Part shown: positions 1-64,000 of the stretch, piece by piece
Layout of the letters: each line of letters starts with the position of its first letter
Position numbering within the stretch: the first letter of the stretch is position 1
NCBI GenBank assembly: GCA_022791755.1
Contig: JAAVZR010000016.1
Span: forward strand, 124,001-188,000
DNA from: Lachnospiraceae bacterium
GTDB taxonomy: Bacteria; Bacillota; Clostridia; Lachnospirales; Lachnospiraceae
Reading direction: 5' to 3'
DNA length: 64,000 nucleotides
Notes under the pieces: generated by a model
Databases searched by the model: none
Seen by the model: only the letters and a program-made list of their open reading frames with translations
What the model was told of the DNA's origin: nothing
Translations under genes and position numbers: made by a program

Positions 1-1
1 C

Positions 2-841
2 GTCAGCTACTGGAAGGACGCGTTTCGGCGTATCACCCATGACAGGGTGGCCATGGTGAGCCTGGCCTTTATCGCGGTAATCGTCCTTCTGGCGGTCTTT
101 GCTCCGTTATTCAGCCGGTTTCAATATGAGACCAATGATCTGGCCTCGTCCAATCTGCCTCCCAGCGCGGAGCACTGGTTCGGGACCGATACCCTGGGCC
201 GTGATCTGTGGGCCAGGGTCTGGGTGGGAGCCAGGATCTCTCTGATCGTAGGTCTCTTCGGAGCCATCGTGCCCCAGGCACTGGGAATCGTGATCGGCGG
301 GATCGCCGGATACTTCGGAGGCTGGGTGGATATGGTCATCATGCGGATCATTGACGTGGGCGTCTGTATCCCGGAGCTGATCTATATCACGCTGATTATG
401 CTTTACCTGGGATCCGGCCCGCTGCCTCTGATCCTGGCCTTTGCCATGGTGGGGTGGATGGGCAGCGCCCGCATGATCCGGGGACGCATCATGCAGTTTA
501 AGAACAGGGAATTTGTGCTGGCCAGCAAAAGCCTGGGCGGGACGCCTTTTCATCTGATCTTTCGGAGCATCTTTCCCAATATCCTGGGACAGCAGGTGGT
601 GTCTCTGACGGCGTCCATCCCCGGGGCAATCTTTATGGAAGCGTATTTAAGCTTTATCGGTCTGGGTATCCAGTCTCCCCTGACCTCCTGGGGACAGCTG
701 TCCCAGGTGGGAGCCGGCAATTACCGTCTGCATCCGTACCAGCTGTTTATCCCGGGCATTCTGATCAGCCTGACCATATTGGCGCTGTATCTGTTTGGCA
801 ACAGCCTGCGGGATGCCCTGGATCCTCATTTGAGAGACTGA
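2..841 (+). CDS. Oligo/dipeptide ABC transporter permease, DppC/OppC type (5' end outside window)
   Basis: Frame stays open to base 2 (VSYWKDAFRRITHDRVAMVSL...). FGTDTLGRDLWARVWVGARISL is typical of OppC/DppC; followed by ATPase genes. Confidence 0.9.
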   Translation, partial: VSYWKDAFRRITHDRVAMVSLAFIAVIVLLAVFAPLFSRFQYETNDLASSNLPPSAEHWFGTDTLGRDLWARVWVGARISLIVGLFGAIVPQALGIVIGGIAGYFGGWVDMVIMRIIDVGVCIPELIYITLIMLYLGSGPLPLILAFAMVGWMGSARMIRGRIMQFKNREFVLASKSLGGTPFHLIFRSIFPNILGQQVVSLTASIPGAIFMEAYLSFIGLGIQSPLTSWGQLSQVGAGNYRLHPYQLFIPGILISLTILALYLFGNSLRDALDPHLRD

Positions 842-853
842 CAGGAGGGGACT

Positions 854-1894
854 ATGAAACATTTACTGGAAGTAAAGAACCTGAAGGTTTCCTTTGACAC
901 CTATGCCGGAGAGGTACAGGCGGTCAGAGGCGTCAGCTTTCATCTGGACCAGGGGGAGACGCTGGCCATCGTGGGCGAGTCCGGCTGCGGCAAATCGGTA
1001 TCCATCCAGACGGTCATGCGCATCGTACCCATGCCTCCGGCCCGAATCAAGGAGGGAAGTATCCTCTATAACGGGGAGGAGCTGGCGGATAAGAGCGACG
1101 CGGAGATGGAGCAGTACCGGGGCAATGAGATGGCCATGATTTTCCAGGATTCCATGACCAGCTTAAATCCCACCATGCGGGTGGGAAAGCAGCTGATGGA
1201 GGGGATCCTGAAGCATCAGAAGACCGGCAGGGACGAGGCCCGAAGAAGGGTGCTTGCCATGCTGAAGGAGGTGGGGATCCCGGATCCGGAAAGCGCATTT
1301 CGCCGTTATCCCCATACCATGTCCGGCGGTCAGCGCCAGCGCGTCATGATCGCCATGGCACTGTGCTGCGGGCCGAAGATTCTCTTTGCCGACGAGCCCA
1401 CCACGGCCTTGGATGTGACCATGCAGGCCCAGATTCTGGATCTGATCGGCCGCCTGCAACGGCAATACGATATGGGGGTAGTGTTGATCACCCATGACCT
1501 GGGCGTGGTGGCCAAGATGGCGGACCGGATCAACGTGATGTATGCAGGCAGGATTGTGGAGTCAGGCACATCGAGGCAAATCTTCTACCATCCCAGCCAC
1601 CCCTACACGCTGGGGCTTTTGGGCGCCATGCCTAACCTGATCCAGGAGCGCAAGGAGGAGCTGTACAATATCCCCGGAGCGCCTCCGGATCTGTTTGCTC
1701 CGCCGCCCGGCTGTGCGTTTGCGGGCCGCTGCCGCTACTGCATGGGCGTGTGCCGGAGAGCGGACGCGCCGGAATTTACGACGGAGGACGGCCACATATC
1801 CCGCTGCTGGCTGTTGGATGAGAGAGGAAAGAAATATCGTCCCGAGGGCTTCGGCGGGCGGACGGCAGAGAAAGGGGGATCTGACGATGAGTGA
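854..1894 (+). CDS. Oligo/dipeptide ABC transporter ATP-binding protein, DppD/OppD type
   Basis: Walker A GESGCGKS, signature SGGQRQRV, C-terminal Cys-rich oligopeptide_HPY-like motif. Confidence 0.93.
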   Translation: MKHLLEVKNLKVSFDTYAGEVQAVRGVSFHLDQGETLAIVGESGCGKSVSIQTVMRIVPMPPARIKEGSILYNGEELADKSDAEMEQYRGNEMAMIFQDSMTSLNPTMRVGKQLMEGILKHQKTGRDEARRRVLAMLKEVGIPDPESAFRRYPHTMSGGQRQRVMIAMALCCGPKILFADEPTTALDVTMQAQILDLIGRLQRQYDMGVVLITHDLGVVAKMADRINVMYAGRIVESGTSRQIFYHPSHPYTLGLLGAMPNLIQERKEELYNIPGAPPDLFAPPPGCAFAGRCRYCMGVCRRADAPEFTTEDGHISRCWLLDERGKKYRPEGFGGRTAEKGGSDDE

Positions 1895-2843
1895 AGCGCT
1901 GCTGGAGGTACGGCATCTGAAGAAATATTTTCCCGCCGGGAGAAACGCCCTGTTGAAGGCGGTGGACGATGTCTCCTTCTGCATCAATAAAGGCGAGACC
2001 CTGGGACTGGTGGGGGAGTCCGGCTGCGGCAAGACCACGGTGGGACGCACTCTCATACGGATCTATGAGCCGGACGGAGGAAAGATACTTTTCGACGGGC
2101 AGGATATCAGCCGGGTGAACCGGACTCAGGCGAAGGAGCTGACCCGCAGGATGCAGATGGTATTTCAGGATCCCTATGCGTCCCTGAATCCTTTTTATAC
2201 GGTGGGCGAGGTCATAGCGGAAGGATTTTCGATCCATGGGATGTACCCCAATAAGAAAGAAAGGCAGGAGCGGATCTGTGAGCTCCTGGAGATGGTGGGG
2301 CTGCACCGGGATCACGCGGGCCGTTTTCCCCATGAGTTTTCCGGGGGCCAGCGCCAGAGAGTGGGCATCGCCAGGGCGCTGGCGCTTGATCCCAGCTTCC
2401 TGATCTGCGACGAACCGATCTCGGCGCTGGACGTGTCGATTCAGGCGCAGGTGGTCAATATGCTGATCCGTTTCCAGGAGCAGATGAATCTGACCTATCT
2501 CTTTATCGCTCACGATCTGTCCATGGTGCGCCATATTTCTGACAAGACGGCGGTGATGTACTGCGGCACGATGGTGGAGTACGGAAAGACGCAGGAGGTA
2601 TACGACCATGCGGCGCATCCCTATACCCGGGGACTTTTGTCCGCGGTGCCGGTGGCGGATCCGGACTATGAGGCCAGTCACAGCAGGATTCCCATGGACG
2701 GGGAAGTCCCCAGTCCTGTAAATCCCGCGCCTGGCTGCCGCTTCGCGGGACGCTGTCACCATGCCACGGATCAGTGCCGCGGGGAGACGCCGGTGCTTAA
2801 GGATGTGGGAGGCGGGCATCTGGCGGCCTGCCATCTTCTGTAG
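1887..2843 (+). CDS. Oligo/dipeptide ABC transporter ATP-binding protein, DppF/OppF type
   Basis: ATGAGTGA overlap with previous gene; GESGCGKTT, SGGQRQRVGIARAL, C-terminal CRFAGRCHHATDQC. Confidence 0.92.
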   Translation: MSEALLEVRHLKKYFPAGRNALLKAVDDVSFCINKGETLGLVGESGCGKTTVGRTLIRIYEPDGGKILFDGQDISRVNRTQAKELTRRMQMVFQDPYASLNPFYTVGEVIAEGFSIHGMYPNKKERQERICELLEMVGLHRDHAGRFPHEFSGGQRQRVGIARALALDPSFLICDEPISALDVSIQAQVVNMLIRFQEQMNLTYLFIAHDLSMVRHISDKTAVMYCGTMVEYGKTQEVYDHAAHPYTRGLLSAVPVADPDYEASHSRIPMDGEVPSPVNPAPGCRFAGRCHHATDQCRGETPVLKDVGGGHLAACHLL

Positions 2844-2869
2844 ACCAGACACAGAGAGGAGGAGCAGGG

Positions 2870-4282
2870 ATGATCGGCGAGAATCGGATGAGGGAGATCC
2901 TGGCGGAGGCGCTGGGGGGCACAGGAGACTTTGCGGAGATTTTTTTTGAGGATTCCATTGAGAACAATCTGTATCAGCGCAACGGGACTCTGGATAAGGC
3001 GGAGGCCGTGCGGATCTGCGGAGCCGGTATCTATGTGCTGAGAGGGACGAACAGTGCCTATGTATACACCAATGACATGAGTTTTGAAGGCCTGGCTGAG
3101 GCCGCCCGTCAGGCGTCGGGGCTTCTGGCCTGTGCCGGGGGTCTCCCGCAGCCATGGAGTAAGGGCGGCGCGGATACCGTGGCGGTGTCGGGAAAAAGGT
3201 ATTTTCCGAACCCCAATCCCTGCCGGGTGCGGCCTTCGCAGGTGGAGGGAAGTAAGAGGACAGCGTTGGTGGAGGAGGCGGCCCGTATCGCCAGGCAGTG
3301 CAGCCCGGATCTGATACAGCTGGAGGTGGCTCAGTTTGCCAGGGAACAGCATGTCACGGTGGTGAATACGGAAGGGCTCTATACGGAGGATGATCGTGTG
3401 ACGGACCGTCTGCGCTTTCGCTATGTACTGAGCCGCGGCGGCGAACAGAAGTCCGGCTGGGGAGATTACACCAGGCCCCAGGGCTGGGAGGCGTATGACT
3501 GCATGGAACCGGTGAGACAGACGGTGAGAGAGCTCTTTACCGGGGCGTCGGCTTCTTTCTTTGGGAAGCGGGTGAAGGCCTGCCGGGTTCCGGTGATCAT
3601 GGAGGCCGGCGTCTGCGGTACTCTGTGGCATGAAGCCTGCGGCCATCCGCTGGAGGCTTCGTCCATCAGCAGCCACAGCAGCGAATATGAAGGGCTGCTG
3701 GGACAGAAGATCGCCACGGATAAGGTGACGCTGATCGACGACGGCACGATACCGGGGCTCTATGGCAGCCGGGCTATCGACGATGAAGGTCATCCCACGC
3801 AGAAAAACGTGCTGATCGAAAAGGGTGTGCTGAAGGGATATCTGTGTGACCGGCTGGGAGGACGCAGGCTGGGAACGGCATCCACCGGCAGCGGACGGCG
3901 TCAGGGCTATATGTACGCGCCCATGGCCCGGATGAGCAATACCTACCTGGAGGTGGGGGAGGATTCGGAGGAGGATCTGCTGTCCTCCGTCGACGAGGGC
4001 CTGTATGTGAAATCCTTTGGCGGCGGCAGCGGCGGCCGGGAATTTTCCCTGGAGGTCAGTGAAGGCTACTGGATTCACAACGGGCAGATCACATATCCGG
4101 TGAAGGGACTGATGCTGACCGGCAGGGGGCTGGATCTTCTCAAAAAGATCGACGGCGTAGGCCGGATCCAGGGCTATGACGGAGGCGGGTTCTGCGGAGC
4201 AGATTCCGGTCTGTGTCCGGTGACGTCCTATCAGCCGCGGATCCGGGTCAGTGAGATGAGTATAGGAGGGGAGGAAGCCTGA
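2870..4282 (+). CDS. tldD: TldD-family metalloprotease subunit
   Basis: TldD motif GVCGTLWHEACGHPLEASSI (HExxxH) and C-terminal GGxGFCGADSGLCPVTSYQP. Confidence 0.88.
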   Translation: MIGENRMREILAEALGGTGDFAEIFFEDSIENNLYQRNGTLDKAEAVRICGAGIYVLRGTNSAYVYTNDMSFEGLAEAARQASGLLACAGGLPQPWSKGGADTVAVSGKRYFPNPNPCRVRPSQVEGSKRTALVEEAARIARQCSPDLIQLEVAQFAREQHVTVVNTEGLYTEDDRVTDRLRFRYVLSRGGEQKSGWGDYTRPQGWEAYDCMEPVRQTVRELFTGASASFFGKRVKACRVPVIMEAGVCGTLWHEACGHPLEASSISSHSSEYEGLLGQKIATDKVTLIDDGTIPGLYGSRAIDDEGHPTQKNVLIEKGVLKGYLCDRLGGRRLGTASTGSGRRQGYMYAPMARMSNTYLEVGEDSEEDLLSSVDEGLYVKSFGGGSGGREFSLEVSEGYWIHNGQITYPVKGLMLTGRGLDLLKKIDGVGRIQGYDGGGFCGADSGLCPVTSYQPRIRVSEMSIGGEEA

Positions 4283-5655
4283 TGGAAAACATAAGGGTCA
4301 TGGATCGTTACCGGGAAGCCTGTCTGGCGCTTCCCGAAGAGATCAAAAGAGCCGGGGCGGAAGGGCGCAGGGAAAAGATCCTGTCTCTTAGCGTCACAGG
4401 CGGAGCCCTGGCGGGTTCGCGCAGCTGCGATGTGACCACGGTGTCGGTGAGCGCCGCGGGGGATGACGGCCGATGGGGTTATGCTTTCACTCAGAATCTG
4501 GAGGAAGAGCCCCGGGAGGTATTCAGGCGGGCGGCGGAGGCCGGGAAGCTGGCCGGAGATACGGTCGCGGAGCGGGCATTCGGGCAGGACGGGGGTGCCT
4601 CCTCTGTTGTGGAAAGGGCAGAATCGGTTCTGCATGCAGAAGATCTTCTGCATACCGGGATTATGGTGGAAAAATGGGCCCTGGAGAGCCACGAGGCGGT
4701 GACGGAGGCCACCGTCACGGTATCCTCTTTTGAGACAGACAACTGGGTGGTGAATTCCGAAGGCCTGTCCCGAAGCGCTGCCCATACCTGGCTGGACGTG
4801 GAGGTGGATGTGGTGGTGGTGAGAGAGGGGCGTAAAGGGAATCTCTCCTGGTACGCCTCCCTCTCCGGTCCCGATGATCTGGAGGGCAGAAAAGAGGATC
4901 TGGAAAGGAGCCTGCGGCGCAATCTGACAGCCAGACAGACGCCGGTTGCTTTTACCTCCGGTGTGTACCGGGTGCTCTTAAGCAGGGAGTCCATAGATAT
5001 GATCCTGGTGACGCTGTGGCAGGCCTTCAGCGGATGCCATCAGAGAGAACAGTCTTCCTTTCTGACAGACCGTATGGGCCAGAGGATCGCGTCGAAAGCG
5101 TTTTCCATGGTGGATGCGCCTGAAATGCCGGGCTGCGGGTATGGCCGCAGACTGGACTGCCAGGGGATATGGGCCAGAGAGACGGCCCTGGTGACAGATG
5201 GCGTGATGACAGGGAGGATTCATAACCTGGCAAGCGCTGCGTATTTTGGGGAGGAACCCACGGGAAATGCCGGAAGGGCGGAGGGATTTTTCTCAGGGCT
5301 GCCCACCGGCATGACAGCGATCCCCAACGTGACCTGTATCCTTCCGGGAGAAATGAAGGAGGAGGAGATGCTGTCCCGTCTGGGCGACGGCGTGTGGATC
5401 ACGGAGACATACGATCCGTTTCACTCCATAGAGATCGGGAGCGGCGAGTTTGCCATTCCCTGTAACGGTGTGCGGGTGATCGGCGGAAAGCCGGTGGGAG
5501 CGCTGAATTCCCTGACAATCACGGGAAATCTGGCGAAGCTTTTGCCGGAGATCGAAGCGGCTGGGGACACGGTGGCTTTTCGGCGGTTCTATACGGGACT
5601 TTATTATCTGGGAGGACCGGAGTTACTGATAAGGCGGTTGCAGGTAAACGGATAG
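4282..5655 (+). CDS. TldE/PmbA-family protein
   Basis: Overlaps the tldD stop by one base; PmbA-like C-terminus GSGEFAIPCNGVRVIGGKPVGALNSLTITGNLAKLL. Confidence 0.85.
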   Translation: MENIRVMDRYREACLALPEEIKRAGAEGRREKILSLSVTGGALAGSRSCDVTTVSVSAAGDDGRWGYAFTQNLEEEPREVFRRAAEAGKLAGDTVAERAFGQDGGASSVVERAESVLHAEDLLHTGIMVEKWALESHEAVTEATVTVSSFETDNWVVNSEGLSRSAAHTWLDVEVDVVVVREGRKGNLSWYASLSGPDDLEGRKEDLERSLRRNLTARQTPVAFTSGVYRVLLSRESIDMILVTLWQAFSGCHQREQSSFLTDRMGQRIASKAFSMVDAPEMPGCGYGRRLDCQGIWARETALVTDGVMTGRIHNLASAAYFGEEPTGNAGRAEGFFSGLPTGMTAIPNVTCILPGEMKEEEMLSRLGDGVWITETYDPFHSIEIGSGEFAIPCNGVRVIGGKPVGALNSLTITGNLAKLLPEIEAAGDTVAFRRFYTGLYYLGGPELLIRRLQVNG

Positions 5656-5662
5656 AGCGCCG

Positions 5663-6274
5663 TCAGACATCCCGGGGATCCACCATCAGATCCTCGCACA
5701 GGCAGGCAAGGGCCGTTTCGCAATCCTTTTGTAATATGGCGTCCAGGATCCTGGCATGGTAATTCGTGTAGTCCTTTTGGGTGGCCGCAGGATAATGGAA
5801 GATGACGACGCAGCGGCTGGCATGATCCAGATAGGTTTGCAGGGCCTCCTCCAGATACCGGTTGCCGGTGAGCCGGGCCAGGCGCAGATGAAACAGCGTA
5901 TTGTTGGTCAGATAAGGATGCATGGGATCAGCGGGGGAATCGTCGCTCTCCGTGCAGGCGTAGAGGGCGCGGATTTCATCGGGGTCGCCATTTTTTATCA
6001 GCAGGCGGATACAGTAGGCTTCCAGCTGATAGCGGACCTGCTGGCTCTGGATACACTCGTCCGGTGTGATCTCCCGGACCATGTAGCCCTTGCGGGGATA
6101 GCTTTTCAGATAGTTCTCATGGCAGAGGCGCTGCAGGACCTCCCTGGCGGCGGGCTTGCTGATCCCGTAGGTATCGGCGCAGTCCTGCTCCAGGATGAGC
6201 TGCTGGGTGGTGATGGTACCGTCGATGATGGAATTGAGAATCGCATAGTAAGCAGAATCTTTTCGGGAAGCCAT
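5663..6274 (-). CDS. GntR-family (FCD-type) transcriptional regulator
   Basis: HTH region DTYGISKPAAREVLQRLCHENYLKSYPRKGYMV plus FCD-like helical C-terminus; start taken at MASRKDSAYYA. Confidence 0.8.
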   Translation of the reverse strand: MASRKDSAYYAILNSIIDGTITTQQLILEQDCADTYGISKPAAREVLQRLCHENYLKSYPRKGYMVREITPDECIQSQQVRYQLEAYCIRLLIKNGDPDEIRALYACTESDDSPADPMHPYLTNNTLFHLRLARLTGNRYLEEALQTYLDHASRCVVIFHYPAATQKDYTNYHARILDAILQKDCETALACLCEDLMVDPRDV

Positions 6275-6391
6275 ATTTTTTCTCCAGAATATAATGGGGG
6301 ACTGCCAAAGCATAAAGGGCGGCAGGTCCGCAGGTAAGATTAAGAACAGTTTAGCACACAGATGAAAGAAAGTAAAGTCAGGAGGAGCCTT

Positions 6392-7333
6392 GTGAAAATC
6401 GTAGAAGCAAAGGAAGTGTTTGAACGTCTGGACATGAAAACCTGTATCGGTCTGATGCGGGAAGCGCTGAAAGGGCTGGCGTCAGGCAGCGCGTATCAGC
6501 CGCTGCGTTCCATTCATGTACTGCCCGGCGGGGAGAAATTTGGTTTTATGCCGGCTTATCTGGGGCCGGACAGCTGCTTTGGCAGCAAGATCGTGGTGGC
6601 CTGCCCTCAGAATGCCGGGACAGAGTACCCTTCCCACATCGGGTATGTGATGATCTTTGAGTCGGCCCATGGACAGGTGACCGGGATGGCGGATGCGGGA
6701 GCCATCACACAGATCCGCACCGGAGCGGTCAGCGCGGTGGCCACAGACCTGCTGGCGGTAAAGGACGCGTCCCGTCTGGCCATCGTGGGGGCCGGGGCTC
6801 AGGGACGCTCTCACCTGGAGGCGATGCTGTGCGTGCGTCCGGTAGAGAGGGTGACGGTGTATGACCTCTGTCCTCAGGCGGCCAGGCGGTTTGCGGTGGA
6901 GATGGAAGAGAAATTTGGCGTCTCTGTCACGGTATGCGAGTCCGTAAAGGAGGCCGTAGAAGAAGCGGATATCATCTGCACTGTGACTCCCGCAAAGGAG
7001 GCCTACCTGGAGGCGGAGTGGATCAGGCCCGGCGCTCATATCAATGCCGTCGGGACCTTTACGCCGGATACCAGGGAAGTGACCTCGAAGCTGGTGCAGG
7101 TCTCCCGGCTCTTTGCCGATCAGGTGGAGGCATGCCGTAAGGAAAGCGGAGAATATCTGACGCCGCTTAAGGAGGGGCTCATCGGAGAGGATCATATCCT
7201 GGGAAGCATCGGCGATATCCTGTTAGGACGGGTAAAAGGGCGCACCGGCGCGCAGGAGATCACACTGTTTGACGCCCTGGGGCAGGCGGTGGAGGATGTG
7301 GCCTGCGGTATGTATCTGTGCGGGAAGGAATAG
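6392..7333 (+). CDS. Ornithine cyclodeaminase / mu-crystallin family protein
   Basis: AIVGAGAQGRSHLEAMLCVRPVERVTVYD Rossmann motif; ITQIRTGAVSAVATDLLA; GTG start after ggagg. Confidence 0.87.
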   Translation: MKIVEAKEVFERLDMKTCIGLMREALKGLASGSAYQPLRSIHVLPGGEKFGFMPAYLGPDSCFGSKIVVACPQNAGTEYPSHIGYVMIFESAHGQVTGMADAGAITQIRTGAVSAVATDLLAVKDASRLAIVGAGAQGRSHLEAMLCVRPVERVTVYDLCPQAARRFAVEMEEKFGVSVTVCESVKEAVEEADIICTVTPAKEAYLEAEWIRPGAHINAVGTFTPDTREVTSKLVQVSRLFADQVEACRKESGEYLTPLKEGLIGEDHILGSIGDILLGRVKGRTGAQEITLFDALGQAVEDVACGMYLCGKE

Positions 7334-7347
7334 AGGCTGGAGGCAGG

Positions 7348-8808
7348 ATGGAATTAAAAATTCGGTGTAAACCTTGCTGGGATGAGGCAGGGCGTACGGT
7401 GGGATATATGGATATCCGCGTCAGCGTAAAGACAGCGCCGGACGAGCAGCCGGCGGCGGATAAGATGGCGTCTCCTCCAAAGGATGACGGCAGGGAAAAA
7501 GAGGACGTAATTCTGGCGGAGATCGTCGAGCAGATCGTGGGGGTGCCCGGCTGCCGGACGGAGGGAATGCGATTCTCAGGACCGCGGGGAGAGATCCCGT
7601 ATCGGGAGGCAAGGCAGGAATCGAGCCCTCATATCCACACGATCCGCTATCTGGCAGAATCGGAAGAGGTGGGAGAATATGAGTATGAATACCGCGTTTT
7701 TCCACGTCAGGTGGGACCAGAAGGCCACAGTGCGCCTCTTTTTGACCTGAGAAGGGAGGAGGGGGGAATCAACGGGGCCGGAGCGGCGTTTCTGGCGCTT
7801 CCGGCTTTCGAGACGGCCAGGGTATCCGTGACATGGGATATGTCAGAGATGCCTCGGGGAGCGGAGGCTGTCTGCGCGTTTTTCGAGGGAGACGGGACGC
7901 TTAGCGCCTCGAGAGACCAGCTGCTCTACAGCTATTACGGATGCGGACTCCTTAATAAGGAGGCAGGAGGAGACTTTGGCATGTACTGGTTCGGGCATCC
8001 TCCCTTTGACGCGGCGGATGCCGCGGACCGCCTGAGACGGCTCTTTGAATATATGAAAGATTTTTTCGGAGAGAGGGAGGAGAAGCCCTACCGGATCTTC
8101 GTGCGAAAGGATCCCTTCGATGACAGCGGCCACGGTACGGCGGGCCAGCGGTCCTTTCTGTTTGGGTACAGCGACAAAATGGCGCCGTCGGTGGATGATC
8201 TGATGGATCTTCTGGCCCATGAGATGGTGCACAACTGGCCCGCCATGGAGGACGAACCGGCGGGACTGGGCACCTGGTATGTGGAAGGGTGTGCAGAGTA
8301 TTACAGTATAGTCCTGCCGCTTCGGGCAGGCATTACGGACCCGGCGCATACGGAGAAGGCGCTCCGGCGCCGCTGCGCGCCGTATTTCGGCAATCCCTGG
8401 CGGTATACGCCGAATCTGGAGGCAGGAAAGGCCTACTGGAAAGACAGCGCCGCCCAGAGAATGCCCTATGGGAGAGGATTCTTTTATCTGGCCCGCACCG
8501 ATATGCATATTCGCCGTGCATCCTGCGGCCAAAGGAGTCTGGACGATATCGTGCTGGCCCTGTGCCATATTCCGGGAGGCCGGCCGACGGAGCTTTGCTA
8601 CAGGGAGCTTTTAAAAAAGGAGCTGGGAGAGGACGGACTCAGAGAGTACGAGGCCATGTGCCAGGGAGCCCTGATGCTGCCGGAGGAAGGGATGTTTGAC
8701 GGGGCTTTTTGGCTTCGGGCAGAAGACGGGCCGGATGATACGGGAAAGGGCAGCTGTACCCGGTATGAGTTTGTCCTGCGCAGGGACAATACGGATGGAG
8801 CAGAATGA
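7348..8808 (+). CDS. M1-like (gluzincin) metallopeptidase
   Basis: LLAHEMVHNWPAMEDEP...WYVEGCAEYYS: HExxH plus downstream E. Confidence 0.72.
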   Translation: MELKIRCKPCWDEAGRTVGYMDIRVSVKTAPDEQPAADKMASPPKDDGREKEDVILAEIVEQIVGVPGCRTEGMRFSGPRGEIPYREARQESSPHIHTIRYLAESEEVGEYEYEYRVFPRQVGPEGHSAPLFDLRREEGGINGAGAAFLALPAFETARVSVTWDMSEMPRGAEAVCAFFEGDGTLSASRDQLLYSYYGCGLLNKEAGGDFGMYWFGHPPFDAADAADRLRRLFEYMKDFFGEREEKPYRIFVRKDPFDDSGHGTAGQRSFLFGYSDKMAPSVDDLMDLLAHEMVHNWPAMEDEPAGLGTWYVEGCAEYYSIVLPLRAGITDPAHTEKALRRRCAPYFGNPWRYTPNLEAGKAYWKDSAAQRMPYGRGFFYLARTDMHIRRASCGQRSLDDIVLALCHIPGGRPTELCYRELLKKELGEDGLREYEAMCQGALMLPEEGMFDGAFWLRAEDGPDDTGKGSCTRYEFVLRRDNTDGAE

Positions 8809-9997
8809 GGAAAGAGACATGGGGTATGATTTTGAGACGATAGCAAAGAGAGAGCGGATGGGGTCTCTGAAGCTGGCCATGACGCCAGAGGTACTCAGGG
8901 AGAAGGGGCTGGTAAGTTTTGCCGCAGGCGAGATGGATTTTCCCACGGCGCCGTCTTTGGTGGAAGCGGTGGTACGGGCGGCGGAGAACGGCCTCTTTGG
9001 CTTCACCTTAAAGGATGAAACGTATCTGTCCCATGTCCTGTGGTGGATGGAAAAGGCCCGGAACTGGCAGATCCGGCCGGAGTGGGTGGTGACAGCCTAT
9101 GGTACGATTTTTTCCGTAGCCACCTGTATCCGTGCGTTTGTGGGGCGGGATGAGAGAGTCATCGTACAGCCGCCCTTTTATTCCCGATATCAGCAGGCGG
9201 CGGACCGTCTGGGACGGCAGACCGTATATAATCCCATGGTTTTGGAGGAGGGCTGCTACCGGATGGATCTGGCGGGCCTGGAGCGCCTCATGGCAGATCC
9301 CGGGAACCGGATGCTGATTTTATGTAATCCGCATAATCCCAGCGGCCGGGTGTTTACGAGACAGGAGCTGGCGGAGGTGGCCAGACTGTCGGCCCGTTAT
9401 AAAACCATCGTGTTCAGCGATGAGATCTTTGCGGAGGTGATCCCGGGAGGCCGGCCGGTGACGCCCTATGCCTCTCTTGCGGAAGGACAGCGCCATGCCA
9501 TTACCTGTACCTCCCTGGGAAAGGCGTTTAACTGCACCGGTATGAATCTGGCCAATGTCATCATACCGGATGAGGATCTGAGGACCCGTTTTCAGGCGCA
9601 GAGAGACAGGGACCATTACGGCAGCATTGATCCTGGCGCCTATGCGGCGGTGACCGGGGCTTACTCGCCGGAGGGCTTTGACTGGCTCCAGGCCATGGTG
9701 AGGCATGTGAAGGAATGCTCGGATTATGTCCATGGCTTTATGAAAGAGAGGCTTTGGCAGTTTCCGGTATTGCCTACGGAGGGCGGTTTTGTCTGCTGGA
9801 TCGATTTCGGGGCGCTGAAAAAACCGGCCGAAGAGCTGGAGGGATATCTGTTAGAGAAAGCGCTTTTTCATGTCGATCCCGGTATCGGCTACGGTGGGCA
9901 GTGCGGAGGCTTTGCCCGGATGAATCTGGCCAGCACAAGAAAACAGCTGAAAGGGGCGATGGAGAGGCTGGAAAAGGTGTGGGGAGGGGGCCGGTAA
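8795..9997 (+). CDS. PLP-dependent aminotransferase, MalY/PatB (cystathionine beta-lyase) type
   Basis: NPHNPSGRVF, SDEIFAEVI, TSLGKAFNCTGM (PLP Lys); alternative start 8819. Confidence 0.85.
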   Translation: MEQNEERDMGYDFETIAKRERMGSLKLAMTPEVLREKGLVSFAAGEMDFPTAPSLVEAVVRAAENGLFGFTLKDETYLSHVLWWMEKARNWQIRPEWVVTAYGTIFSVATCIRAFVGRDERVIVQPPFYSRYQQAADRLGRQTVYNPMVLEEGCYRMDLAGLERLMADPGNRMLILCNPHNPSGRVFTRQELAEVARLSARYKTIVFSDEIFAEVIPGGRPVTPYASLAEGQRHAITCTSLGKAFNCTGMNLANVIIPDEDLRTRFQAQRDRDHYGSIDPGAYAAVTGAYSPEGFDWLQAMVRHVKECSDYVHGFMKERLWQFPVLPTEGGFVCWIDFGALKKPAEELEGYLLEKALFHVDPGIGYGGQCGGFARMNLASTRKQLKGAMERLEKVWGGGR

Positions 9998-10148
9998 AAT
10001 ATTGCGAATCGTAACAGATACTTGCCTTACCAGTAGAGCTGCCGATATTTTCTCTTGACACCAAAAGAAAATCTCTCCACTTTAATATTTACGGAGATGA
10101 CAAATGAATGGCTGGACTGCCTGACGCTTAGCCGGAGTGAGGTGGTTT

Positions 10149-10377
10149 ATGACGGATAAGGAAAAAAACGATTTCTTTTATGTTTGTTCTCTGATCGAAT
10201 ACATCGGGCCGGACAAAAAACAGAAGAGGTGTCGTGGCGGAAATAATCGGACAGAAAGGAATGGAGAAACTGCTGTCTGACGCGCCGGTGAATCATTGCC
10301 TTTCTTTTGAGCAGGTGGGGGATGAGGTGATAGAAAGATATCATTTGAAAAGTATGATTCCCCTGCGATTAGATCCA
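10149..10377 (+). pseudogene. Frameshifted small conserved-looking protein
   Basis: ATG frame reads MTDKEKNDFFYVCSLIEYIG then derails; +1 frame continues RTKNRRGVVAEIIGQKGMEKLLSDAPVNHCLSFEQVGDEVIERYHL. One extra base near 10206-10210 explains it. Confidence 0.55.
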
Positions 10378-10392
10378 GGGGGATATAAAGAC

Positions 10393-10434
10393 GAAAGAGC
10401 GACGCCTCCGCGTGGACGGAGACGGCGCTCTTTC
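10393..10434. terminator. Bidirectional rho-independent terminator
   Basis: GAAAGAGCG...CGCTCTTTC stem followed by T-rich tract, between converging frames. Confidence 0.7.
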
Positions 10435-10436
10435 GA

Positions 10437-11327
10437 TTATTTTTTATTTATGTTCCGCCAGCTTCGATAGCAGAAGACAAGACTGCCGATCTTGGTGCCG
10501 AACAGCAGGCTGCAGGGATAGCCTTTCATAAAATCTGTGCGAAATTCATCCCGGGTCAGCAGGTTATCCTTGCCGAACTTGTCTTGGGCCGCTGCCAAAA
10601 AGAGCTTTCCGGTATCCTGGAACAGCTGTTCAAAGACTTTCAGGACGGCGCCGTCGGGCAGCTCGTCGGACTGCGTGATCTGTGTTCCGTAGATCTTGTT
10701 AACGCCGCGCAGAATCAGCGGCTCCTCGATTCCGAGCAAAAGACGCAGGCGGATATCTCCCTCGATATCATAACACTGATAAGAATAAAAAGCGTTGCCT
10801 ATATTCTGTCCTTTATACTCAGAGCTGGTGAGCTTGGACTCGATCTGGAACAGCTCTGTGGTATACCGGTTTACTGCAAGAGATATGGTGGCGATCTGAG
10901 AGGAAAGATTGTTCCCTTTGCGGGCGGGGCCCTTTCCCACGATGGCCTGGTCTTCTTTCATAATATGCTCGGTGAGCCAGTTGCTCATAACGCTCATAAA
11001 ACGCTGGACAGAGGTCGGAGAATAGTTTGACAGATCCAGATCCCTCTTGAGGGAAACCAGGGTTTTGTCCCTGAAATTATCATGAATCCGCTTATGCTGT
11101 CCATAGTTGGCGTACCGAATAGAGCGCATGAAAGATTCTTCCTCCGAAAAGTGTGTCATGGTATAGCCTTCCAGGTATTTGAGCCCCTCCTTATACGTAT
11201 GCGGATCGATTCCGGTATCAGTGGAAAGGGAGAGCATTTTTCCCATGATCCGGAAAAGCCTGGAATGGGCCTTGTCTACCAATGGCACACCAATCTTGTA
11301 CTTGTCATCCCACACTATCTTTTCCAT
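10437..11327 (-). CDS. Bacteriohemerythrin-like protein with uncharacterised (possibly CheX-like) C-terminal domain
   Basis: IVWDDKYKIGVPLVDKAHSRLF...HFSEEESFM...HKRIHDNF...WLTEHIMKED is the hemerythrin His/Glu/Asp pattern; about 160 further residues. Confidence 0.75.
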   Translation of the reverse strand: MEKIVWDDKYKIGVPLVDKAHSRLFRIMGKMLSLSTDTGIDPHTYKEGLKYLEGYTMTHFSEEESFMRSIRYANYGQHKRIHDNFRDKTLVSLKRDLDLSNYSPTSVQRFMSVMSNWLTEHIMKEDQAIVGKGPARKGNNLSSQIATISLAVNRYTTELFQIESKLTSSEYKGQNIGNAFYSYQCYDIEGDIRLRLLLGIEEPLILRGVNKIYGTQITQSDELPDGAVLKVFEQLFQDTGKLFLAAAQDKFGKDNLLTRDEFRTDFMKGYPCSLLFGTKIGSLVFCYRSWRNINKK

Positions 11328-11428
11328 GAAACGTTCTGCCTCCTGTAACATAGTAATAATATTCTTTACTGTTATTATATAGTCAACTTTTCCTTTTGTC
11401 CACTCCTGCCGCCTTTTTTATCCCTTCC

Positions 11429-11457
11429 TTGCAAAATCCCCCCTGCTGTGCTATGAT
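11429..11457 (+). promoter_or_regulatory. Candidate sigma-A promoter for rmlAB
   Basis: TTGCAA-17 nt-TATGAT upstream of rmlA. Confidence 0.6.
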
Positions 11458-11548
11458 ATTAGGCAGAAATCTGTGCCAGGCCTGTCTCTGCGGCCGAGAC
11501 GGCGTCGGAAAGAAACCGGTGTCCTGGCTAACTTTAGGAGGAAATCCC

Positions 11549-12433
11549 ATGAAAGGCATTATTCTCGCCGGCGGAAGCGGTACGCGCCTCTATCCGCTGA
11601 CCAAAGTGACATCCAAGCAGCTGCTCCCGATCTATGATAAACCGATGATCTATTATCCTCTGTCTGTGCTGATGGATGCGGGCATTCGGGATATCCTGAT
11701 TATCTCCACCCCAAACGATACGCCCCGGTTCGAGGATCTTCTGGGCGACGGCCACCAGTTTGGCGTGCGCCTGTCCTATGCCGTGCAGCCCAGTCCGGAC
11801 GGGCTGGCTCAGGCCTTTATTATCGGAGCCGGTTTCATCGGCAACGACAGTGTGGCCATGGTGCTGGGAGACAATATTTTTCATGGCCATGGTCTGCGCA
11901 AGCGTCTGCTGGCTGCGGCGGGGAAGGAAAGCGGCGCCACGGTGTTCGGCTATTATGTGGATGATCCCGAGCGGTTTGGGATCGTGGAATTTGACAGGAC
12001 AGGCAAAGCGGTCTCCATCGAGGAAAAGCCGGCGCATCCCAAATCCAACTACTGTGTGACCGGTCTGTACTTCTATGATAACCGCGTGGTGGAGTACGCG
12101 AAGAATCTGAAGCCCTCCGCCAGGGGAGAGCTGGAGATCACGGATTTGAACCGCATCTATCTGGAGAACGGTGAGCTGGAGGTCACGCTCTTGGGACAGG
12201 GCTTTACATGGCTGGACACCGGCACACACGAGTCGCTGGTAGACGCCACGAATTTTGTGAAGACCATAGAGACGCACCAGCACCGCAAGATTGCCTGTCT
12301 GGAGGAAATCGGATATCTGAACGGCTGGATTACCCGCCAGGAAGTGATGGAGACCTATGAGATTCTGAAAAAGAACCAGTACGGCGCTTATCTCAAAGAT
12401 GTGCTGGACGGAAAATACATCGACCGACTGTAA
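11549..12433 (+). CDS. rmlA: Glucose-1-phosphate thymidylyltransferase
   Basis: [39 protein letters not shown]. Confidence 0.96.
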
Positions 12434-12450
12434 AAAGGAGGAAACGGACT

Positions 12451-13473
12451 ATGAAAATTTTGGTAACGGGCGGAGCCGGCTTCATCGGCGGTAATTTCGT
12501 TCATTATTTGCTGGATCATTATCCTGAGGATCAGATCGTCAATCTGGATCTTCTGACCTATGCCGGGAATCTGGAGACGCTTAAGCCTGTGGAGGATAAG
12601 CCCAATTACCGGTTTGTGAAGGGAGATATCGCGAACCGTCCCTTTGTGATGGAACTGTTTGAGAAGGAAAAATTTGATGTGGTGGTGAATTTTGCGGCCG
12701 AATCCCATGTGGACCGGTCTATCACGGATCCTGGCATCTTTGTGCGCACCAATGTGATGGGGACCACGGTTCTTCTGGACGCATCCCGCACCTTCGGGGT
12801 GAAGCGGTATCATCAGGTGTCCACCGACGAGGTATACGGGGATCTGCCTTTGGACCGCCCGGACCTGTTTTTTACGGAGGAGACGCCCTTACACACATCC
12901 AGCCCCTACTCCTCCAGCAAGGCCAGCGCGGATCTGTTCGTGCTGGCGTATCACAGGACCTACGGGCTGCCGGTGACGATTTCCCGCTGCTCCAATAATT
13001 ACGGCCCTTATCATTTCCCGGAGAAGCTGATTCCTCTGATGATCAGCCGGGCTCTGGCGGACGAAAAGCTGCCGGTCTATGGAAAGGGAGAAAACGTGCG
13101 CGACTGGCTCCATGTCTATGACCACTGTGCGGCGATTGATCTGATTATCCGAAAAGGGCGCGAGGGTGAAATCTATAACGTGGGAGGCCATAATGAACGC
13201 ACAAATCTGGAGGTGGTACGGACGATCCTGAGGGCTCTGGACAAGCCGGAGAGCCTGATCCAGTATGTGACGGACCGTCCCGGACATGACCGGCGCTACG
13301 CCATTGATCCGAGGAAGCTGGAGACAGAGCTTCACTGGAAGCCCACATATAATTTCGATACGGGTATTGCCCAGACCATTCAGTGGTATCTGGATAATCA
13401 GGACTGGTGGAAGCATATCCTCAGCGGAGAGTACAGCCAGTATTTTGAGACCATGTACGGAGACCGCCTGTAG
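12451..13473 (+). CDS. rmlB: dTDP-glucose 4,6-dehydratase
   Basis: ILVTGGAGFIGGNFVHY, AAESHVDRSI, STDEVYGDL, YSSSKASAD. Confidence 0.96.
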   Translation: MKILVTGGAGFIGGNFVHYLLDHYPEDQIVNLDLLTYAGNLETLKPVEDKPNYRFVKGDIANRPFVMELFEKEKFDVVVNFAAESHVDRSITDPGIFVRTNVMGTTVLLDASRTFGVKRYHQVSTDEVYGDLPLDRPDLFFTEETPLHTSSPYSSSKASADLFVLAYHRTYGLPVTISRCSNNYGPYHFPEKLIPLMISRALADEKLPVYGKGENVRDWLHVYDHCAAIDLIIRKGREGEIYNVGGHNERTNLEVVRTILRALDKPESLIQYVTDRPGHDRRYAIDPRKLETELHWKPTYNFDTGIAQTIQWYLDNQDWWKHILSGEYSQYFETMYGDRL

Positions 13474-13666
13474 GCGGAGGGACCGGACCCTGTGCCCGGA
13501 GCGTCTCTCGGGTATATACCGGATTTTGAAATTTATCGTGGGGTGGCCAAAACGGATGATTGCGGGGGAATACGGCCGGCATATAGATATAGAGAGCGGA
13601 GCTTTTCAGGAGCGCTTCGCATAAAAGCGGACCGGAGACAGAATTTTGTGAAAAAGGAGACTGGAA

Positions 13667-15013
13667 ATGGGTAAGTATTTTGGAACAGACGGCTTTCGGG
13701 GCGAGGCAAACCGGGAACTGACAGTGGAGCATGCCTTTAAGGTGGGGCGCTTCCTGGGATGGTATTATGGTCAGGAGCACCGCTGCAAGGTCGTGATCGG
13801 CAAGGATACCCGCCGCAGCAGCTATATGTTTGAGTACGCTCTGGTGGCGGGACTGACCGCATCCGGGGCCGATGCCTATCTTCTGCATGTCACTACCACC
13901 CCCAGCGTATCCTATGTGGTGCGTACGGAGGACTTTGACTGCGGGATCATGATCAGCGCCAGCCACAATGTGTTCTATGACAACGGGATTAAGGTAATCA
14001 ACGGTCAGGGAGAGAAGCTGACGGACGATGTGATCGAGAAAATCGAGGCATACCTGGACGGCGAGATGGGAGAAATTCCTCTGGCGGCCAAAGAAGATAT
14101 CGGCTGTGCGTCGGATTACTCCATGGGCCGTAACCGCTATATCGGTTACCTGATCAGTCTGGCCACCCGTTCTTTCAAAAACATGCGTGTGGGACTGGAC
14201 TGTGCCAACGGCAGCGCCTTTGCCATCGCGAAAAATGTCTTTGACGCGCTGGGAGCCAAAACCTATGTGATCAATCACAGCCCCGACGGCACCAATATCA
14301 ACCGCAATGCCGGATCCACCCATATCGAGGTCCTGCAGCAGTTTGTCCGGGATAACAATCTGGATGTGGGCTTTGCCTATGACGGAGACGCCGACCGCTG
14401 TATCGCCGTGGATGAGAACGGAGATGTGGTGGACGGAGATAAGATTCTCTACATCTGCGGCCGCTATATGAATGAGCGGGGAATGCTGGACACCAATACC
14501 GTGGTGACGACGATCATGTCCAATATGGGTCTGTATAAGGCTTTTGACAAGCTGAATATCCGGTATGTGAAGACAGCGGTGGGCGACAAGTACGTGTATG
14601 AAAATATGGCGGAAAACGGTCATCGTCTGGGCGGAGAACAGTCGGGCCACATCATATTCAGCAAACATGCTTCCACCGGCGACGGCATCCTGACCTCCCT
14701 AAAGGTCATGGAGGTCATGCTGGAGAAGAAGGAAAATCTGTCCAGCCTGACCAGAGGACTGCGGATTTATCCTCAGCTTCTGAAGAATGTGCGGGTGGAG
14801 AGTAAGCCCGCCGCTCTGAATGATCCGGATGTGCAGGCAGCTGTGAAGAAGGCGGAAGAGGAACTGGGCGACGAGGGCCGTATTCTGGTGCGTCAGAGCG
14901 GTACGGAGCCGGTGCTGAGGGTCATGGTGGAGGCGTCCACCGACGAACAGTGCGCCAGATATGTCAACTATGTGATCGATATGTTAAACCATAAGGGCCA
15001 TGTGATTTTATGA
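13667..15013 (+). CDS. glmM: Phosphoglucosamine mutase-like phosphohexomutase
   Basis: MGKYFGTDGFRGEAN, ISASHNVFYDNGIK, FAYDGDADRCIAVD, VRQSGTEPVLRVM. Confidence 0.88.
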   Translation: MGKYFGTDGFRGEANRELTVEHAFKVGRFLGWYYGQEHRCKVVIGKDTRRSSYMFEYALVAGLTASGADAYLLHVTTTPSVSYVVRTEDFDCGIMISASHNVFYDNGIKVINGQGEKLTDDVIEKIEAYLDGEMGEIPLAAKEDIGCASDYSMGRNRYIGYLISLATRSFKNMRVGLDCANGSAFAIAKNVFDALGAKTYVINHSPDGTNINRNAGSTHIEVLQQFVRDNNLDVGFAYDGDADRCIAVDENGDVVDGDKILYICGRYMNERGMLDTNTVVTTIMSNMGLYKAFDKLNIRYVKTAVGDKYVYENMAENGHRLGGEQSGHIIFSKHASTGDGILTSLKVMEVMLEKKENLSSLTRGLRIYPQLLKNVRVESKPAALNDPDVQAAVKKAEEELGDEGRILVRQSGTEPVLRVMVEASTDEQCARYVNYVIDMLNHKGHVIL

Positions 15014-16080
15014 TTTGGGACAATATACGAAAGGTGACGCCGTACACCCCGGGGGAGCAGCCGGACCGGCCGGGGATGGTGAAGCTGAATACCAATGAAA
15101 ACCCCTATCCGCCGTCGCCGGGAGTTTTACGGGCGCTTCGGGAGCTGGACTGTGACGCTCTGCGCCTGTATCCGGATCCGGCGTCCTCCGGCCTTACGAA
15201 GGCGCTGGCAGATTTTTACGGCCTGGACGTATCGCAGGTGTTTGTGGGCGTGGGGTCGGACGATGTGCTGGCCATGTGCTTTCTGACTTTTTTTAACTCG
15301 CAAAAGCCGATCCTTTTTCCGGATGTCACATACTCTTTCTACGACGTCTGGGCGGAGCTGTTTCGGATTCCGTTCCGGCGTCCGGCGCTGGACGAGGAAC
15401 TGCGCCTGCGAAAGGAAGATTATTATCAGGAAAACGGAGGCATTATTTTTCCGAATCCCAACGCGCCTACGGGAGTGGAGGCGCCCCTGTCGGATATCGA
15501 GGAGATCCTAAAACGTAACCGGGACGTGGTGGTCATCGTGGATGAGGCGTATGTGGACTTTGGGGCTCACAGCGCGCTTAAGCTTCTGGACCGCTATGAG
15601 AATCTGGTGGTGGTGCAGACCTTCTCCAAGTCGCGTTCTCTGGCGGGGATGCGTATCGGCTACGCCTTTGGGAGTCCGGCGCTGATACGGGCTCTCAACG
15701 ATGTGAAATACTCTTTTAACTCCTATACTATGAACCGGACAGCCCTGGCCGCAGGGATGGCAGCCCTGGCGGACCGGGAGTACTGGCGGCAGACGCTGGA
15801 TAAAATCATAGCCACCAGGGAAAAAGCCAGGGAGAGGCTGGGCAGCCTGGGCTTTACCTTCCCGGATTCCAGGGCGAATTTCCTGTTTGTGACGCATCCG
15901 GTGTGGAGGGCGGAGACGCTTTTTGCAGCTCTGAGAGAGGCGGATATCTATGTCCGCTATTTCCGGCAGCCCCGTATCGACAACTATCTGCGTATCACCA
16001 TCGGAACGGATGGAGAGATGGAGAAGCTGTATCATTTCCTGGAAGGATATGACGCAAAAGGAGGCAGGATCTCACTTTGA
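15010..16080 (+). CDS. hisC: Histidinol-phosphate aminotransferase
   Basis: KLNTNENPYPPSPGV, NPNAPTGV, QTFSKSRSLAGMRIGYA. Confidence 0.88.
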   Translation: MIWDNIRKVTPYTPGEQPDRPGMVKLNTNENPYPPSPGVLRALRELDCDALRLYPDPASSGLTKALADFYGLDVSQVFVGVGSDDVLAMCFLTFFNSQKPILFPDVTYSFYDVWAELFRIPFRRPALDEELRLRKEDYYQENGGIIFPNPNAPTGVEAPLSDIEEILKRNRDVVVIVDEAYVDFGAHSALKLLDRYENLVVVQTFSKSRSLAGMRIGYAFGSPALIRALNDVKYSFNSYTMNRTALAAGMAALADREYWRQTLDKIIATREKARERLGSLGFTFPDSRANFLFVTHPVWRAETLFAALREADIYVRYFRQPRIDNYLRITIGTDGEMEKLYHFLEGYDAKGGRISL

Positions 16081-17273
16081 AAAAGCTTCGTGAGCTGACA
16101 CGGATTGTATTGAATATTCTGATTCCTCTGGGATCTATCGGGCTGACCGCATGGCTTCTGCCGAAGCTTCTGCGTTTTTTCAGCCCGTTTGTGGTAGGCG
16201 GAATCATTGCGCTGATCGCCAATCCTCTGGTGCGCTTTCTGGAACGGAAGGTAAAAATGGGACGGAAATACGGGACAGCGCTGACCATCGGCGGCGTCCT
16301 GGCCTTAGTAATCGTCGGGGGCGGCCTGCTGCTTATGCGTCTGGGAAGAGAGCTTTTTTCTTTTCTGACAGACCTGCCGGCGGTGCTGGAAAATGTGGGA
16401 GATCAGCTGCAGCTTGTCTTTGCACGCCTGGAAGAGCTGGCCGGGCGTCTTCCGTTATATAAGACCTCCTTTGACCTGACCGATACGATGGAGAAGCTGG
16501 GAGACGGGCTGATTGAAATGGTGAAGGATTTTGTGGCCGGGCTGGGCGCTCCCACGGTGGAGGCGGCGGGCCATATCGCCAAAGGAATTCCCACCATGTT
16601 CGTCATGGTGTTTATCACGATCCTGTCCGCCTACTTTTTTCTGGCGGAAAAAGAAAAGGCGGCGGGTTTTTACCGCAGAGTCATGCCGGGCAGGATTCAG
16701 GAATACCTGGATTTGATGCGCCGCAATATCAAGCGTCTGGTGGGCGGCTATTTCCTGGCGCAGTTTAAGATCATGATAGTGGTGGCCCTCTTGCTGGTGG
16801 CGGGTTTTCTGATTTTGCGCGTGCCCTATGCGGCCATATGGGCGGCGCTGATTGCGTTTCTCGATTTCCTGCCGGTATTTGGCACGGGTACGGTACTGAT
16901 TCCCTGGGCTGTGATCGAGATCGTGAACAACCGTTTTTATATGGCGGCGGGCCTCATTGCCTGCTGGCTGATCACACAGGCGGTCCGTCAGATGATACAG
17001 CCCAAGGTGGTGGGAGACAGTATGGGATTGAATCCGCTGCTGACTCTGTTCTTTCTGTATCTGGGCTTTCGCTTCCGGGGGATCGGAGGCATGATTCTGG
17101 CAGTCCCTGTGGGGATGATTGTCATCGAGTTCTATGAATACGGCGCTTTTGATCCGCTGATCCGGGCGGTCAGAGAGCTGACGGAGTTCATAAATACGTT
17201 TCGCATGGAAAAGACAGGCGAGGCATGTGTGCCTTCGTCTGAGACAAAGAATAAGGAGGAAGAGGAGAAATGA
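16077..17273 (+). CDS. AI-2E family transporter (sporulation YtvI-like)
   Basis: Multi-TM protein; FLDFLPVFGTGTVLIPWAVIEI and QMIQPKVVGDSMGLNPLLTL signatures. Confidence 0.85.
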   Translation: MKKLRELTRIVLNILIPLGSIGLTAWLLPKLLRFFSPFVVGGIIALIANPLVRFLERKVKMGRKYGTALTIGGVLALVIVGGGLLLMRLGRELFSFLTDLPAVLENVGDQLQLVFARLEELAGRLPLYKTSFDLTDTMEKLGDGLIEMVKDFVAGLGAPTVEAAGHIAKGIPTMFVMVFITILSAYFFLAEKEKAAGFYRRVMPGRIQEYLDLMRRNIKRLVGGYFLAQFKIMIVVALLLVAGFLILRVPYAAIWAALIAFLDFLPVFGTGTVLIPWAVIEIVNNRFYMAAGLIACWLITQAVRQMIQPKVVGDSMGLNPLLTLFFLYLGFRFRGIGGMILAVPVGMIVIEFYEYGAFDPLIRAVRELTEFINTFRMEKTGEACVPSSETKNKEEEEK

Positions 17274-19102
17274 TTGCCGAGAGAATAAACGCCCTGCGTG
17301 AAGAGATGAGAAAGGCCGGTATCGATGCCTGCCTGGTGCCGACGAATGACTTCCATGGATCGGAATATGTGGGAGACTATTTCAAATGCCGCCGCTATCT
17401 GTCCGGTTTTACGGGATCTGCGGGGACGCTGGTGGTCACGGCGGATATGGCGGGGCTGTGGACAGACGGCCGGTATTTTCTGCAGGCGGAGGAACAGCTG
17501 GAGGGCACGGGCATTGATCTGTACCGGATGGGACAGGACGGCGTGCCAAAGGTCAGGGAGTTCCTGGCGGATAAGCTGAAGGAAGGGCAGTGCCTGGGGT
17601 TTGACGGCCGCACGGTGGCTAAGGCAGAGGCTGAGGAGCTGAAAAAGATTCTGGAAGAAAAGAAGGTCCGGATCGATTTCGATCATGATCTGCCCGGTCA
17701 GGTGTGGACCGACCGGCCGTCCCTCTCCTGTGAGCCGGTGACGCTTCTGGACGAGATCTATACGGGAAAGAGCCGGAAAGCCAAGCTGGCAGATGTGAGA
17801 GAGAAGATGGAAGGAAAGAAGGCGGACTGCTTTGTGCTGACCTCTCTGGACGATATTGCCTGGCTTCTGAATATCAGGGGAGGAGACGTGGAGTGCAATC
17901 CGGTGGTCCTGTCCTATGTGGCGGTTCTCAGGGAAAAGGTGCTTCTCTTTGCCAATGAAAAGGCCTTTGGCGAAGAGGTGAAGGCAGCGCTGGCGGCGGA
18001 CGGTGTGAGGCTGCTTCCCTATAACAGTATTTATCAGTGGATCCGGCGTATCCCTGTAGGGCGCAGCGTGTGGCTGGACGGGAGCCGGGTAAATTATGCC
18101 ATCGTGGCCAGCATTCCGAAGCAGGTGACTGTCATAGACGAGACGAATCCGACGCAGCTGATGAAGGCGGTGAAGAATCCGGTGGAGGTGGCCAATATCC
18201 GCAAGGTCCATGTGAAGGACGGCGTGGCGGTGACCCGTTTCATGTACTGGTTAAAGCAGCGTGTCCGGGCGGCCAAGGAGGCCGGCGTGCGGCAGATCAC
18301 CGACGAGAGCGGCCTGGCGCTGACGGAGATCGGGGTGGCAAAGCGGCTGGAGGCATTTCGGGCGGAGCAGGAGAATTATAGGGGGCCGAGCTTCGAGACC
18401 ATCGCGGGCTTTGGGCCTCATGGGGCGGTTATCCACTATTCGGCTACGCCGGAGACGGACTGCGGCCTTTGCACGGATGAGCTTCTGCTGGTGGATTCCG
18501 GCGGACAGTATCCGGAGGGGACTACGGATATCACCAGGACCTTCGTGCTGGGAGAGGCGGATGAGGAGCGCAGAAAGTATTTTACCATGGTGCTGCGGGG
18601 GAATCTGAACCTGGCGGCGGCCCGTTTCCTTCATGGCTGCTGCGGCCTGAACCTGGACTATCTGTGCCGGGAGCCTTTGTGGGAGGCAGGCCTTGACTAT
18701 AATCACGGCACCGGTCACGGAGTGGGCTGCTATCTGAATGTCCATGAGGGGCCCAACGGCTTCCGCTGGAAGATCGTACCGGAGAGAAGGGACAGCGCGG
18801 TCTTCGAGGCCGGTATGGTGACATCGGATGAGCCGGGCTTCTATCTGGAGGGGCGTTTCGGCATCCGCCATGAAAATCTTATCGTGTGCTGTGAGGGAGA
18901 GAAGAATGAGTATGGACAGTTTATGTACTTTGACACTCTGACCATGGCGCCCTTTGATCTGGACGGTATTGACGCTTCTCTGATGAGCGAGAGGGAGAGA
19001 CGCCTGCTCAATGAATACCATGGGAAGGTATATGAGACCATTGCGCCGTACCTGCCGGAAGAGGAGAGACAGTGGCTTAAGGAGGCCACGAGAGCGGTGT
19101 AG
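17270..19102 (+). CDS. Xaa-Pro aminopeptidase (M24)
   Basis: LLVDSGGQYPEGTTDITRTF, YNHGTGHGVGCYLNVHEGP, TSDEPGFYLEGRFGIRHENL. Confidence 0.93.
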   Translation: MIAERINALREEMRKAGIDACLVPTNDFHGSEYVGDYFKCRRYLSGFTGSAGTLVVTADMAGLWTDGRYFLQAEEQLEGTGIDLYRMGQDGVPKVREFLADKLKEGQCLGFDGRTVAKAEAEELKKILEEKKVRIDFDHDLPGQVWTDRPSLSCEPVTLLDEIYTGKSRKAKLADVREKMEGKKADCFVLTSLDDIAWLLNIRGGDVECNPVVLSYVAVLREKVLLFANEKAFGEEVKAALAADGVRLLPYNSIYQWIRRIPVGRSVWLDGSRVNYAIVASIPKQVTVIDETNPTQLMKAVKNPVEVANIRKVHVKDGVAVTRFMYWLKQRVRAAKEAGVRQITDESGLALTEIGVAKRLEAFRAEQENYRGPSFETIAGFGPHGAVIHYSATPETDCGLCTDELLLVDSGGQYPEGTTDITRTFVLGEADEERRKYFTMVLRGNLNLAAARFLHGCCGLNLDYLCREPLWEAGLDYNHGTGHGVGCYLNVHEGPNGFRWKIVPERRDSAVFEAGMVTSDEPGFYLEGRFGIRHENLIVCCEGEKNEYGQFMYFDTLTMAPFDLDGIDASLMSERERRLLNEYHGKVYETIAPYLPEEERQWLKEATRAV

Positions 19103-19244
19103 AGAGGGGAAGCAGCGCCATGGCCCGGCAATCGCCATTTGTGGTGACGGGAAAGAGCGGCCGGAGAGTCCGAAGGAGATCCGAGCCGGCCAAAGCCGCC
19201 GTTTCGGATGTCCCTGTGAGATCCGGAAATTCTGCAAAAATCGC

Positions 19245-19273
19245 TTGCAATCCCTGTAAATCTATGCTAAGAT
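19245..19273 (+). promoter_or_regulatory. Candidate sigma-A promoter for rpsF-ssb-rpsR
   Basis: TTGCAA-17 nt-TAAGAT upstream of rpsF. Confidence 0.65.
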
Positions 19274-19299
19274 TATAGACCGTAACACATCAAATCTAT

Positions 19300-19335
19300 C
19301 CTTGCTCCCTGCTGTCAAACGGGGGGCCGGAGACC
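19300..19335 (+). ncRNA. Putative S6:S18 autoregulatory leader hairpin
   Basis: CTC/GAG and CC/GG pairing with CCG bulge (19327-19329) in the rpsF 5' UTR, as in the known S6:S18 mRNA motif. Confidence 0.45.
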
Positions 19336-19355
19336 AGAAGGAGGTACGAGAAAGC

Positions 19356-19643
19356 ATGAACAAGTATGAATTAGCCGTAGTGCTCAGTGCTAAGCTCGAA
19401 GACGATGAGAGGGCGGCAGCGATCGAAAAGATCCAGGGTTATATCACCCGGTTCGGCGGTACTGTCACAAACATCGATGAATGGGGCAAGAAGAGACTTG
19501 CCTATGAGATTCAGAAGATGAAAGAAGCCTTTTATTACTTCATCCAATTCGACGGGAATTCTGAGACGCCGGGTGAGCTTGAGAGCCATGTACGCATCAT
19601 GGAGCCGGTGATCAGATACTTGTGCGTAAAGCAGGAAGCATAA
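19356..19643 (+). CDS. rpsF: 30S ribosomal protein S6
   Basis: MNKYELAVVLSAKLEDDE..., operon rpsF-ssb-rpsR. Confidence 0.97.
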   Translation: MNKYELAVVLSAKLEDDERAAAIEKIQGYITRFGGTVTNIDEWGKKRLAYEIQKMKEAFYYFIQFDGNSETPGELESHVRIMEPVIRYLCVKQEA

Positions 19644-19665
19644 GCCGCACAGAACAGGAGAAAGT

Positions 19666-20166
19666 ATGAATAAAGTAGTGCTGATAGGACGTTTGACGAG
19701 AGACCCTGAAGTGAGATATGGACAAGGCGGAAATCAGACCGCAGTGGCCAGGTTTTCTATTGCGGTGGACCGCAGATTTAAGCGCGAAGGCGAGCCTGAC
19801 GCAGATTTCTTTAACTGTACTGCTTTCGGCAAGCAGGCAGAGTTTGTGGAGCGCTATCTGCATAAGGGAATCAAGATGGTGGTGGTCGGTCGGATTCAGA
19901 ATGACAATTACACCAACCGTGACGGCCAGCAGGTCTACAGTGTCCGCGTGATGGTCGAAGAACTGGAATTTGCGGAGAGCAAGAACGCAGCCGCAGGCGG
20001 CGATAATTTCGGCGGCGGCTTTGGCGGTAATAATTTCAGCGGCGGCAGCGCAAACAGCGGCAGCGGTTACGGTGCTTCCGGGTCCAGGCCGGCGCCTGCT
20101 CCGGTAGGAGACGGCTTCATGAATATCCCCGACGGCGTTGAGGATGAGGATCTTCCGTTCAACTAA
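19666..20166 (+). CDS. ssb: Single-stranded DNA-binding protein
   Basis: MNKVVLIGRLTRDPEVRYGQGG; Gly-rich linker; acidic tail DEDLPFN. Confidence 0.97.
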   Translation: MNKVVLIGRLTRDPEVRYGQGGNQTAVARFSIAVDRRFKREGEPDADFFNCTAFGKQAEFVERYLHKGIKMVVVGRIQNDNYTNRDGQQVYSVRVMVEELEFAESKNAAAGGDNFGGGFGGNNFSGGSANSGSGYGASGSRPAPAPVGDGFMNIPDGVEDEDLPFN

Positions 20167-20214
20167 AATTGGCAGAACGAAATTGGAGAAGTTTGGAAGA
20201 AGGAGGTAATAACG

Positions 20215-20481
20215 ATGGCTTTTAATAAAGAAGACAGGGAAGGCGCTCCTATGAAGAGGCGCGGCGGCATCCGCAGAAGAAAGAAGGTCTGCGTATTCTG
20301 CGGCGATAAGAGCACACCCATCGAGTATAAGGATGTTGCCAGATTAAAGAAGTATGTTTCTGAGAGAGGAAAGATTCTTCCCCGCAGAATCACCGGCAAC
20401 TGCGCCAAGCATCAGAGAGCTCTGACTGTGGCTGTAAAGAGAGCCCGTCATGTGGCACTCATGCCCTATTCCATGGAATAG
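20215..20481 (+). CDS. rpsR: 30S ribosomal protein S18
   Basis: [41 protein letters not shown]. Confidence 0.98.
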
Positions 20482-20502
20482 GAAGAATCCGGTAATAACA
20501 GG

Positions 20503-20532
20503 CTCCCTGTATCGCATGGTACAGGGAGTTTT
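20503..20532 (+). terminator. Terminator after rpsR
   Basis: CTCCCTGTA-N8-TACAGGGAG then TTTT. Confidence 0.75.
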
Positions 20533-20560
20533 ACTTACATGAAAGGGAGGATGCGGGAAG

Positions 20561-21367
20561 ATGGGGATCAGACTGATTGCGGTGGATATGGACGGGACCT
20601 GTATCGGCGACAGGCATCGGGTGCCCGGGGAAAATCTCAATGCTTTAAAGAAGGCCCATAAGGCGGGCATTCTGGTCGTTCCTGCCACAGGCAGAACGGC
20701 GGCAAACTGTCCGTCGGAGATTCGCAGTCTGCCATTTATCCGCTATGTCATCTCCTCCAATGGGGCCAGGGTAACGGACCGGGAGAAGGGAACGACGATT
20801 CACGAGGTGCTGATACCCGGCACAGAAGCGAGGGAATTCCTTCTTAAGCTACGGGGATGGCCGGTGTGGACAGCCCTCCATATGGACGACAGACTGATAG
20901 ACAGCAATCTGATCCCTTCCATCCACAGGAAATTGGTGGGCACGGGGGATCCCGCAAAAAACAGGTGGGTTCCGAGCCTGCCCCGTTTTCTGGAAGGCAG
21001 AAAGGGAGGCGTGGAAAAGCTGGAGCTTTTTTATCTGACAGAGCGGGCCGGCAGCAGGATACGGAAATTATTGAAGGAACATCCGAAGCTATCCTGTGCG
21101 CAATTTCGGAATCACTATGTGGAGATCACAGCGGCAGGGGCCTCTAAGGGGGAGGCGCTTCGGTTTCTCTCCGAAAGGATGGGGATACCGGCCTCCGACG
21201 TCATGGCCATAGGCGATTCTGGCAATGATTTATCCATGCTTCATTTCGCCGGTTATCCGGTAGCCATGGGAAATGCCTGCGCCGAGGTAAAAAGAGCGGC
21301 GGTTACCGTCACCGCTACGAACGCCCGCTGCGGCGTGGCACGGGCCGTGAGAGAGATACTGCCATAA
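20561..21367 (+). CDS. Cof-type HAD hydrolase
   Basis: IAVDMDGTCIGD, SKGEALRFLSERMGI, MAIGDSGNDLSML. Confidence 0.9.
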   Translation: MGIRLIAVDMDGTCIGDRHRVPGENLNALKKAHKAGILVVPATGRTAANCPSEIRSLPFIRYVISSNGARVTDREKGTTIHEVLIPGTEAREFLLKLRGWPVWTALHMDDRLIDSNLIPSIHRKLVGTGDPAKNRWVPSLPRFLEGRKGGVEKLELFYLTERAGSRIRKLLKEHPKLSCAQFRNHYVEITAAGASKGEALRFLSERMGIPASDVMAIGDSGNDLSMLHFAGYPVAMGNACAEVKRAAVTVTATNARCGVARAVREILP

Positions 21368-21405
21368 AACAGACACAGATAAAGCAATAAAGGAGGTAAA
21401 AGGTC

Positions 21406-21876
21406 ATGTTTGGTTTTTTGAAAAAGGAGAGCGGCGAAGTGGTGGCGCCGGTGAAGGGAAAGTGCATCCGGATTGAAGAAGTGCCGGATCAGGTATTTTC
21501 TTCTAAAATGATGGGAGACGGCTTTGCCGTGGTGCCGGACAGCGATACGGTGGTATCTCCGATGAACGGTGAGATCGTCATGATACCGGAATCAAAACAT
21601 GCTTTTGGGATGAAGACCAAAAGCGGCGTGGAGCTGTTGGTGCACATCGGCCTGGACACGGTGGAATTAAACGGCAAGGGATTTACTGTTCTGGCGAAAC
21701 AGGGCAGCAGGGTAAAGGCTGGTGATCCGGTGATTCGCTTCGATAAGGCGTTTATGGAGGAAAAGGGGATTAACCTGACTACCATGGTGATTTTTACCGG
21801 CGGATTTGATAAGGAAATCAAGTTAAGCGTCTACGATCAGAATGTCAATGCAGGCGACGTGGTGATTCCGGAATAG
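21406..21876 (+). CDS. PTS glucose-family IIA component
   Basis: HAFGMKTKSGVELLVHIGLDTVELNGKGF. Confidence 0.93.
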   Translation: MFGFLKKESGEVVAPVKGKCIRIEEVPDQVFSSKMMGDGFAVVPDSDTVVSPMNGEIVMIPESKHAFGMKTKSGVELLVHIGLDTVELNGKGFTVLAKQGSRVKAGDPVIRFDKAFMEEKGINLTTMVIFTGGFDKEIKLSVYDQNVNAGDVVIPE

Positions 21877-21924
21877 AGGCCGGGGCTTCTTTGCGTTCTT
21901 TGAATCCTGCGTATTTCCCGAAGA

Positions 21925-21982
21925 TTATTTGTAGACAAATAACATACTTTTGTGATAAAGTAAATTATAAACGCACAAAAGT
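21925..21982. promoter_or_regulatory. Nested inverted repeats (operator/promoter region)
   Basis: 18-bp palindrome TTATTTGTAGACAAATAA at 21925-21942; ACTTTTGTG (21946-21954) / CACAAAAGT (21974-21982). Confidence 0.5.
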
Positions 21983-22014
21983 TAAAGTCTCAGGATCATG
22001 AAGGGAAGAGGAAA

Positions 22015-22392
22015 ATGGATGACAGAAAAGAACAGAGAACATCAAAAAATATCTTTCTGACAGATATTTGCATGGAAGGAAAATCCCAGCCGGTTGAGGA
22101 GCGGGTGAAAAACAGTGAAGCAGTCCTCGCTCTGGCCAGAAAGTTCGCCGGCCTTTATCAGATTGGTCTGGATGTGAAGCAGAGCGGCGTGGGATATCAG
22201 ATCTGTCTGTATTTTGAGGATACGCTTTTTACCAGATATATGCTGGAGGATATGGCACAGCTGTTTTTACAGTGCGACGACATGAGTATCATGGTGAAGA
22301 ATGTGGGAGACTATGATTATATGATTTCTCTGAATTACTATACTCATGACGTGTATGTAAACGGGAGGAGGACGCGGCTGACTAACAGGTAA
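22015..22392 (+). CDS. Hypothetical protein
   Basis: 125-aa ORF with upstream aggga; no family recognised. Confidence 0.65.
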   Translation: MDDRKEQRTSKNIFLTDICMEGKSQPVEERVKNSEAVLALARKFAGLYQIGLDVKQSGVGYQICLYFEDTLFTRYMLEDMAQLFLQCDDMSIMVKNVGDYDYMISLNYYTHDVYVNGRRTRLTNR

Positions 22393-22542
22393 AAAGATAT
22401 CTGCGCGGAGAAAGAAAAGAGGATGAGATCGGGCGGCGTTTTTGAGCCGCCCGAAAAATTTAATAGCCAATCGCATGGAAATCTGGTATACTTAAAAAAA
22501 TGGGCGTGTTTGCCGTTGACAGAAATAACTGGGAGGCGGACA

Positions 22543-24591
22543 ATGGAAAAAAACAAAAAGAAGATGAAGGGCCGGCTTTTACAGTATCTGGTCTGGCCGG
22601 TCTATTTTACGGTAGCAGTAGCGGCTGTGAATGCGATTGTATTTTTTGTTAACAGGACTTCGGGGCTGGTGGTGCTGCCGCTGACGGTGTCCTGCGCAGC
22701 GGGGGCCGGCCTGCTGTACGGATATCAGAGAAGGCGGATATATCAGGATATTCTGGATATGACGGTGGACCATGCGCAGATTCAGAATACGATCCTTAAG
22801 AGGCTGCCGGTCCCTTATGGCATACTGGATGAGAACGGCAGAATTCTCTGGGGAAACGAACGTCTGGAGGCGCTCTTAAAGGCGGATAAAAACAGCCGGC
22901 ATCCGGTCTGGGAGCTGATTCCGGAGCTCAAAGAAAAGGATTATCCGCCCCAGGAGGGACGGCTGATCCGGCAGATCCGGCTGGGAGACGAATATTTTCG
23001 TCTGGAGATCGATAATGTTCCGGTGTCCGAGGAAATGGTTTCTGTGGATATTCTGGGACTTCGCAACGATCAGGGCGGTCTGTATACCCTCTATCTGTTC
23101 GACGAGACAGAACAGGTTCTCTTTGCCAGGGAGAGGGAAGACGAGAAGCTGGTAGTGGGCCTGATTTATCTGGATAATTATGACGAGGTTCTGGAGAGCA
23201 TCGAAGAGGTACGCCGTTCTCTGCTGGTGGCTCTGATTGACAGAAAGATTAACCGTTATGTGATCCGTATGAACGGATTCATTAAGAAACTGGAGAAGGA
23301 TAAGTATCTGGTTCTCATCAAGAAGAGATGCCTGACCGGTATGAAAGAGGATAAGTTTGCTCTGCTGGAGGATGTGAAGACGGTCAGTATCGGCAACGAC
23401 ATGTCGGTTACGATCAGCATTGGCCTGGGGTTGGGGGGCGACAGCTACAGTAAAAACTACGACTATGCCCGGGCCGCCATTGACATGGCGCTGGGCCGCG
23501 GCGGCGATCAGGCGGTGATAAAGGAAAAGGACAGCATCACATATTATGGAGGAAAGTCGCAGCGGGTGGAGAAAAATACCCGCGTGAAGGCCCGCGTGAA
23601 AGCCCATGCGCTCAGGGAGCTGATCGAGAACAGTGAGAAGATCCTGATTATGGGTCACAGGATCGGAGATGTGGACTCCTTTGGCGCCGGAGTGGGAATT
23701 CACAGGATCGCGGCCACTCTGGGCAAGCGCTCTTATATAGTGGCTGATACCATAGAACCGTTACTGCGTCCCATGCTGGAGCGGGTACAGGCTAATCTGG
23801 AGACAGAAGAGCCGTTCATCATATCCTGTGAAAAGGCTGTGGAGATGGTGGATGCACTGACTCTGATCGTGGTGGTGGATGTAAACCGCCCGTCCTACAC
23901 GGAGTGCCCGGCTATTCTGACAAAGGGCAGCAATATCGTGGTGCTGGATCATCATCGCCAGATGACGGAGAGACTGGAGAATGCGGTGCTGTCCTATGTG
24001 GAGCCCTACGCATCCTCCACCTGCGAGCTGGTGGCAGAGATTTTGCAGTATGTGGATGAGGAGGTACGTATCAGTTCCAGCGAAGCAGACCTCATGTATG
24101 CGGGTATTGTGGTGGATACGAACAGCTTTGTCAGCAAGGCTGGTGTGCGTACCTTTGAGGCGGCGGCTTTTCTGCGGCGGAACGGAGCCGATGTGGTCCG
24201 TGTGCGCAAAATGCTGCGGGACAATATGGATGATTATAAAGCCAGGGCGGCGGCGGTCAGCCAGGCGGAGATATTTGAGAAATACTATGCCATCAGCGTC
24301 TGCCCGGCAGAGGGGCTGGACAGTCCCACCGTGGTGGGGGCGCAGGCTGCCAATGAGCTTTTGAATATCGTCGGGGTGAAGGCCTCCTTTGTGCTGACCG
24401 AGTACAATAACGTCATATACATCAGCGCCCGTTCCATCGACGAGGTGAACGTACAGGTAATCATGGAGAAATTCGGCGGCGGCGGCCATATGACCATTGC
24501 CGGGGCGCAGCTTAAGGACTGTACCATCGGGGAGGCGAAGGATCTGTTAAGGCAGACCGTATCAAAAATGATAGAGGAAGGAGATATCTGA
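22543..24591 (+). CDS. gdpP: Cyclic-di-AMP phosphodiesterase GdpP (DHH/DHHA1, degenerate GGDEF)
   Basis: Two N-terminal TM segments, GHRIGDVDSFGAGVGI, VVLDHHRQ, GGGGHMTIAGAQL; followed by rplI and dnaB. Confidence 0.93.
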   Translation: MEKNKKKMKGRLLQYLVWPVYFTVAVAAVNAIVFFVNRTSGLVVLPLTVSCAAGAGLLYGYQRRRIYQDILDMTVDHAQIQNTILKRLPVPYGILDENGRILWGNERLEALLKADKNSRHPVWELIPELKEKDYPPQEGRLIRQIRLGDEYFRLEIDNVPVSEEMVSVDILGLRNDQGGLYTLYLFDETEQVLFAREREDEKLVVGLIYLDNYDEVLESIEEVRRSLLVALIDRKINRYVIRMNGFIKKLEKDKYLVLIKKRCLTGMKEDKFALLEDVKTVSIGNDMSVTISIGLGLGGDSYSKNYDYARAAIDMALGRGGDQAVIKEKDSITYYGGKSQRVEKNTRVKARVKAHALRELIENSEKILIMGHRIGDVDSFGAGVGIHRIAATLGKRSYIVADTIEPLLRPMLERVQANLETEEPFIISCEKAVEMVDALTLIVVVDVNRPSYTECPAILTKGSNIVVLDHHRQMTERLENAVLSYVEPYASSTCELVAEILQYVDEEVRISSSEADLMYAGIVVDTNSFVSKAGVRTFEAAAFLRRNGADVVRVRKMLRDNMDDYKARAAAVSQAEIFEKYYAISVCPAEGLDSPTVVGAQAANELLNIVGVKASFVLTEYNNVIYISARSIDEVNVQVIMEKFGGGGHMTIAGAQLKDCTIGEAKDLLRQTVSKMIEEGDI

Positions 24592-24592
24592 T

Positions 24593-25039
24593 ATGCAGGT
24601 AGTATTGTTACAGGATGTAAAAAGTCTGGGAAAAAAGGGCGAGGTCGTCACGGTGAAGGACGGCTATGCAAAAAATATGCTCCTGCCGCAGAGACTGGGA
24701 GTGGAGGCTACGGCGAAGAATCTCAATGATCTGAAGCTGCAAAAAGCCAATGCGGACAGGAAGGCGGCGGAGCTTCTGGCGGAGGCGAGGGAGCTGGCGG
24801 CAAAGCTGGAGGCGGCTCCGGTGAAGCTGTCCGTGAAGATGGGAAGCGGCGGTAAGGCCTTTGGTTCCGTATCCACGAAGGAGATCGCCGAGGGCATTAA
24901 GGCGGAACTGGGACTGGATATCGACAAGAAAAAGATCAGTACCGACGGTGCAATCAAAGATGCGGGGGAATATACCGTGAATGTGAAGCTGCATCCGGAT
25001 GTGACTGCAAAGGTGAAGGTGCTGGTGGCCGCGCTGTGA
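24593..25039 (+). CDS. rplI: 50S ribosomal protein L9
   Basis: MQVVLLQDVKSLGKKGEVVTVKDGYAKNMLLPQ. Confidence 0.97.
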   Translation: MQVVLLQDVKSLGKKGEVVTVKDGYAKNMLLPQRLGVEATAKNLNDLKLQKANADRKAAELLAEARELAAKLEAAPVKLSVKMGSGGKAFGSVSTKEIAEGIKAELGLDIDKKKISTDGAIKDAGEYTVNVKLHPDVTAKVKVLVAAL

Positions 25040-25108
25040 TTTGGGCTTTGTTTTACCTGCGGTAAGACCCTGCGCCTTGGAAGTCAGGGTGAATAACGGG
25101 AGATAGAG

Positions 25109-26476
25109 ATGGAAGAAGCGCTGATTAAGCGGATATTGCCCCACAGTGTGGAGGCGGAGCGATCGGTATTGGGTTCCATGCTGATGGATCAGGAGGCTGT
25201 GCAGACAGTCTCCGAGCTCATTACCAGAGACGATTTTTACCAGTATCAGTATGGCGTCATATTTGAGGCCATGGTGGAACTGCATCAGGAGGGTAAGGCG
25301 GTGGACCTGGTGACCGTGCAGGACCGTCTCAGGGGAAAGGATGTGCCGCCGGAGGTATGCAGTCTGGATTTTATGAAAGAGCTGCTGGACTCCGTGTATA
25401 TTTCCTCCGATGCGGCCCTTCATGCCCGGATCATCTCTGATAAATCTATGCTTCGCAGGATTATCCGGCTGAACGATGAGATATCGGGTATCTGCTATGA
25501 GGGAAAGAAAAAGACGGAGGAGATCCTGCAATATACGGAGAAAGCGACATTTGACCTGCTCAGACGCCGGGCCAGTAAGGATTTTGTTCCTATTAAAGAT
25601 GTGGCGCTGAGTACTCTCGACAAGATCGAGGCGGCGGCCAGGCAGAAAGGGAATGTCACAGGCATCCCCACTGGTTTTGCAGATCTGGATTATCGCCTGT
25701 CGGGCCTGCAACGGTCGGATCTGATTCTTCTGGCAGCCCGCCCCTCCATGGGCAAGACGGCGTTGGTTCTCAATCTGGCGGACTATATCTGTTTTCGCAA
25801 AAACTACAGTGTGGCGATCTTCAGCCTGGAGATGAACAAAGAACAGTTGATGAACCGTCTCTTTGCCATGGAGGCCAGGATCAATTCCCAGTCGTTGCGA
25901 AACGGAGATCTCACCGATAATGAGTGGAGTCAGCTGGTGGAGACAGTGGGGATGATCGGCAATTCCAGGATGATAATTGATGATACGCCGGGAATCTCGA
26001 TTTCAGAGCTGCGCAGCAAGTGCCGCAAATTTAAGCTGGAATTTGGCCTGGACCTGGTGATGATCGACTACTTACAGCTGATGAGCGGTAATGGGAGAAG
26101 CGATAGCCGCCAGCAGGAGGTGTCGGAGATTTCACGGTCTTTGAAAGCGCTGGCCAGGGAGATCGACGCGCCGGTCATCGCCCTGTCTCAGCTGTCGAGA
26201 GCCTGCGAGACCCGGCCGGATCATCGCCCTATGCTCTCGGATCTGCGTGAGTCGGGGGCGATCGAGCAGGATGCGGACGTAGTCATGTTTCTGTACCGTG
26301 ACGAGTATTATAATAAAGATTCGCCGGATAAAAATATCGCCGAGGTCATCATCGCCAAGCAGAGAAACGGCCCGATCGGTACAGTAAACCTGGTGTGGCT
26401 TCCGGACTTTACCAAGTTTGTCAATATGAGCCGGGAAGAGCAGATGAAACGGCGCTCCGGAGACGGCGGACAGTGA
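25109..26476 (+). CDS. dnaB: Replicative DNA helicase
   Basis: PHSVEAERSVLGSML, ARPSMGKTAL, IDYLQLMSG, LRESGAIEQDADVVMFLYR. Confidence 0.97.
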   Translation: MEEALIKRILPHSVEAERSVLGSMLMDQEAVQTVSELITRDDFYQYQYGVIFEAMVELHQEGKAVDLVTVQDRLRGKDVPPEVCSLDFMKELLDSVYISSDAALHARIISDKSMLRRIIRLNDEISGICYEGKKKTEEILQYTEKATFDLLRRRASKDFVPIKDVALSTLDKIEAAARQKGNVTGIPTGFADLDYRLSGLQRSDLILLAARPSMGKTALVLNLADYICFRKNYSVAIFSLEMNKEQLMNRLFAMEARINSQSLRNGDLTDNEWSQLVETVGMIGNSRMIIDDTPGISISELRSKCRKFKLEFGLDLVMIDYLQLMSGNGRSDSRQQEVSEISRSLKALAREIDAPVIALSQLSRACETRPDHRPMLSDLRESGAIEQDADVVMFLYRDEYYNKDSPDKNIAEVIIAKQRNGPIGTVNLVWLPDFTKFVNMSREEQMKRRSGDGGQ

Positions 26477-26482
26477 TATATT

Positions 26483-26530
26483 CGGGAATGTGAGAAACTT
26501 CTTGCATTCCCGTCTTTTTTTTGCTATACT
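26483..26530 (+). promoter_or_regulatory. Composite dnaB terminator and overlapping downstream promoter
   Basis: CGGGAATG...CATTCCCG then T8; -35 TTGCAT (26502-26507) in the 3' terminator arm, 17 nt, -10 TATACT (26525-26530). Confidence 0.65.
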
Positions 26531-26640
26531 TGTAATTGTAAAAAATTTCCAGTCATAGAATGGTAAGTTCTATATCGTTACGGCAGAGGATATCCGGAGA
26601 GGGCGGAAAAACGATTGCGGCAGAAAGGAGTACATAGATT

Positions 26641-27438
26641 TTGGCCAGATATCTGATATCGGAGGCAGCCCGTCTGACGGACGTGGAGGCTCATGTGTTG
26701 CGATACTGGGAGGAAGAGCTGGAGCTGGAGATACCGAGGAACGAGCTGGGGCATCGTTATTATACGGAAGAGCACATTGCGATCTTTAAGCATATCAAGG
26801 ATATGAAGGCGCAGGGGTTTCAGCTGCGGGCCATCCGGGAGAGTCTGGCCCGTGTGGACGCGGTGAAGCGGGTGGTTCGGGAGACAGAGGCCAGACTGGC
26901 GGCTGTGAGAGAGCTGGAGGCGGCGCAGGAAGTGGCGGCTTCAGAGTTTGAGCTGCCAAAGGAGGATGAGGCCGTTTTAGAGGAAACATGCCAGGAACAA
27001 GAAAAGAGCGATCCGGAGGAGCTGAAGATCGTGGGTCTGGAGAATGAGTCGGAAGAAGAGATAGAGGAGGCGGCAGAACCTGCCGCAGGTCTTTCGGTAT
27101 CACCCCAGGCCAATAAGCTGGTAGAATTCGAGAGCATCGTCTACGATATCGTTACGCAGGCCCTGCGCAATAACAACGAACGGCTGGGGCGTGAGGTCAG
27201 CGAGAGGGTGAATGACAAAGTAGTCAAGGAGATGAACTATCTGATGCGCGAGAATGAGGAGCACATGGAAGAACATTTTCGTAAACTGGATGAAGCTCTG
27301 GTCCGGAAAGGCCGGCGTTTCAAGCTGGGAGGTCAGAAGGAAGCGGCAGTGACCAGAATTACCAATTCGCCTGCCATTGTATCGACGAAGCGAAAGCGCC
27401 GCCTGTTTGGCAGAAAGAGAAAGACCACCATATATTAA
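26641..27438 (+). CDS. MerR-like HTH protein
   Basis: ARYLISEAARLTDVEAHVLRYWEEELELEIPRNELGHRYYTEEHI; coiled-coil/acidic C-terminus. Confidence 0.82.
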   Translation: MARYLISEAARLTDVEAHVLRYWEEELELEIPRNELGHRYYTEEHIAIFKHIKDMKAQGFQLRAIRESLARVDAVKRVVRETEARLAAVRELEAAQEVAASEFELPKEDEAVLEETCQEQEKSDPEELKIVGLENESEEEIEEAAEPAAGLSVSPQANKLVEFESIVYDIVTQALRNNNERLGREVSERVNDKVVKEMNYLMRENEEHMEEHFRKLDEALVRKGRRFKLGGQKEAAVTRITNSPAIVSTKRKRRLFGRKRKTTIY

Positions 27439-27561
27439 TCAGACGGGAGAGACAAAAAACAGCGGCATGACCCGTATAAGGCCATGCCGCTATTGTCCTT
27501 TGCAGGAATTGTCCTGAAATAGTTTCGCTTCCGGGACAAAAACGCTCTCCGGTGCCTGAGA

Positions 27562-27732
27562 TTATTCGGGCTGAGGAGCGGCTACGGGACATGTGGAAGC
27601 ACAGGAGCCGCAGTCGATGCAGAGGTCGGCATTGATCTCATAATGCTCGGAGCCCTCGGAGATCGCGTCTACAGGGCAAGCCTCAGCACATGCTCCACAG
27701 GAAATGCAGTCATCGTTAATTTTGTATGCCAT
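27562..27732 (-). CDS. 2[4Fe-4S] ferredoxin (56 aa, below the ORF-track cutoff)
   Basis: Reverse strand: MAYKINDDCISCGACAEACPVDAISEGSEHYEINADLCIDCGSCASTCPVAAPQPE; two CxxCxxCxxxCP motifs. Confidence 0.95.
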   Translation of the reverse strand: MAYKINDDCISCGACAEACPVDAISEGSEHYEINADLCIDCGSCASTCPVAAPQPE

Positions 27733-27855
27733 ACTGAAATCCTCCTTCAGATAATAATGATCCGGCGAATCCGCCTGCCTGTATTGTAATATAAAAAGAG
27801 AGGGAATTCAAGTATAAAATGAAATACAGAGAAAATCTTGTACGAAAGAGACCTA

Positions 27856-27919
27856 TTGCGTTTGCAGGTATTTCGTGGTAATATCATAGATACAGGAAAA
27901 AACGGTGATACTATCACCG
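27856..27919 (+). promoter_or_regulatory. Promoter plus downstream dyad for DUF1858 gene
   Basis: TTGCGT-17 nt-TAATAT, then CGGTGATACTATCACCG at 27903-27919. Confidence 0.6.
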
Positions 27920-27942
27920 ATAGAAGACAGGAGGAAACGATT

Positions 27943-28149
27943 ATGACAGTTACGAAGGACATGCTGATCGGCGAACTGCTGCAGCTGGATTCGGGTGTGG
28001 CTCCCGTGCTGATGGGTGCGGGAATGCATTGCATTGGCTGCCCGGCATCCCAGGCAGAGTCTCTGGAGGAAGCGGCGTTCGTGCATGGGATCAACCCGGA
28101 CGAGCTGATCGGGGCGATCAACGAATATTTTGCGGCGAAAGAAGCCTAA
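27943..28149 (+). CDS. DUF1858 domain protein
   Basis: MTVTKDMLIGELLQLDSGVAPVLMGAGMHCIGCPASQAESLEEAA, characteristic GMHCxGCPxS. Confidence 0.88.
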   Translation: MTVTKDMLIGELLQLDSGVAPVLMGAGMHCIGCPASQAESLEEAAFVHGINPDELIGAINEYFAAKEA

Positions 28150-28169
28150 GCAATGCCGTAAGAACCACA

Positions 28170-28211
28170 AGCAGCCTGTGAAGTCTCAAAGACCTTCACA
28201 GGCTGCTTTTT
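28170..28211 (+). terminator. Strong terminator
   Basis: AGCAGCCTGTGAAG / CTTCACAGGCTGCT perfect 14-bp stem then T6. Confidence 0.9.
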
Positions 28212-28230
28212 TCGCGAAAGCACTGAGCAG

Positions 28231-28418
28231 TGCGCAGAGGCTGAATGAAAGTCCCTTCATGCTGGCATGAAAGGGACTGGAATTCGGCCGCTGCATAGGG
28301 CGAAAGCCCGCGACTGAGATGGAGCGAAGCGGAATCGAAGTGCACTGCGTGACGCGGTGCAAGGGTGGCTGCGCAGAGGCTGAATGAAAGTCCCTTCATG
28401 CTGGCATGAAAGGGACTG
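28231..28418. repeat. Two exact 49-bp direct repeats flanking a structured spacer
   Basis: TGCGCAGAGGCTGAATGAAAGTCCCTTCATGCTGGCATGAAAGGGACTG at 28231-28279 and 28370-28418; each holds a hairpin (AGTCCCTTCATG...CATGAAAGGGACT). Confidence 0.85.
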
Positions 28419-28427
28419 AAAGCCCAA

Positions 28428-29201
28428 CTATGCCATCCTGGCCAGTTTGTCGAGAGCCCGGGAGGCGACGACCGTCTCGCAGTGCTCCTCATAATAGGCC
28501 AGTGCGCCGGCCCGGCTGCGCTTTAACATACCATATTCCGACAGGATATTGGAAGTGCGCCGGAATGCATCCTCGTCATGGGCGGGACGGATGCAGAGAC
28601 AATACTGTCCGTTGGCCGGATCCTTATAGAGGGTGCTGTGGACCAAAATCATTCCTTTCAATGCCGCGGCGGCGGCTATGGTTTCATCCAGATTTCTAAA
28701 AATAAACAACCGGAAGGTATGGGCATCCGTACTGTCGGAGGAGGAAACCGGCGTTCGGGAGGATGCGTCCGTACCGGCGGAAGCGCCGGTCTTCAGCTGA
28801 CGCAGCTCATTCAGGATACCGGCGCCCTCCAAAAGGCCCTCTGCCGGTTCGGAGGGGTCTTCCTGTTCTCCCCAATCATCGTCGCTGTAGGGAGAAAAAC
28901 GGGAAAAACGGGTGTCCAGTTCGTCCGGATCCTCCACACGGGTGACGATCAGCATGATGCTGTCCAGATTCAGAGGAATCGCCTCCACCATAAGAGGCAT
29001 ATTCTCCACGTCAAATCCCACTTCAGCAGCAGCTGTCTGGATCATCTCATGGAAAAGGCGCCGGGCTTTTTCACTGCCGTAGGCCAGTTCACTCAGTTCG
29101 ATTTGCCGTTCCGCCAGATCGGAGCGGTTCAGGGTACAGCGAATCTGATTTTCGCTGATTCGTTCTATCTTCAAATATATCACTTCCTGTTCTGTAAACA
29201 C
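28428..29201 (-). CDS. mecA: Adaptor protein MecA
   Basis: IERISENQIRCTLNRSDLAERQIELSELAYGSEKARRLFHEM; exact start uncertain. Confidence 0.9.
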   Translation of the reverse strand: MFTEQEVIYLKIERISENQIRCTLNRSDLAERQIELSELAYGSEKARRLFHEMIQTAAAEVGFDVENMPLMVEAIPLNLDSIMLIVTRVEDPDELDTRFSRFSPYSDDDWGEQEDPSEPAEGLLEGAGILNELRQLKTGASAGTDASSRTPVSSSDSTDAHTFRLFIFRNLDETIAAAAALKGMILVHSTLYKDPANGQYCLCIRPAHDEDAFRRTSNILSEYGMLKRSRAGALAYYEEHCETVVASRALDKLARMA

Positions 29202-29283
29202 ATTTAAACCTCACAATTACATAGTATACCCAAAGGCGTGCGGAATGTAAAGTAAAGAATCAAAAAATAGTGCTGGAAAAGAT

Positions 29284-29375
29284 GGCAAAAAGTTGCCGGA
29301 AAGTGAGGTTTTTCCCCCGAACCCTCACTTTCTCGCACGGAAACAAAATGTTTCCTGCCGTATGCTTGCGGCAGG
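29284..29375. ncRNA. Candidate structured RNA: four consecutive hairpins
   Basis: GGCAA/TTGCC, AAAGTGAGG/CCTCACTTT, GGAAACA/TGTTTCC, CCTGCCG/CGGCAGG within 92 nt of intergenic DNA. Confidence 0.45.
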
Positions 29376-29502
29376 GACAGGAGAAGGGTAAGATAAGGGC
29401 ACAGAGGAAGACAGGGCGCCGAAAGCCAGGATACTCCGATGACAGAGTGATGTGTTACGGAATAAAGCTTTCAGACGCTGTAAAAAACCGGAGGTGATAC
29501 GA

Positions 29503-29805
29503 ATGAGAAAAACGCCTGAGACTTTCCACAGGAGTGAGGGAAGCCGGGAAGATATTCCGTTTATGGAGCAGTTGAGACGGTATCAGTCAGCCGGTGTGGA
29601 GATCACGCTGAAGGATGCCAGACTTCCGCTGGAGGATATTGCAAAGATCTGTACGGTCAGGGAAACGGGGGTGTATATGTGCGATTTTGTGGCGGATGAA
29701 GAGAACCGTATTGTTCGGATTAACATCGACGATGTGAGAGAGCGGGAGAACGAGGATGTCTGGGATGGCATCCGGGCTGACGAAAAGTGGGGAGAGATGC
29801 AATAG
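29503..29805 (+). CDS. Hypothetical protein
   Basis: ORF with ggaggtgata RBS: MRKTPETFHRSEGSREDIPFMEQLRRYQ... Confidence 0.65.
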   Translation: MRKTPETFHRSEGSREDIPFMEQLRRYQSAGVEITLKDARLPLEDIAKICTVRETGVYMCDFVADEENRIVRINIDDVRERENEDVWDGIRADEKWGEMQ

Positions 29806-29867
29806 CCGGCTTTCCTTTTGCCCAAAATCCTGGACGCCCATTGAAAGTCTGACGTATTTGTGTTAGA

Positions 29868-31643
29868 ATGATGGATGAAGATCGACGATACACAAAACGG
29901 AGGGATAAAATGGGAAACAGGCCCAGGAAATGGATACCGGCGGCGATTTCCAGTACATTGATTCTGGTGATCTGCGCGGTTGCCGGTTTTGGATATATTC
30001 GGGATCGCTACAGTCCGTCTAAGGAACGGGCGGATTTGAATGACCTATATCGCATCACGTCGCCCGACGAGGCCGCCGTGCTGGTGAACAATCTGCTGAC
30101 AGAAGAGAAAGCGAGGCTGCGTGACGGGGAGGCTTATCTGGCCTGGACCTACGTGACAGAAGCGCTGAGTAAGAGAGTTTACATTGATGAGAGGGAACGG
30201 CTTCTTTTATATGCTCTGCCGGATCAGGTGGTCCGCGTCGCAGAGGGAACGAAGCTTTCGGAATTTACGGGACAGGCAGGGGAGAAAGATGCCCTGGTAT
30301 GGTATGAGGAGGATGCTGTCTTCTATATATCCGCTACTTATATCAGCCGTTTTGTGAATCTGACGTTTGAGTTGTATGAGGAGCCGGGCCGTCTGTACAT
30401 CGATACGGCGGAAGGGCTGTATCAGCAGGCGGAGGTCAGCAGCGATACCCAGCTGCGCAGGCTGGGAGGAATCAAGAGCGAGATCGTGGCCGATGTGGAA
30501 GCCGGGGCGATGGTGACAGTTCTGGATGCCATGGAGGACTGGAGTCAGGTGCGCACGGCAGACGGCTGGACAGGTTATATCCGAAACAGTGATCTGGGCG
30601 CATCCCAGGTGGCAGAGAAGGTCTCTTCGTTTTCAGAGCCGGTATATACCAGTCAGACCAGGGATCATGAGATCTGTCTGGTATGGCATCAGGTATTTGA
30701 CCAGGACGGCAATGATAATCTCGAGAATCTGCTGGCAGAGGCGCAGGGGGTAAATACCATATCGCCGACATGGTTTTCACTCAGCGATAACGAAGGGAAT
30801 TTCACCTCTCTGGCGGATACGGGATATGTGGAGACGGCGCATGCCAGGGGCCTGGAGGTATGGGGGCTGGTGGATAATTTCAGTTCGGACATCAGCACCT
30901 ATGAGATTCTGTCCCGCACCAGCTCCAGGACCGCTTTGATCGGGAATCTGATTCAGGCGGCGAAGGAGTATGGCCTGGACGGGATCAACATAGACTTTGA
31001 GAGCATAAAGGAAGAGTCGGGACCGCATTTTGTACAGTTTATCCGGGAGCTGTCCGTGGAATGCCGTGCCAATGGCATCGTATTGTCCATAGACAATAAT
31101 GTTCCCACTGCCGGCACCAGCTTCTATGACAGGAAAGAGCAGGGGATTGTGGCGGACTATGTCATTATCATGGCATATGACGAACACTGGAGGACATCGG
31201 ACGCCGGTTCGACCTCTTCTCTGCCCTTTGTACAGGCTGGGCTGGAGAGGACTCTGGAGGAGGTGCCTCAGAATAAGGTGATAAACGGCCTTCCCTTCTA
31301 TACGAGGGTATGGCGGTTTGATCCGGAGGCAGAGATCGCAGAGGGAGCCGACCCGCTCAGTGCGGAATATGTGTTGGAGTCCACGGCAGTGGGCATGGAC
31401 CGGGCCCGCAGAAATCTAGTGGAAGGCGGGGCCGAGCTTACCTGGAATGAAGAGACAGGCCAGTATTACGGTGAATATGAGGAGGACGGGTCTCTGTGCC
31501 GTATCTGGCTGGAAGACGCAGAGTCTATAGAGAGAAAATTGGATGTAACAGCGTCATTTGATGTGGCAGGAGTCGCATTCTGGAAGCTGGGGCTGGAATC
31601 GGCCGAGGTCTGGCAGAAGGTCGCGGCATATATGGAACGCTGA
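29868..31643 (+). CDS. GH18-family hydrolase with SH3-like domain
   Basis: N-terminal TM; SH3b-like segment; GLDGINIDFESIKEESG (DxxDxDxE-type) and MAYDEHW. Confidence 0.87.
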   Translation: MMDEDRRYTKRRDKMGNRPRKWIPAAISSTLILVICAVAGFGYIRDRYSPSKERADLNDLYRITSPDEAAVLVNNLLTEEKARLRDGEAYLAWTYVTEALSKRVYIDERERLLLYALPDQVVRVAEGTKLSEFTGQAGEKDALVWYEEDAVFYISATYISRFVNLTFELYEEPGRLYIDTAEGLYQQAEVSSDTQLRRLGGIKSEIVADVEAGAMVTVLDAMEDWSQVRTADGWTGYIRNSDLGASQVAEKVSSFSEPVYTSQTRDHEICLVWHQVFDQDGNDNLENLLAEAQGVNTISPTWFSLSDNEGNFTSLADTGYVETAHARGLEVWGLVDNFSSDISTYEILSRTSSRTALIGNLIQAAKEYGLDGINIDFESIKEESGPHFVQFIRELSVECRANGIVLSIDNNVPTAGTSFYDRKEQGIVADYVIIMAYDEHWRTSDAGSTSSLPFVQAGLERTLEEVPQNKVINGLPFYTRVWRFDPEAEIAEGADPLSAEYVLESTAVGMDRARRNLVEGGAELTWNEETGQYYGEYEEDGSLCRIWLEDAESIERKLDVTASFDVAGVAFWKLGLESAEVWQKVAAYMER

Positions 31644-31668
31644 TAAAACAGAACAGGGCAATATCAGA

Positions 31669-31709
31669 GCAGGTGTTCTTCCCATACGGATGGGGATGGA
31701 CGCCTGCTT
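31669..31709 (+). terminator. Terminator
   Basis: GCAGGTGTTC.../GGACGCCTGC then T6. Confidence 0.6.
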
Positions 31710-31761
31710 TTTTGTCTCATGGTAAAGGCAGGTTAGGTAGGGCAGCCGACAGCGGCAGGAC

Positions 31762-32520
31762 ATGGGATATAAAACAAGGAATCATACCGGGCAGGCCGCA
31801 TATACTGTTTTGAAGAGGACGAATAGGCGGTGTGAGATGCGCAAAGGTATGCTGGAGCTGGGGATGGGGCTTATGATGGTTTTTCTGGTGGCAGCTGTGT
31901 TTTACAGTCTGAATGGGAAACCGGCGGCAGCTGTGGAGGAAAGGGGTCCTGTGGTGGTGCTGGATGCCGGGCACGGAGGCAATGATCCCGGTAAGGTGGG
32001 GGTGGACGGAGCTCTGGAAAAGGATATTAATCTGAGTCTGGTATATAAGCTGAGGGATCTTCTGGAAGCTGAGGATGTCACCGTGATCCTGACCCGTGAG
32101 GGAGATGAAGGACTGTATCAGGAAAGCGATACGAATAAAAAGAGGGCAGATATGAATGCGAGATGCCAGCGGATTGAAGAGGCAAAACCGGATATAACGG
32201 TCAGTATTCATCAGAACAGCTTTCATGAAGAGAGCGTGAACGGCGCCCAGGTTTTTTACTATACCGGATCTGAGGAGGGAGAGCGGCTGGCAGGGTTTCT
32301 GGAAGAGAGCTTCCGGGCGGAGATCGGCGGGGAGAATACGAGAAAGTCAAAGGCCAATAATGAATATTATCTTTTATTACATACCTCCTGTCCGATTGTG
32401 ATCGTGGAGTGCGGATTTTTAAGCAACTGGGAGGAGGCGGCAAAGCTTCAGGATGAAGGGTATCAGGATAAGCTGGCATGGGCGATTCATCTGGGTATTT
32501 TGAAATATCTGAACCGATAG
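31762..32520 (+). CDS. N-acetylmuramoyl-L-alanine amidase (Amidase_3, CwlD-like)
   Basis: VVVLDAGHGGNDPGKVGVDGALEKDINL, VSIHQNSF, IVECGFLSNWEEA; true start may be internal. Confidence 0.9.
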   Translation: MGYKTRNHTGQAAYTVLKRTNRRCEMRKGMLELGMGLMMVFLVAAVFYSLNGKPAAAVEERGPVVVLDAGHGGNDPGKVGVDGALEKDINLSLVYKLRDLLEAEDVTVILTREGDEGLYQESDTNKKRADMNARCQRIEEAKPDITVSIHQNSFHEESVNGAQVFYYTGSEEGERLAGFLEESFRAEIGGENTRKSKANNEYYLLLHTSCPIVIVECGFLSNWEEAAKLQDEGYQDKLAWAIHLGILKYLNR

Positions 32521-32679
32521 AAAGAAAAACATATGAGCCGGGCAGGAGTGAGCCAGGGAAGATCATAGCGGGATGCCGAATCCTGTACACTCCTGCTTTT
32601 GATTGCAAAGAAACAGAGCATTTGCTATAATGAGGAGAAAATACAGGCCATATGTGAATGGTAAGAGGGAGGTACGGAT

Positions 32680-33477
32680 ATGGAGCCGGAGGAGATATAT
32701 CAAATAGAAAATGAGGCAGAGCAGGTTCAAAAAACCTATGAGTATTTCTGCGAAGATTCCCGGCTGAACAGGTCGCAGGCGGCCCGGGTGGAATTTCTGA
32801 CCACTGTCCGGTATATCGAACGTTTCTTAAAGCCGGGGGACAGGCTTTTGGATGTGGGGGCCGGAGCAGGAGAGTACAGCCTGTATTTTGCCGGGCTGGG
32901 TTATGAAGTCTGTGCGCTGGAACTGGCCGAAAGTAATTTGAGGGCGTTTCAGAAAAAACTCAGGCCCCGGGACCGTCTGGAGCTGGTGCAGGGAAATGCT
33001 GTGGACCTGGGACGCTATGAAGACGGCAGTTTTGATGTGGTTCTCGTTTTGGGGCCGCTGTATCATCTGCACAGAGATGAGGACAAACAGAAATGTATCG
33101 CCGAGGCGAAGCGGGTTTTAAAGCCGGGAGGCAAGCTCTTCTTTGCTTTTATCTCCAACGACATGGTGATACTCACCGAATTTTTCCGCTTCCAGGATTA
33201 CTTTACGGAAGGAGACTATGACAAGGAGACCTTTCGGCTGGAGGACTTTCCCTTTGTGTTTCACACAGTGGACGCTGCCAGAAAGGTTCTGACAGACGGG
33301 GGAATCCATATCCTTCACGAGGTGGCCTCCGACGGGGTCAGCGAGCTTTTGGAGGACAAGATCAACGCCATGGATGACAAAAACTATGCCCAGTATCTCC
33401 GCTATCATTTCTACATCTGTGAGAAAAAGGAGTTATTGGGCATGAGCAATCATCTGTTGTTTGTGGGGGAGGTATGA
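32680..33477 (+). CDS. Class I SAM-dependent methyltransferase
   Basis: LLDVGAGAGEYSLYFAGLGYEVCALE, FDVVLVLGPLYHL. Confidence 0.85.
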   Translation: MEPEEIYQIENEAEQVQKTYEYFCEDSRLNRSQAARVEFLTTVRYIERFLKPGDRLLDVGAGAGEYSLYFAGLGYEVCALELAESNLRAFQKKLRPRDRLELVQGNAVDLGRYEDGSFDVVLVLGPLYHLHRDEDKQKCIAEAKRVLKPGGKLFFAFISNDMVILTEFFRFQDYFTEGDYDKETFRLEDFPFVFHTVDAARKVLTDGGIHILHEVASDGVSELLEDKINAMDDKNYAQYLRYHFYICEKKELLGMSNHLLFVGEV

Positions 33478-33486
33478 GCTTTCCGG

Positions 33487-34635
33487 TCAGTCCAGCGCCC
33501 TTTCGTAGATATCTTCCACTGCCTCAGCGAAATGGCTCTTATCAAAGGTGGCGGCGATTTCCTCGCTGCTGCGGCTGGCGGCGTCGCGCCAGTCAGGGTT
33601 CCAGAGAATGGAGTTAATGTCGCGGATGAATTCGTCCGAGGCGGTGTACTCATAGCCGTTGACGCCTTCCTCGATGACGTCATCCAGGCAGGGATCCTGG
33701 CGGCAGACCAGAGGCAGGCCGTTGGCGGCAGCTTCTATGTAGGTGAGCCCCTGGGTTTCACTGGTGGAGGCGCTGACAAAGATATCCCCCAGCTGATAGT
33801 AATTCTGTACCTCCGCAGGGTCTACCATTCCGGTGAAGATGACATGGTCTTCGATCCCCAGCTTCTTTGCCTGTTTTTCCAGGTCCTCCTTTGCAGGTCC
33901 GTCGCCTACGATCAGGAAGGTGATCTGACGGTTCGTCTCCAAAACGGCGGGAAAGAGTTCCAGCAGCTCGCCCAGGTTTTTCTCCGTACCCAGACGTCCC
34001 AGATTGATCAGAACCTGATGATCCTCGGGGATTCCCAGAGCCCGGCGCCGTGCCATTCTCTCTTCGTCACTCATACGGTGGCGGTAGCGGTCGATGGAGA
34101 TTCCGCTGGGAACCACCTGTATGGGGTTGCGCAGGCCATAGCGGCGCAGAAATTGCTCCACCTTGCGGGTGGGGGCGATGACGGTGTCCACATGCTTTAG
34201 CCGCTTGCGGGAGAGGAGCGCCACCATTCGCCTGCCCAGACGCTTGCTGGGAATCACATAGGTGGCATACTGCTCATACAGCGTGTGGTAAGTGTGAATC
34301 AGCGGTGCGCCTGTGGCTTTGGAGATATGCCGGGCAAACTGGAAGCTGAAAAATTCACATTGACTGTGAATCACGTCCGGCTTCCAACGGATCAGCTCCC
34401 GGATCAGAGGATTGTGGTAGGATACGGGCATGCGCACATCCGGATAGACAACCCCCAGAGGAATGGACTTGATATAATAAATGTTGCCCTCTTTATGACT
34501 CTTCAGGTTAGAAGAGAGGGTGAGAATACGGACCTCGTGGCCTCTTTTGACCAGCTCCTCGTGCAGATTGCGCACGGAAGTAACGACGCCGTTGGTGGCG
34601 GTCACATACAGATCGGTGGTAATTAAAATCTTCAT
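33487..34635 (-). CDS. Glycosyltransferase family 4
   Basis: MKILITTDLYVTATNGVVTSVRNLHEEL, VINLGRLGTEKNL-like region, SETQGLTYIEAAANGLPLV. Confidence 0.9.
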   Translation of the reverse strand: MKILITTDLYVTATNGVVTSVRNLHEELVKRGHEVRILTLSSNLKSHKEGNIYYIKSIPLGVVYPDVRMPVSYHNPLIRELIRWKPDVIHSQCEFFSFQFARHISKATGAPLIHTYHTLYEQYATYVIPSKRLGRRMVALLSRKRLKHVDTVIAPTRKVEQFLRRYGLRNPIQVVPSGISIDRYRHRMSDEERMARRRALGIPEDHQVLINLGRLGTEKNLGELLELFPAVLETNRQITFLIVGDGPAKEDLEKQAKKLGIEDHVIFTGMVDPAEVQNYYQLGDIFVSASTSETQGLTYIEAAANGLPLVCRQDPCLDDVIEEGVNGYEYTASDEFIRDINSILWNPDWRDAASRSSEEIAATFDKSHFAEAVEDIYERALD

Positions 34636-34956
34636 AATCCTGTTCCTTTTTGCAGAGCAACCGTGTTCGCGCTCTGGTGATGCGCCGTGGGCGCAGATAA
34701 AGTTACTGTGGGAGCAAAATTGTAAACAGTAACATTTTATCATAGAACGCCGTGAAAATGATTTAAAAAATGTTTACAAATTATAACGAATTTTTGTATA
34801 AAATATTTTTCGTTATCCCGAATCCGAATATGGCATTGCTGCCGTTTCCCGGACAGCGGGGACGATTCCAAAAGGCGAAAACAGGGAGTATCGGAGGCTT
34901 AACCGGCCGGGGAAATGCTGTAATTATGGCGTTTTTTAACAAAATGTGAAAAAATA

Positions 34957-34984
34957 TTTACAAATTAATGACATGTGGTATAAT
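34957..34984 (+). promoter_or_regulatory. Candidate promoter for murA
   Basis: TTTACA-16 nt-TATAAT. Confidence 0.6.
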
Positions 34985-35080
34985 AAGGATACGCGAAGTT
35001 GATATGGGCCGGGTCGTAAGAAGGGATGATTCGACTGCATACGCAGTTTTCTGAAATATAAAATTAAGCTGAGGTGGCTT

Positions 35081-36373
35081 ATGCGATATGTAATGAAGGG
35101 TGGCAATCCTCTGGTGGGAGAGGTTGTCATAGGAGGAGCTAAAAACGCTGCGCTGGGGATTCTGGCAGCGGCGATTATGACAGATGAGACAGTTGTGATT
35201 GATAATCTTCCGGATGTCCGGGATATCAATGTACTATTGGAAGCGATTCGGGATATCGGCGCGGTGGTGGAACGCCTGGACCGGCATACGGTGAAAATCA
35301 ATGCCAGGTGTATCGGCTCCGTCACGGTCAATAATGAGTTCATCAAGAGGATCCGGGCCTCCTATTATCTGTTGGGCGCTCTTTTGGGAAAATATCGCCG
35401 GGCCAGCGTGGCTCTGCCCGGGGGATGCAATATCGGCAGCCGCCCCATCGATCAGCATCTGAAAGGCTTTCGTGCTCTGGGCGCCAGCACGGTGGTGGAG
35501 TACGGCATGGTGAATGCGGATGCAGCCCGCCTGCGGGGAGGTCACGTATATCTGGACGTGGTATCTGTGGGAGCGACGATCAATATTATGCTGGCGGCAG
35601 CGCTGGCGGACGGCAGTACGATCATCGAAAACGCGGCCAAGGAGCCTCATGTGGTGGATGTGGCCAGCATGCTTAACAGTATGGGTGCGAATATCAAAGG
35701 CGCCGGTACGGATGTGATCCGTATCAGCGGCGTGTCAAAGCTTCATGGTACGGAGTATTCGATTATTCCGGACCAGATTGAAGCAGGAACTTACATGGTG
35801 GCGGCAGCCATCACCAAGGGAGACGTGACGGTACGCAATGTGATTCCGAAGCATCTGGAGGCTATCACCTCCAAGCTGATGGAGATGGGCTGTGAGATAT
35901 CGGAATTTGACGATGCGGTTCGCGTCGTGGCAAAAAACCGGATGAGCCACACGAAGGTAAAGACGCTTCCCTATCCTGGCTTTCCCACGGATATGCAGCC
36001 CCAGATTTCCGTGGCGCTGGCGCTGGCCTGTGGGACCAGCATCGTGACGGAGAGTATTTTTGAGAATCGTTTCAAATATATGGATGAGCTGGCCCGCATG
36101 GGAGCTAATGCCAAGGTGGAGGGTAATATCGCCGTAATCGACGGCGTCGGACGGTTTACGGGAGCTGAGGTGTGCGCCCCGGACCTGCGGGCAGGAGCAG
36201 CACTGGTATTAGCCGGTCTGGCCGCAGACGGCTGTAGCGTGGTGGAGGATGTGGAATATATCATGCGCGGCTATGAGTGCTTCGTGGAGAAGCTGCATGA
36301 GCTGGGAGCAGAGATTCGGCTCGTGGATACGGATAAGGAGATACAGAAATATAAGCTTTCCCTGATTAGCTGA
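35081..36373 (+). CDS. murA: UDP-N-acetylglucosamine 1-carboxyvinyltransferase
   Basis: GGNPLVGEVVIGGAKNAALGILAAAIMTDE, LPGGCNIGSRPIDQHLKGF. Confidence 0.95.
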   Translation: MRYVMKGGNPLVGEVVIGGAKNAALGILAAAIMTDETVVIDNLPDVRDINVLLEAIRDIGAVVERLDRHTVKINARCIGSVTVNNEFIKRIRASYYLLGALLGKYRRASVALPGGCNIGSRPIDQHLKGFRALGASTVVEYGMVNADAARLRGGHVYLDVVSVGATINIMLAAALADGSTIIENAAKEPHVVDVASMLNSMGANIKGAGTDVIRISGVSKLHGTEYSIIPDQIEAGTYMVAAAITKGDVTVRNVIPKHLEAITSKLMEMGCEISEFDDAVRVVAKNRMSHTKVKTLPYPGFPTDMQPQISVALALACGTSIVTESIFENRFKYMDELARMGANAKVEGNIAVIDGVGRFTGAEVCAPDLRAGAALVLAGLAADGCSVVEDVEYIMRGYECFVEKLHELGAEIRLVDTDKEIQKYKLSLIS

Positions 36374-36400
36374 GACCGGGGAACTGGAATAAAAAAGACA

Positions 36401-36429
36401 TTGACGTGGCGGATGGATTGTGCTATGAT
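36401..36429 (+). promoter_or_regulatory. Promoter upstream of SAM riboswitch
   Basis: TTGACG-17 nt-TATGAT. Confidence 0.65.
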
Positions 36430-36494
36430 GAAATCCGTCAGATAAGATAAGCCCTGTGTGGGCAGACGATTATAATAAAAACAGAATAGAAGTT

Positions 36495-36595
36495 CTCTTA
36501 TTCAGAGTGATGGAGATACATAGGATCTGTGAAGTCACGGCAACCCCTGAAAGACGGAAGGTGCCAACCTGAGCGAGCGAGTCGAACAATAAGAG
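36495..36595 (+). promoter_or_regulatory. SAM-I (S-box) riboswitch aptamer
   Basis: CTCTTAT...AGAGTGATGGAG...TAGGATCTGTGAAGTCACGGCAACC...AAGGTGCCAACCTG...ATAAGAG; P1 closes exactly (36495-36501/36589-36595). Confidence 0.95.
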
Positions 36596-36623
36596 GATTT
36601 GAACCAGCAGGTTTCCTGAAATC

Positions 36624-36648
36624 AAGTCCGCTTTTAGCGGACTTTTTT
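36624..36648 (+). terminator. Riboswitch expression-platform terminator
   Basis: AAGTCCGC-TTTTA-GCGGACTTTTTT. Confidence 0.88.
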
Positions 36649-36721
36649 GCGCATAGGAAATGGTCATTGCGCCAAGGCAAGGAAAAGCAAGAAAGACGCA
36701 GTCGAAAGGGAGGATATATAG

Positions 36722-38326
36722 ATGAGGCGACCGTTTTGTAACGGACTGATCCTGATGGCTCTTGTGCTGATGGCTGCGCTTACGGCGGCGGGCTGCGGCA
36801 AAACAGAGGATTTTTCAAAGAAACCGAAATATCTGAAATCGGCCACCTATTTCGGCGGCGAATGGGCTGTTAATTTCTGGAACAGCGAAGACGATCATCT
36901 GGAGGAAGAACTGAGGCAGATTCAGGAAGACGGATTTAACAGTATCATTCTGGTGGTGCCATGGAGAGAATTTCAGCCGGGGCTGGAGCCGGTATCGTAT
37001 AACGAGTACGCCTTTGAAAAGCTGGATCGTGTCATGGAGGCAGCGAAGGAGCAGGGCCTGTGGGTGAGCCTGCGGATCGGATACACATGGGATTACTGGC
37101 CGGACGGACAGGATGTGAGAGAACGTTTTCGGAATCTGATGGGAGATGAGGCGGTCCTGGCGGCCTGGGATGACTATGTGAAGACACTGTATGAGAGAGC
37201 TTCATCACATGGAAACCTCTATGGCGGATTCATTACATGGGAGGATTTCTGGAGCTTTACCTACTATGCCAAGAGCCTGGGCGACACTTTGGAGGGAATC
37301 CGGTGGGCGCAGTTTTCCGGATACACCGAATATATCCGGTCCCACTACACCCTGGAGGAGCTGTCTGTCCTGTATGGCCAGGACACGGCGGATTTTGACA
37401 GCCTGTACCTGCCGCAGGATAATCAGCCGGCAGTGAAGCTTTTGTATGAGTTTTTTGATCAGTGGCTGAACGGCTTCCTCCTTCATAATCAGGAGATTTT
37501 TCCGGATCTGTCCATGGAGGTGAGAATGGACGCGGACCCGATCCCGGATGAAGACGGGGAGATGTACTGGTATGGCCATGAGGCCACCTACGCCTGTGAA
37601 AACGCCTCTTACACAGCCCTGATGTACGGTGTGCCCATCGGCCATATCAACGAAGGAGAGCGGCTGGAGGCCGGGGAGGCGGCGGCGAAATCGCAGGAAA
37701 TGCTGGATGAGGTGCTTCGCAGTACAGACGGGAAGCTCTTATATATCGAGCAGTTTCTGTATATGGACAATACCCCCGGCTTTGAGCATAATGCCCAGGT
37801 GAAGGAAGACCAGGTGGCCGATTATATCCTTGCCATGGCCGATGTGCTGAAGAGCCGGATCACCGGTTACGGTGTCTGGACGTATAAGAATTACGGGAAT
37901 AACCTCCTGTATAATCCCCAGTTTGCTCTGGGGGAAGCGGGCTGGGAATTCGAGGGCGGAGCCCGCGTGGTAGAGTATGACGGCTCCGGCCAGGCAGAGC
38001 TTGTGCCCGGCGCCGTATTGCGAAACGCCGTGGCCAGTGAAGGCGTGTCCACCCGGGTCCGCTTCACCGCAGACGCACAAGAGAACGTACAGGTGACGGT
38101 TTCGCTGGGAGGCGAGACACAGACCGTGACGGCTGAAGGCGGGCAGGTGACAGAGCTGGTGTTTGAAAATGGCGGCAGCGGCCTCTGCTTCAGCAGCAGC
38201 GGCCTGTGCTACATCGACAATGTAAAGGTGTATACCCATGTGCAGGAGGGGCAGCTGTATGATCTGGACGGCGAAGAGGGCGCCTGTATTGAGGCGGTGC
38301 GCAAGCTGAACCGAAAACTGCGCTGA
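36722..38326 (+). CDS. Predicted lipoprotein with TIM-barrel/glycoside-hydrolase-like domain
   Basis: Lipobox LTAAGCGK; GFNSIILVVPWREFQPG, GLWVSLRIGYTWDYWP and FITWEDFW resemble GH-A folds; C-terminal CBM-like segment. Confidence 0.68.
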   Translation: MRRPFCNGLILMALVLMAALTAAGCGKTEDFSKKPKYLKSATYFGGEWAVNFWNSEDDHLEEELRQIQEDGFNSIILVVPWREFQPGLEPVSYNEYAFEKLDRVMEAAKEQGLWVSLRIGYTWDYWPDGQDVRERFRNLMGDEAVLAAWDDYVKTLYERASSHGNLYGGFITWEDFWSFTYYAKSLGDTLEGIRWAQFSGYTEYIRSHYTLEELSVLYGQDTADFDSLYLPQDNQPAVKLLYEFFDQWLNGFLLHNQEIFPDLSMEVRMDADPIPDEDGEMYWYGHEATYACENASYTALMYGVPIGHINEGERLEAGEAAAKSQEMLDEVLRSTDGKLLYIEQFLYMDNTPGFEHNAQVKEDQVADYILAMADVLKSRITGYGVWTYKNYGNNLLYNPQFALGEAGWEFEGGARVVEYDGSGQAELVPGAVLRNAVASEGVSTRVRFTADAQENVQVTVSLGGETQTVTAEGGQVTELVFENGGSGLCFSSSGLCYIDNVKVYTHVQEGQLYDLDGEEGACIEAVRKLNRKLR

Positions 38327-38431
38327 CAGAAAGAGAAATAAGAAATAACATCCCCCTGCGGGGAAGACGGACCTGGTCCGGCAATCTATCATAAATAACA
38401 TTTCCCAACAGAAGAAGGAAGGAGAAAAGAA

Positions 38432-39622
38432 ATGGAAAAGAGATTATTTACCTCAGAATCGGTGACAGAGGGACATCCTGACAAGGTATGTGACGCGGTA
38501 TCTGACGCGATACTGGATGCGCTTATGGAGCAGGACCCCATGAGCAGAGTGGCCTGCGAGACCTTTGCCGGTACCGGATTTATCATGCTGGTGGGCGAGA
38601 TCACCACGAAGGCATCGGTGGATATGCAGTCCATCGTCCGAAAGACCGTGACAGAAATCGGTTATGACAGCTCGGAGGTGGGCTTTGACGGAAATACCTG
38701 TGCCGTGATGCTGTCCATCGACAAGCAGTCGACAGACATCGCCATGGGAGTGGATAAGGCGCTGGAAGTGAAGGAAAATATCATGTCGGAGGAGGAGCTG
38801 GAAGCCATCGGAGCCGGCGACCAGGGTATGATGTTTGGCTATGCCACCAATGAGACGGAGGAGTATATGCCCTATCCGATCAGCCTGGCCCATAAACTGA
38901 CCCGCCGTCTTACGGAAGTTCGCAAAGACGGAACTCTCACATACCTGCGTCCGGACGGCAAGAGCCAGGTGACGGTAGAATACGATGAGAGCGGTAAACC
39001 GGTCCATATCGACGCAGTCGTGATTTCCACTCAGCACAGCGACCGTGTAACCCAGGAGCAGATACATAAGGACATCCGCCGGTACGTCATCGATCCGATC
39101 CTGCCTGCCGGGCTGGTGGACAGCAATACCAAATATTTTATAAATCCCACCGGACGTTTCGTCATCGGCGGTCCGGCAGGAGACACCGGACTGACCGGCC
39201 GTAAAATTATTGTGGATACCTACGGCGGATATGCTCGCCACGGCGGCGGCGCTTTCTCCGGTAAGGACTGCACCAAGGTAGACCGCTCGGCGGCCTACGC
39301 AGCCCGTTACGTGGCAAAAAATATCGTAGCGGCGGGACTGGCAGATAAATGTGAGATCCAGCTGTCCTATGCAATCGGCGTAGCCCGTCCCACTTCCGTG
39401 ATGGTGGACACCTTCGGCACAGGCAAGGTGTCCGACGAGCGTCTGGTAGAGATCATCCGTGAGAACTTTGACCTGCGACCTGCCGGCATTATCAAGATGC
39501 TTGATCTGCGCCGTCCGATTTACAAGCAGACGGCAGCTTACGGACATTTCGGACGTACGGATATTGATGTGAGCTGGGAGAAGCTTGATAAAGTAGAGCT
39601 GCTGAAGAAGTATCTGGCTTGA
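38432..39622 (+). CDS. metK: S-adenosylmethionine synthetase
   Basis: [53 protein letters not shown]. Confidence 0.98.
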
Positions 39623-39666
39623 TCCTGTTTTCCAGTGAGTGCAGTGATCTCCGGAAAGGACTTGCC

Positions 39667-40407
39667 ATGCGCTATCCCGCTCCCGCAGAGGGTATCTTTA
39701 TCTCCCGCCCTAACCGCTTCCTGGCAAAGGTACAAATCGCCGGCGAGGAGGTTCTGTGTCATGTAAAAAACACAGGCCGCTGCCGGGAGCTTCTGAGGCC
39801 GGGCGCCAGGCTGATTTTGCAGCATCATGACAATCCCCGCCGCCGCACGGCGTATTCGGTCATCGGAGTTTATAAGGGGGATGTCCTGGTCAATATGGAT
39901 TCCCAGGCTCCGAATCAGGTGGCATATGAGTGGGCACTGGCCGGTGCGGACGGCCTGTTCGGAGAGGTGGTGTCCGTTAAACGCGAACAGACCTACGGCA
40001 ATTCACGCTTTGATCTGTATCTGGAATGCATCGGTGAGACAGGCGCTGCGTCCCGGATTTTTATGGAGGTGAAAGGGGTGACCCTGGAGGAGGATGGCGT
40101 GGCCCGGTTTCCGGATGCGCCCACCGAGAGAGGATTAAAGCATGTGGAGGAGCTGGTATCCTGTGGGAAGGAGGGTTATGGGGCCTGTCTGCTGTTCGTG
40201 GTGCAGATGAAAGGAGTAGTCCGTCTGGAACCCAACTGGCAGACCCACAGGGCCTTTGGGGAGGCTCTTTTGCGGGCAAAGAGCGCGGGGGTGCGGATTT
40301 TGGCCTATGACTGCCTGGTTACGACAGACAGTCTGACTCTTTGCAAGTCGCTTCCTGTACTATTGAAAAATGAACAGGAATATGGTAGAATAACATATCC
40401 GGTCTGA
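39667..40407 (+). CDS. sfsA: SfsA family protein
   Basis: GIFISRPNRFLAKVQIAGEEVLCHVKNTGRCRELL, FMEVKGVTLEEDGVARFPDAPTERGLKHVEEL. Confidence 0.93.
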   Translation: MRYPAPAEGIFISRPNRFLAKVQIAGEEVLCHVKNTGRCRELLRPGARLILQHHDNPRRRTAYSVIGVYKGDVLVNMDSQAPNQVAYEWALAGADGLFGEVVSVKREQTYGNSRFDLYLECIGETGAASRIFMEVKGVTLEEDGVARFPDAPTERGLKHVEELVSCGKEGYGACLLFVVQMKGVVRLEPNWQTHRAFGEALLRAKSAGVRILAYDCLVTTDSLTLCKSLPVLLKNEQEYGRITYPV

Positions 40408-40499
40408 ATCAAACGCCGGAGGGCGTGAGGCAGCGCCCGGGTATCAGGGGGCCGGAGGAGTTCCGCCCTTAGGTCTTTTTGCAAAGAGGAGTAGTTATT

Positions 40500-41918
40500 A
40501 TGAAGTGGAAACAGTACGGGATAGGATTTCTGGTCCTTATGGCAGTATGTCTGTCGGGCTTTGGACAGACGGCCTATGCCGCGGAGGATTCGCAGGATGT
40601 GATCGTGGACGGTGTGACGATCGGAGGCCTGGATGTGAGCGGCATGACGGAGGAGGAGGCGAGACAGACGGTGGAGGAATATTTTGACAGATTCCGAAAC
40701 GGTACGCTTCGTCTGTCTTTTAACGGTACGATCGGAGAGATCGGCTTTGACGAGCTGGGTATCTCCTGGGATAATCCGGAGGTGGTCGCGGAGGCGGCAA
40801 AGTGCGGGCAGAACGGCAATGTGCTGGAGCGGTATAAGATACTGACCCAGTTAAAGACCGAGAAGAAGGAATATCCGATCGAGTATTCGGTGGACCGGTC
40901 GAAGGTGGAGAATTATTTGCTGGAGAAGGCCGAGGAGCTGAAGGTCGAGCCTGTGGATGCTACGATCACGAAGGAGAAGGGAAAGCCTAACTTTGAGATA
41001 ACACAGTCTGTCACAGGACTTACGATCAATGTCTCCGAGACGCTGAATCATGTGATGGACAGTGTGGATCATGAATGGGAGGGCGGCGTCTTATCGCTGG
41101 ACGCCGATGTGGAGATCACGGAACCGAAGTATAAGACAGAGGAACTGGAACTGATCACGGACTGTCTGGGGGAGCATCAGACCAATTTTAACCCCAGCGT
41201 AGCCGGACGCTCCCAGAATCTGGTCAACGGCACTCATTTTATCGACGGTGTGGTGCTGATGCCGGGAGAGACACTGTCGCTGTATGACTATCTGTATCCC
41301 TGCACGGAGGAGAACGGATATAAATCCGGTATTGCCTATGCGGACGGCGGCTATGTGGATGCGATCGGAGGCGGTATCTGCCAGATTTCCACGACGCTCT
41401 ACAATGCGCTCTTGAAATCGGAGCTGAATGTCCTGACGCGTTCCCCTCATTCCATGACCGTGTCCTATGCGGAGCCGGGATTCGATTCGGCTGAGTCAGC
41501 CGGAAGCAAGGATCTGAGCTTTGAGAATTCCACGGACTATCCGGTCTATGTGGAGGCATGGGTACAGAAGGACCGGGTATATACGGGTCTTTGGGGTAAG
41601 GATGACCGTCCGGATAACAGAGTAGTAAAATATTATAATAATATCCTGAGCCGGGTAGGTCCCGGAGAGCCGATCTATACGGAGGATCCCAATCTGCCGG
41701 AGGGAGAGATTCACTATGACCAGCCGGCCTATGACGCGGTGAAGGCAGAGCTGTATAAGCAGGTGATTATCGACGGACAGGTGGTGGAGACCACACTGCT
41801 GCATACGGACCGCTACAGGGCTTCTCCGGCAAAGATCCGGGTCGGAACCGGCGCTCCTGTGGAGGAGGTTCCTGTGGAGGAAGCCCCGGTGGAAGGCCAG
41901 GAGAATCCGGAAGGATAA
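40500..41918 (+). CDS. VanW family protein (peptidoglycan-binding-like N-terminus)
   Basis: FNPSVAGRSQNLVNGTHFIDGVVLMPGETLSLYDYL...YADGGYVDAIGGGICQISTTLYNALL. Confidence 0.92.
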   Translation: MKWKQYGIGFLVLMAVCLSGFGQTAYAAEDSQDVIVDGVTIGGLDVSGMTEEEARQTVEEYFDRFRNGTLRLSFNGTIGEIGFDELGISWDNPEVVAEAAKCGQNGNVLERYKILTQLKTEKKEYPIEYSVDRSKVENYLLEKAEELKVEPVDATITKEKGKPNFEITQSVTGLTINVSETLNHVMDSVDHEWEGGVLSLDADVEITEPKYKTEELELITDCLGEHQTNFNPSVAGRSQNLVNGTHFIDGVVLMPGETLSLYDYLYPCTEENGYKSGIAYADGGYVDAIGGGICQISTTLYNALLKSELNVLTRSPHSMTVSYAEPGFDSAESAGSKDLSFENSTDYPVYVEAWVQKDRVYTGLWGKDDRPDNRVVKYYNNILSRVGPGEPIYTEDPNLPEGEIHYDQPAYDAVKAELYKQVIIDGQVVETTLLHTDRYRASPAKIRVGTGAPVEEVPVEEAPVEGQENPEG

Positions 41919-42010
41919 CTGAGACAGGAACTGTAAGAGGCCAAATCGCCTTTTACAGTTCCTGCTGTCATGAAATGACAATATAACCGGGGGGAAAACA
42001 TGTATACGTT

Positions 42011-43189
42011 ATGAAGAGAAGGAACAGAAAGAGAATTCTGGCATGGATCATATTGCCGCTGGGATGCGGTCTCCTAATATGCGGCTGTAATTCCGGGCCG
42101 GAGACACAGGATACGGAGATATCGCGGGAGGATCAGATCTGCTGTCTGGATGAAGACACGGATCTGGAAAGATATACCGGACTGTCAGAGGGAGAGGAAG
42201 GCCGTACGGCAGTGACGGCTTCCGATGAGAGCGAGACGGAGTCCGATACCATAAAACCTGCCATACGGGATCACATCCGTGTGGAGGCCGGAAAAGAAGC
42301 TCTTGTGGCAGAGGATTTTTTTGAGGAGTACCATGGCGAGGAGATCCTGTGGGAGCCGGAGCTTTCCACGGAAGAGCTGATGAAGGCCGGGGAGACCTAC
42401 GCGCTCTCGGTGGAGTATCAGGAGGCACAGGTAAATGTCACGGTGGAGATCGTGGATACGACGCCTCCGGTGATCGAGGCGCAGGATATCGAGGTGGAGC
42501 AGGACGAACCGGTTTCCTATAAGAAAAATGTGAGCCTTACGGATAACAGCGACGGCGAGATTATTCTGGATGTGGATGCATCGCAGGCAGACACGGCCGT
42601 ACCGGGCGTGTATACCATCCTCTATACGGCCACTGATTCCTCGGGCAATTCGTCTACGGCGGAGTGCAGTCTGACAGTCAGAGAGAAATCGGGAATTTCA
42701 CAGGAGCAGGTGAATCAGATGGCGGATGAACTGATTGAGGAGCTCGTCACGTCGGATATGTCGTCCTGGGATACTGCCTATGCGTTATGGAACTGGTGCA
42801 GAACCAAGATCAAATACACGTATTCGGCCGGGGATATGAGCAGCATATATACCGGCGCCTACGAGGGACTTCATGACAGGAAAGGCGACTGTTTTGTGTA
42901 TTATGCCACCTTCGCTGTGCTGCTTAACCGGGTCGGGATTGAGAATATGTGCGTCACAAGAGTCGGAGGGGACACGGATCATTACTGGAATCTGGTAAAT
43001 CTGGGGGATGGCTGGTATCACTGTGATTCCAGTCCGCGCCGTTCCGGGCATACGTATTATTGTTTCATGCAGACAGATGAGCAGGTGCAGTGGTATACGG
43101 ATTACTATACGGAGAAACCCGATTACTACACCTTTGATCCGGATCTGTATCCGGAGCGGGCGACAGAGATCGTCTTTGAACATTACTGA
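42011..43189 (+). CDS. Transglutaminase-like lipoprotein with Ig-like domain
   Basis: Lipobox LLICGCN; IVDTTPPVIEAQDIEVEQDE...TATDSSGNSS; DRKGDCFVYYATFAVLLNRVGI, DHYWNLV. Confidence 0.83.
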   Translation: MKRRNRKRILAWIILPLGCGLLICGCNSGPETQDTEISREDQICCLDEDTDLERYTGLSEGEEGRTAVTASDESETESDTIKPAIRDHIRVEAGKEALVAEDFFEEYHGEEILWEPELSTEELMKAGETYALSVEYQEAQVNVTVEIVDTTPPVIEAQDIEVEQDEPVSYKKNVSLTDNSDGEIILDVDASQADTAVPGVYTILYTATDSSGNSSTAECSLTVREKSGISQEQVNQMADELIEELVTSDMSSWDTAYALWNWCRTKIKYTYSAGDMSSIYTGAYEGLHDRKGDCFVYYATFAVLLNRVGIENMCVTRVGGDTDHYWNLVNLGDGWYHCDSSPRRSGHTYYCFMQTDEQVQWYTDYYTEKPDYYTFDPDLYPERATEIVFEHY

Positions 43190-43239
43190 CCGGTTCGGTG
43201 CGTGCCGGCAGGAATTAACAGGAAAGAGAGGCTTTTGCG

Positions 43240-44154
43240 ATGCCGGATCAGAAGACAGAAAACACACAGGAAAAGAAGACGGCTTCCAGGAAGAGGAAGA
43301 GGCGTCCTTCCGTTGTCTGGCGCCTTGTTATGCTGGCCGCTGTGGCGGTGCTGGTTTTCTCACTGTGGCAGCTGGTCAGAGTCTTTCAGAATTACCGGGA
43401 GGTGGATGAGGATTACGGCAGTATCACGGCTCAGATGGAGAAGCGCAGCGTCCCGGTGCCTGTGACGACGGCAGCCCCCGGGGAGGAGAGCGAATCGAAC
43501 GCGCAGGAGAAGGAGCCGGGAGAGGAGTCGGAGGAGGGAGAGACCGGGCAGGAATTGGTCATGGCCGTTCCGCAGGAGACCGAGGAGCCTTATGAGCTGA
43601 CCGTGCCGGATTTTGACTATCTGCGCGGTGTCAACGAGTATGTCATCGGCTGGATTCAGATCCCTGGCACGAAGATCAATTATCCCGTTGTGCAGGGGAC
43701 GGATAACGAATATTGGCTGTCACATACATTTGAGAATAAGGAGAAGTTCTGCGGTGCGATCTTTATGGATGCCGGAATCGAGGACCGATTTGACGATAAA
43801 AACCCGATTATTTACGGCCATAACCTGCGAAGCGGGTCCATGTTCAGCCGTCTGAACCGTTATGCGGAGAAGGAATTTTGGGACGAGAATCCGTATATCT
43901 ATATCACTACACCGGATGAATTGATTATCTGCCAGGTATTTTCGGCCTATCAGACGACGGCGGATGCAGATATCTATTATTTTGGTTTTGGCAGCGACGA
44001 CCAGTTTCAGGCGTACATAGACCGGGTGACCTCGTACTCCGTGTACGACGCAGGCATCACGGTCACGAAGGAAGACAGTATTGTCACATTGTCCACCTGT
44101 GCCAATGATGTGACACAGCGTTTTGTGGTACATGCCAAAAGAATCCAGAATTAA
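43240..44154 (+). CDS. Class B sortase
   Basis: GWIQIPGTKINYPVVQGTDNEYWLSHTFENKEKFCGAIFMD, NPIIYGHNLRSGSMF, TLSTCANDVTQRFVVHAKRI. Confidence 0.92.
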   Translation: MPDQKTENTQEKKTASRKRKRRPSVVWRLVMLAAVAVLVFSLWQLVRVFQNYREVDEDYGSITAQMEKRSVPVPVTTAAPGEESESNAQEKEPGEESEEGETGQELVMAVPQETEEPYELTVPDFDYLRGVNEYVIGWIQIPGTKINYPVVQGTDNEYWLSHTFENKEKFCGAIFMDAGIEDRFDDKNPIIYGHNLRSGSMFSRLNRYAEKEFWDENPYIYITTPDELIICQVFSAYQTTADADIYYFGFGSDDQFQAYIDRVTSYSVYDAGITVTKEDSIVTLSTCANDVTQRFVVHAKRIQN

Positions 44155-44193
44155 AAAAAGTGCTTGCATTTTGACCGGGGATGGTGTAACGTA

Positions 44194-44270
44194 GGGACAT
44201 GAGGAAACGGTATTCCCCGGAAAAACTGAGCTGTTGACAAACAAAGATGTTCCTGTGGGACATCTTTCTT
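44194..44270 (+). promoter_or_regulatory. Putative ANTAR-type antiterminator leader with intrinsic terminator
   Basis: Hexaloop hairpin GGAA-ACGGTA-TTCC (44203-44216); second hexaloop AAC-AAAGAT-GTT (44240-44251) overlapping terminator AAAGATGT...ACATCTTT (44243-44267). Confidence 0.5.
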
Positions 44271-44358
44271 TATCTTTTGGGAAAGTATCCAAAAATGTGC
44301 CGGGCTCCTGTGGTCGGTTCGGGCTTGGCCGGGCGAGGAAGGAGAGGATGATACATCT

Positions 44359-46473
44359 ATGAATGAAAAGATTAATGTGACAGATATTTTTGGCGCTGAC
44401 GTATTTAGTGATTCTGTCATGAGAGAACGTCTGCCGAAGAAAGTGTATGCCGAGGTGAAGAGGACGGTGGAGACAGGGGCGGATATGTCCCTGGCCACGG
44501 CTGACGTGGTGGCCAACGCCATGAAAGACTGGGCGGTGGAGCGGGGGGCGACCCATTATACCCACTGGTTTCAGCCGCTGACCGGCATCACGGCGGAGAA
44601 GCATGACTCCTTTGTGACGGCTCCGAAGAATGGAAAGACGATTCTGGAATTCTCCGGTAAGGAGCTGATTAAGGGGGAGCCGGACGCCTCCTCCTTTCCC
44701 TCCGGAGGTCTGCGCGCCACCTTTGAGGCCAGAGGCTATACGGCCTGGGACTGCACTTCCCCGGCTTTTTTGAGAGAGGACGCCACGGGCGTGATTCTGT
44801 GCATTCCGACGGCCTTTTGTTCCTACACCGGAGAGGCGCTGGATAAGAAGACGCCGCTGCTGCGTTCCATAGAGGCGGTCGGCAGCCAGGCTCTGCGGAT
44901 TCTGAAATTATTTGGCAATACCACATCCACCAGGGTGACGCCCAGCGTGGGGGCGGAGCAGGAATATTTCCTGATAGACCGGGATAAATATCTCCAGAGA
45001 AAGGACCTGATCTATGCGGGCCGTACGCTGTTCGGCGCCGCGGCGCCCAAGGGACAGGAGCTGGAGGACCACTATTTTGGCACGATCCGGGAACGGATCG
45101 GCGCATACATGAAGGATCTGAACATCGAGCTGTGGAAGCTGGGGATCCCGGCGAAGACCCAGCACAATGAGGCGGCTCCCGCCCAGCATGAGCTGGCCCC
45201 GATCTATGAACAGGCCAATATCGCTGTGGATCATAATCAACTGGTGATGGAGACGATGAAAAAGGTGGCTGGCCGTCATAATATGACCTGCCTGCTCCAT
45301 GAGAAGCCCTTTGCAGGTGTCAATGGTTCCGGCAAGCACAATAACTGGTCTCTGACCAGCGATGACGGCATCAATATGCTGGACCCCGGTAAGACGCCCC
45401 ATGAGAACATCCAGTTTCTGCTGGTTTTAGCCTGTATCATGAGGGGGATCGACATCCACGCGGATCTTCTGCGTCAGTCGGCTTCCAATGTGGGGAATGA
45501 CCACCGTCTTGGCGCCAATGAGGCCCCCCCGGCCATCATTTCCATGTTTTTGGGCGTGCAGCTGGAGGATGTGGTGAAGCAGCTGGTGGAGACCGGGGAG
45601 GCCACATCCTCTATCCGCGGAGGAAAGCTGGATACCGGCGTCCACAGCCTGCCGGTGTTGGCAAAGGATGCCACGGACCGCAATCGTACGTCCCCCTTTG
45701 CCTTTACCGGCAATAAGTTTGAATTCCGTATGGTGGGCTCGGCCGATTCCATTGCCGATCCCAACACCACCCTGAATGCCATCGTGGCCGAGGCATTTTG
45801 CCAGGCGGCCGACCGGTTGGAGCAGGCGCCGGACTTTGACACGGCGGTCCATGATCTGATTAAGGAATATATGAGCGAGCATCAGAGGATCATCTTCAAC
45901 GGAAACGGTTACTCCGATGAATGGGTGGCGGAGGCCGCCAGGCGAGGCCTGCCGAACATTCGCTCCATGGTGGATGCCACGGCGACTCTGACTACGGACA
46001 AGGCGGTGGCATTGTTTGAAAAATTTGGTATTTTCACCAGGGCGGAGTTAGAGTCCAGGGAAGAGGTGCTGTATGAGACCTATGCCAAGGCCATCAACAT
46101 CGAGGCTCTGACCATGATTGATATTGCCACCAAACAGATCATCCCTGCTGTGATCTCCTACACCACAGAGCTGGCCACCTCCATGAACGCCGTCACAGGC
46201 GCCTGTCCGGAGGCGGATATCAGCGTGCAGAGGGAGATTCTCATGGAGGTGAGCGCTCTGCTGTCCGATACCAAGGTGGCGCTGTCTTCCCTGAAGGAGC
46301 GTCAGACGGAGGCGGCGTCCTGCCCGGAGGCCAAAACAGCGGCTTTCTATTATAAAGACGAGGTGGTTCCGGCCATGACGGCTCTGCGTTCACCGGTGGA
46401 CCGGCTGGAGATGCTGGTGGATAAGAAATACTGGCCCATGCCTTCCTATGGCGATCTGATTTTTGAAGTCTGA
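44359..46473 (+). CDS. glnN: Glutamine synthetase type III
   Basis: 704 aa; ATHYTHWFQPLTGITAEKHDSF, FPSGGLRATFEARGYTAWD, AKTQHNEAAPAQHELAP. Confidence 0.96.
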   Translation: MNEKINVTDIFGADVFSDSVMRERLPKKVYAEVKRTVETGADMSLATADVVANAMKDWAVERGATHYTHWFQPLTGITAEKHDSFVTAPKNGKTILEFSGKELIKGEPDASSFPSGGLRATFEARGYTAWDCTSPAFLREDATGVILCIPTAFCSYTGEALDKKTPLLRSIEAVGSQALRILKLFGNTTSTRVTPSVGAEQEYFLIDRDKYLQRKDLIYAGRTLFGAAAPKGQELEDHYFGTIRERIGAYMKDLNIELWKLGIPAKTQHNEAAPAQHELAPIYEQANIAVDHNQLVMETMKKVAGRHNMTCLLHEKPFAGVNGSGKHNNWSLTSDDGINMLDPGKTPHENIQFLLVLACIMRGIDIHADLLRQSASNVGNDHRLGANEAPPAIISMFLGVQLEDVVKQLVETGEATSSIRGGKLDTGVHSLPVLAKDATDRNRTSPFAFTGNKFEFRMVGSADSIADPNTTLNAIVAEAFCQAADRLEQAPDFDTAVHDLIKEYMSEHQRIIFNGNGYSDEWVAEAARRGLPNIRSMVDATATLTTDKAVALFEKFGIFTRAELESREEVLYETYAKAINIEALTMIDIATKQIIPAVISYTTELATSMNAVTGACPEADISVQREILMEVSALLSDTKVALSSLKERQTEAASCPEAKTAAFYYKDEVVPAMTALRSPVDRLEMLVDKKYWPMPSYGDLIFEV

Positions 46474-46499
46474 GAAATTCAGGTACGGATGATAAAAAG

Positions 46500-46526
46500 G
46501 GACCTTCCCGGCAGGGGAGGTCCTTT
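46500..46526 (+). terminator. glnN terminator
   Basis: GGACCTTCCC-N4-GGGGAGGTCCTTT. Confidence 0.75.
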
Positions 46527-46537
46527 GCTCTGAAAAT

Positions 46538-46900
46538 GAAAAGGAGGTGGGCTGATGTTGTACATCAGCCCGCTTATGAAAAAATGAAAAGAAACATTCT
46601 CTATATTATTTATCATACAGAAGAAAAGTGACGAAAAAATGGAAGCCATGTGAAATGTCGTTAAATGTTGTATGAACAATTTATGAACGGAGTCTGGCAA
46701 TGAAAAAGGAACCGTTTTGACGAGAAACGGTTCCTTTTTCATATGATATAAAACAAAAAAGGGAGGAGAGCTGATGCTGCAAATCAGCTCAATTATGAAA
46801 AAACATAAAGTCAGTAAGCATTTCTTATGATTATACTATACAAGGGAAAGATGAAGAAAAATTGTGGAGTTTGAAAACAAAATTTAAAACGATTGTAAAC
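46538..46900 (+). repeat. Tandem imperfect duplication (about 219-bp offset) of an RBS/hairpin/mini-ORF module
   Basis: Unit 1 GGAGGTGGGCTGATGTTGTACATCAGCCCGCTTATGAAAAAA; unit 2 GGAGGAGAGCTGATGCTGCAAATCAGCTCAATTATGAAAAAA; similar A+T-rich 3' portions. Confidence 0.7.
46702..46740. terminator. Terminator between the two module copies
   Basis: GAAAAAGGAACCGTTT-TGACGAG-AAACGGTTCCTTTTTC, perfect 16-bp stem. Confidence 0.85.
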
Positions 46901-46964
46901 AAAATATGAATGGATCAGGGGAAAATTCTGTGGTAAAATGGTGAGGAGAGGAGTGATTACAGAT

Positions 46965-48062
46965 ATGGTAGTAACATATAAATGTCCGGGCTGTGGCGCA
47001 GCCATGGAGTTTGACGGACAGAGGGGGAAGCTGTACTGTGACAGCTGCGGACATCAGATGTCGGTGGATCAGTATGAACAGCAGTACGGGAGCCCTCTGA
47101 AAGAGGAAGGGGAGGATTTCGATGAGGAATCTCCTCTGGGGGAGGACAGTTATACGCGGGCAGAGACAGACGGCGAAGAGCAGACGGTGCAGGTGCAGCT
47201 GTATCATTGCCCCAGCTGCGGAGCGGAGCTGATGACCGACGAGCATACGGCAGCGACGATCTGTTCGTTCTGTGGCAGTCCGGGGCTGATCGCAGACCGG
47301 ATGAGCGGTGTGCGAAAGCCCAGAGCAGTCCTGCCCTTTCGGATTACGAGAGAGGAAGCAAAGGAGCGCTTTCTGAAGTGGACGAAGCACGGCCTTCTGA
47401 CACCGCCGGAATTCACATCGAAGAACACGCTGGAGAAAATCGTTGGCATGTATGTGCCCTATTGGCTGTATGATTATCAGGTGAACGTAGCGCTGCGGGC
47501 CAGGGCTACGCGCAGCCGCACGACGGTAAGGGGAGATACGGAATATACATATACGGATCACTACAGTGTGTACCGCAGCGTGGATACGGCCTTTGAGCGA
47601 ATTCCGGTGGACGCGTCGGAGCAGATGGAGGATGCGGCCATGGAGAGCCTGGAGCCCTATGACTACAGCGGGCTGAAGGACTTTGATATGGCGTATCTGT
47701 CCGGCTATCAGGCGGAGAAGTATAATTTCACCAGCGATGAAGTACAGGGGCGTGCCAAGAACCGGGCCAGGGAGGCAGCCATCGGCGTGGCCCGCAATAC
47801 CATCGGCGGATACCACACGGTCAATGTGGTGGATCAGAGAGTGCAGATCCAGGAGCGGCATGTAGACTATGTCATGCTGCCGGTCTGGGTGCTGAACTAT
47901 CGCTATCAGAATCAGAATTACACGTTTTTGCTGAACGGGCAGACCGGAAAGCTGAACGGCCGGCTGCCGGTCAGCGTCGGTAAGATGGCGAAGTGGTTTG
48001 GGATTATCAGCGGTCTGTCCTTTGCGGGGCTGATGGCGATTGCTTTGATGGGGGTGCTCTGA
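46965..48062 (+). CDS. Zinc-ribbon membrane protein
   Basis: YKCPGCGAAMEFDGQRGKLYCDSCG and YHCPSCGAELMTDEHTAATICSFCGSP ribbons; C-terminal TM. Confidence 0.8.
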   Translation: MVVTYKCPGCGAAMEFDGQRGKLYCDSCGHQMSVDQYEQQYGSPLKEEGEDFDEESPLGEDSYTRAETDGEEQTVQVQLYHCPSCGAELMTDEHTAATICSFCGSPGLIADRMSGVRKPRAVLPFRITREEAKERFLKWTKHGLLTPPEFTSKNTLEKIVGMYVPYWLYDYQVNVALRARATRSRTTVRGDTEYTYTDHYSVYRSVDTAFERIPVDASEQMEDAAMESLEPYDYSGLKDFDMAYLSGYQAEKYNFTSDEVQGRAKNRAREAAIGVARNTIGGYHTVNVVDQRVQIQERHVDYVMLPVWVLNYRYQNQNYTFLLNGQTGKLNGRLPVSVGKMAKWFGIISGLSFAGLMAIALMGVL

Positions 48063-48952
48063 TGAAAAGGAAAAGAACGAGACTTACGGCACTGCTTCTT
48101 CTGATAAGTATCGCGGCGGCGCTGCTGTTATGCGGTTACGATAAGGAAGACACGAAGGTTTTTGATCAGGCGGGCCTTCTCACGAAAGAGGAGGAGGAAG
48201 CGCTGCAGGAGGATATCGTAAAAGCGGCAAAGAAGCTCTCCCTGGATGTGGTGATTGTCACGACGGATGACGCCGGGGGAAAGAGCGCCAAGGAATACGC
48301 GGATGATTTTTTTGATGAGAATCATTTTGGGTATGAGAAGGACGACGGCTCAGGAATCCTGCTTCTGATCGATATGGATAACCGGGAAATATGGATTTCC
48401 ACGGCCGGGACCGCCATGGAGACGTATACGGACCGAGATGTAAGCAATATGGTGAACAACGAGGTGCTGCCTTATATGAAGCAGGGAGACTATTACGGTG
48501 CCTGCCGGAAATTCATAGATGCGGCGGTGGAGTACGGAACCAATTCGGAGACGGCGAATAACGGGTATTATGACGAGGAGAAGGATACTTTTGTGGAGTA
48601 TACCTCGCCGGAGGAGAGAAAGGAGAGAGAGAAGCAGCTGGCCAGAGAGCGCCTGTTTTCAGCGGGAGGGATTCTGGGGCGACTGGGGATTTCTCTGATA
48701 ATCGGAGCGGTGGGCGTTGTCATAATGCTGCTTAATGTAAGGAGCAAAAGGGCGCCGGGAGGACGGGTTTACATGAAACCCGGCAGCGAGTATATCCGGG
48801 ACAGATATGACAGGCTGGTGAATACCACCGTTACGACCCGGCGAATCGAGAGAGAGCACAGCAGCGGCCGCAGCGGAGGAGGCGGCGGACACACCAGCAC
48901 CCACACCAGCAGCAGCGGCCGCAGTCACGGCGGCGGCGGCGGCAAGTTTTAA
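48062..48952 (+). CDS. TPM-domain protein with Gly/Ser-rich tail
   Basis: VFDQAGLLTKEEEEALQEDIVKAAKKLSLDVVIVTTDD...GSGILLLIDMDNREIWISTAG; C-terminus GRSHGGGGGKF. Confidence 0.87.
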   Translation: MKRKRTRLTALLLLISIAAALLLCGYDKEDTKVFDQAGLLTKEEEEALQEDIVKAAKKLSLDVVIVTTDDAGGKSAKEYADDFFDENHFGYEKDDGSGILLLIDMDNREIWISTAGTAMETYTDRDVSNMVNNEVLPYMKQGDYYGACRKFIDAAVEYGTNSETANNGYYDEEKDTFVEYTSPEERKEREKQLARERLFSAGGILGRLGISLIIGAVGVVIMLLNVRSKRAPGGRVYMKPGSEYIRDRYDRLVNTTVTTRRIEREHSSGRSGGGGGHTSTHTSSSGRSHGGGGGKF

Positions 48953-49002
48953 AAGCGAAAGAATCCGTATATACGGGTAGTAAAGAAAAGGAGAATGAGA
49001 CG

Positions 49003-49527
49003 ATGGAACAGAAGAATCCGGTAGTAACAATCACGATGAAGGACGGCGGCATAATCAAAGCGGAGCTGTATCCGCAGACAGCCCCCAACACAGTAAACAA
49101 TTTTATCAGCCTGATCAAAAAGGGCTTCTACAATGGGATCGGCTTTCACCGCGTAATCAAGGGCTTTATGCTGCAAGGCGGATGTCCTCAGGGAGACGGC
49201 ACCGGCGGGCCGGGCTACAGCATCCGGGGAGAATTCCGGCAGAACGGGTTCGATAATATGATAAAGCATGAACCCGGGGTGCTGTCCATGGCACGCACGA
49301 TGATTCCTGATTCCGCCGGTTCCCAGTTCTTCATCATGCACAAGGCAGCGCCTCATCTGGACGGCGCCTATGCGGCATTTGGCAAGGTGACGGAGGGCAT
49401 GGATGTGGTGGAGAGGATCGCGCAGACACGGACAGATTACAGAGATAAGCCTCTGGAGCCTCAGATCATGGAGAGCGTGACAGTGGACTGCTTCGGGACA
49501 GAGTACCCGGAGCCGGAGACCGTATAG
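49003..49527 (+). CDS. Peptidyl-prolyl cis-trans isomerase (cyclophilin)
   Basis: FYNGIGFHRVIKGFMLQGGCPQGDGTGGPGYSIRGEF, AGSQFFIM. Confidence 0.95.
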   Translation: MEQKNPVVTITMKDGGIIKAELYPQTAPNTVNNFISLIKKGFYNGIGFHRVIKGFMLQGGCPQGDGTGGPGYSIRGEFRQNGFDNMIKHEPGVLSMARTMIPDSAGSQFFIMHKAAPHLDGAYAAFGKVTEGMDVVERIAQTRTDYRDKPLEPQIMESVTVDCFGTEYPEPETV

Positions 49528-49578
49528 AAAGAGAAAATTTTGGATTGTCAGGGCCGGGAGGCCGGCGAGGGAGCCGGT

Positions 49579-51306
49579 TTACCGGCCCTCGCCGCTTTCG
49601 GTCAGAAGACTGGTGACGGCATAGAGCGTCTGTCCCTCGTAGATGACCCGGGACCAGCCGTTGGAGCCGATGGCAGTGCGTGTCACGAGATCGCCGCTGT
49701 AGATGGTGGCGATGACCTGAGAATCGTCCTCCGTGGTGGGCTTATCGCGGAGGTTCGTTTTTTCTTTGGCTGTCATGGTATCGTCACAGGGCGTCCAGAC
49801 GATATTGCGGCTGTCCACATCGGCAGGATCGAAGTCCGCGTCGGTGGTCAGATAGCTGGTCAGGGCATAGAGAGTCTGGCCGTTATAGTCGAGCCGGGAC
49901 CAGCCGTTGGAGCCAATGCCGGTGCGGTTCACCCACTCTCCGTTTTTGATGGTGGCCACGACAAGGGTTCCCTCCGTGCCTGCCCCGTCGCGCAGGTTAG
50001 TCTCCGTCTTGGCAGTGACCGAATCGCTGGCAGCCTGATAGACGGTGGAGACCGACGGCGCAGTGGGTCCGGCAGGCTGGTTTTCGGCTTCCTCCTCTGT
50101 CATCAGAAGACTGGAGATGGCATAGAGCGTCTGCCCGCCGTACTCTACCCGGGACCAGCCTCTGGTGGAGATGCCGGTGCGGCGAATCCATTCGCCGTTT
50201 GTCAGGGAGGCGGCAATGGTGTCATCGGAGACCGTGCTGGGTTCAGAGCGCAGATTTGTCACCTCCTTGGCGGTGACGAGCTCGTCCGTGATCTGAAAGG
50301 TGCTGTCTATGGGAACATCGTCCGCCTCGGCGGCGGCTCCGGGGTTTCTGGGAGAGGCGGCCTCATCGTATGCAAAATAGGCCACATTCAGGTCCACATA
50401 GGCGTCGATACCGGGGACAGTGCCCTGACTGGTATATTGCCACATGGTGTGATTGCCTTCATAGGAGGAGGCAGCGGTATCCGGGTATGGGCGGGCCGGA
50501 TACTGGGCCACCCATATGGGGCTTACGGCCTCGATGCGATCGGTGAGCCAGGCGGTCTCCTCCGCCAGGTCGGACCGGGAGGCATGAAACAGGGTCTCAT
50601 AACCGGCTTCCTGCATGGCTTTCAGGAAAGCGAGGGCACAGAGGGTGCGCTGTTCGGCGGAGATGCCGTACATCCGGCTGTCAGGGGAGAAAAATCCCTC
50701 GCAGTTATAGGCCACCGGATAGGTGACAGGATAGCCGGCCAGAAAGTCCGCAGTCCAGGCAGCCTCCAGGGCGGCCTCCTCCTCGGTGACGGCGGTGGAG
50801 AAGAAATAAGCGCCTAAAAGAATCCCGGCTTCGGAGGCATGCTGCAGATTATAAGCGGCGTAGGGATCCGCAGAGATTTCGCCAGTATCCTCGCTGCGAA
50901 ACCCCACGCGGATCATGGCAAAATCCACGCCGGAAGCGGCGGCCAGCTCCCAGTCAATACGTCCCTGCCACTTGGACACATCTATGCCCAGTGAGATGTC
51001 GCTTTCGCCCTGTCCGGACGGATCTTCCAGAGAGGCTTCGGCGCCGGGCTCCTTTTTGTGCCGCTGCGGATCGCCGGGAATATCGTCGGCAGGAAAACCT
51101 TCGGAGTCCGGACCAGAGGTGCGGGACTCTCCGGGACTGTTTTCGCGGCTGCCGGAGGTCAGCGTCTCTCCGACGGGGGAGGGCGCCGTCTGCGTATTTT
51201 CCTCCTGTCCTCCGAAGAGAAGGAGCCCTGCCGTAATGAAAAGAATCAGCGTCAGAACGACAGCGATGACAGCCGGCTGTGTCTTTGCCCGGTTCGGTTT
51301 ATTCAT
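49579..51306 (-). CDS. GH25 lysozyme-like protein with three C-terminal SH3 repeats
   Basis: LGIDVSKWQGRIDWELAAASGVDFAMIRVGFRS; three repeats of TNLRxxPxT...W(I/V)xRTGIxxxGWSRxxYxGQTLYA. Confidence 0.92.
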   Translation of the reverse strand: MNKPNRAKTQPAVIAVVLTLILFITAGLLLFGGQEENTQTAPSPVGETLTSGSRENSPGESRTSGPDSEGFPADDIPGDPQRHKKEPGAEASLEDPSGQGESDISLGIDVSKWQGRIDWELAAASGVDFAMIRVGFRSEDTGEISADPYAAYNLQHASEAGILLGAYFFSTAVTEEEAALEAAWTADFLAGYPVTYPVAYNCEGFFSPDSRMYGISAEQRTLCALAFLKAMQEAGYETLFHASRSDLAEETAWLTDRIEAVSPIWVAQYPARPYPDTAASSYEGNHTMWQYTSQGTVPGIDAYVDLNVAYFAYDEAASPRNPGAAAEADDVPIDSTFQITDELVTAKEVTNLRSEPSTVSDDTIAASLTNGEWIRRTGISTRGWSRVEYGGQTLYAISSLLMTEEEAENQPAGPTAPSVSTVYQAASDSVTAKTETNLRDGAGTEGTLVVATIKNGEWVNRTGIGSNGWSRLDYNGQTLYALTSYLTTDADFDPADVDSRNIVWTPCDDTMTAKEKTNLRDKPTTEDDSQVIATIYSGDLVTRTAIGSNGWSRVIYEGQTLYAVTSLLTESGEGR

Positions 51307-51327
51307 GTTTCATAACTCCTTTTTGCT

Positions 51328-52143
51328 TCAGCCGTTCAGTACAAATGTGCGGATCACTTCCGCCACGGCGCTTTCGTCATTGCTGGCTTTGGTGATATAG
51401 TCGCAGAATGGTTTCATGTCTTCCACGGTATTACGCACTCCTACGCCCAGTCCCGCGGCCCGGATCATGGAGAGATCGTTGAAATTATCTCCGATGGCGA
51501 TGGTCTCTTCCGGCCGGATTCCCAGCATGGCGGCTAAGGACAGAAGGCCGGAGCCCTTATTGACGCCGCGGCTGTTGAATTCGATATAGCGGTTGGAAGA
51601 ATAGCTTACATCGATATCGCCGGTAATATCTTTCAGATCGTTTTCGATCTGCTTCAGATACGAATAATCCGTATTCACATAGAGAAGCTTGACGATATCC
51701 TGTCCTTTCAGAAAATCCAGATTTTCGTCAAAGATCTCCCGGATCTCCATACGGTTGGCCAGATAGTCGATCTCTTCCTGCCACAGGCGATAGGCGTAGA
51801 CCATTTCTTTGGTGTAGACGTGGATACATACATGGTATCCCAGGCCGCGGCGGTAGAGCTCCTGTGCCAGATCAAAAGAGATTCCCTGGAAATGCAGCAG
51901 ACGTTCTCCTTTGTTTTCGGTGATGGCTCCGCCGTTATAGGAAATCACGTATTCCTGTTCCTTATCGGCTAAACCTAACTCTCTTAAGGTGTCCCTCACG
52001 GAATTGTAGCCGCGGCCGGTGGCAGGAACGAATTTGACGCCTGCTTTGTCCAGAGCGCGGATCGCCTCCAGATTCTTCTGGGAAATGGTACGGTCGCTTT
52101 GAAACAGGGTCTCATCTAAATCACATGCGATCAGTCTGTACAT
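51328..52143 (-). CDS. Cof-type HAD hydrolase
   Basis: MYRLIACDLDETLFQSDRTIS, NKGSGLLSLAAMLGI, AIGDNFNDLSMI. Confidence 0.92.
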   Translation of the reverse strand: MYRLIACDLDETLFQSDRTISQKNLEAIRALDKAGVKFVPATGRGYNSVRDTLRELGLADKEQEYVISYNGGAITENKGERLLHFQGISFDLAQELYRRGLGYHVCIHVYTKEMVYAYRLWQEEIDYLANRMEIREIFDENLDFLKGQDIVKLLYVNTDYSYLKQIENDLKDITGDIDVSYSSNRYIEFNSRGVNKGSGLLSLAAMLGIRPEETIAIGDNFNDLSMIRAAGLGVGVRNTVEDMKPFCDYITKASNDESAVAEVIRTFVLNG

Positions 52144-52412
52144 GAAAACTCCTCTCTTTGCTTTGTCTCTTGTGCCGGTACGGTCCGGGACGCGGCGAAC
52201 CGGTTCTCCGCAGACAGGTACCACAGACAGTTATAAATATTGTACGCGAAAAAAGAATACTTTTCAAGAGGTGTGAGAATCTTAAGATTTCCGAAAAAAT
52301 GAGGTACCCCCCTTGAAATTCATAACAACAGGCTCTACGATAAGAGAGAAGCCAAAAACCGGTTCTGTTGCGGGCCGGTATGGCGGTCGATAAAAGAAAG
52401 AGAGGGTACATA

Positions 52413-52799
52413 ATGAAAAAGAGCAATTATGGTTTTAATCTGTGGTTTTATCCTGCTATCGTGTTCGCACTGGCCATATTCGGTCAGACGCTGCTCTGCG
52501 GCCTGATCACCATCTTTGCCATTGCGGCGGAGAAGGACGAGTGGACTTCCCGTCAGACGCTGGAGGCGTTTTTTCTCAGTCTGGTAAATTCGGTGGTGTC
52601 AGTGGTGCTTCGTCTGTTCGATGTGGTGACTTGGATTCCTTTTCTGGGTACAGGGGTCGATGTGATCCTTAAATTCTGTACCAGCGTGATCGGGCTTGTG
52701 GTTCTGCTTCTGGCGGTCATGGGAGTTCTGCGGGTCAGCCGGGGAGAAGAGGCCAGGATTCCCGGTATCCATGCGCTGGTAAACCGGGTTTTTTCCTGA
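52413..52799 (+). CDS. Small membrane protein, hypothetical
   Basis: 128 aa with hydrophobic segments. Confidence 0.55.
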   Translation: MKKSNYGFNLWFYPAIVFALAIFGQTLLCGLITIFAIAAEKDEWTSRQTLEAFFLSLVNSVVSVVLRLFDVVTWIPFLGTGVDVILKFCTSVIGLVVLLLAVMGVLRVSRGEEARIPGIHALVNRVFS

Positions 52800-52923
52800 A
52801 CCGGAGAAACGGCCTGATGAAAGCTGGTGAAGATGGAAGAGATACGGATTAGTGATATCGTTATTTCCCCGATGAAAACCGAAGACGACATATGCCAAAA
52901 GATGTAATATGAATTTCGATTAT

Positions 52924-52961
52924 AAATAGCTGAAAGCAAGAATATCTGCCTTCAGCTATTT
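52924..52961. terminator. Bidirectional terminator
   Basis: AAATAGCTGAA...TTCAGCTATTT. Confidence 0.7.
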
Positions 52962-53019
52962 TTATACGGCAAATCCTGTGAAGACGGGACTTAGGAGAGG
53001 GAGGGGCTGGGAATACAAA

Positions 53020-54024
53020 TCAGGTCAGCTTCTTTACACTGTCCCTCACCACCAGGTTTACGTTGATCCGGATATTTAACAGAGCGCTGTCATGGTGGTT
53101 TATCTTATCGATCAGTCTCCGGACAGCCTGCAATCCCAGGACTTCCTTGTGCACATGGACGGTGGTCAGCTTGGGAGAGGTCACATAGGAGACAGGCATA
53201 TCGTCGAACCCGATGATAGAGATATCCTCAGGGATGCGGTAGCCGTGCTCCTTCAGAGCGCGGATGCAGGAAACGGCGATGATATCGTTATCCGCGAAGA
53301 AAGCCGTGGGAAGCTGCGGCTTCGTATCGAGAAAAGCGGACATATCGCCATAGGCCCCGTCCTGTGTGGACTCGACGCGGATCACGCAGGAGCGGCAGTC
53401 CGGCGTCCCGGAAACAGCCTGGAGGAAGCCTGCGCTTCTCTCGCTGAAATTATTAATAAAAACGCTGGAGGCCAGATGGCCGATCTGACGGTGGCCGCAG
53501 TCCAGGAGATAACGGGCAGCCAGAAAAGCGCCCTGATGATTGTTGATGGCAATGCTGTCAAAATATCCGGCCTCAAAATAGCTGTCCAACAGGACCAGCG
53601 GCTTGGGCAGGCTGAGAAAGGGAAGAATATCCTCCCTGAGCATTTCGGTGGCCAGAAGAATGATACCGGCGCTCTCGGACAGCCGGAGGAAGTTCAGCTG
53701 TTCGGTATGGTCCTGGTCTTCATAGAAGTAGGAGACCTGAAGATTATATTCGGATTGAGCTGCCTGACTGCTGATTCCTTCGATTACGGAGGAGAAAAAG
53801 GCAGTGTCGCCGTAGACCAGGCCATGCTTCTTATAGATCACCAGGTTGATAAAACGGGGGGCACCGCTTTTGCGCCGGATTTTTTTCAGCCCATGGGAAG
53901 CGGCAGCTTCCAGAATGGCCTGGCGGGTCTTCTCGCTGATGCCGGGCTTACCGTTCAGTGCGATGGATACCGCGGAGGGAGATACTCCCAGAATAGCAGC
54001 CAGTTCTTTGGCGGAAACAGACAT
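53020..54024 (-). CDS. LacI-family transcriptional regulator
   Basis: MSVSAKELAAILGVSPSAVSIALNGKPGISEKTRQAILEAA; IIGFDDMPVSYVTSPKLTTVHV. Confidence 0.93.
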   Translation of the reverse strand: MSVSAKELAAILGVSPSAVSIALNGKPGISEKTRQAILEAAASHGLKKIRRKSGAPRFINLVIYKKHGLVYGDTAFFSSVIEGISSQAAQSEYNLQVSYFYEDQDHTEQLNFLRLSESAGIILLATEMLREDILPFLSLPKPLVLLDSYFEAGYFDSIAINNHQGAFLAARYLLDCGHRQIGHLASSVFINNFSERSAGFLQAVSGTPDCRSCVIRVESTQDGAYGDMSAFLDTKPQLPTAFFADNDIIAVSCIRALKEHGYRIPEDISIIGFDDMPVSYVTSPKLTTVHVHKEVLGLQAVRRLIDKINHHDSALLNIRINVNLVVRDSVKKLT

Positions 54025-54405
54025 GTCTTTCACCTTCTTTCTGTTGATATACTAACAAAAAGATTATCACTCTGTCAAGAAAAGAATCAAAAACAGATAA
54101 ATTCTCAGTACTAATTTAGAAAATAATATCGGGCATACCATAGAAATGCAGCCGGGGAGTCAGAGACTATTGGTCTGAAAGCACAAAAATAGGCGGATAA
54201 AAAGAAATGGGATTGTGAAAATTTGGGTATGAGATCTGAAGAGAATAGGATTGTCTTGCTGAAAAATACAGAAATATTATAATTTAGTTAGGATGTTTAG
54301 CCGGTTTTTTTAGCAATTTTAATTTAGATATAGTATATAGTGAACAAAATATAATCGAAAAAACTATACATTCCATAGAAAATATACACGAGAGCCAAAA
54401 AAGAA

Positions 54406-54465
54406 TTGACATATTATCCAACAGGGCTTAATATTTTAGTAGATTATAAATTAAATTTAGCTAAA
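54406..54465 (+). promoter_or_regulatory. Promoter and candidate operator of the sugar ABC operon
   Basis: TTGACA-17 nt-TAATAT (54406-54434); palindrome TTTAGCTAAA at 54456-54465. Confidence 0.6.
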
Positions 54466-54485
54466 GTTGATAGGAGGAGTACATC

Positions 54486-55985
54486 TTGGATAACAATGTG
54501 ATACTAAAAGCGGAACACATGTACAAGTCCTTCGGAGTCACGAAAGCGGTGGCGGACTTCTCTCTGGAACTTGAGCGGGGAGTCATCCATGGACTGATAG
54601 GCGAGAACGGTTCGGGTAAGAGTACCTTCTCATCCATGGTCGCCGGACTTTATAAGCCGGACTCCGGAGAGATGACCGTCTGTGGCGAGAAATACGCGCC
54701 GTCATCCACGGAGGATGCGGCGAAGCGCCGGGTGGCCTTAGTGGTACAGGAGATCGGCACCATCGGCTCGGTTTCCGTTTCAGCCAATATTTTCCTGAAT
54801 AAAGAACATGGATTTTCAAAATTTGGGATGATAAATTATGCCAGGATGGATGAGGAAGCCAGAAAGATCCTGGACAAGATCGGCGGGGAGCATATCGACC
54901 CGCGGGCCAGGACAGAATCTCTGAATCTGGAAGACCGCAAGCTGGTGGAGATTGCCAGAGCCATGTACTGTGAGCCGGAGGTGCTGATCATCGACGAGAC
55001 CAGCAATGCCCTGACTACCAGAGGACGGCGGATCCTCTATCAGAATATGCGGGCGGTCCGTGACAGGGGAGGGGTGGTGCTTTTTATCACCCATGATCTC
55101 AATGAGCTGGTGGAGATGTGCGACTCCGTCACTATCATGCGGGATGGCGTGTATGTACATACCCTGATGAAGCACGAGATGGACACTTCCCGGATGAAGG
55201 AGCTGATGGTAGGGCGGCAGATCGCGGATAATTACTACCGTCCGGACTTTTCACCGGATTATGAGGATGAGGTGGTGCTGGACGTAAGGCATATCGTATC
55301 TCCTGAGGTAAAGGATGTGAGCCTTGCGCTGCATCGGGGCGAGATTCTGGGGATCGGCGGTCTGTCCGAGAGCGGAATGCATGAGCTGGGAAGGATTCTC
55401 TTCGGCGTGGAGAAAGCGGACAGCGGAGAGGCCGTGGTGACGGCCAGTAAGGAGAAGGTGACAAATCCCGGCAGGGCCATCAAAAACGCCATCGGTTATA
55501 TGTCCAAGAACCGCGATACGGAAGCGCTGATTCTGGGCTACAGCATTGAGGGAAATATCTGCCTGCCCTCCCTTTCCAGGCTGAAGAAAAAAGGACTGAT
55601 TTTCCATAAGGAAGAAAAAGCTCTGGCGGATAAATGGAGCGGGGAGCTGGCCATCAAGATGCGCAGCACGGCGCAGAACTGCTCGGAGCTGTCCGGCGGC
55701 AATAAACAGAAGGTGGTGCTGGCCAAATGGATGGGCAATGATTCCCGCATCCTGATTATGGACTGTCCCACCCGCGGGATTGATATCGGCGTCAAGGAGA
55801 GCATCTATAAGCTGATGATGCAGTTTAAGAAGGAGGGCCGTTCCATGATTATGATCTCTGAGGAGCTGCCTGAGCTTCTGGGGATGAGCGACCGGATCCT
55901 CATCATGCGCGACGGAAAGATCTCCCACGAGGAGCTTCGCAGTACGGAACTCAGTGAGAAAAAGATAATCAGCCATATGATTTAG
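54486..55985 (+). CDS. Sugar ABC transporter ATP-binding protein (RbsA/MglA type)
   Basis: Tandem ATPase halves; GENGSGKST; SGGNKQKVVLAKWM. Confidence 0.93.
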   Translation: MDNNVILKAEHMYKSFGVTKAVADFSLELERGVIHGLIGENGSGKSTFSSMVAGLYKPDSGEMTVCGEKYAPSSTEDAAKRRVALVVQEIGTIGSVSVSANIFLNKEHGFSKFGMINYARMDEEARKILDKIGGEHIDPRARTESLNLEDRKLVEIARAMYCEPEVLIIDETSNALTTRGRRILYQNMRAVRDRGGVVLFITHDLNELVEMCDSVTIMRDGVYVHTLMKHEMDTSRMKELMVGRQIADNYYRPDFSPDYEDEVVLDVRHIVSPEVKDVSLALHRGEILGIGGLSESGMHELGRILFGVEKADSGEAVVTASKEKVTNPGRAIKNAIGYMSKNRDTEALILGYSIEGNICLPSLSRLKKKGLIFHKEEKALADKWSGELAIKMRSTAQNCSELSGGNKQKVVLAKWMGNDSRILIMDCPTRGIDIGVKESIYKLMMQFKKEGRSMIMISEELPELLGMSDRILIMRDGKISHEELRSTELSEKKIISHMI

Positions 55986-55995
55986 GGGGTGCGAA

Positions 55996-56991
55996 ATGAC
56001 GGAAAAAACAAAGGGCGGAGCGGGAAAGACTGCGGAGACAGAGATTAAAAGGGGGATTGATACCAGGCAGCGCATGATCAACCTGCTGTTGGAGAATTTT
56101 CCCATAGTCGGACTGGCGCTGGTATTGATCTTTTTCGGAATCGTGACCAAAGGGCAGCTCTTCACCCCCTATAACATCAAGACCATGTACAGCCAGATGT
56201 TTCTCTATCTGCTGGGCGGGCTGGGATGTCTGTATCTGTTTGCACAGGGAGGAATTGATCTGAGCATGGCCTCCAATATCGGCTGTGCCGCCATCATCGG
56301 TGTTCAGGTGATGAAGGTGAATATTGTGCTGGGAATCCTGGTGACCTTCCTGGTGGCCATGGCCATCGGCCTGGTGATGGGCCTTCTGTACGCCTATTCC
56401 GGGATCCCCGTATTTATCCTGGGGCTGGCCATGAACTTCCTGCTGGCAGGTCTATTGTGGCCGCTGTGTTTCGGACAGTCTTCCATCGCGACGCCTCTGG
56501 CCCTGACGGCGCTCAAAAGCAATACCAGCGAGCTGATCATCGCGGCGGTCTGCATCATGATTACACTCGTCATCTACAACCATACACGATTCGGCAAGGA
56601 GTGCCGGGCCATGGGCGCCGGGATCACATCCGCCGTACAGTCCGGTGTCAATATAGAGCGAAATAAGATTCTGGCCTTTGTCATCACCGGCTTCACCTGC
56701 GGCCTGGTGGAGGTGCTGACGTTGATACGGACCGGAGCCGGTTCGCAGACCACCGGGGCCAGCTTTAACTTCAACGTAATGATCTCCCTGGTATTGGGCG
56801 GCTGCGTCATGAGCGGAGGAGACGGCGTAAAGGTCCGCAATGCCATTGTCGGCGCGATCATCCTGATCGTGTTGCAGAACGGCCTGTCGGTGTGGGGAGC
56901 CAATATCCGTGTGCAGGATATCGTTAAAGGCGTCATGTTTGTCGTCATGATTGTGGTTACGACTAAACTAAACGCCAGAGTCCGCAAATAA
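55996..56991 (+). CDS. Sugar ABC transporter permease (RbsC type)
   Basis: Multi-TM; GGIDLSMASNIGCAAIIGVQVM; GGCVMSGGDGVKVRNAIVGA. Confidence 0.88.
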   Translation: MTEKTKGGAGKTAETEIKRGIDTRQRMINLLLENFPIVGLALVLIFFGIVTKGQLFTPYNIKTMYSQMFLYLLGGLGCLYLFAQGGIDLSMASNIGCAAIIGVQVMKVNIVLGILVTFLVAMAIGLVMGLLYAYSGIPVFILGLAMNFLLAGLLWPLCFGQSSIATPLALTALKSNTSELIIAAVCIMITLVIYNHTRFGKECRAMGAGITSAVQSGVNIERNKILAFVITGFTCGLVEVLTLIRTGAGSQTTGASFNFNVMISLVLGGCVMSGGDGVKVRNAIVGAIILIVLQNGLSVWGANIRVQDIVKGVMFVVMIVVTTKLNARVRK

Positions 56992-57086
56992 AAGTCTGCT
57001 TTTGCCGTCAAAGGAGAGAAACAGGAATTGAGCTTAGACGGGGGAACCGTTTAACGATAATATATCCCAAAAAAGGAGGAAGAAAC

Positions 57087-58310
57087 ATGAAACGAATGAT
57101 CGCACTGATCCTGACCGTGGCCATGATGCTGTCGCTGGCGGCATGCAGCAGTCCCGGCAGTGAGACGACGGCAGGAAATGCCGGTGGAGACGTCCCGGGG
57201 AACAATGGGACGCAGGGGAACGGCGGGGATGAGAATCCCGGTTCATCGGACGGCGGGCTGATATCCTGGAAATTAGGCATGATGGATCCCGGCGCCTGGA
57301 ACGCCACCTCGGGTCCTCTCTATGCGCAGATGGAAGCGGCCTGCGAGGCTCTGAATGTGGAGCTGATGTATGTGGCGGCGGATTCCAATTCGGCAGAAGG
57401 CCATATCGCGGCAGTTCAGTCCATGATCGCCGGCGGCTGCGACGGCATCATCCTGTTAAACGGTCCGCTGGTACAGGGCTGTATCGCCCAGATCGCCCAG
57501 ATGTGCGACGAGGCCGGAGTGTACTGGTCTCTGTCCTGGACGAAACTCATCGAGGGAGAGGATAATTACAACGCCTGTGTGAATTCTCCTTATTTCGTAT
57601 CCACCACCTATGAGGACGATGTCCATTCGGCCAACTGGTGCGCGACTTTGTTAGGGCAGAAGGGCTGCAAGAATCTGACTGAGATCGGTTTTACCCCCGG
57701 CAACGCCACCGGCGACATGCGTGACGCAGGCGTGAAGGCCGGCTGTGAAGAGTATCAGATGACCATCATGGCAGAGGAGCGGGACGTAAATCTGACCATG
57801 ACCTCCGACGGCGGCAAGACGATCATGGACCGTTTTATCAGTTCCTATCCGGAGATGGATGGCCTGGTGATCGCCGGCATGTCTCAGTTCGTGCTCTCGG
57901 GAGTGGTTTCCTCCCTGGAGGAAAATAAAATGCAGGATAAGATCAGCGTCACCTGTATCGACTTCCACGAGTATCAGACCGAGTACCTAAAGAGCGGCGT
58001 ACTGGACGGCATTATCGGCGGACATGTGGTGGGCACCTACTACAGTCTGATCCTGATGGCCAATATCATGAACGGTACTCCTCTGACCGATCAGAAGGCG
58101 ATCATACAGGATAACTTCATCGAGCTGGCCAGCGGCGAGGATGCGGAGACATGGGATACCTACGGTAAGCCCGGCAATATCTACAGCGCCGAAGAGACCC
58201 GCAATATGATGGTGAAGCTGAATCCGGATTTTACCTACGACGATTTGATGCAGGTCATCGCCGCTTATTCTCTGGAGGATATCGTACAGAGAGCCGGCGG
58301 AGCTAACTGA
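57087..58310 (+). CDS. Sugar ABC transporter substrate-binding lipoprotein
   Basis: Lipobox MMLSLAACSS; periplasmic-binding fold (IAAVQSMIAGGCDGIILLNG). Confidence 0.9.
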   Translation: MKRMIALILTVAMMLSLAACSSPGSETTAGNAGGDVPGNNGTQGNGGDENPGSSDGGLISWKLGMMDPGAWNATSGPLYAQMEAACEALNVELMYVAADSNSAEGHIAAVQSMIAGGCDGIILLNGPLVQGCIAQIAQMCDEAGVYWSLSWTKLIEGEDNYNACVNSPYFVSTTYEDDVHSANWCATLLGQKGCKNLTEIGFTPGNATGDMRDAGVKAGCEEYQMTIMAEERDVNLTMTSDGGKTIMDRFISSYPEMDGLVIAGMSQFVLSGVVSSLEENKMQDKISVTCIDFHEYQTEYLKSGVLDGIIGGHVVGTYYSLILMANIMNGTPLTDQKAIIQDNFIELASGEDAETWDTYGKPGNIYSAEETRNMMVKLNPDFTYDDLMQVIAAYSLEDIVQRAGGAN

Positions 58311-58417
58311 CCGGTACCTCCGGTATAACCTGTAAAGAGGCGGAAGAGGGACCAGCCGGACATCATCCGAAGTCCGGCAGTCCCGCCGCCCATATCACGC
58401 AAAAGGAGTAAAGCACA

Positions 58418-59383
58418 ATGCAAATGTTAAAATCCCTGCTCAAAAAAATCGGGATTACGGTTTTGATTCCGGCGGCGGTCTATGGGATATTTTCCATTCT
58501 GCGTCCGGCCGTGTTTTTAAGCGGGAATATGGTGTATTCTGTCTGTCTGCAATCTGTCACTACCTGCATTCTGGCCTGGGGCATATCTTTTTCCATGACG
58601 GCCGGCATTGTGGATTTCTCCGTGGCGGCAGAACGTATCCTGGGCAGTGTCCTGGGGGTTCTGCTCTCCCGTACCATGGGTATCCCCGGCCTGATCGTGG
58701 GGGCCTTCGCGGTGGCGATTGTGATGGGTGCTGTCAAGGGTATCCTGAATTCCATGATTAAGATGAGCTCCATGGTCATCAGCGTGGCCTACTGCTTTAT
58801 CATCGGCGCCATCGGTTCCATGATCCAGGGGACGAATTCCATGATACTGACCAATGACGTATGTGTTCTGGGCCAGTCTCCCGCAATCTGGATTATCTTT
58901 ATGGTCTGCGGAGCCGCGATATTCTTTCTGCATCAGTACAGCATATTCGGGGCGAACTGCCGTGCCCTGGGCGGCAATGGCAAGATCGCCGGGGACGCCG
59001 GTGTCAGCAAAGGAAAGACGGAGGCCAAGGCTATCATGATCGCGTCCCTGTTCGGAGGAATCTCCGGTATTGTGGCCACCAGCTACGGCGCAGGCACAGC
59101 GGCGCAGGTGGGCCTGGCATCCATGAGTCTGATCTTCCCGGCCATCATCGGCTTTAATATCGGCCTGCTTTTGCAGAAGACGGTGAACATCACCTTTGGC
59201 TGCATCGCAGGCGTCGTAACCATGAACATTCTGGCTACCGGCCTTATCTCACTGGGGATTCCGTCTCAGCTGAAGGATACGGTGACAGGAGCTTTCCTGC
59301 TGTTTTTGATGTGCTGTAATTCGATCCTGGATCGGAAACGGGCGGAGAGTCTGCGCCGTCAGGCCAGTCAGATGAAGGCATGA
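58418..59383 (+). CDS. Second sugar ABC transporter permease (RbsC type)
   Basis: Multi-TM; MTAGIVDFSVAAERILGSVLGVLLS. Confidence 0.87.
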   Translation: MQMLKSLLKKIGITVLIPAAVYGIFSILRPAVFLSGNMVYSVCLQSVTTCILAWGISFSMTAGIVDFSVAAERILGSVLGVLLSRTMGIPGLIVGAFAVAIVMGAVKGILNSMIKMSSMVISVAYCFIIGAIGSMIQGTNSMILTNDVCVLGQSPAIWIIFMVCGAAIFFLHQYSIFGANCRALGGNGKIAGDAGVSKGKTEAKAIMIASLFGGISGIVATSYGAGTAAQVGLASMSLIFPAIIGFNIGLLLQKTVNITFGCIAGVVTMNILATGLISLGIPSQLKDTVTGAFLLFLMCCNSILDRKRAESLRRQASQMKA

Positions 59384-59471
59384 GGTGTGATTTATAAGGA
59401 ATAAAGCTGCAATGACAAAACGGCCGGCGCAAAAAGGCGAAAGAGGCCGCACAAATGAGAAGGAGGTCGCT

Positions 59472-60452
59472 ATGAAGAAAGCACCCTATGAAGTACCTGC
59501 ATCCAAGAAGATCCGTGTGCTGATCGATACGGACTGTGCCTGCGAGGCAGATGACCAGTATGCGGTGGCGCATCAGCTGATGACGCCCAAGTTCGATGTG
59601 GTGGGCATCAACGCCGCTCATTTCAATACCCGCTTCGGTATGATGACAGTAGCGGAATCGGCCCGGAGAAGCTTTGACGAGGCCCGGAAGGTGGTGGACC
59701 TGATGGGACTGCACGATGAAGTAAAGGTGTATCACGGCTGTGCGGATGTGCTGCCCGACGAAAAGACGCCGGTGGACTCTGAGGCCAGCCGCTTCATCAT
59801 CGAGGAGGCCATGAAGGAAGATGAGAGGCCGCTGTTTATCACCGTGCAGGGCGCCATCACCAATGTGGCCAGCGCCTACCTGATGAAGCCGGAGATCGCC
59901 GGACGGGCCACCGTGATCTGGATCGGCGGCGGAGCGTATCCGGAGGGGGAGTGGGAGTTTAACGCCTGCAACGATATCAATGCGGCCAACGTCATTATGG
60001 ATTCTCCTTTTGAGCTGTGGCAGGTGCCTAAAAACGTCTATTCCATGATGAAGGTCAGCTTTGCCACCCTCTATGACCGCGTATATCCCTACGGTGAGAT
60101 CGGAAAATATATCGTGGATTATATGGTGAACACGATCAATCAGGGCCTGATGGGAACTCTGAGCACCCAGAGGGAACAGATGCTGCTGGAAAAAGGCTAC
60201 AGCCGTGCCGGAGCCAGAGCCTCCTATCCCGGAGGCGAGAGCTGGCAGGTAGGAGATTCCCCGGTGGTGGGCCTCATGCTGACCGACCATGATGGCCATT
60301 ACACGATGGAGGGAGCGCCCCGCTTTGATCCGGAGACCGGCCGGTATCTGCTTCGTCCCGGCAACCCTCATAAAATCCGCGTCTATAATTATGTAGACAA
60401 TCACTTTATTCTGGAAGACTTTTTCGCCAAGATCAAATATTATTTTGGATAA
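59472..60452 (+). CDS. Nucleoside hydrolase-like protein, copy 1
   Basis: VLIDTDCACEADDQYAVAHQLMTPKFDVVGI; VWIGGGAYPEGEWEFN. Confidence 0.83.
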   Translation: MKKAPYEVPASKKIRVLIDTDCACEADDQYAVAHQLMTPKFDVVGINAAHFNTRFGMMTVAESARRSFDEARKVVDLMGLHDEVKVYHGCADVLPDEKTPVDSEASRFIIEEAMKEDERPLFITVQGAITNVASAYLMKPEIAGRATVIWIGGGAYPEGEWEFNACNDINAANVIMDSPFELWQVPKNVYSMMKVSFATLYDRVYPYGEIGKYIVDYMVNTINQGLMGTLSTQREQMLLEKGYSRAGARASYPGGESWQVGDSPVVGLMLTDHDGHYTMEGAPRFDPETGRYLLRPGNPHKIRVYNYVDNHFILEDFFAKIKYYFG

Positions 60453-60458
60453 TGTCCG

Positions 60459-60494
60459 GCGGGGCAGGGAGAAGAAGCTCCGGCCCCGCTTTTT
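60459..60494 (+). terminator. Terminator-like hairpin between the hydrolase genes
   Basis: GCGGGGC...GCCCCGC then T5. Confidence 0.65.
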
Positions 60495-60548
60495 CAATAT
60501 CGTACAGGCATATACACCGAAAAGGGATCGTAAAAGGAGGATTTTATC

Positions 60549-61523
60549 ATGAAGAAAGCGCCCTACACCGTACCTGAGAGCAAAAAGGTCAGAGTTCTGA
60601 TCGACACGGACTGTCACTGCGAGGCGGATGACCAGTATGCGGTGGCTCATCAGCTGATGACGCCGAAGTTTGACGTGGTAGGCATTGCGGCAGAGCACTA
60701 TGCGAAGAACTTCGGGGCCGCATCCGTGGCGGATTCCATGAAGCAGAGCTTCAACGAGGCTCAGCTGATCGTGGATCTCATGGGACTGCACGATGAGGTG
60801 AAGGTATATAAAGGCTGCGAGGAGCAGCTGCCCGATGAAAAGACGCCGGTGGACTCCGAGGCCAGCCGCTTCATTATAGAGGAGGCTATGAAGGAGGATG
60901 ACCGTCCTTTGTTTGTCACGGTACAGGGAGCCATGACGAATCTGGCCAGCGCCTACCTGATGAAGCCGGAGATCGCGGGGCGCATGACGGTAATCTGGAT
61001 CGGCGGCGGTGTGTATCCGGAGGGAGGCTATGAGTTTAATACCATCAATGATCTGAATGCGGCCAATGTGATCATGGATTCTCCGGTTGAGCTGTGGCAG
61101 GTGCCCATGTCCGTATACCGGACCATGAAGGTGAGCTTTGCCGAACTGTTTCTGAAGGTTCGCCCCTATGGTGAGATCGGTAGACATCTGGTGGACTATA
61201 TGATGGAATTTAATCACAGATTCGTAGAATACCTTTCGGAAGTGGATCAGTGGATGCCCCGGGGCGTCAGCGAGGCGGCTTTCCGTGCCACCTATCCCGG
61301 CGGGGAGAACTGGCAGCTGGGAGACTCTCCTGTGGTGGGCCTGATGCTTACGGATCATGAAGGGCATTATACTGTGGAGGGGGCTCCCCGGTTTGAGGCT
61401 GAGACCTGCCGGTATCTGCTGCGTCCCGGCAATCCCAGAAAGATCCGGGTGTATAATTATGTAGATACGCACTTCATTCTGGAGGACTTCTTTGCCAAGA
61501 TCAAATACTACTTTGGGGACTGA
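60549..61523 (+). CDS. Nucleoside hydrolase-like protein, copy 2
   Basis: VLIDTDCHCEADDQYAVAHQLMTPKFDVVGI; close paralog of the previous gene. Confidence 0.83.
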   Translation: MKKAPYTVPESKKVRVLIDTDCHCEADDQYAVAHQLMTPKFDVVGIAAEHYAKNFGAASVADSMKQSFNEAQLIVDLMGLHDEVKVYKGCEEQLPDEKTPVDSEASRFIIEEAMKEDDRPLFVTVQGAMTNLASAYLMKPEIAGRMTVIWIGGGVYPEGGYEFNTINDLNAANVIMDSPVELWQVPMSVYRTMKVSFAELFLKVRPYGEIGRHLVDYMMEFNHRFVEYLSEVDQWMPRGVSEAAFRATYPGGENWQLGDSPVVGLMLTDHEGHYTVEGAPRFEAETCRYLLRPGNPRKIRVYNYVDTHFILEDFFAKIKYYFGD

Positions 61524-61550
61524 GCGCAGTAAGAGAGCAGGGAGAACAGT

Positions 61551-62366
61551 ATGAAACAGAATCTTAAGAAAACAGCGTTTGCGCATCGCCTGGATGTGCT
61601 GGAGATGTGTTATGGACATAAGGCGGGCCATATCGGCGGGAGCATGTCCTGCATGGATATCCTGACGGTGCTTTACTATGATGTGATGGATATCGAAAAG
61701 ATCAAAACGAAGGCCGCGGACAGGGACCGGTTCATCATGAGCAAGGGACATTGCGCGGAGGCTTACTATGCAGTGCTGGCCGGAACCGGTTTCATCGGGA
61801 AAGAGGAGCTGGATACCTTTACCGCATTCGACACCCGCCTGGCGGAGCATCCCAGCCATAAGATTCCCGGTGTGGAGATCGCTACAGGAGCTCTGGGACA
61901 CGGTCTGCCGGTGGGGGTGGGCATGGCGCTGGGGCTAAGGGACGAGGCTCCAAAGGCCCATGTGTACGTGCTCATGGGCGACGGCGAGCTGGCGGAGGGC
62001 TCCGTGTGGGAGGCGTCCATGGCAGCAGCCAAATACCGTTTATCCAATCTGACCTGCATCATCGACCGCAACCGTCTCCAGATCAGCGGCGGTACGGAAG
62101 AGGTGATGCCTTTAGATGAGCTGGGAGAGAAGTACCGTGCCTTCGGATTCGAGGTGATCCGGTGCAACGGCCATGATTATGAGGCATTGGGCCGGGCGCT
62201 TAGGACGCGTCATCCCGGGAAGCCCATGGCATTGATTGCCGATACGGTGAAGGGCTTCGGTTCACCGGTGATGGAGGATAAGGCGCCCTGGCATCATGCG
62301 ATACCGACGGCAGAACAGTATGAACAGATTAAGGCAGATCTTATGAAAGCGATGGAGGAGGGGTGA
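61551..62366 (+). CDS. Transketolase, N-terminal (TPP-binding) subunit
   Basis: GHIGGSMSCMDILTVLYYDVM, ATGALGHGLPVGVGMALG, MGDGELAEGSVWEA. Confidence 0.93.
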   Translation: MKQNLKKTAFAHRLDVLEMCYGHKAGHIGGSMSCMDILTVLYYDVMDIEKIKTKAADRDRFIMSKGHCAEAYYAVLAGTGFIGKEELDTFTAFDTRLAEHPSHKIPGVEIATGALGHGLPVGVGMALGLRDEAPKAHVYVLMGDGELAEGSVWEASMAAAKYRLSNLTCIIDRNRLQISGGTEEVMPLDELGEKYRAFGFEVIRCNGHDYEALGRALRTRHPGKPMALIADTVKGFGSPVMEDKAPWHHAIPTAEQYEQIKADLMKAMEEG

Positions 62367-62368
62367 AT

Positions 62369-63298
62369 ATGACAAAGGTATCCAGCAGAAAAGCATTTAC
62401 GGCCAGACTCCTGGAATGCGGCCGCCAGGATAAGAGCATCTGGGCGATCGCTACGGATTCCCGCGGCAGTGTCACCTTGAACGGCTTCTGTGATGAACTG
62501 ACAGATCAGTTTATAGAGTGCGGAATCGCCGAGCAGGACGCGGTGGGAATCGCCGCCGGCCTGGCTAAGACGGGGAAAAACGTGTTTGTCACAGGGCCCG
62601 CCTGCTTTCTGGCGGCCCGGTCCTATGAACAGATCAAGGTGGATGTGGCCTACAATAAGACCAATGTGAAGATCATCGGCGTCAGCGCCGGTGTCAGCTA
62701 CGGCCCTCTGGGCTGTACTCACACGACCATGCATGATTTTGCCGGCATGAGGGCGCTGCCTAATATTACGGTGGTGGCTCCCTCGGACGACGTTCAGACG
62801 AGATGGCTGACCGGGGAGCTGGCGAAGGTACAGGGGCCCTTCTATGTGCGTATGGGACGCGGTGATGTGGAGGGCGTCTATGAGGCAGGGGAGAGCTTCT
62901 CCCTGGGAAGGGCAAAGACGGTTCGAGAGGGCACGGACGTGACGATCATTGCCTGCGGTGAGATGGTGGCGCCGTCTGTCCATGCCGCAGAGCTTCTGAA
63001 GGCCTGGGGCATCGGCGCGAGAGTGCTGGACATGTTTACGATCAAGCCTTTAGATGAGGAGGCGGTGCGCCGCGCCTGCCTGGAGACCGGAGGAATCGTC
63101 ACGGTGGAGGAACACAGCACGCTTGGCGGTCTGGGCGAAGCCGTATCCCATGTGGCGGCGGAGCTGGCAAAGGCTCCGGTGAAAACATTGGGCCTGCCGG
63201 AGGAGGTTATCATAGGAAAGAACAGCGAGCTGTTTGCGTATTACGGACTGACCGCAGAGAATATCGCAGCCGGAGCGAAGGCGCTGATCGGAGCATAG
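62369..63298 (+). CDS. Transketolase, C-terminal subunit
   Basis: DQFIECGIAEQDAVGIAAGLAKTGKNVFV, VTVEEHSTLGGLGEAV. Confidence 0.93.
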   Translation: MTKVSSRKAFTARLLECGRQDKSIWAIATDSRGSVTLNGFCDELTDQFIECGIAEQDAVGIAAGLAKTGKNVFVTGPACFLAARSYEQIKVDVAYNKTNVKIIGVSAGVSYGPLGCTHTTMHDFAGMRALPNITVVAPSDDVQTRWLTGELAKVQGPFYVRMGRGDVEGVYEAGESFSLGRAKTVREGTDVTIIACGEMVAPSVHAAELLKAWGIGARVLDMFTIKPLDEEAVRRACLETGGIVTVEEHSTLGGLGEAVSHVAAELAKAPVKTLGLPEEVIIGKNSELFAYYGLTAENIAAGAKALIGA

Positions 63299-63308
63299 GA
63301 GGAAGGCG

Positions 63309-64000
63309 ATGGACTATATTCTTGCCATAGATCAGAGTACGGCCGGTACGAAGGGGATCGTCTGCCGGGCGGACGGGATGCTCATCGCCCGGGCAGACTT
63401 ACCCCACAGGCAGATCACAGACGACAGAGGGTGGATCGAGCATGATCCCATGGAGATCCTTGCCAATGCGATGGCGGTTTGCCGTCTGGCGGTTGAGAAG
63501 GCCGGAATTGATCCGGGACAGATCCGGGCGTTGGGAGTCTCCAATCAGAGGGAGACGATCGTCTGCTGGGACCGGAAAACAGGAAAACCTGTGTACAATG
63601 CCATCGTCTGGCAGTGCGGCCGGGCAAAGGCCGTTGCAGATCGCCTTGCCCCGGAAGCCGGCCGGATCCGGCAGATCACAGGACTTACGCTGTCTCCCTT
63701 TTTCTCGGCGGCCAAATTTACCTGGATTCTGGAGCATGTGGAGGAGGCGAAACGTCTGTCGCAGACGGGGCGGCTGTGCTGCGGTAACATCGACGCCTGG
63801 CTGATCTGGCATCTGACAGAGGAGAGGGCGTTTAAGACAGACTATTCCAATGCGTCCCGGACCCAGCTTCTGAACCTGACCACACTGACGTGGGATGAAG
63901 AGATGCTGTATCTGTTCGGGCTGAGAAAAGAGATGCTGCCGCAGATCTGCGACAGCGGCAGCGTATTCGGCCACACGGATGTGGGAGGACTGCTGCCGGA
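63309..64000 (+). CDS. FGGY-family carbohydrate kinase (3' end outside window)
   Basis: MDYILAIDQSTAGTKGIVCRADG; ALGVSNQRETIVCWDRKTGKPVYNAIVWQCGR; open to window end. Confidence 0.9.
   Translation, partial: MDYILAIDQSTAGTKGIVCRADGMLIARADLPHRQITDDRGWIEHDPMEILANAMAVCRLAVEKAGIDPGQIRALGVSNQRETIVCWDRKTGKPVYNAIVWQCGRAKAVADRLAPEAGRIRQITGLTLSPFFSAAKFTWILEHVEEAKRLSQTGRLCCGNIDAWLIWHLTEERAFKTDYSNASRTQLLNLTTLTWDEEMLYLFGLRKEMLPQICDSGSVFGHTDVGGLLP

Follow-up and report, generated by a model that had tools for sequence, protein, structure and literature searches.

Predicted tandem small-RNA genes on the minus strand of a repeated hairpin locus in Lachnospiraceae

The locus described here lies in a 64,000-nucleotide stretch of a Lachnospiraceae bacterium genome (contig JAAVZR010000016.1; hereafter, the window). 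It is flanked on the left by a gene for a type III glutamine synthetase (44359-46473, plus strand; Pfam PF12437, PF18318 and PF00120) and on the right by a gene for a zinc-ribbon protein (46938-48062, plus strand; Pfam PF08271 and tblastn), both of which stand outside the system. An earlier note on this DNA had reported two units made of GGAGG, a hairpin and TTATGAAAAAA, and these are present as claimed, at 46543-46571 and 46762-46790, with a spacing of 219 nt. They form one direct repeat family of 53 nt with 77% identity between the copies. The G-C to A-T change at the second stem position is real, and both plus-strand mini-ORFs can be read in the sequence as they had been given. A covariance model of the unit, which counted both window copies among its 15 training sequences, found them in the window with E = 2e-11 and 3e-9, and nothing else credible. 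The repeat unit is far beyond chance. The perfect inverted repeat between the copies was also confirmed, but its length is 18 bp (46700-46717/46725-46742) and not 16, and the terminator that it had been taken for is that of a minus-strand gene, the predicted sRNA-B described below. The similarity between the copies runs about 120 nt further than had been noticed, to the plus-strand right of each hairpin, and this additional stretch proved to be the minus-strand gene's promoter.

On the minus strand, the hairpin repeat corresponds to a predicted pair of tandem small-RNA genes, sRNA-A and sRNA-B. In both, six TTCAYA-N5 hexamers and a -10 box precede a brief 5' segment, which leads into UUUUUUCAUAA and then the hairpin; CCUCC(C) comes next, and an AU-rich linker joins it to the terminator hairpin. 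In sRNA-B the promoter array occupies 46845-46910 and contains six 11-nt-phased hexamers (TTCATA/TTTACA/TTTAAA/TTTTCA/CACAAT/TTCATC), the units being, in order, TTCATATTTTG, TTTACAATCGT, TTTAAATTTTG, TTTTCAAACTC, CACAATTTTTC and TTCATCTTTCC; it is supported by sequence, by conservation and by matches at 46837-46873 and 46876-46910 to R3, a sequence-only model of the array without the RNA. The -10 region of this gene (TATAGTATAAT, 46830-46840) holds TATAGT at 46840-46835, in the conserved register with its fixed 9-nt spacing, and an overlapping TATAAT at 46835-46830. The transcript, with ends placed from the -10 box and the terminator, would span 46700-46828 (about 125 nt). It contains the anti-start element UUUUUUCAU, complementary to AUGAAAAAA and conserved among homologs (46795-46803), the hairpin GAGCUGAU/AUCAGCUC (46768-46790), for which covariation was seen over 60 homologs, the anti-Shine-Dalgarno linker UCCUCCC (46761-46767) and a terminator hairpin with an 18-bp perfect stem and a U run, found by repeat search and folding (46700-46742).

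The sRNA-A gene has the same layout. Its array, recognised by sequence and by an R3 match at 46615-46655, lies at 46622-46687 (TTCATA/TTCATA/TTTAAC/TTCACA/TCCATT/GTCACT, again in 11-nt phase), and its -10 box, TATGAT (46612-46617), was placed by the register rule from the promoter alignment. The transcript, delimited in the same manner, would cover 46494-46605 (about 110 nt) and carry UUUUUUCAU at 46576-46584 (sequence and a match to the covariance model R2), the hairpin GGGCUGAUGU/ACAUCAGCCC at 46549-46571 (R2 match, E = 3e-9) and CCUCC at 46543-46547. Its terminator (46494-46523; fold and sequence) is bidirectional and serves the glutamine synthetase III gene as well. Compared with shuffled sequences, the two predicted RNAs fold much more stably (z = -7.2 for sRNA-B and -4.7 for sRNA-A). 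The zinc-ribbon gene adjoins the sRNA locus also in relatives within the genus and in genome G013 (tblastn). As a cis target it was rejected: it is divergent from the sRNAs, and at other loci the sRNA is flanked by different genes, frequently with a symporter-like gene to one side and a PPIase to the opposite side.

Recurrence in other Lachnospiraceae, for which a search had been proposed, was observed in dozens of genomes. A DNA search of 61 genomes located the locus in the window genus and two other genera, and R2 detected the minus-strand core in 55 of 397 genomes sampled from the family, with a per-genome cut-off of E <= 0.05. Taken at face value, the rough E-values predict some 20 matches by chance at this cut-off, but almost every one of the 60 aligned members has both TTTTCATAA and CCTCC, the two unpaired elements. 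An exact pattern matched 108 stretches among 85,462 named species genomes. The 80 matches listed bear, with two exceptions, Lachnospiraceae or broader Clostridia/Eubacteriales labels (Hungatella, Enterocloster, Lacrimispora and others); the two are MAGs labelled Paenibacillaceae (L169 and L176), and these labels are likely taxonomic mislabels. An order-wide sample gave no convincing member outside the family, with one marginal match at E 0.04. Outside the window genus the gene is mostly present as a single copy per locus, the tandem pair being a feature of the genus.

Compensatory changes were found in all eight stem pairs, with 98.6% of cells paired, in an alignment of 60 homologs that had been fitted to the structure and so favours this result somewhat. 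None of 500 shuffles reached the observed covariation values, and slid control structures failed. The hairpin loop varies freely while the unpaired elements hardly change: TTTTCAT occurs in 60/60 homologs, TTTTCATAA in 58/60 and CCTCC (CCUCC in the RNA) in 58/60. Since the wobble cells comprise 23 G-U on the minus strand as against 4 A-C (which would be G-U on the plus strand), it can be concluded that the minus strand is the folded RNA. The earlier note had thus named the right option when it listed a structured sRNA family, but on the opposite strand.

Conservation of the promoter provides an independent test, because the upstream sequence is not part of R2. The 11-nt-periodic array is conserved upstream of 100 homologs, with a mean score of 18.8 in comparison to -12.6 (sd 7.2) for dinucleotide shuffles; 91% of these regions exceed the best of 500 shuffles, and in the same 100 regions periods of 9, 10, 12 and 13 do not score. 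When 28 diverse promoters were aligned on the -10 box, the alignment was nearly gapless, the last hexamer standing 9 nt before a -10 of the TATAct type. The hexamer consensus is TTCAYA-N5, and no -35 consensus was recognisable in the aligned promoters. From this layout we infer response-regulator binding sites in the hexamers; the arrangement would be that of an activator-dependent promoter with a regulator of the OmpR/PhoB family. A search for the array in 14 genomes gave 25 matches versus 1 for a reversed-pattern control, most of them being the RNA itself or new paralogs. Elsewhere in the window (34741-34972, minus strand), an AT-rich intergenic region contains TTCACA-like 11-nt-phased hexamers with a crude-scan score of 22 and no R3 match, possibly a site of another regulator.

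R3 was run in ten genomes and its 47 strong matches were inspected. An automatic test for TTTTTCATA and a C-rich stretch within 170 nt was passed by 40; a further two belong to copy-A genes already known, whose T run is shorter, so that about 42 of 47 have the same plan. Downstream of the remaining five are RNA-like sequences of a different kind, with no gene apparent. Searches for the array uncovered RNAs of the same plan with other hairpin sequences. One paralog type, with a GCCCCGG stem, adjoins a gene that by its sequence is of the manganese-dependent pyrophosphatase type, others have GCCGGC-type stems, and several carry CCCCC or CAACC in place of CCUCC. The present genome contains four such RNAs, at least two of them beyond the window pair (G000:C40:220481-220526 and G000:C39:21609-21648), and Hungatella hathewayi has at least eight. 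That the window pair are sRNA genes under a shared regulator box is very likely.

Some of the array-driven RNAs are of separate kinds. L300 (G309:C5:28844) and L317 (G025:C21:61222), from two genera, show a GC-rich hairpin followed by TTACATCCCCCTTTTTAGTAT, with no obvious ORF, and L312, L315 and L320 represent a further type, in which a TCGGCGG/GCCGGC stem is combined with CTCAACC and TTTTTCATA is missing. An sRNA with a CCCCCUCC linker adjoins an MreB-like gene (L286/L294 in G001:C88, L293 in G006 and L274 in G000). In G001 this MreB-adjacent sRNA is itself tandemly duplicated, 330 nt apart; therefore, duplication has occurred more than once in the genus.

The array is also found before a protein-coding gene. 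In this genome it precedes, by 108 nt, a gene whose product is an HtrA-type protease with trypsin-like and PDZ domains; this gene adjoins a LytR-CpsA-Psr gene. Orthologs of htrA in other genera carry it at E <= 0.03 (L330, L331, L334, L336, L337 and L339), pointing the same way as the gene and in most cases no more than about 110 nt from its start codon, with weaker matches at E 0.04-0.3 (L335, L338 and L341). The same-genus orthologs L326-L329 gave no R3 match, although this genome's own htrA did. The presence of the array before htrA indicates an envelope- or secretion-stress regulator of the CiaR/CssR/LisR type. Such a regulator was sought through an array of its own among mid-range R3 matches of several genomes, and no two-component operon was found there; these matches gave more sRNAs and weak array-like sites before genes for an Hsp20-like protein, a VTC-domain-like protein and a cell-wall-repeat protein (L357 at G000:C30:68797, L361 and L363), which are possible further regulon members.

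In the mechanism that we propose, a response regulator of the OmpR/PhoB family that answers to envelope or secretion stress would bind the array and activate transcription of the sRNAs. UCCUCCC would then pair antiparallel with the Shine-Dalgarno (SD) sequence GGGAGGA and, further along the mRNA, UUUUUUCAU would pair with AUGAAAAAA at the start codon, the sRNA hairpin taking the place of the spacer between SD and AUG. The resulting duplex would block ribosome loading, mainly on mRNAs of exported proteins that begin with MKK, while HtrA would deal with misfolded exported protein. Co-folding with the start of a same-genus lipoprotein gene yields such a two-part duplex, with partial opening of the hairpin. 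The anti-SD/anti-start mechanism is likely.

As to the targets, a hydrophobic N terminus was found in 18/27 genes with GGGAGG-N4-10-ATGAAAAA, versus 35% (p = 8e-4) in background genes which, being drawn from sRNA neighbourhoods in related species, are not independent. Many of these genes encode lipoproteins by sequence, and among MKK starts the hydrophobic N terminus is present in 20/21. In the predictions the starts of exported or membrane-like genes are bound more strongly (p = 1e-8). A control RNA with a scrambled anti-start element prefers exported genes as well (p = 9e-6), and the extra effect of the element is modest (p = 0.006). Since the binding preference is only partly due to the anti-start element, the target choice is plausible rather than established; that exported proteins are the main targets is slightly more likely than not.

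The same sRNAs could instead work mainly by another route, such as protein titration, protection of mRNA 5' ends or altered decay. One report describes Bacillus subtilis RoxS as acting also on mRNA decay (PMC5419742), and the paralogs with CCCCC or CAACC would agree with this. Both complementary elements, however, are near-invariant, their antiparallel arrangement fits an SD followed by an AUG, and we consider such a main route improbable in comparison to SD/start blocking.

The regulator could also be the phosphate regulator PhoB/PhoP, the sRNAs then serving in phosphate starvation. The TTCAYA-N5 repeats, their 11-nt phase and their distance to the -10 box resemble Pho boxes, and one paralog type adjoins the pyrophosphatase-like gene. 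However, no PstB match over the cut-off was obtained in the draft genomes G000, G003 and G006, all of which have the sRNA; an R3 search of three pst loci gave no match, hence no box upstream of pstS; and htrA carries the array. After testing, PhoB was given up as the first choice of regulator, and a role of this kind is improbable.

Plus-strand translation fares far worse. It would make the units a leader peptide or micropeptide, a toxin in one of the versions put forward earlier, or a translational switch with the SD outside and the ATG inside the hairpin. Within the window genus the peptides are indeed alike (MLQISSIMKKT and variants) and the SD spacing is plausible. Yet the same-genus copies L005A and L008A keep the stem and lose the ATG, the G-U pattern favours the minus strand, and near the copies no promoter for the plus strand was detected, the -10 box and array that are conserved pointing left. 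Because 47 of the 58 homologs with GGAGG have no plus-strand ATG at the right distance, the mini-ORFs are removed as an explanation, and this reading is very unlikely. The peptides are alike because UUUUUUCAU and CCUCC are conserved, and the plus strand looks like GGAGG-ATGAAAAAA since it mirrors an RNA that is itself complementary to translation starts. A non-functional repeat or mobile element, for which the tandem duplication in the window genus would speak, has a negligible chance of being right in view of the covariation, the conserved promoter, the neighbours that recur in many relatives and the fact that other genera mostly have one copy at each locus.

Taken as a whole, the explanation by sRNAs driven by a stress regulator, pairing with translation starts and acting alongside HtrA appears probable on the basis of these sequence comparisons. 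The sRNAs appear to be an undescribed multi-copy family in gut Lachnospiraceae, a dominant family of the human and animal gut whose small RNAs appear little described; our search of open-access journal papers returned no description in Lachnospiraceae. The promoter and RNA signatures recover family members with few other matches. A stress regulon shared with HtrA is predicted, in which an SD plus AUGAAAAA would be a simple rule for the silenced mRNAs, so that control of exported-protein synthesis under envelope stress becomes testable in cultured Hungatella hathewayi and Enterocloster bolteae.

The closest comparison is with the streptococcal csRNAs, which are likewise multi-copy, with an N5-spaced hexamer direct-repeat box near the -10 and with anti-SD and anti-AUG elements (PMC3091779, PMC8186281). 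In csRNA promoters CiaR binds TTTAAG-N5-TTTAAG, the second hexamer lying ten nt before the -10, and CAU is carried by 53/61 csRNAs (PMC3091779). In the Lachnospiraceae RNAs, unpaired and near-invariant UUUUUUCAU and CCUCC flank the hairpin, and several related sRNAs per genome stand under one box (four here, at least eight in H. hathewayi). CiaR also controls htrA. On the other hand, the NTTAAG-N5-TTTAAG promoter is absent; the repeat here is TTCAYA, in up to six copies versus two in csRNAs. Here the hairpin separates the anti-start from the anti-SD, while csRNAs carry the two in unpaired regions, typically between two stem-loops; the anti-start is extended to UUUUUUCAU, the hosts are Clostridia, and no sequence similarity was found. 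Lacking the TTTAAG box, differing in topology and showing no sequence link, the RNAs described here are not classed as csRNAs.

Listeria LhrC is reported to be multi-copy, LisR-dependent and linked to envelope stress, with CU-rich UCCC motifs covering the SD; the passages on it describe no anti-AUG element and no known LisR consensus (PMC4132741). The multi-copy state and the C-rich, SD-covering design are shared, as would be two-component control under envelope stress, but the sequence is different, and sRNA-B has one UCCUCCC element, whereas the loops and linker of LhrC hold three CU-rich sites. RsaE/RoxS of Firmicutes, controlled by a response regulator, also directs a C-rich motif against the SD. 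Its family (RF01820) gave a weak minus-strand match of 30.5 bits, far under the gathering score of 79, over only the terminator and hairpin region of sRNA-B, and none in 20 homolog loci. The Rfam search suggested in the earlier note (Rfam 15; window and homolog loci) yielded no family at gathering score over the element; the window gave only a SAM riboswitch elsewhere (RF00162, 67 bits, 36495-36595, plus strand) and the homologs only SRP RNA in the flank.

In E. coli, envelope stress induces, through sigma-E, a DegP/HtrA-type protease together with the sRNAs RybB and MicA, which halt exported-protein synthesis. That system is based on a sigma factor and Hfq, aims at outer-membrane porins and has no homology to the sRNAs described here. 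For the Lachnospiraceae, we put forward, with the chances for and against evenly balanced, an undescribed regulon of gut bacteria in which one envelope-stress regulator would drive HtrA and 4 to 8 or more paralogous sRNAs per genome, whose two arms, straddling a hairpin, would close on the SD and on the AUGAAAAA start in mRNAs of exported proteins and shut down lipoprotein synthesis as a group. If true, this would be a Gram-positive counterpart of the sigma-E/RybB-MicA logic.
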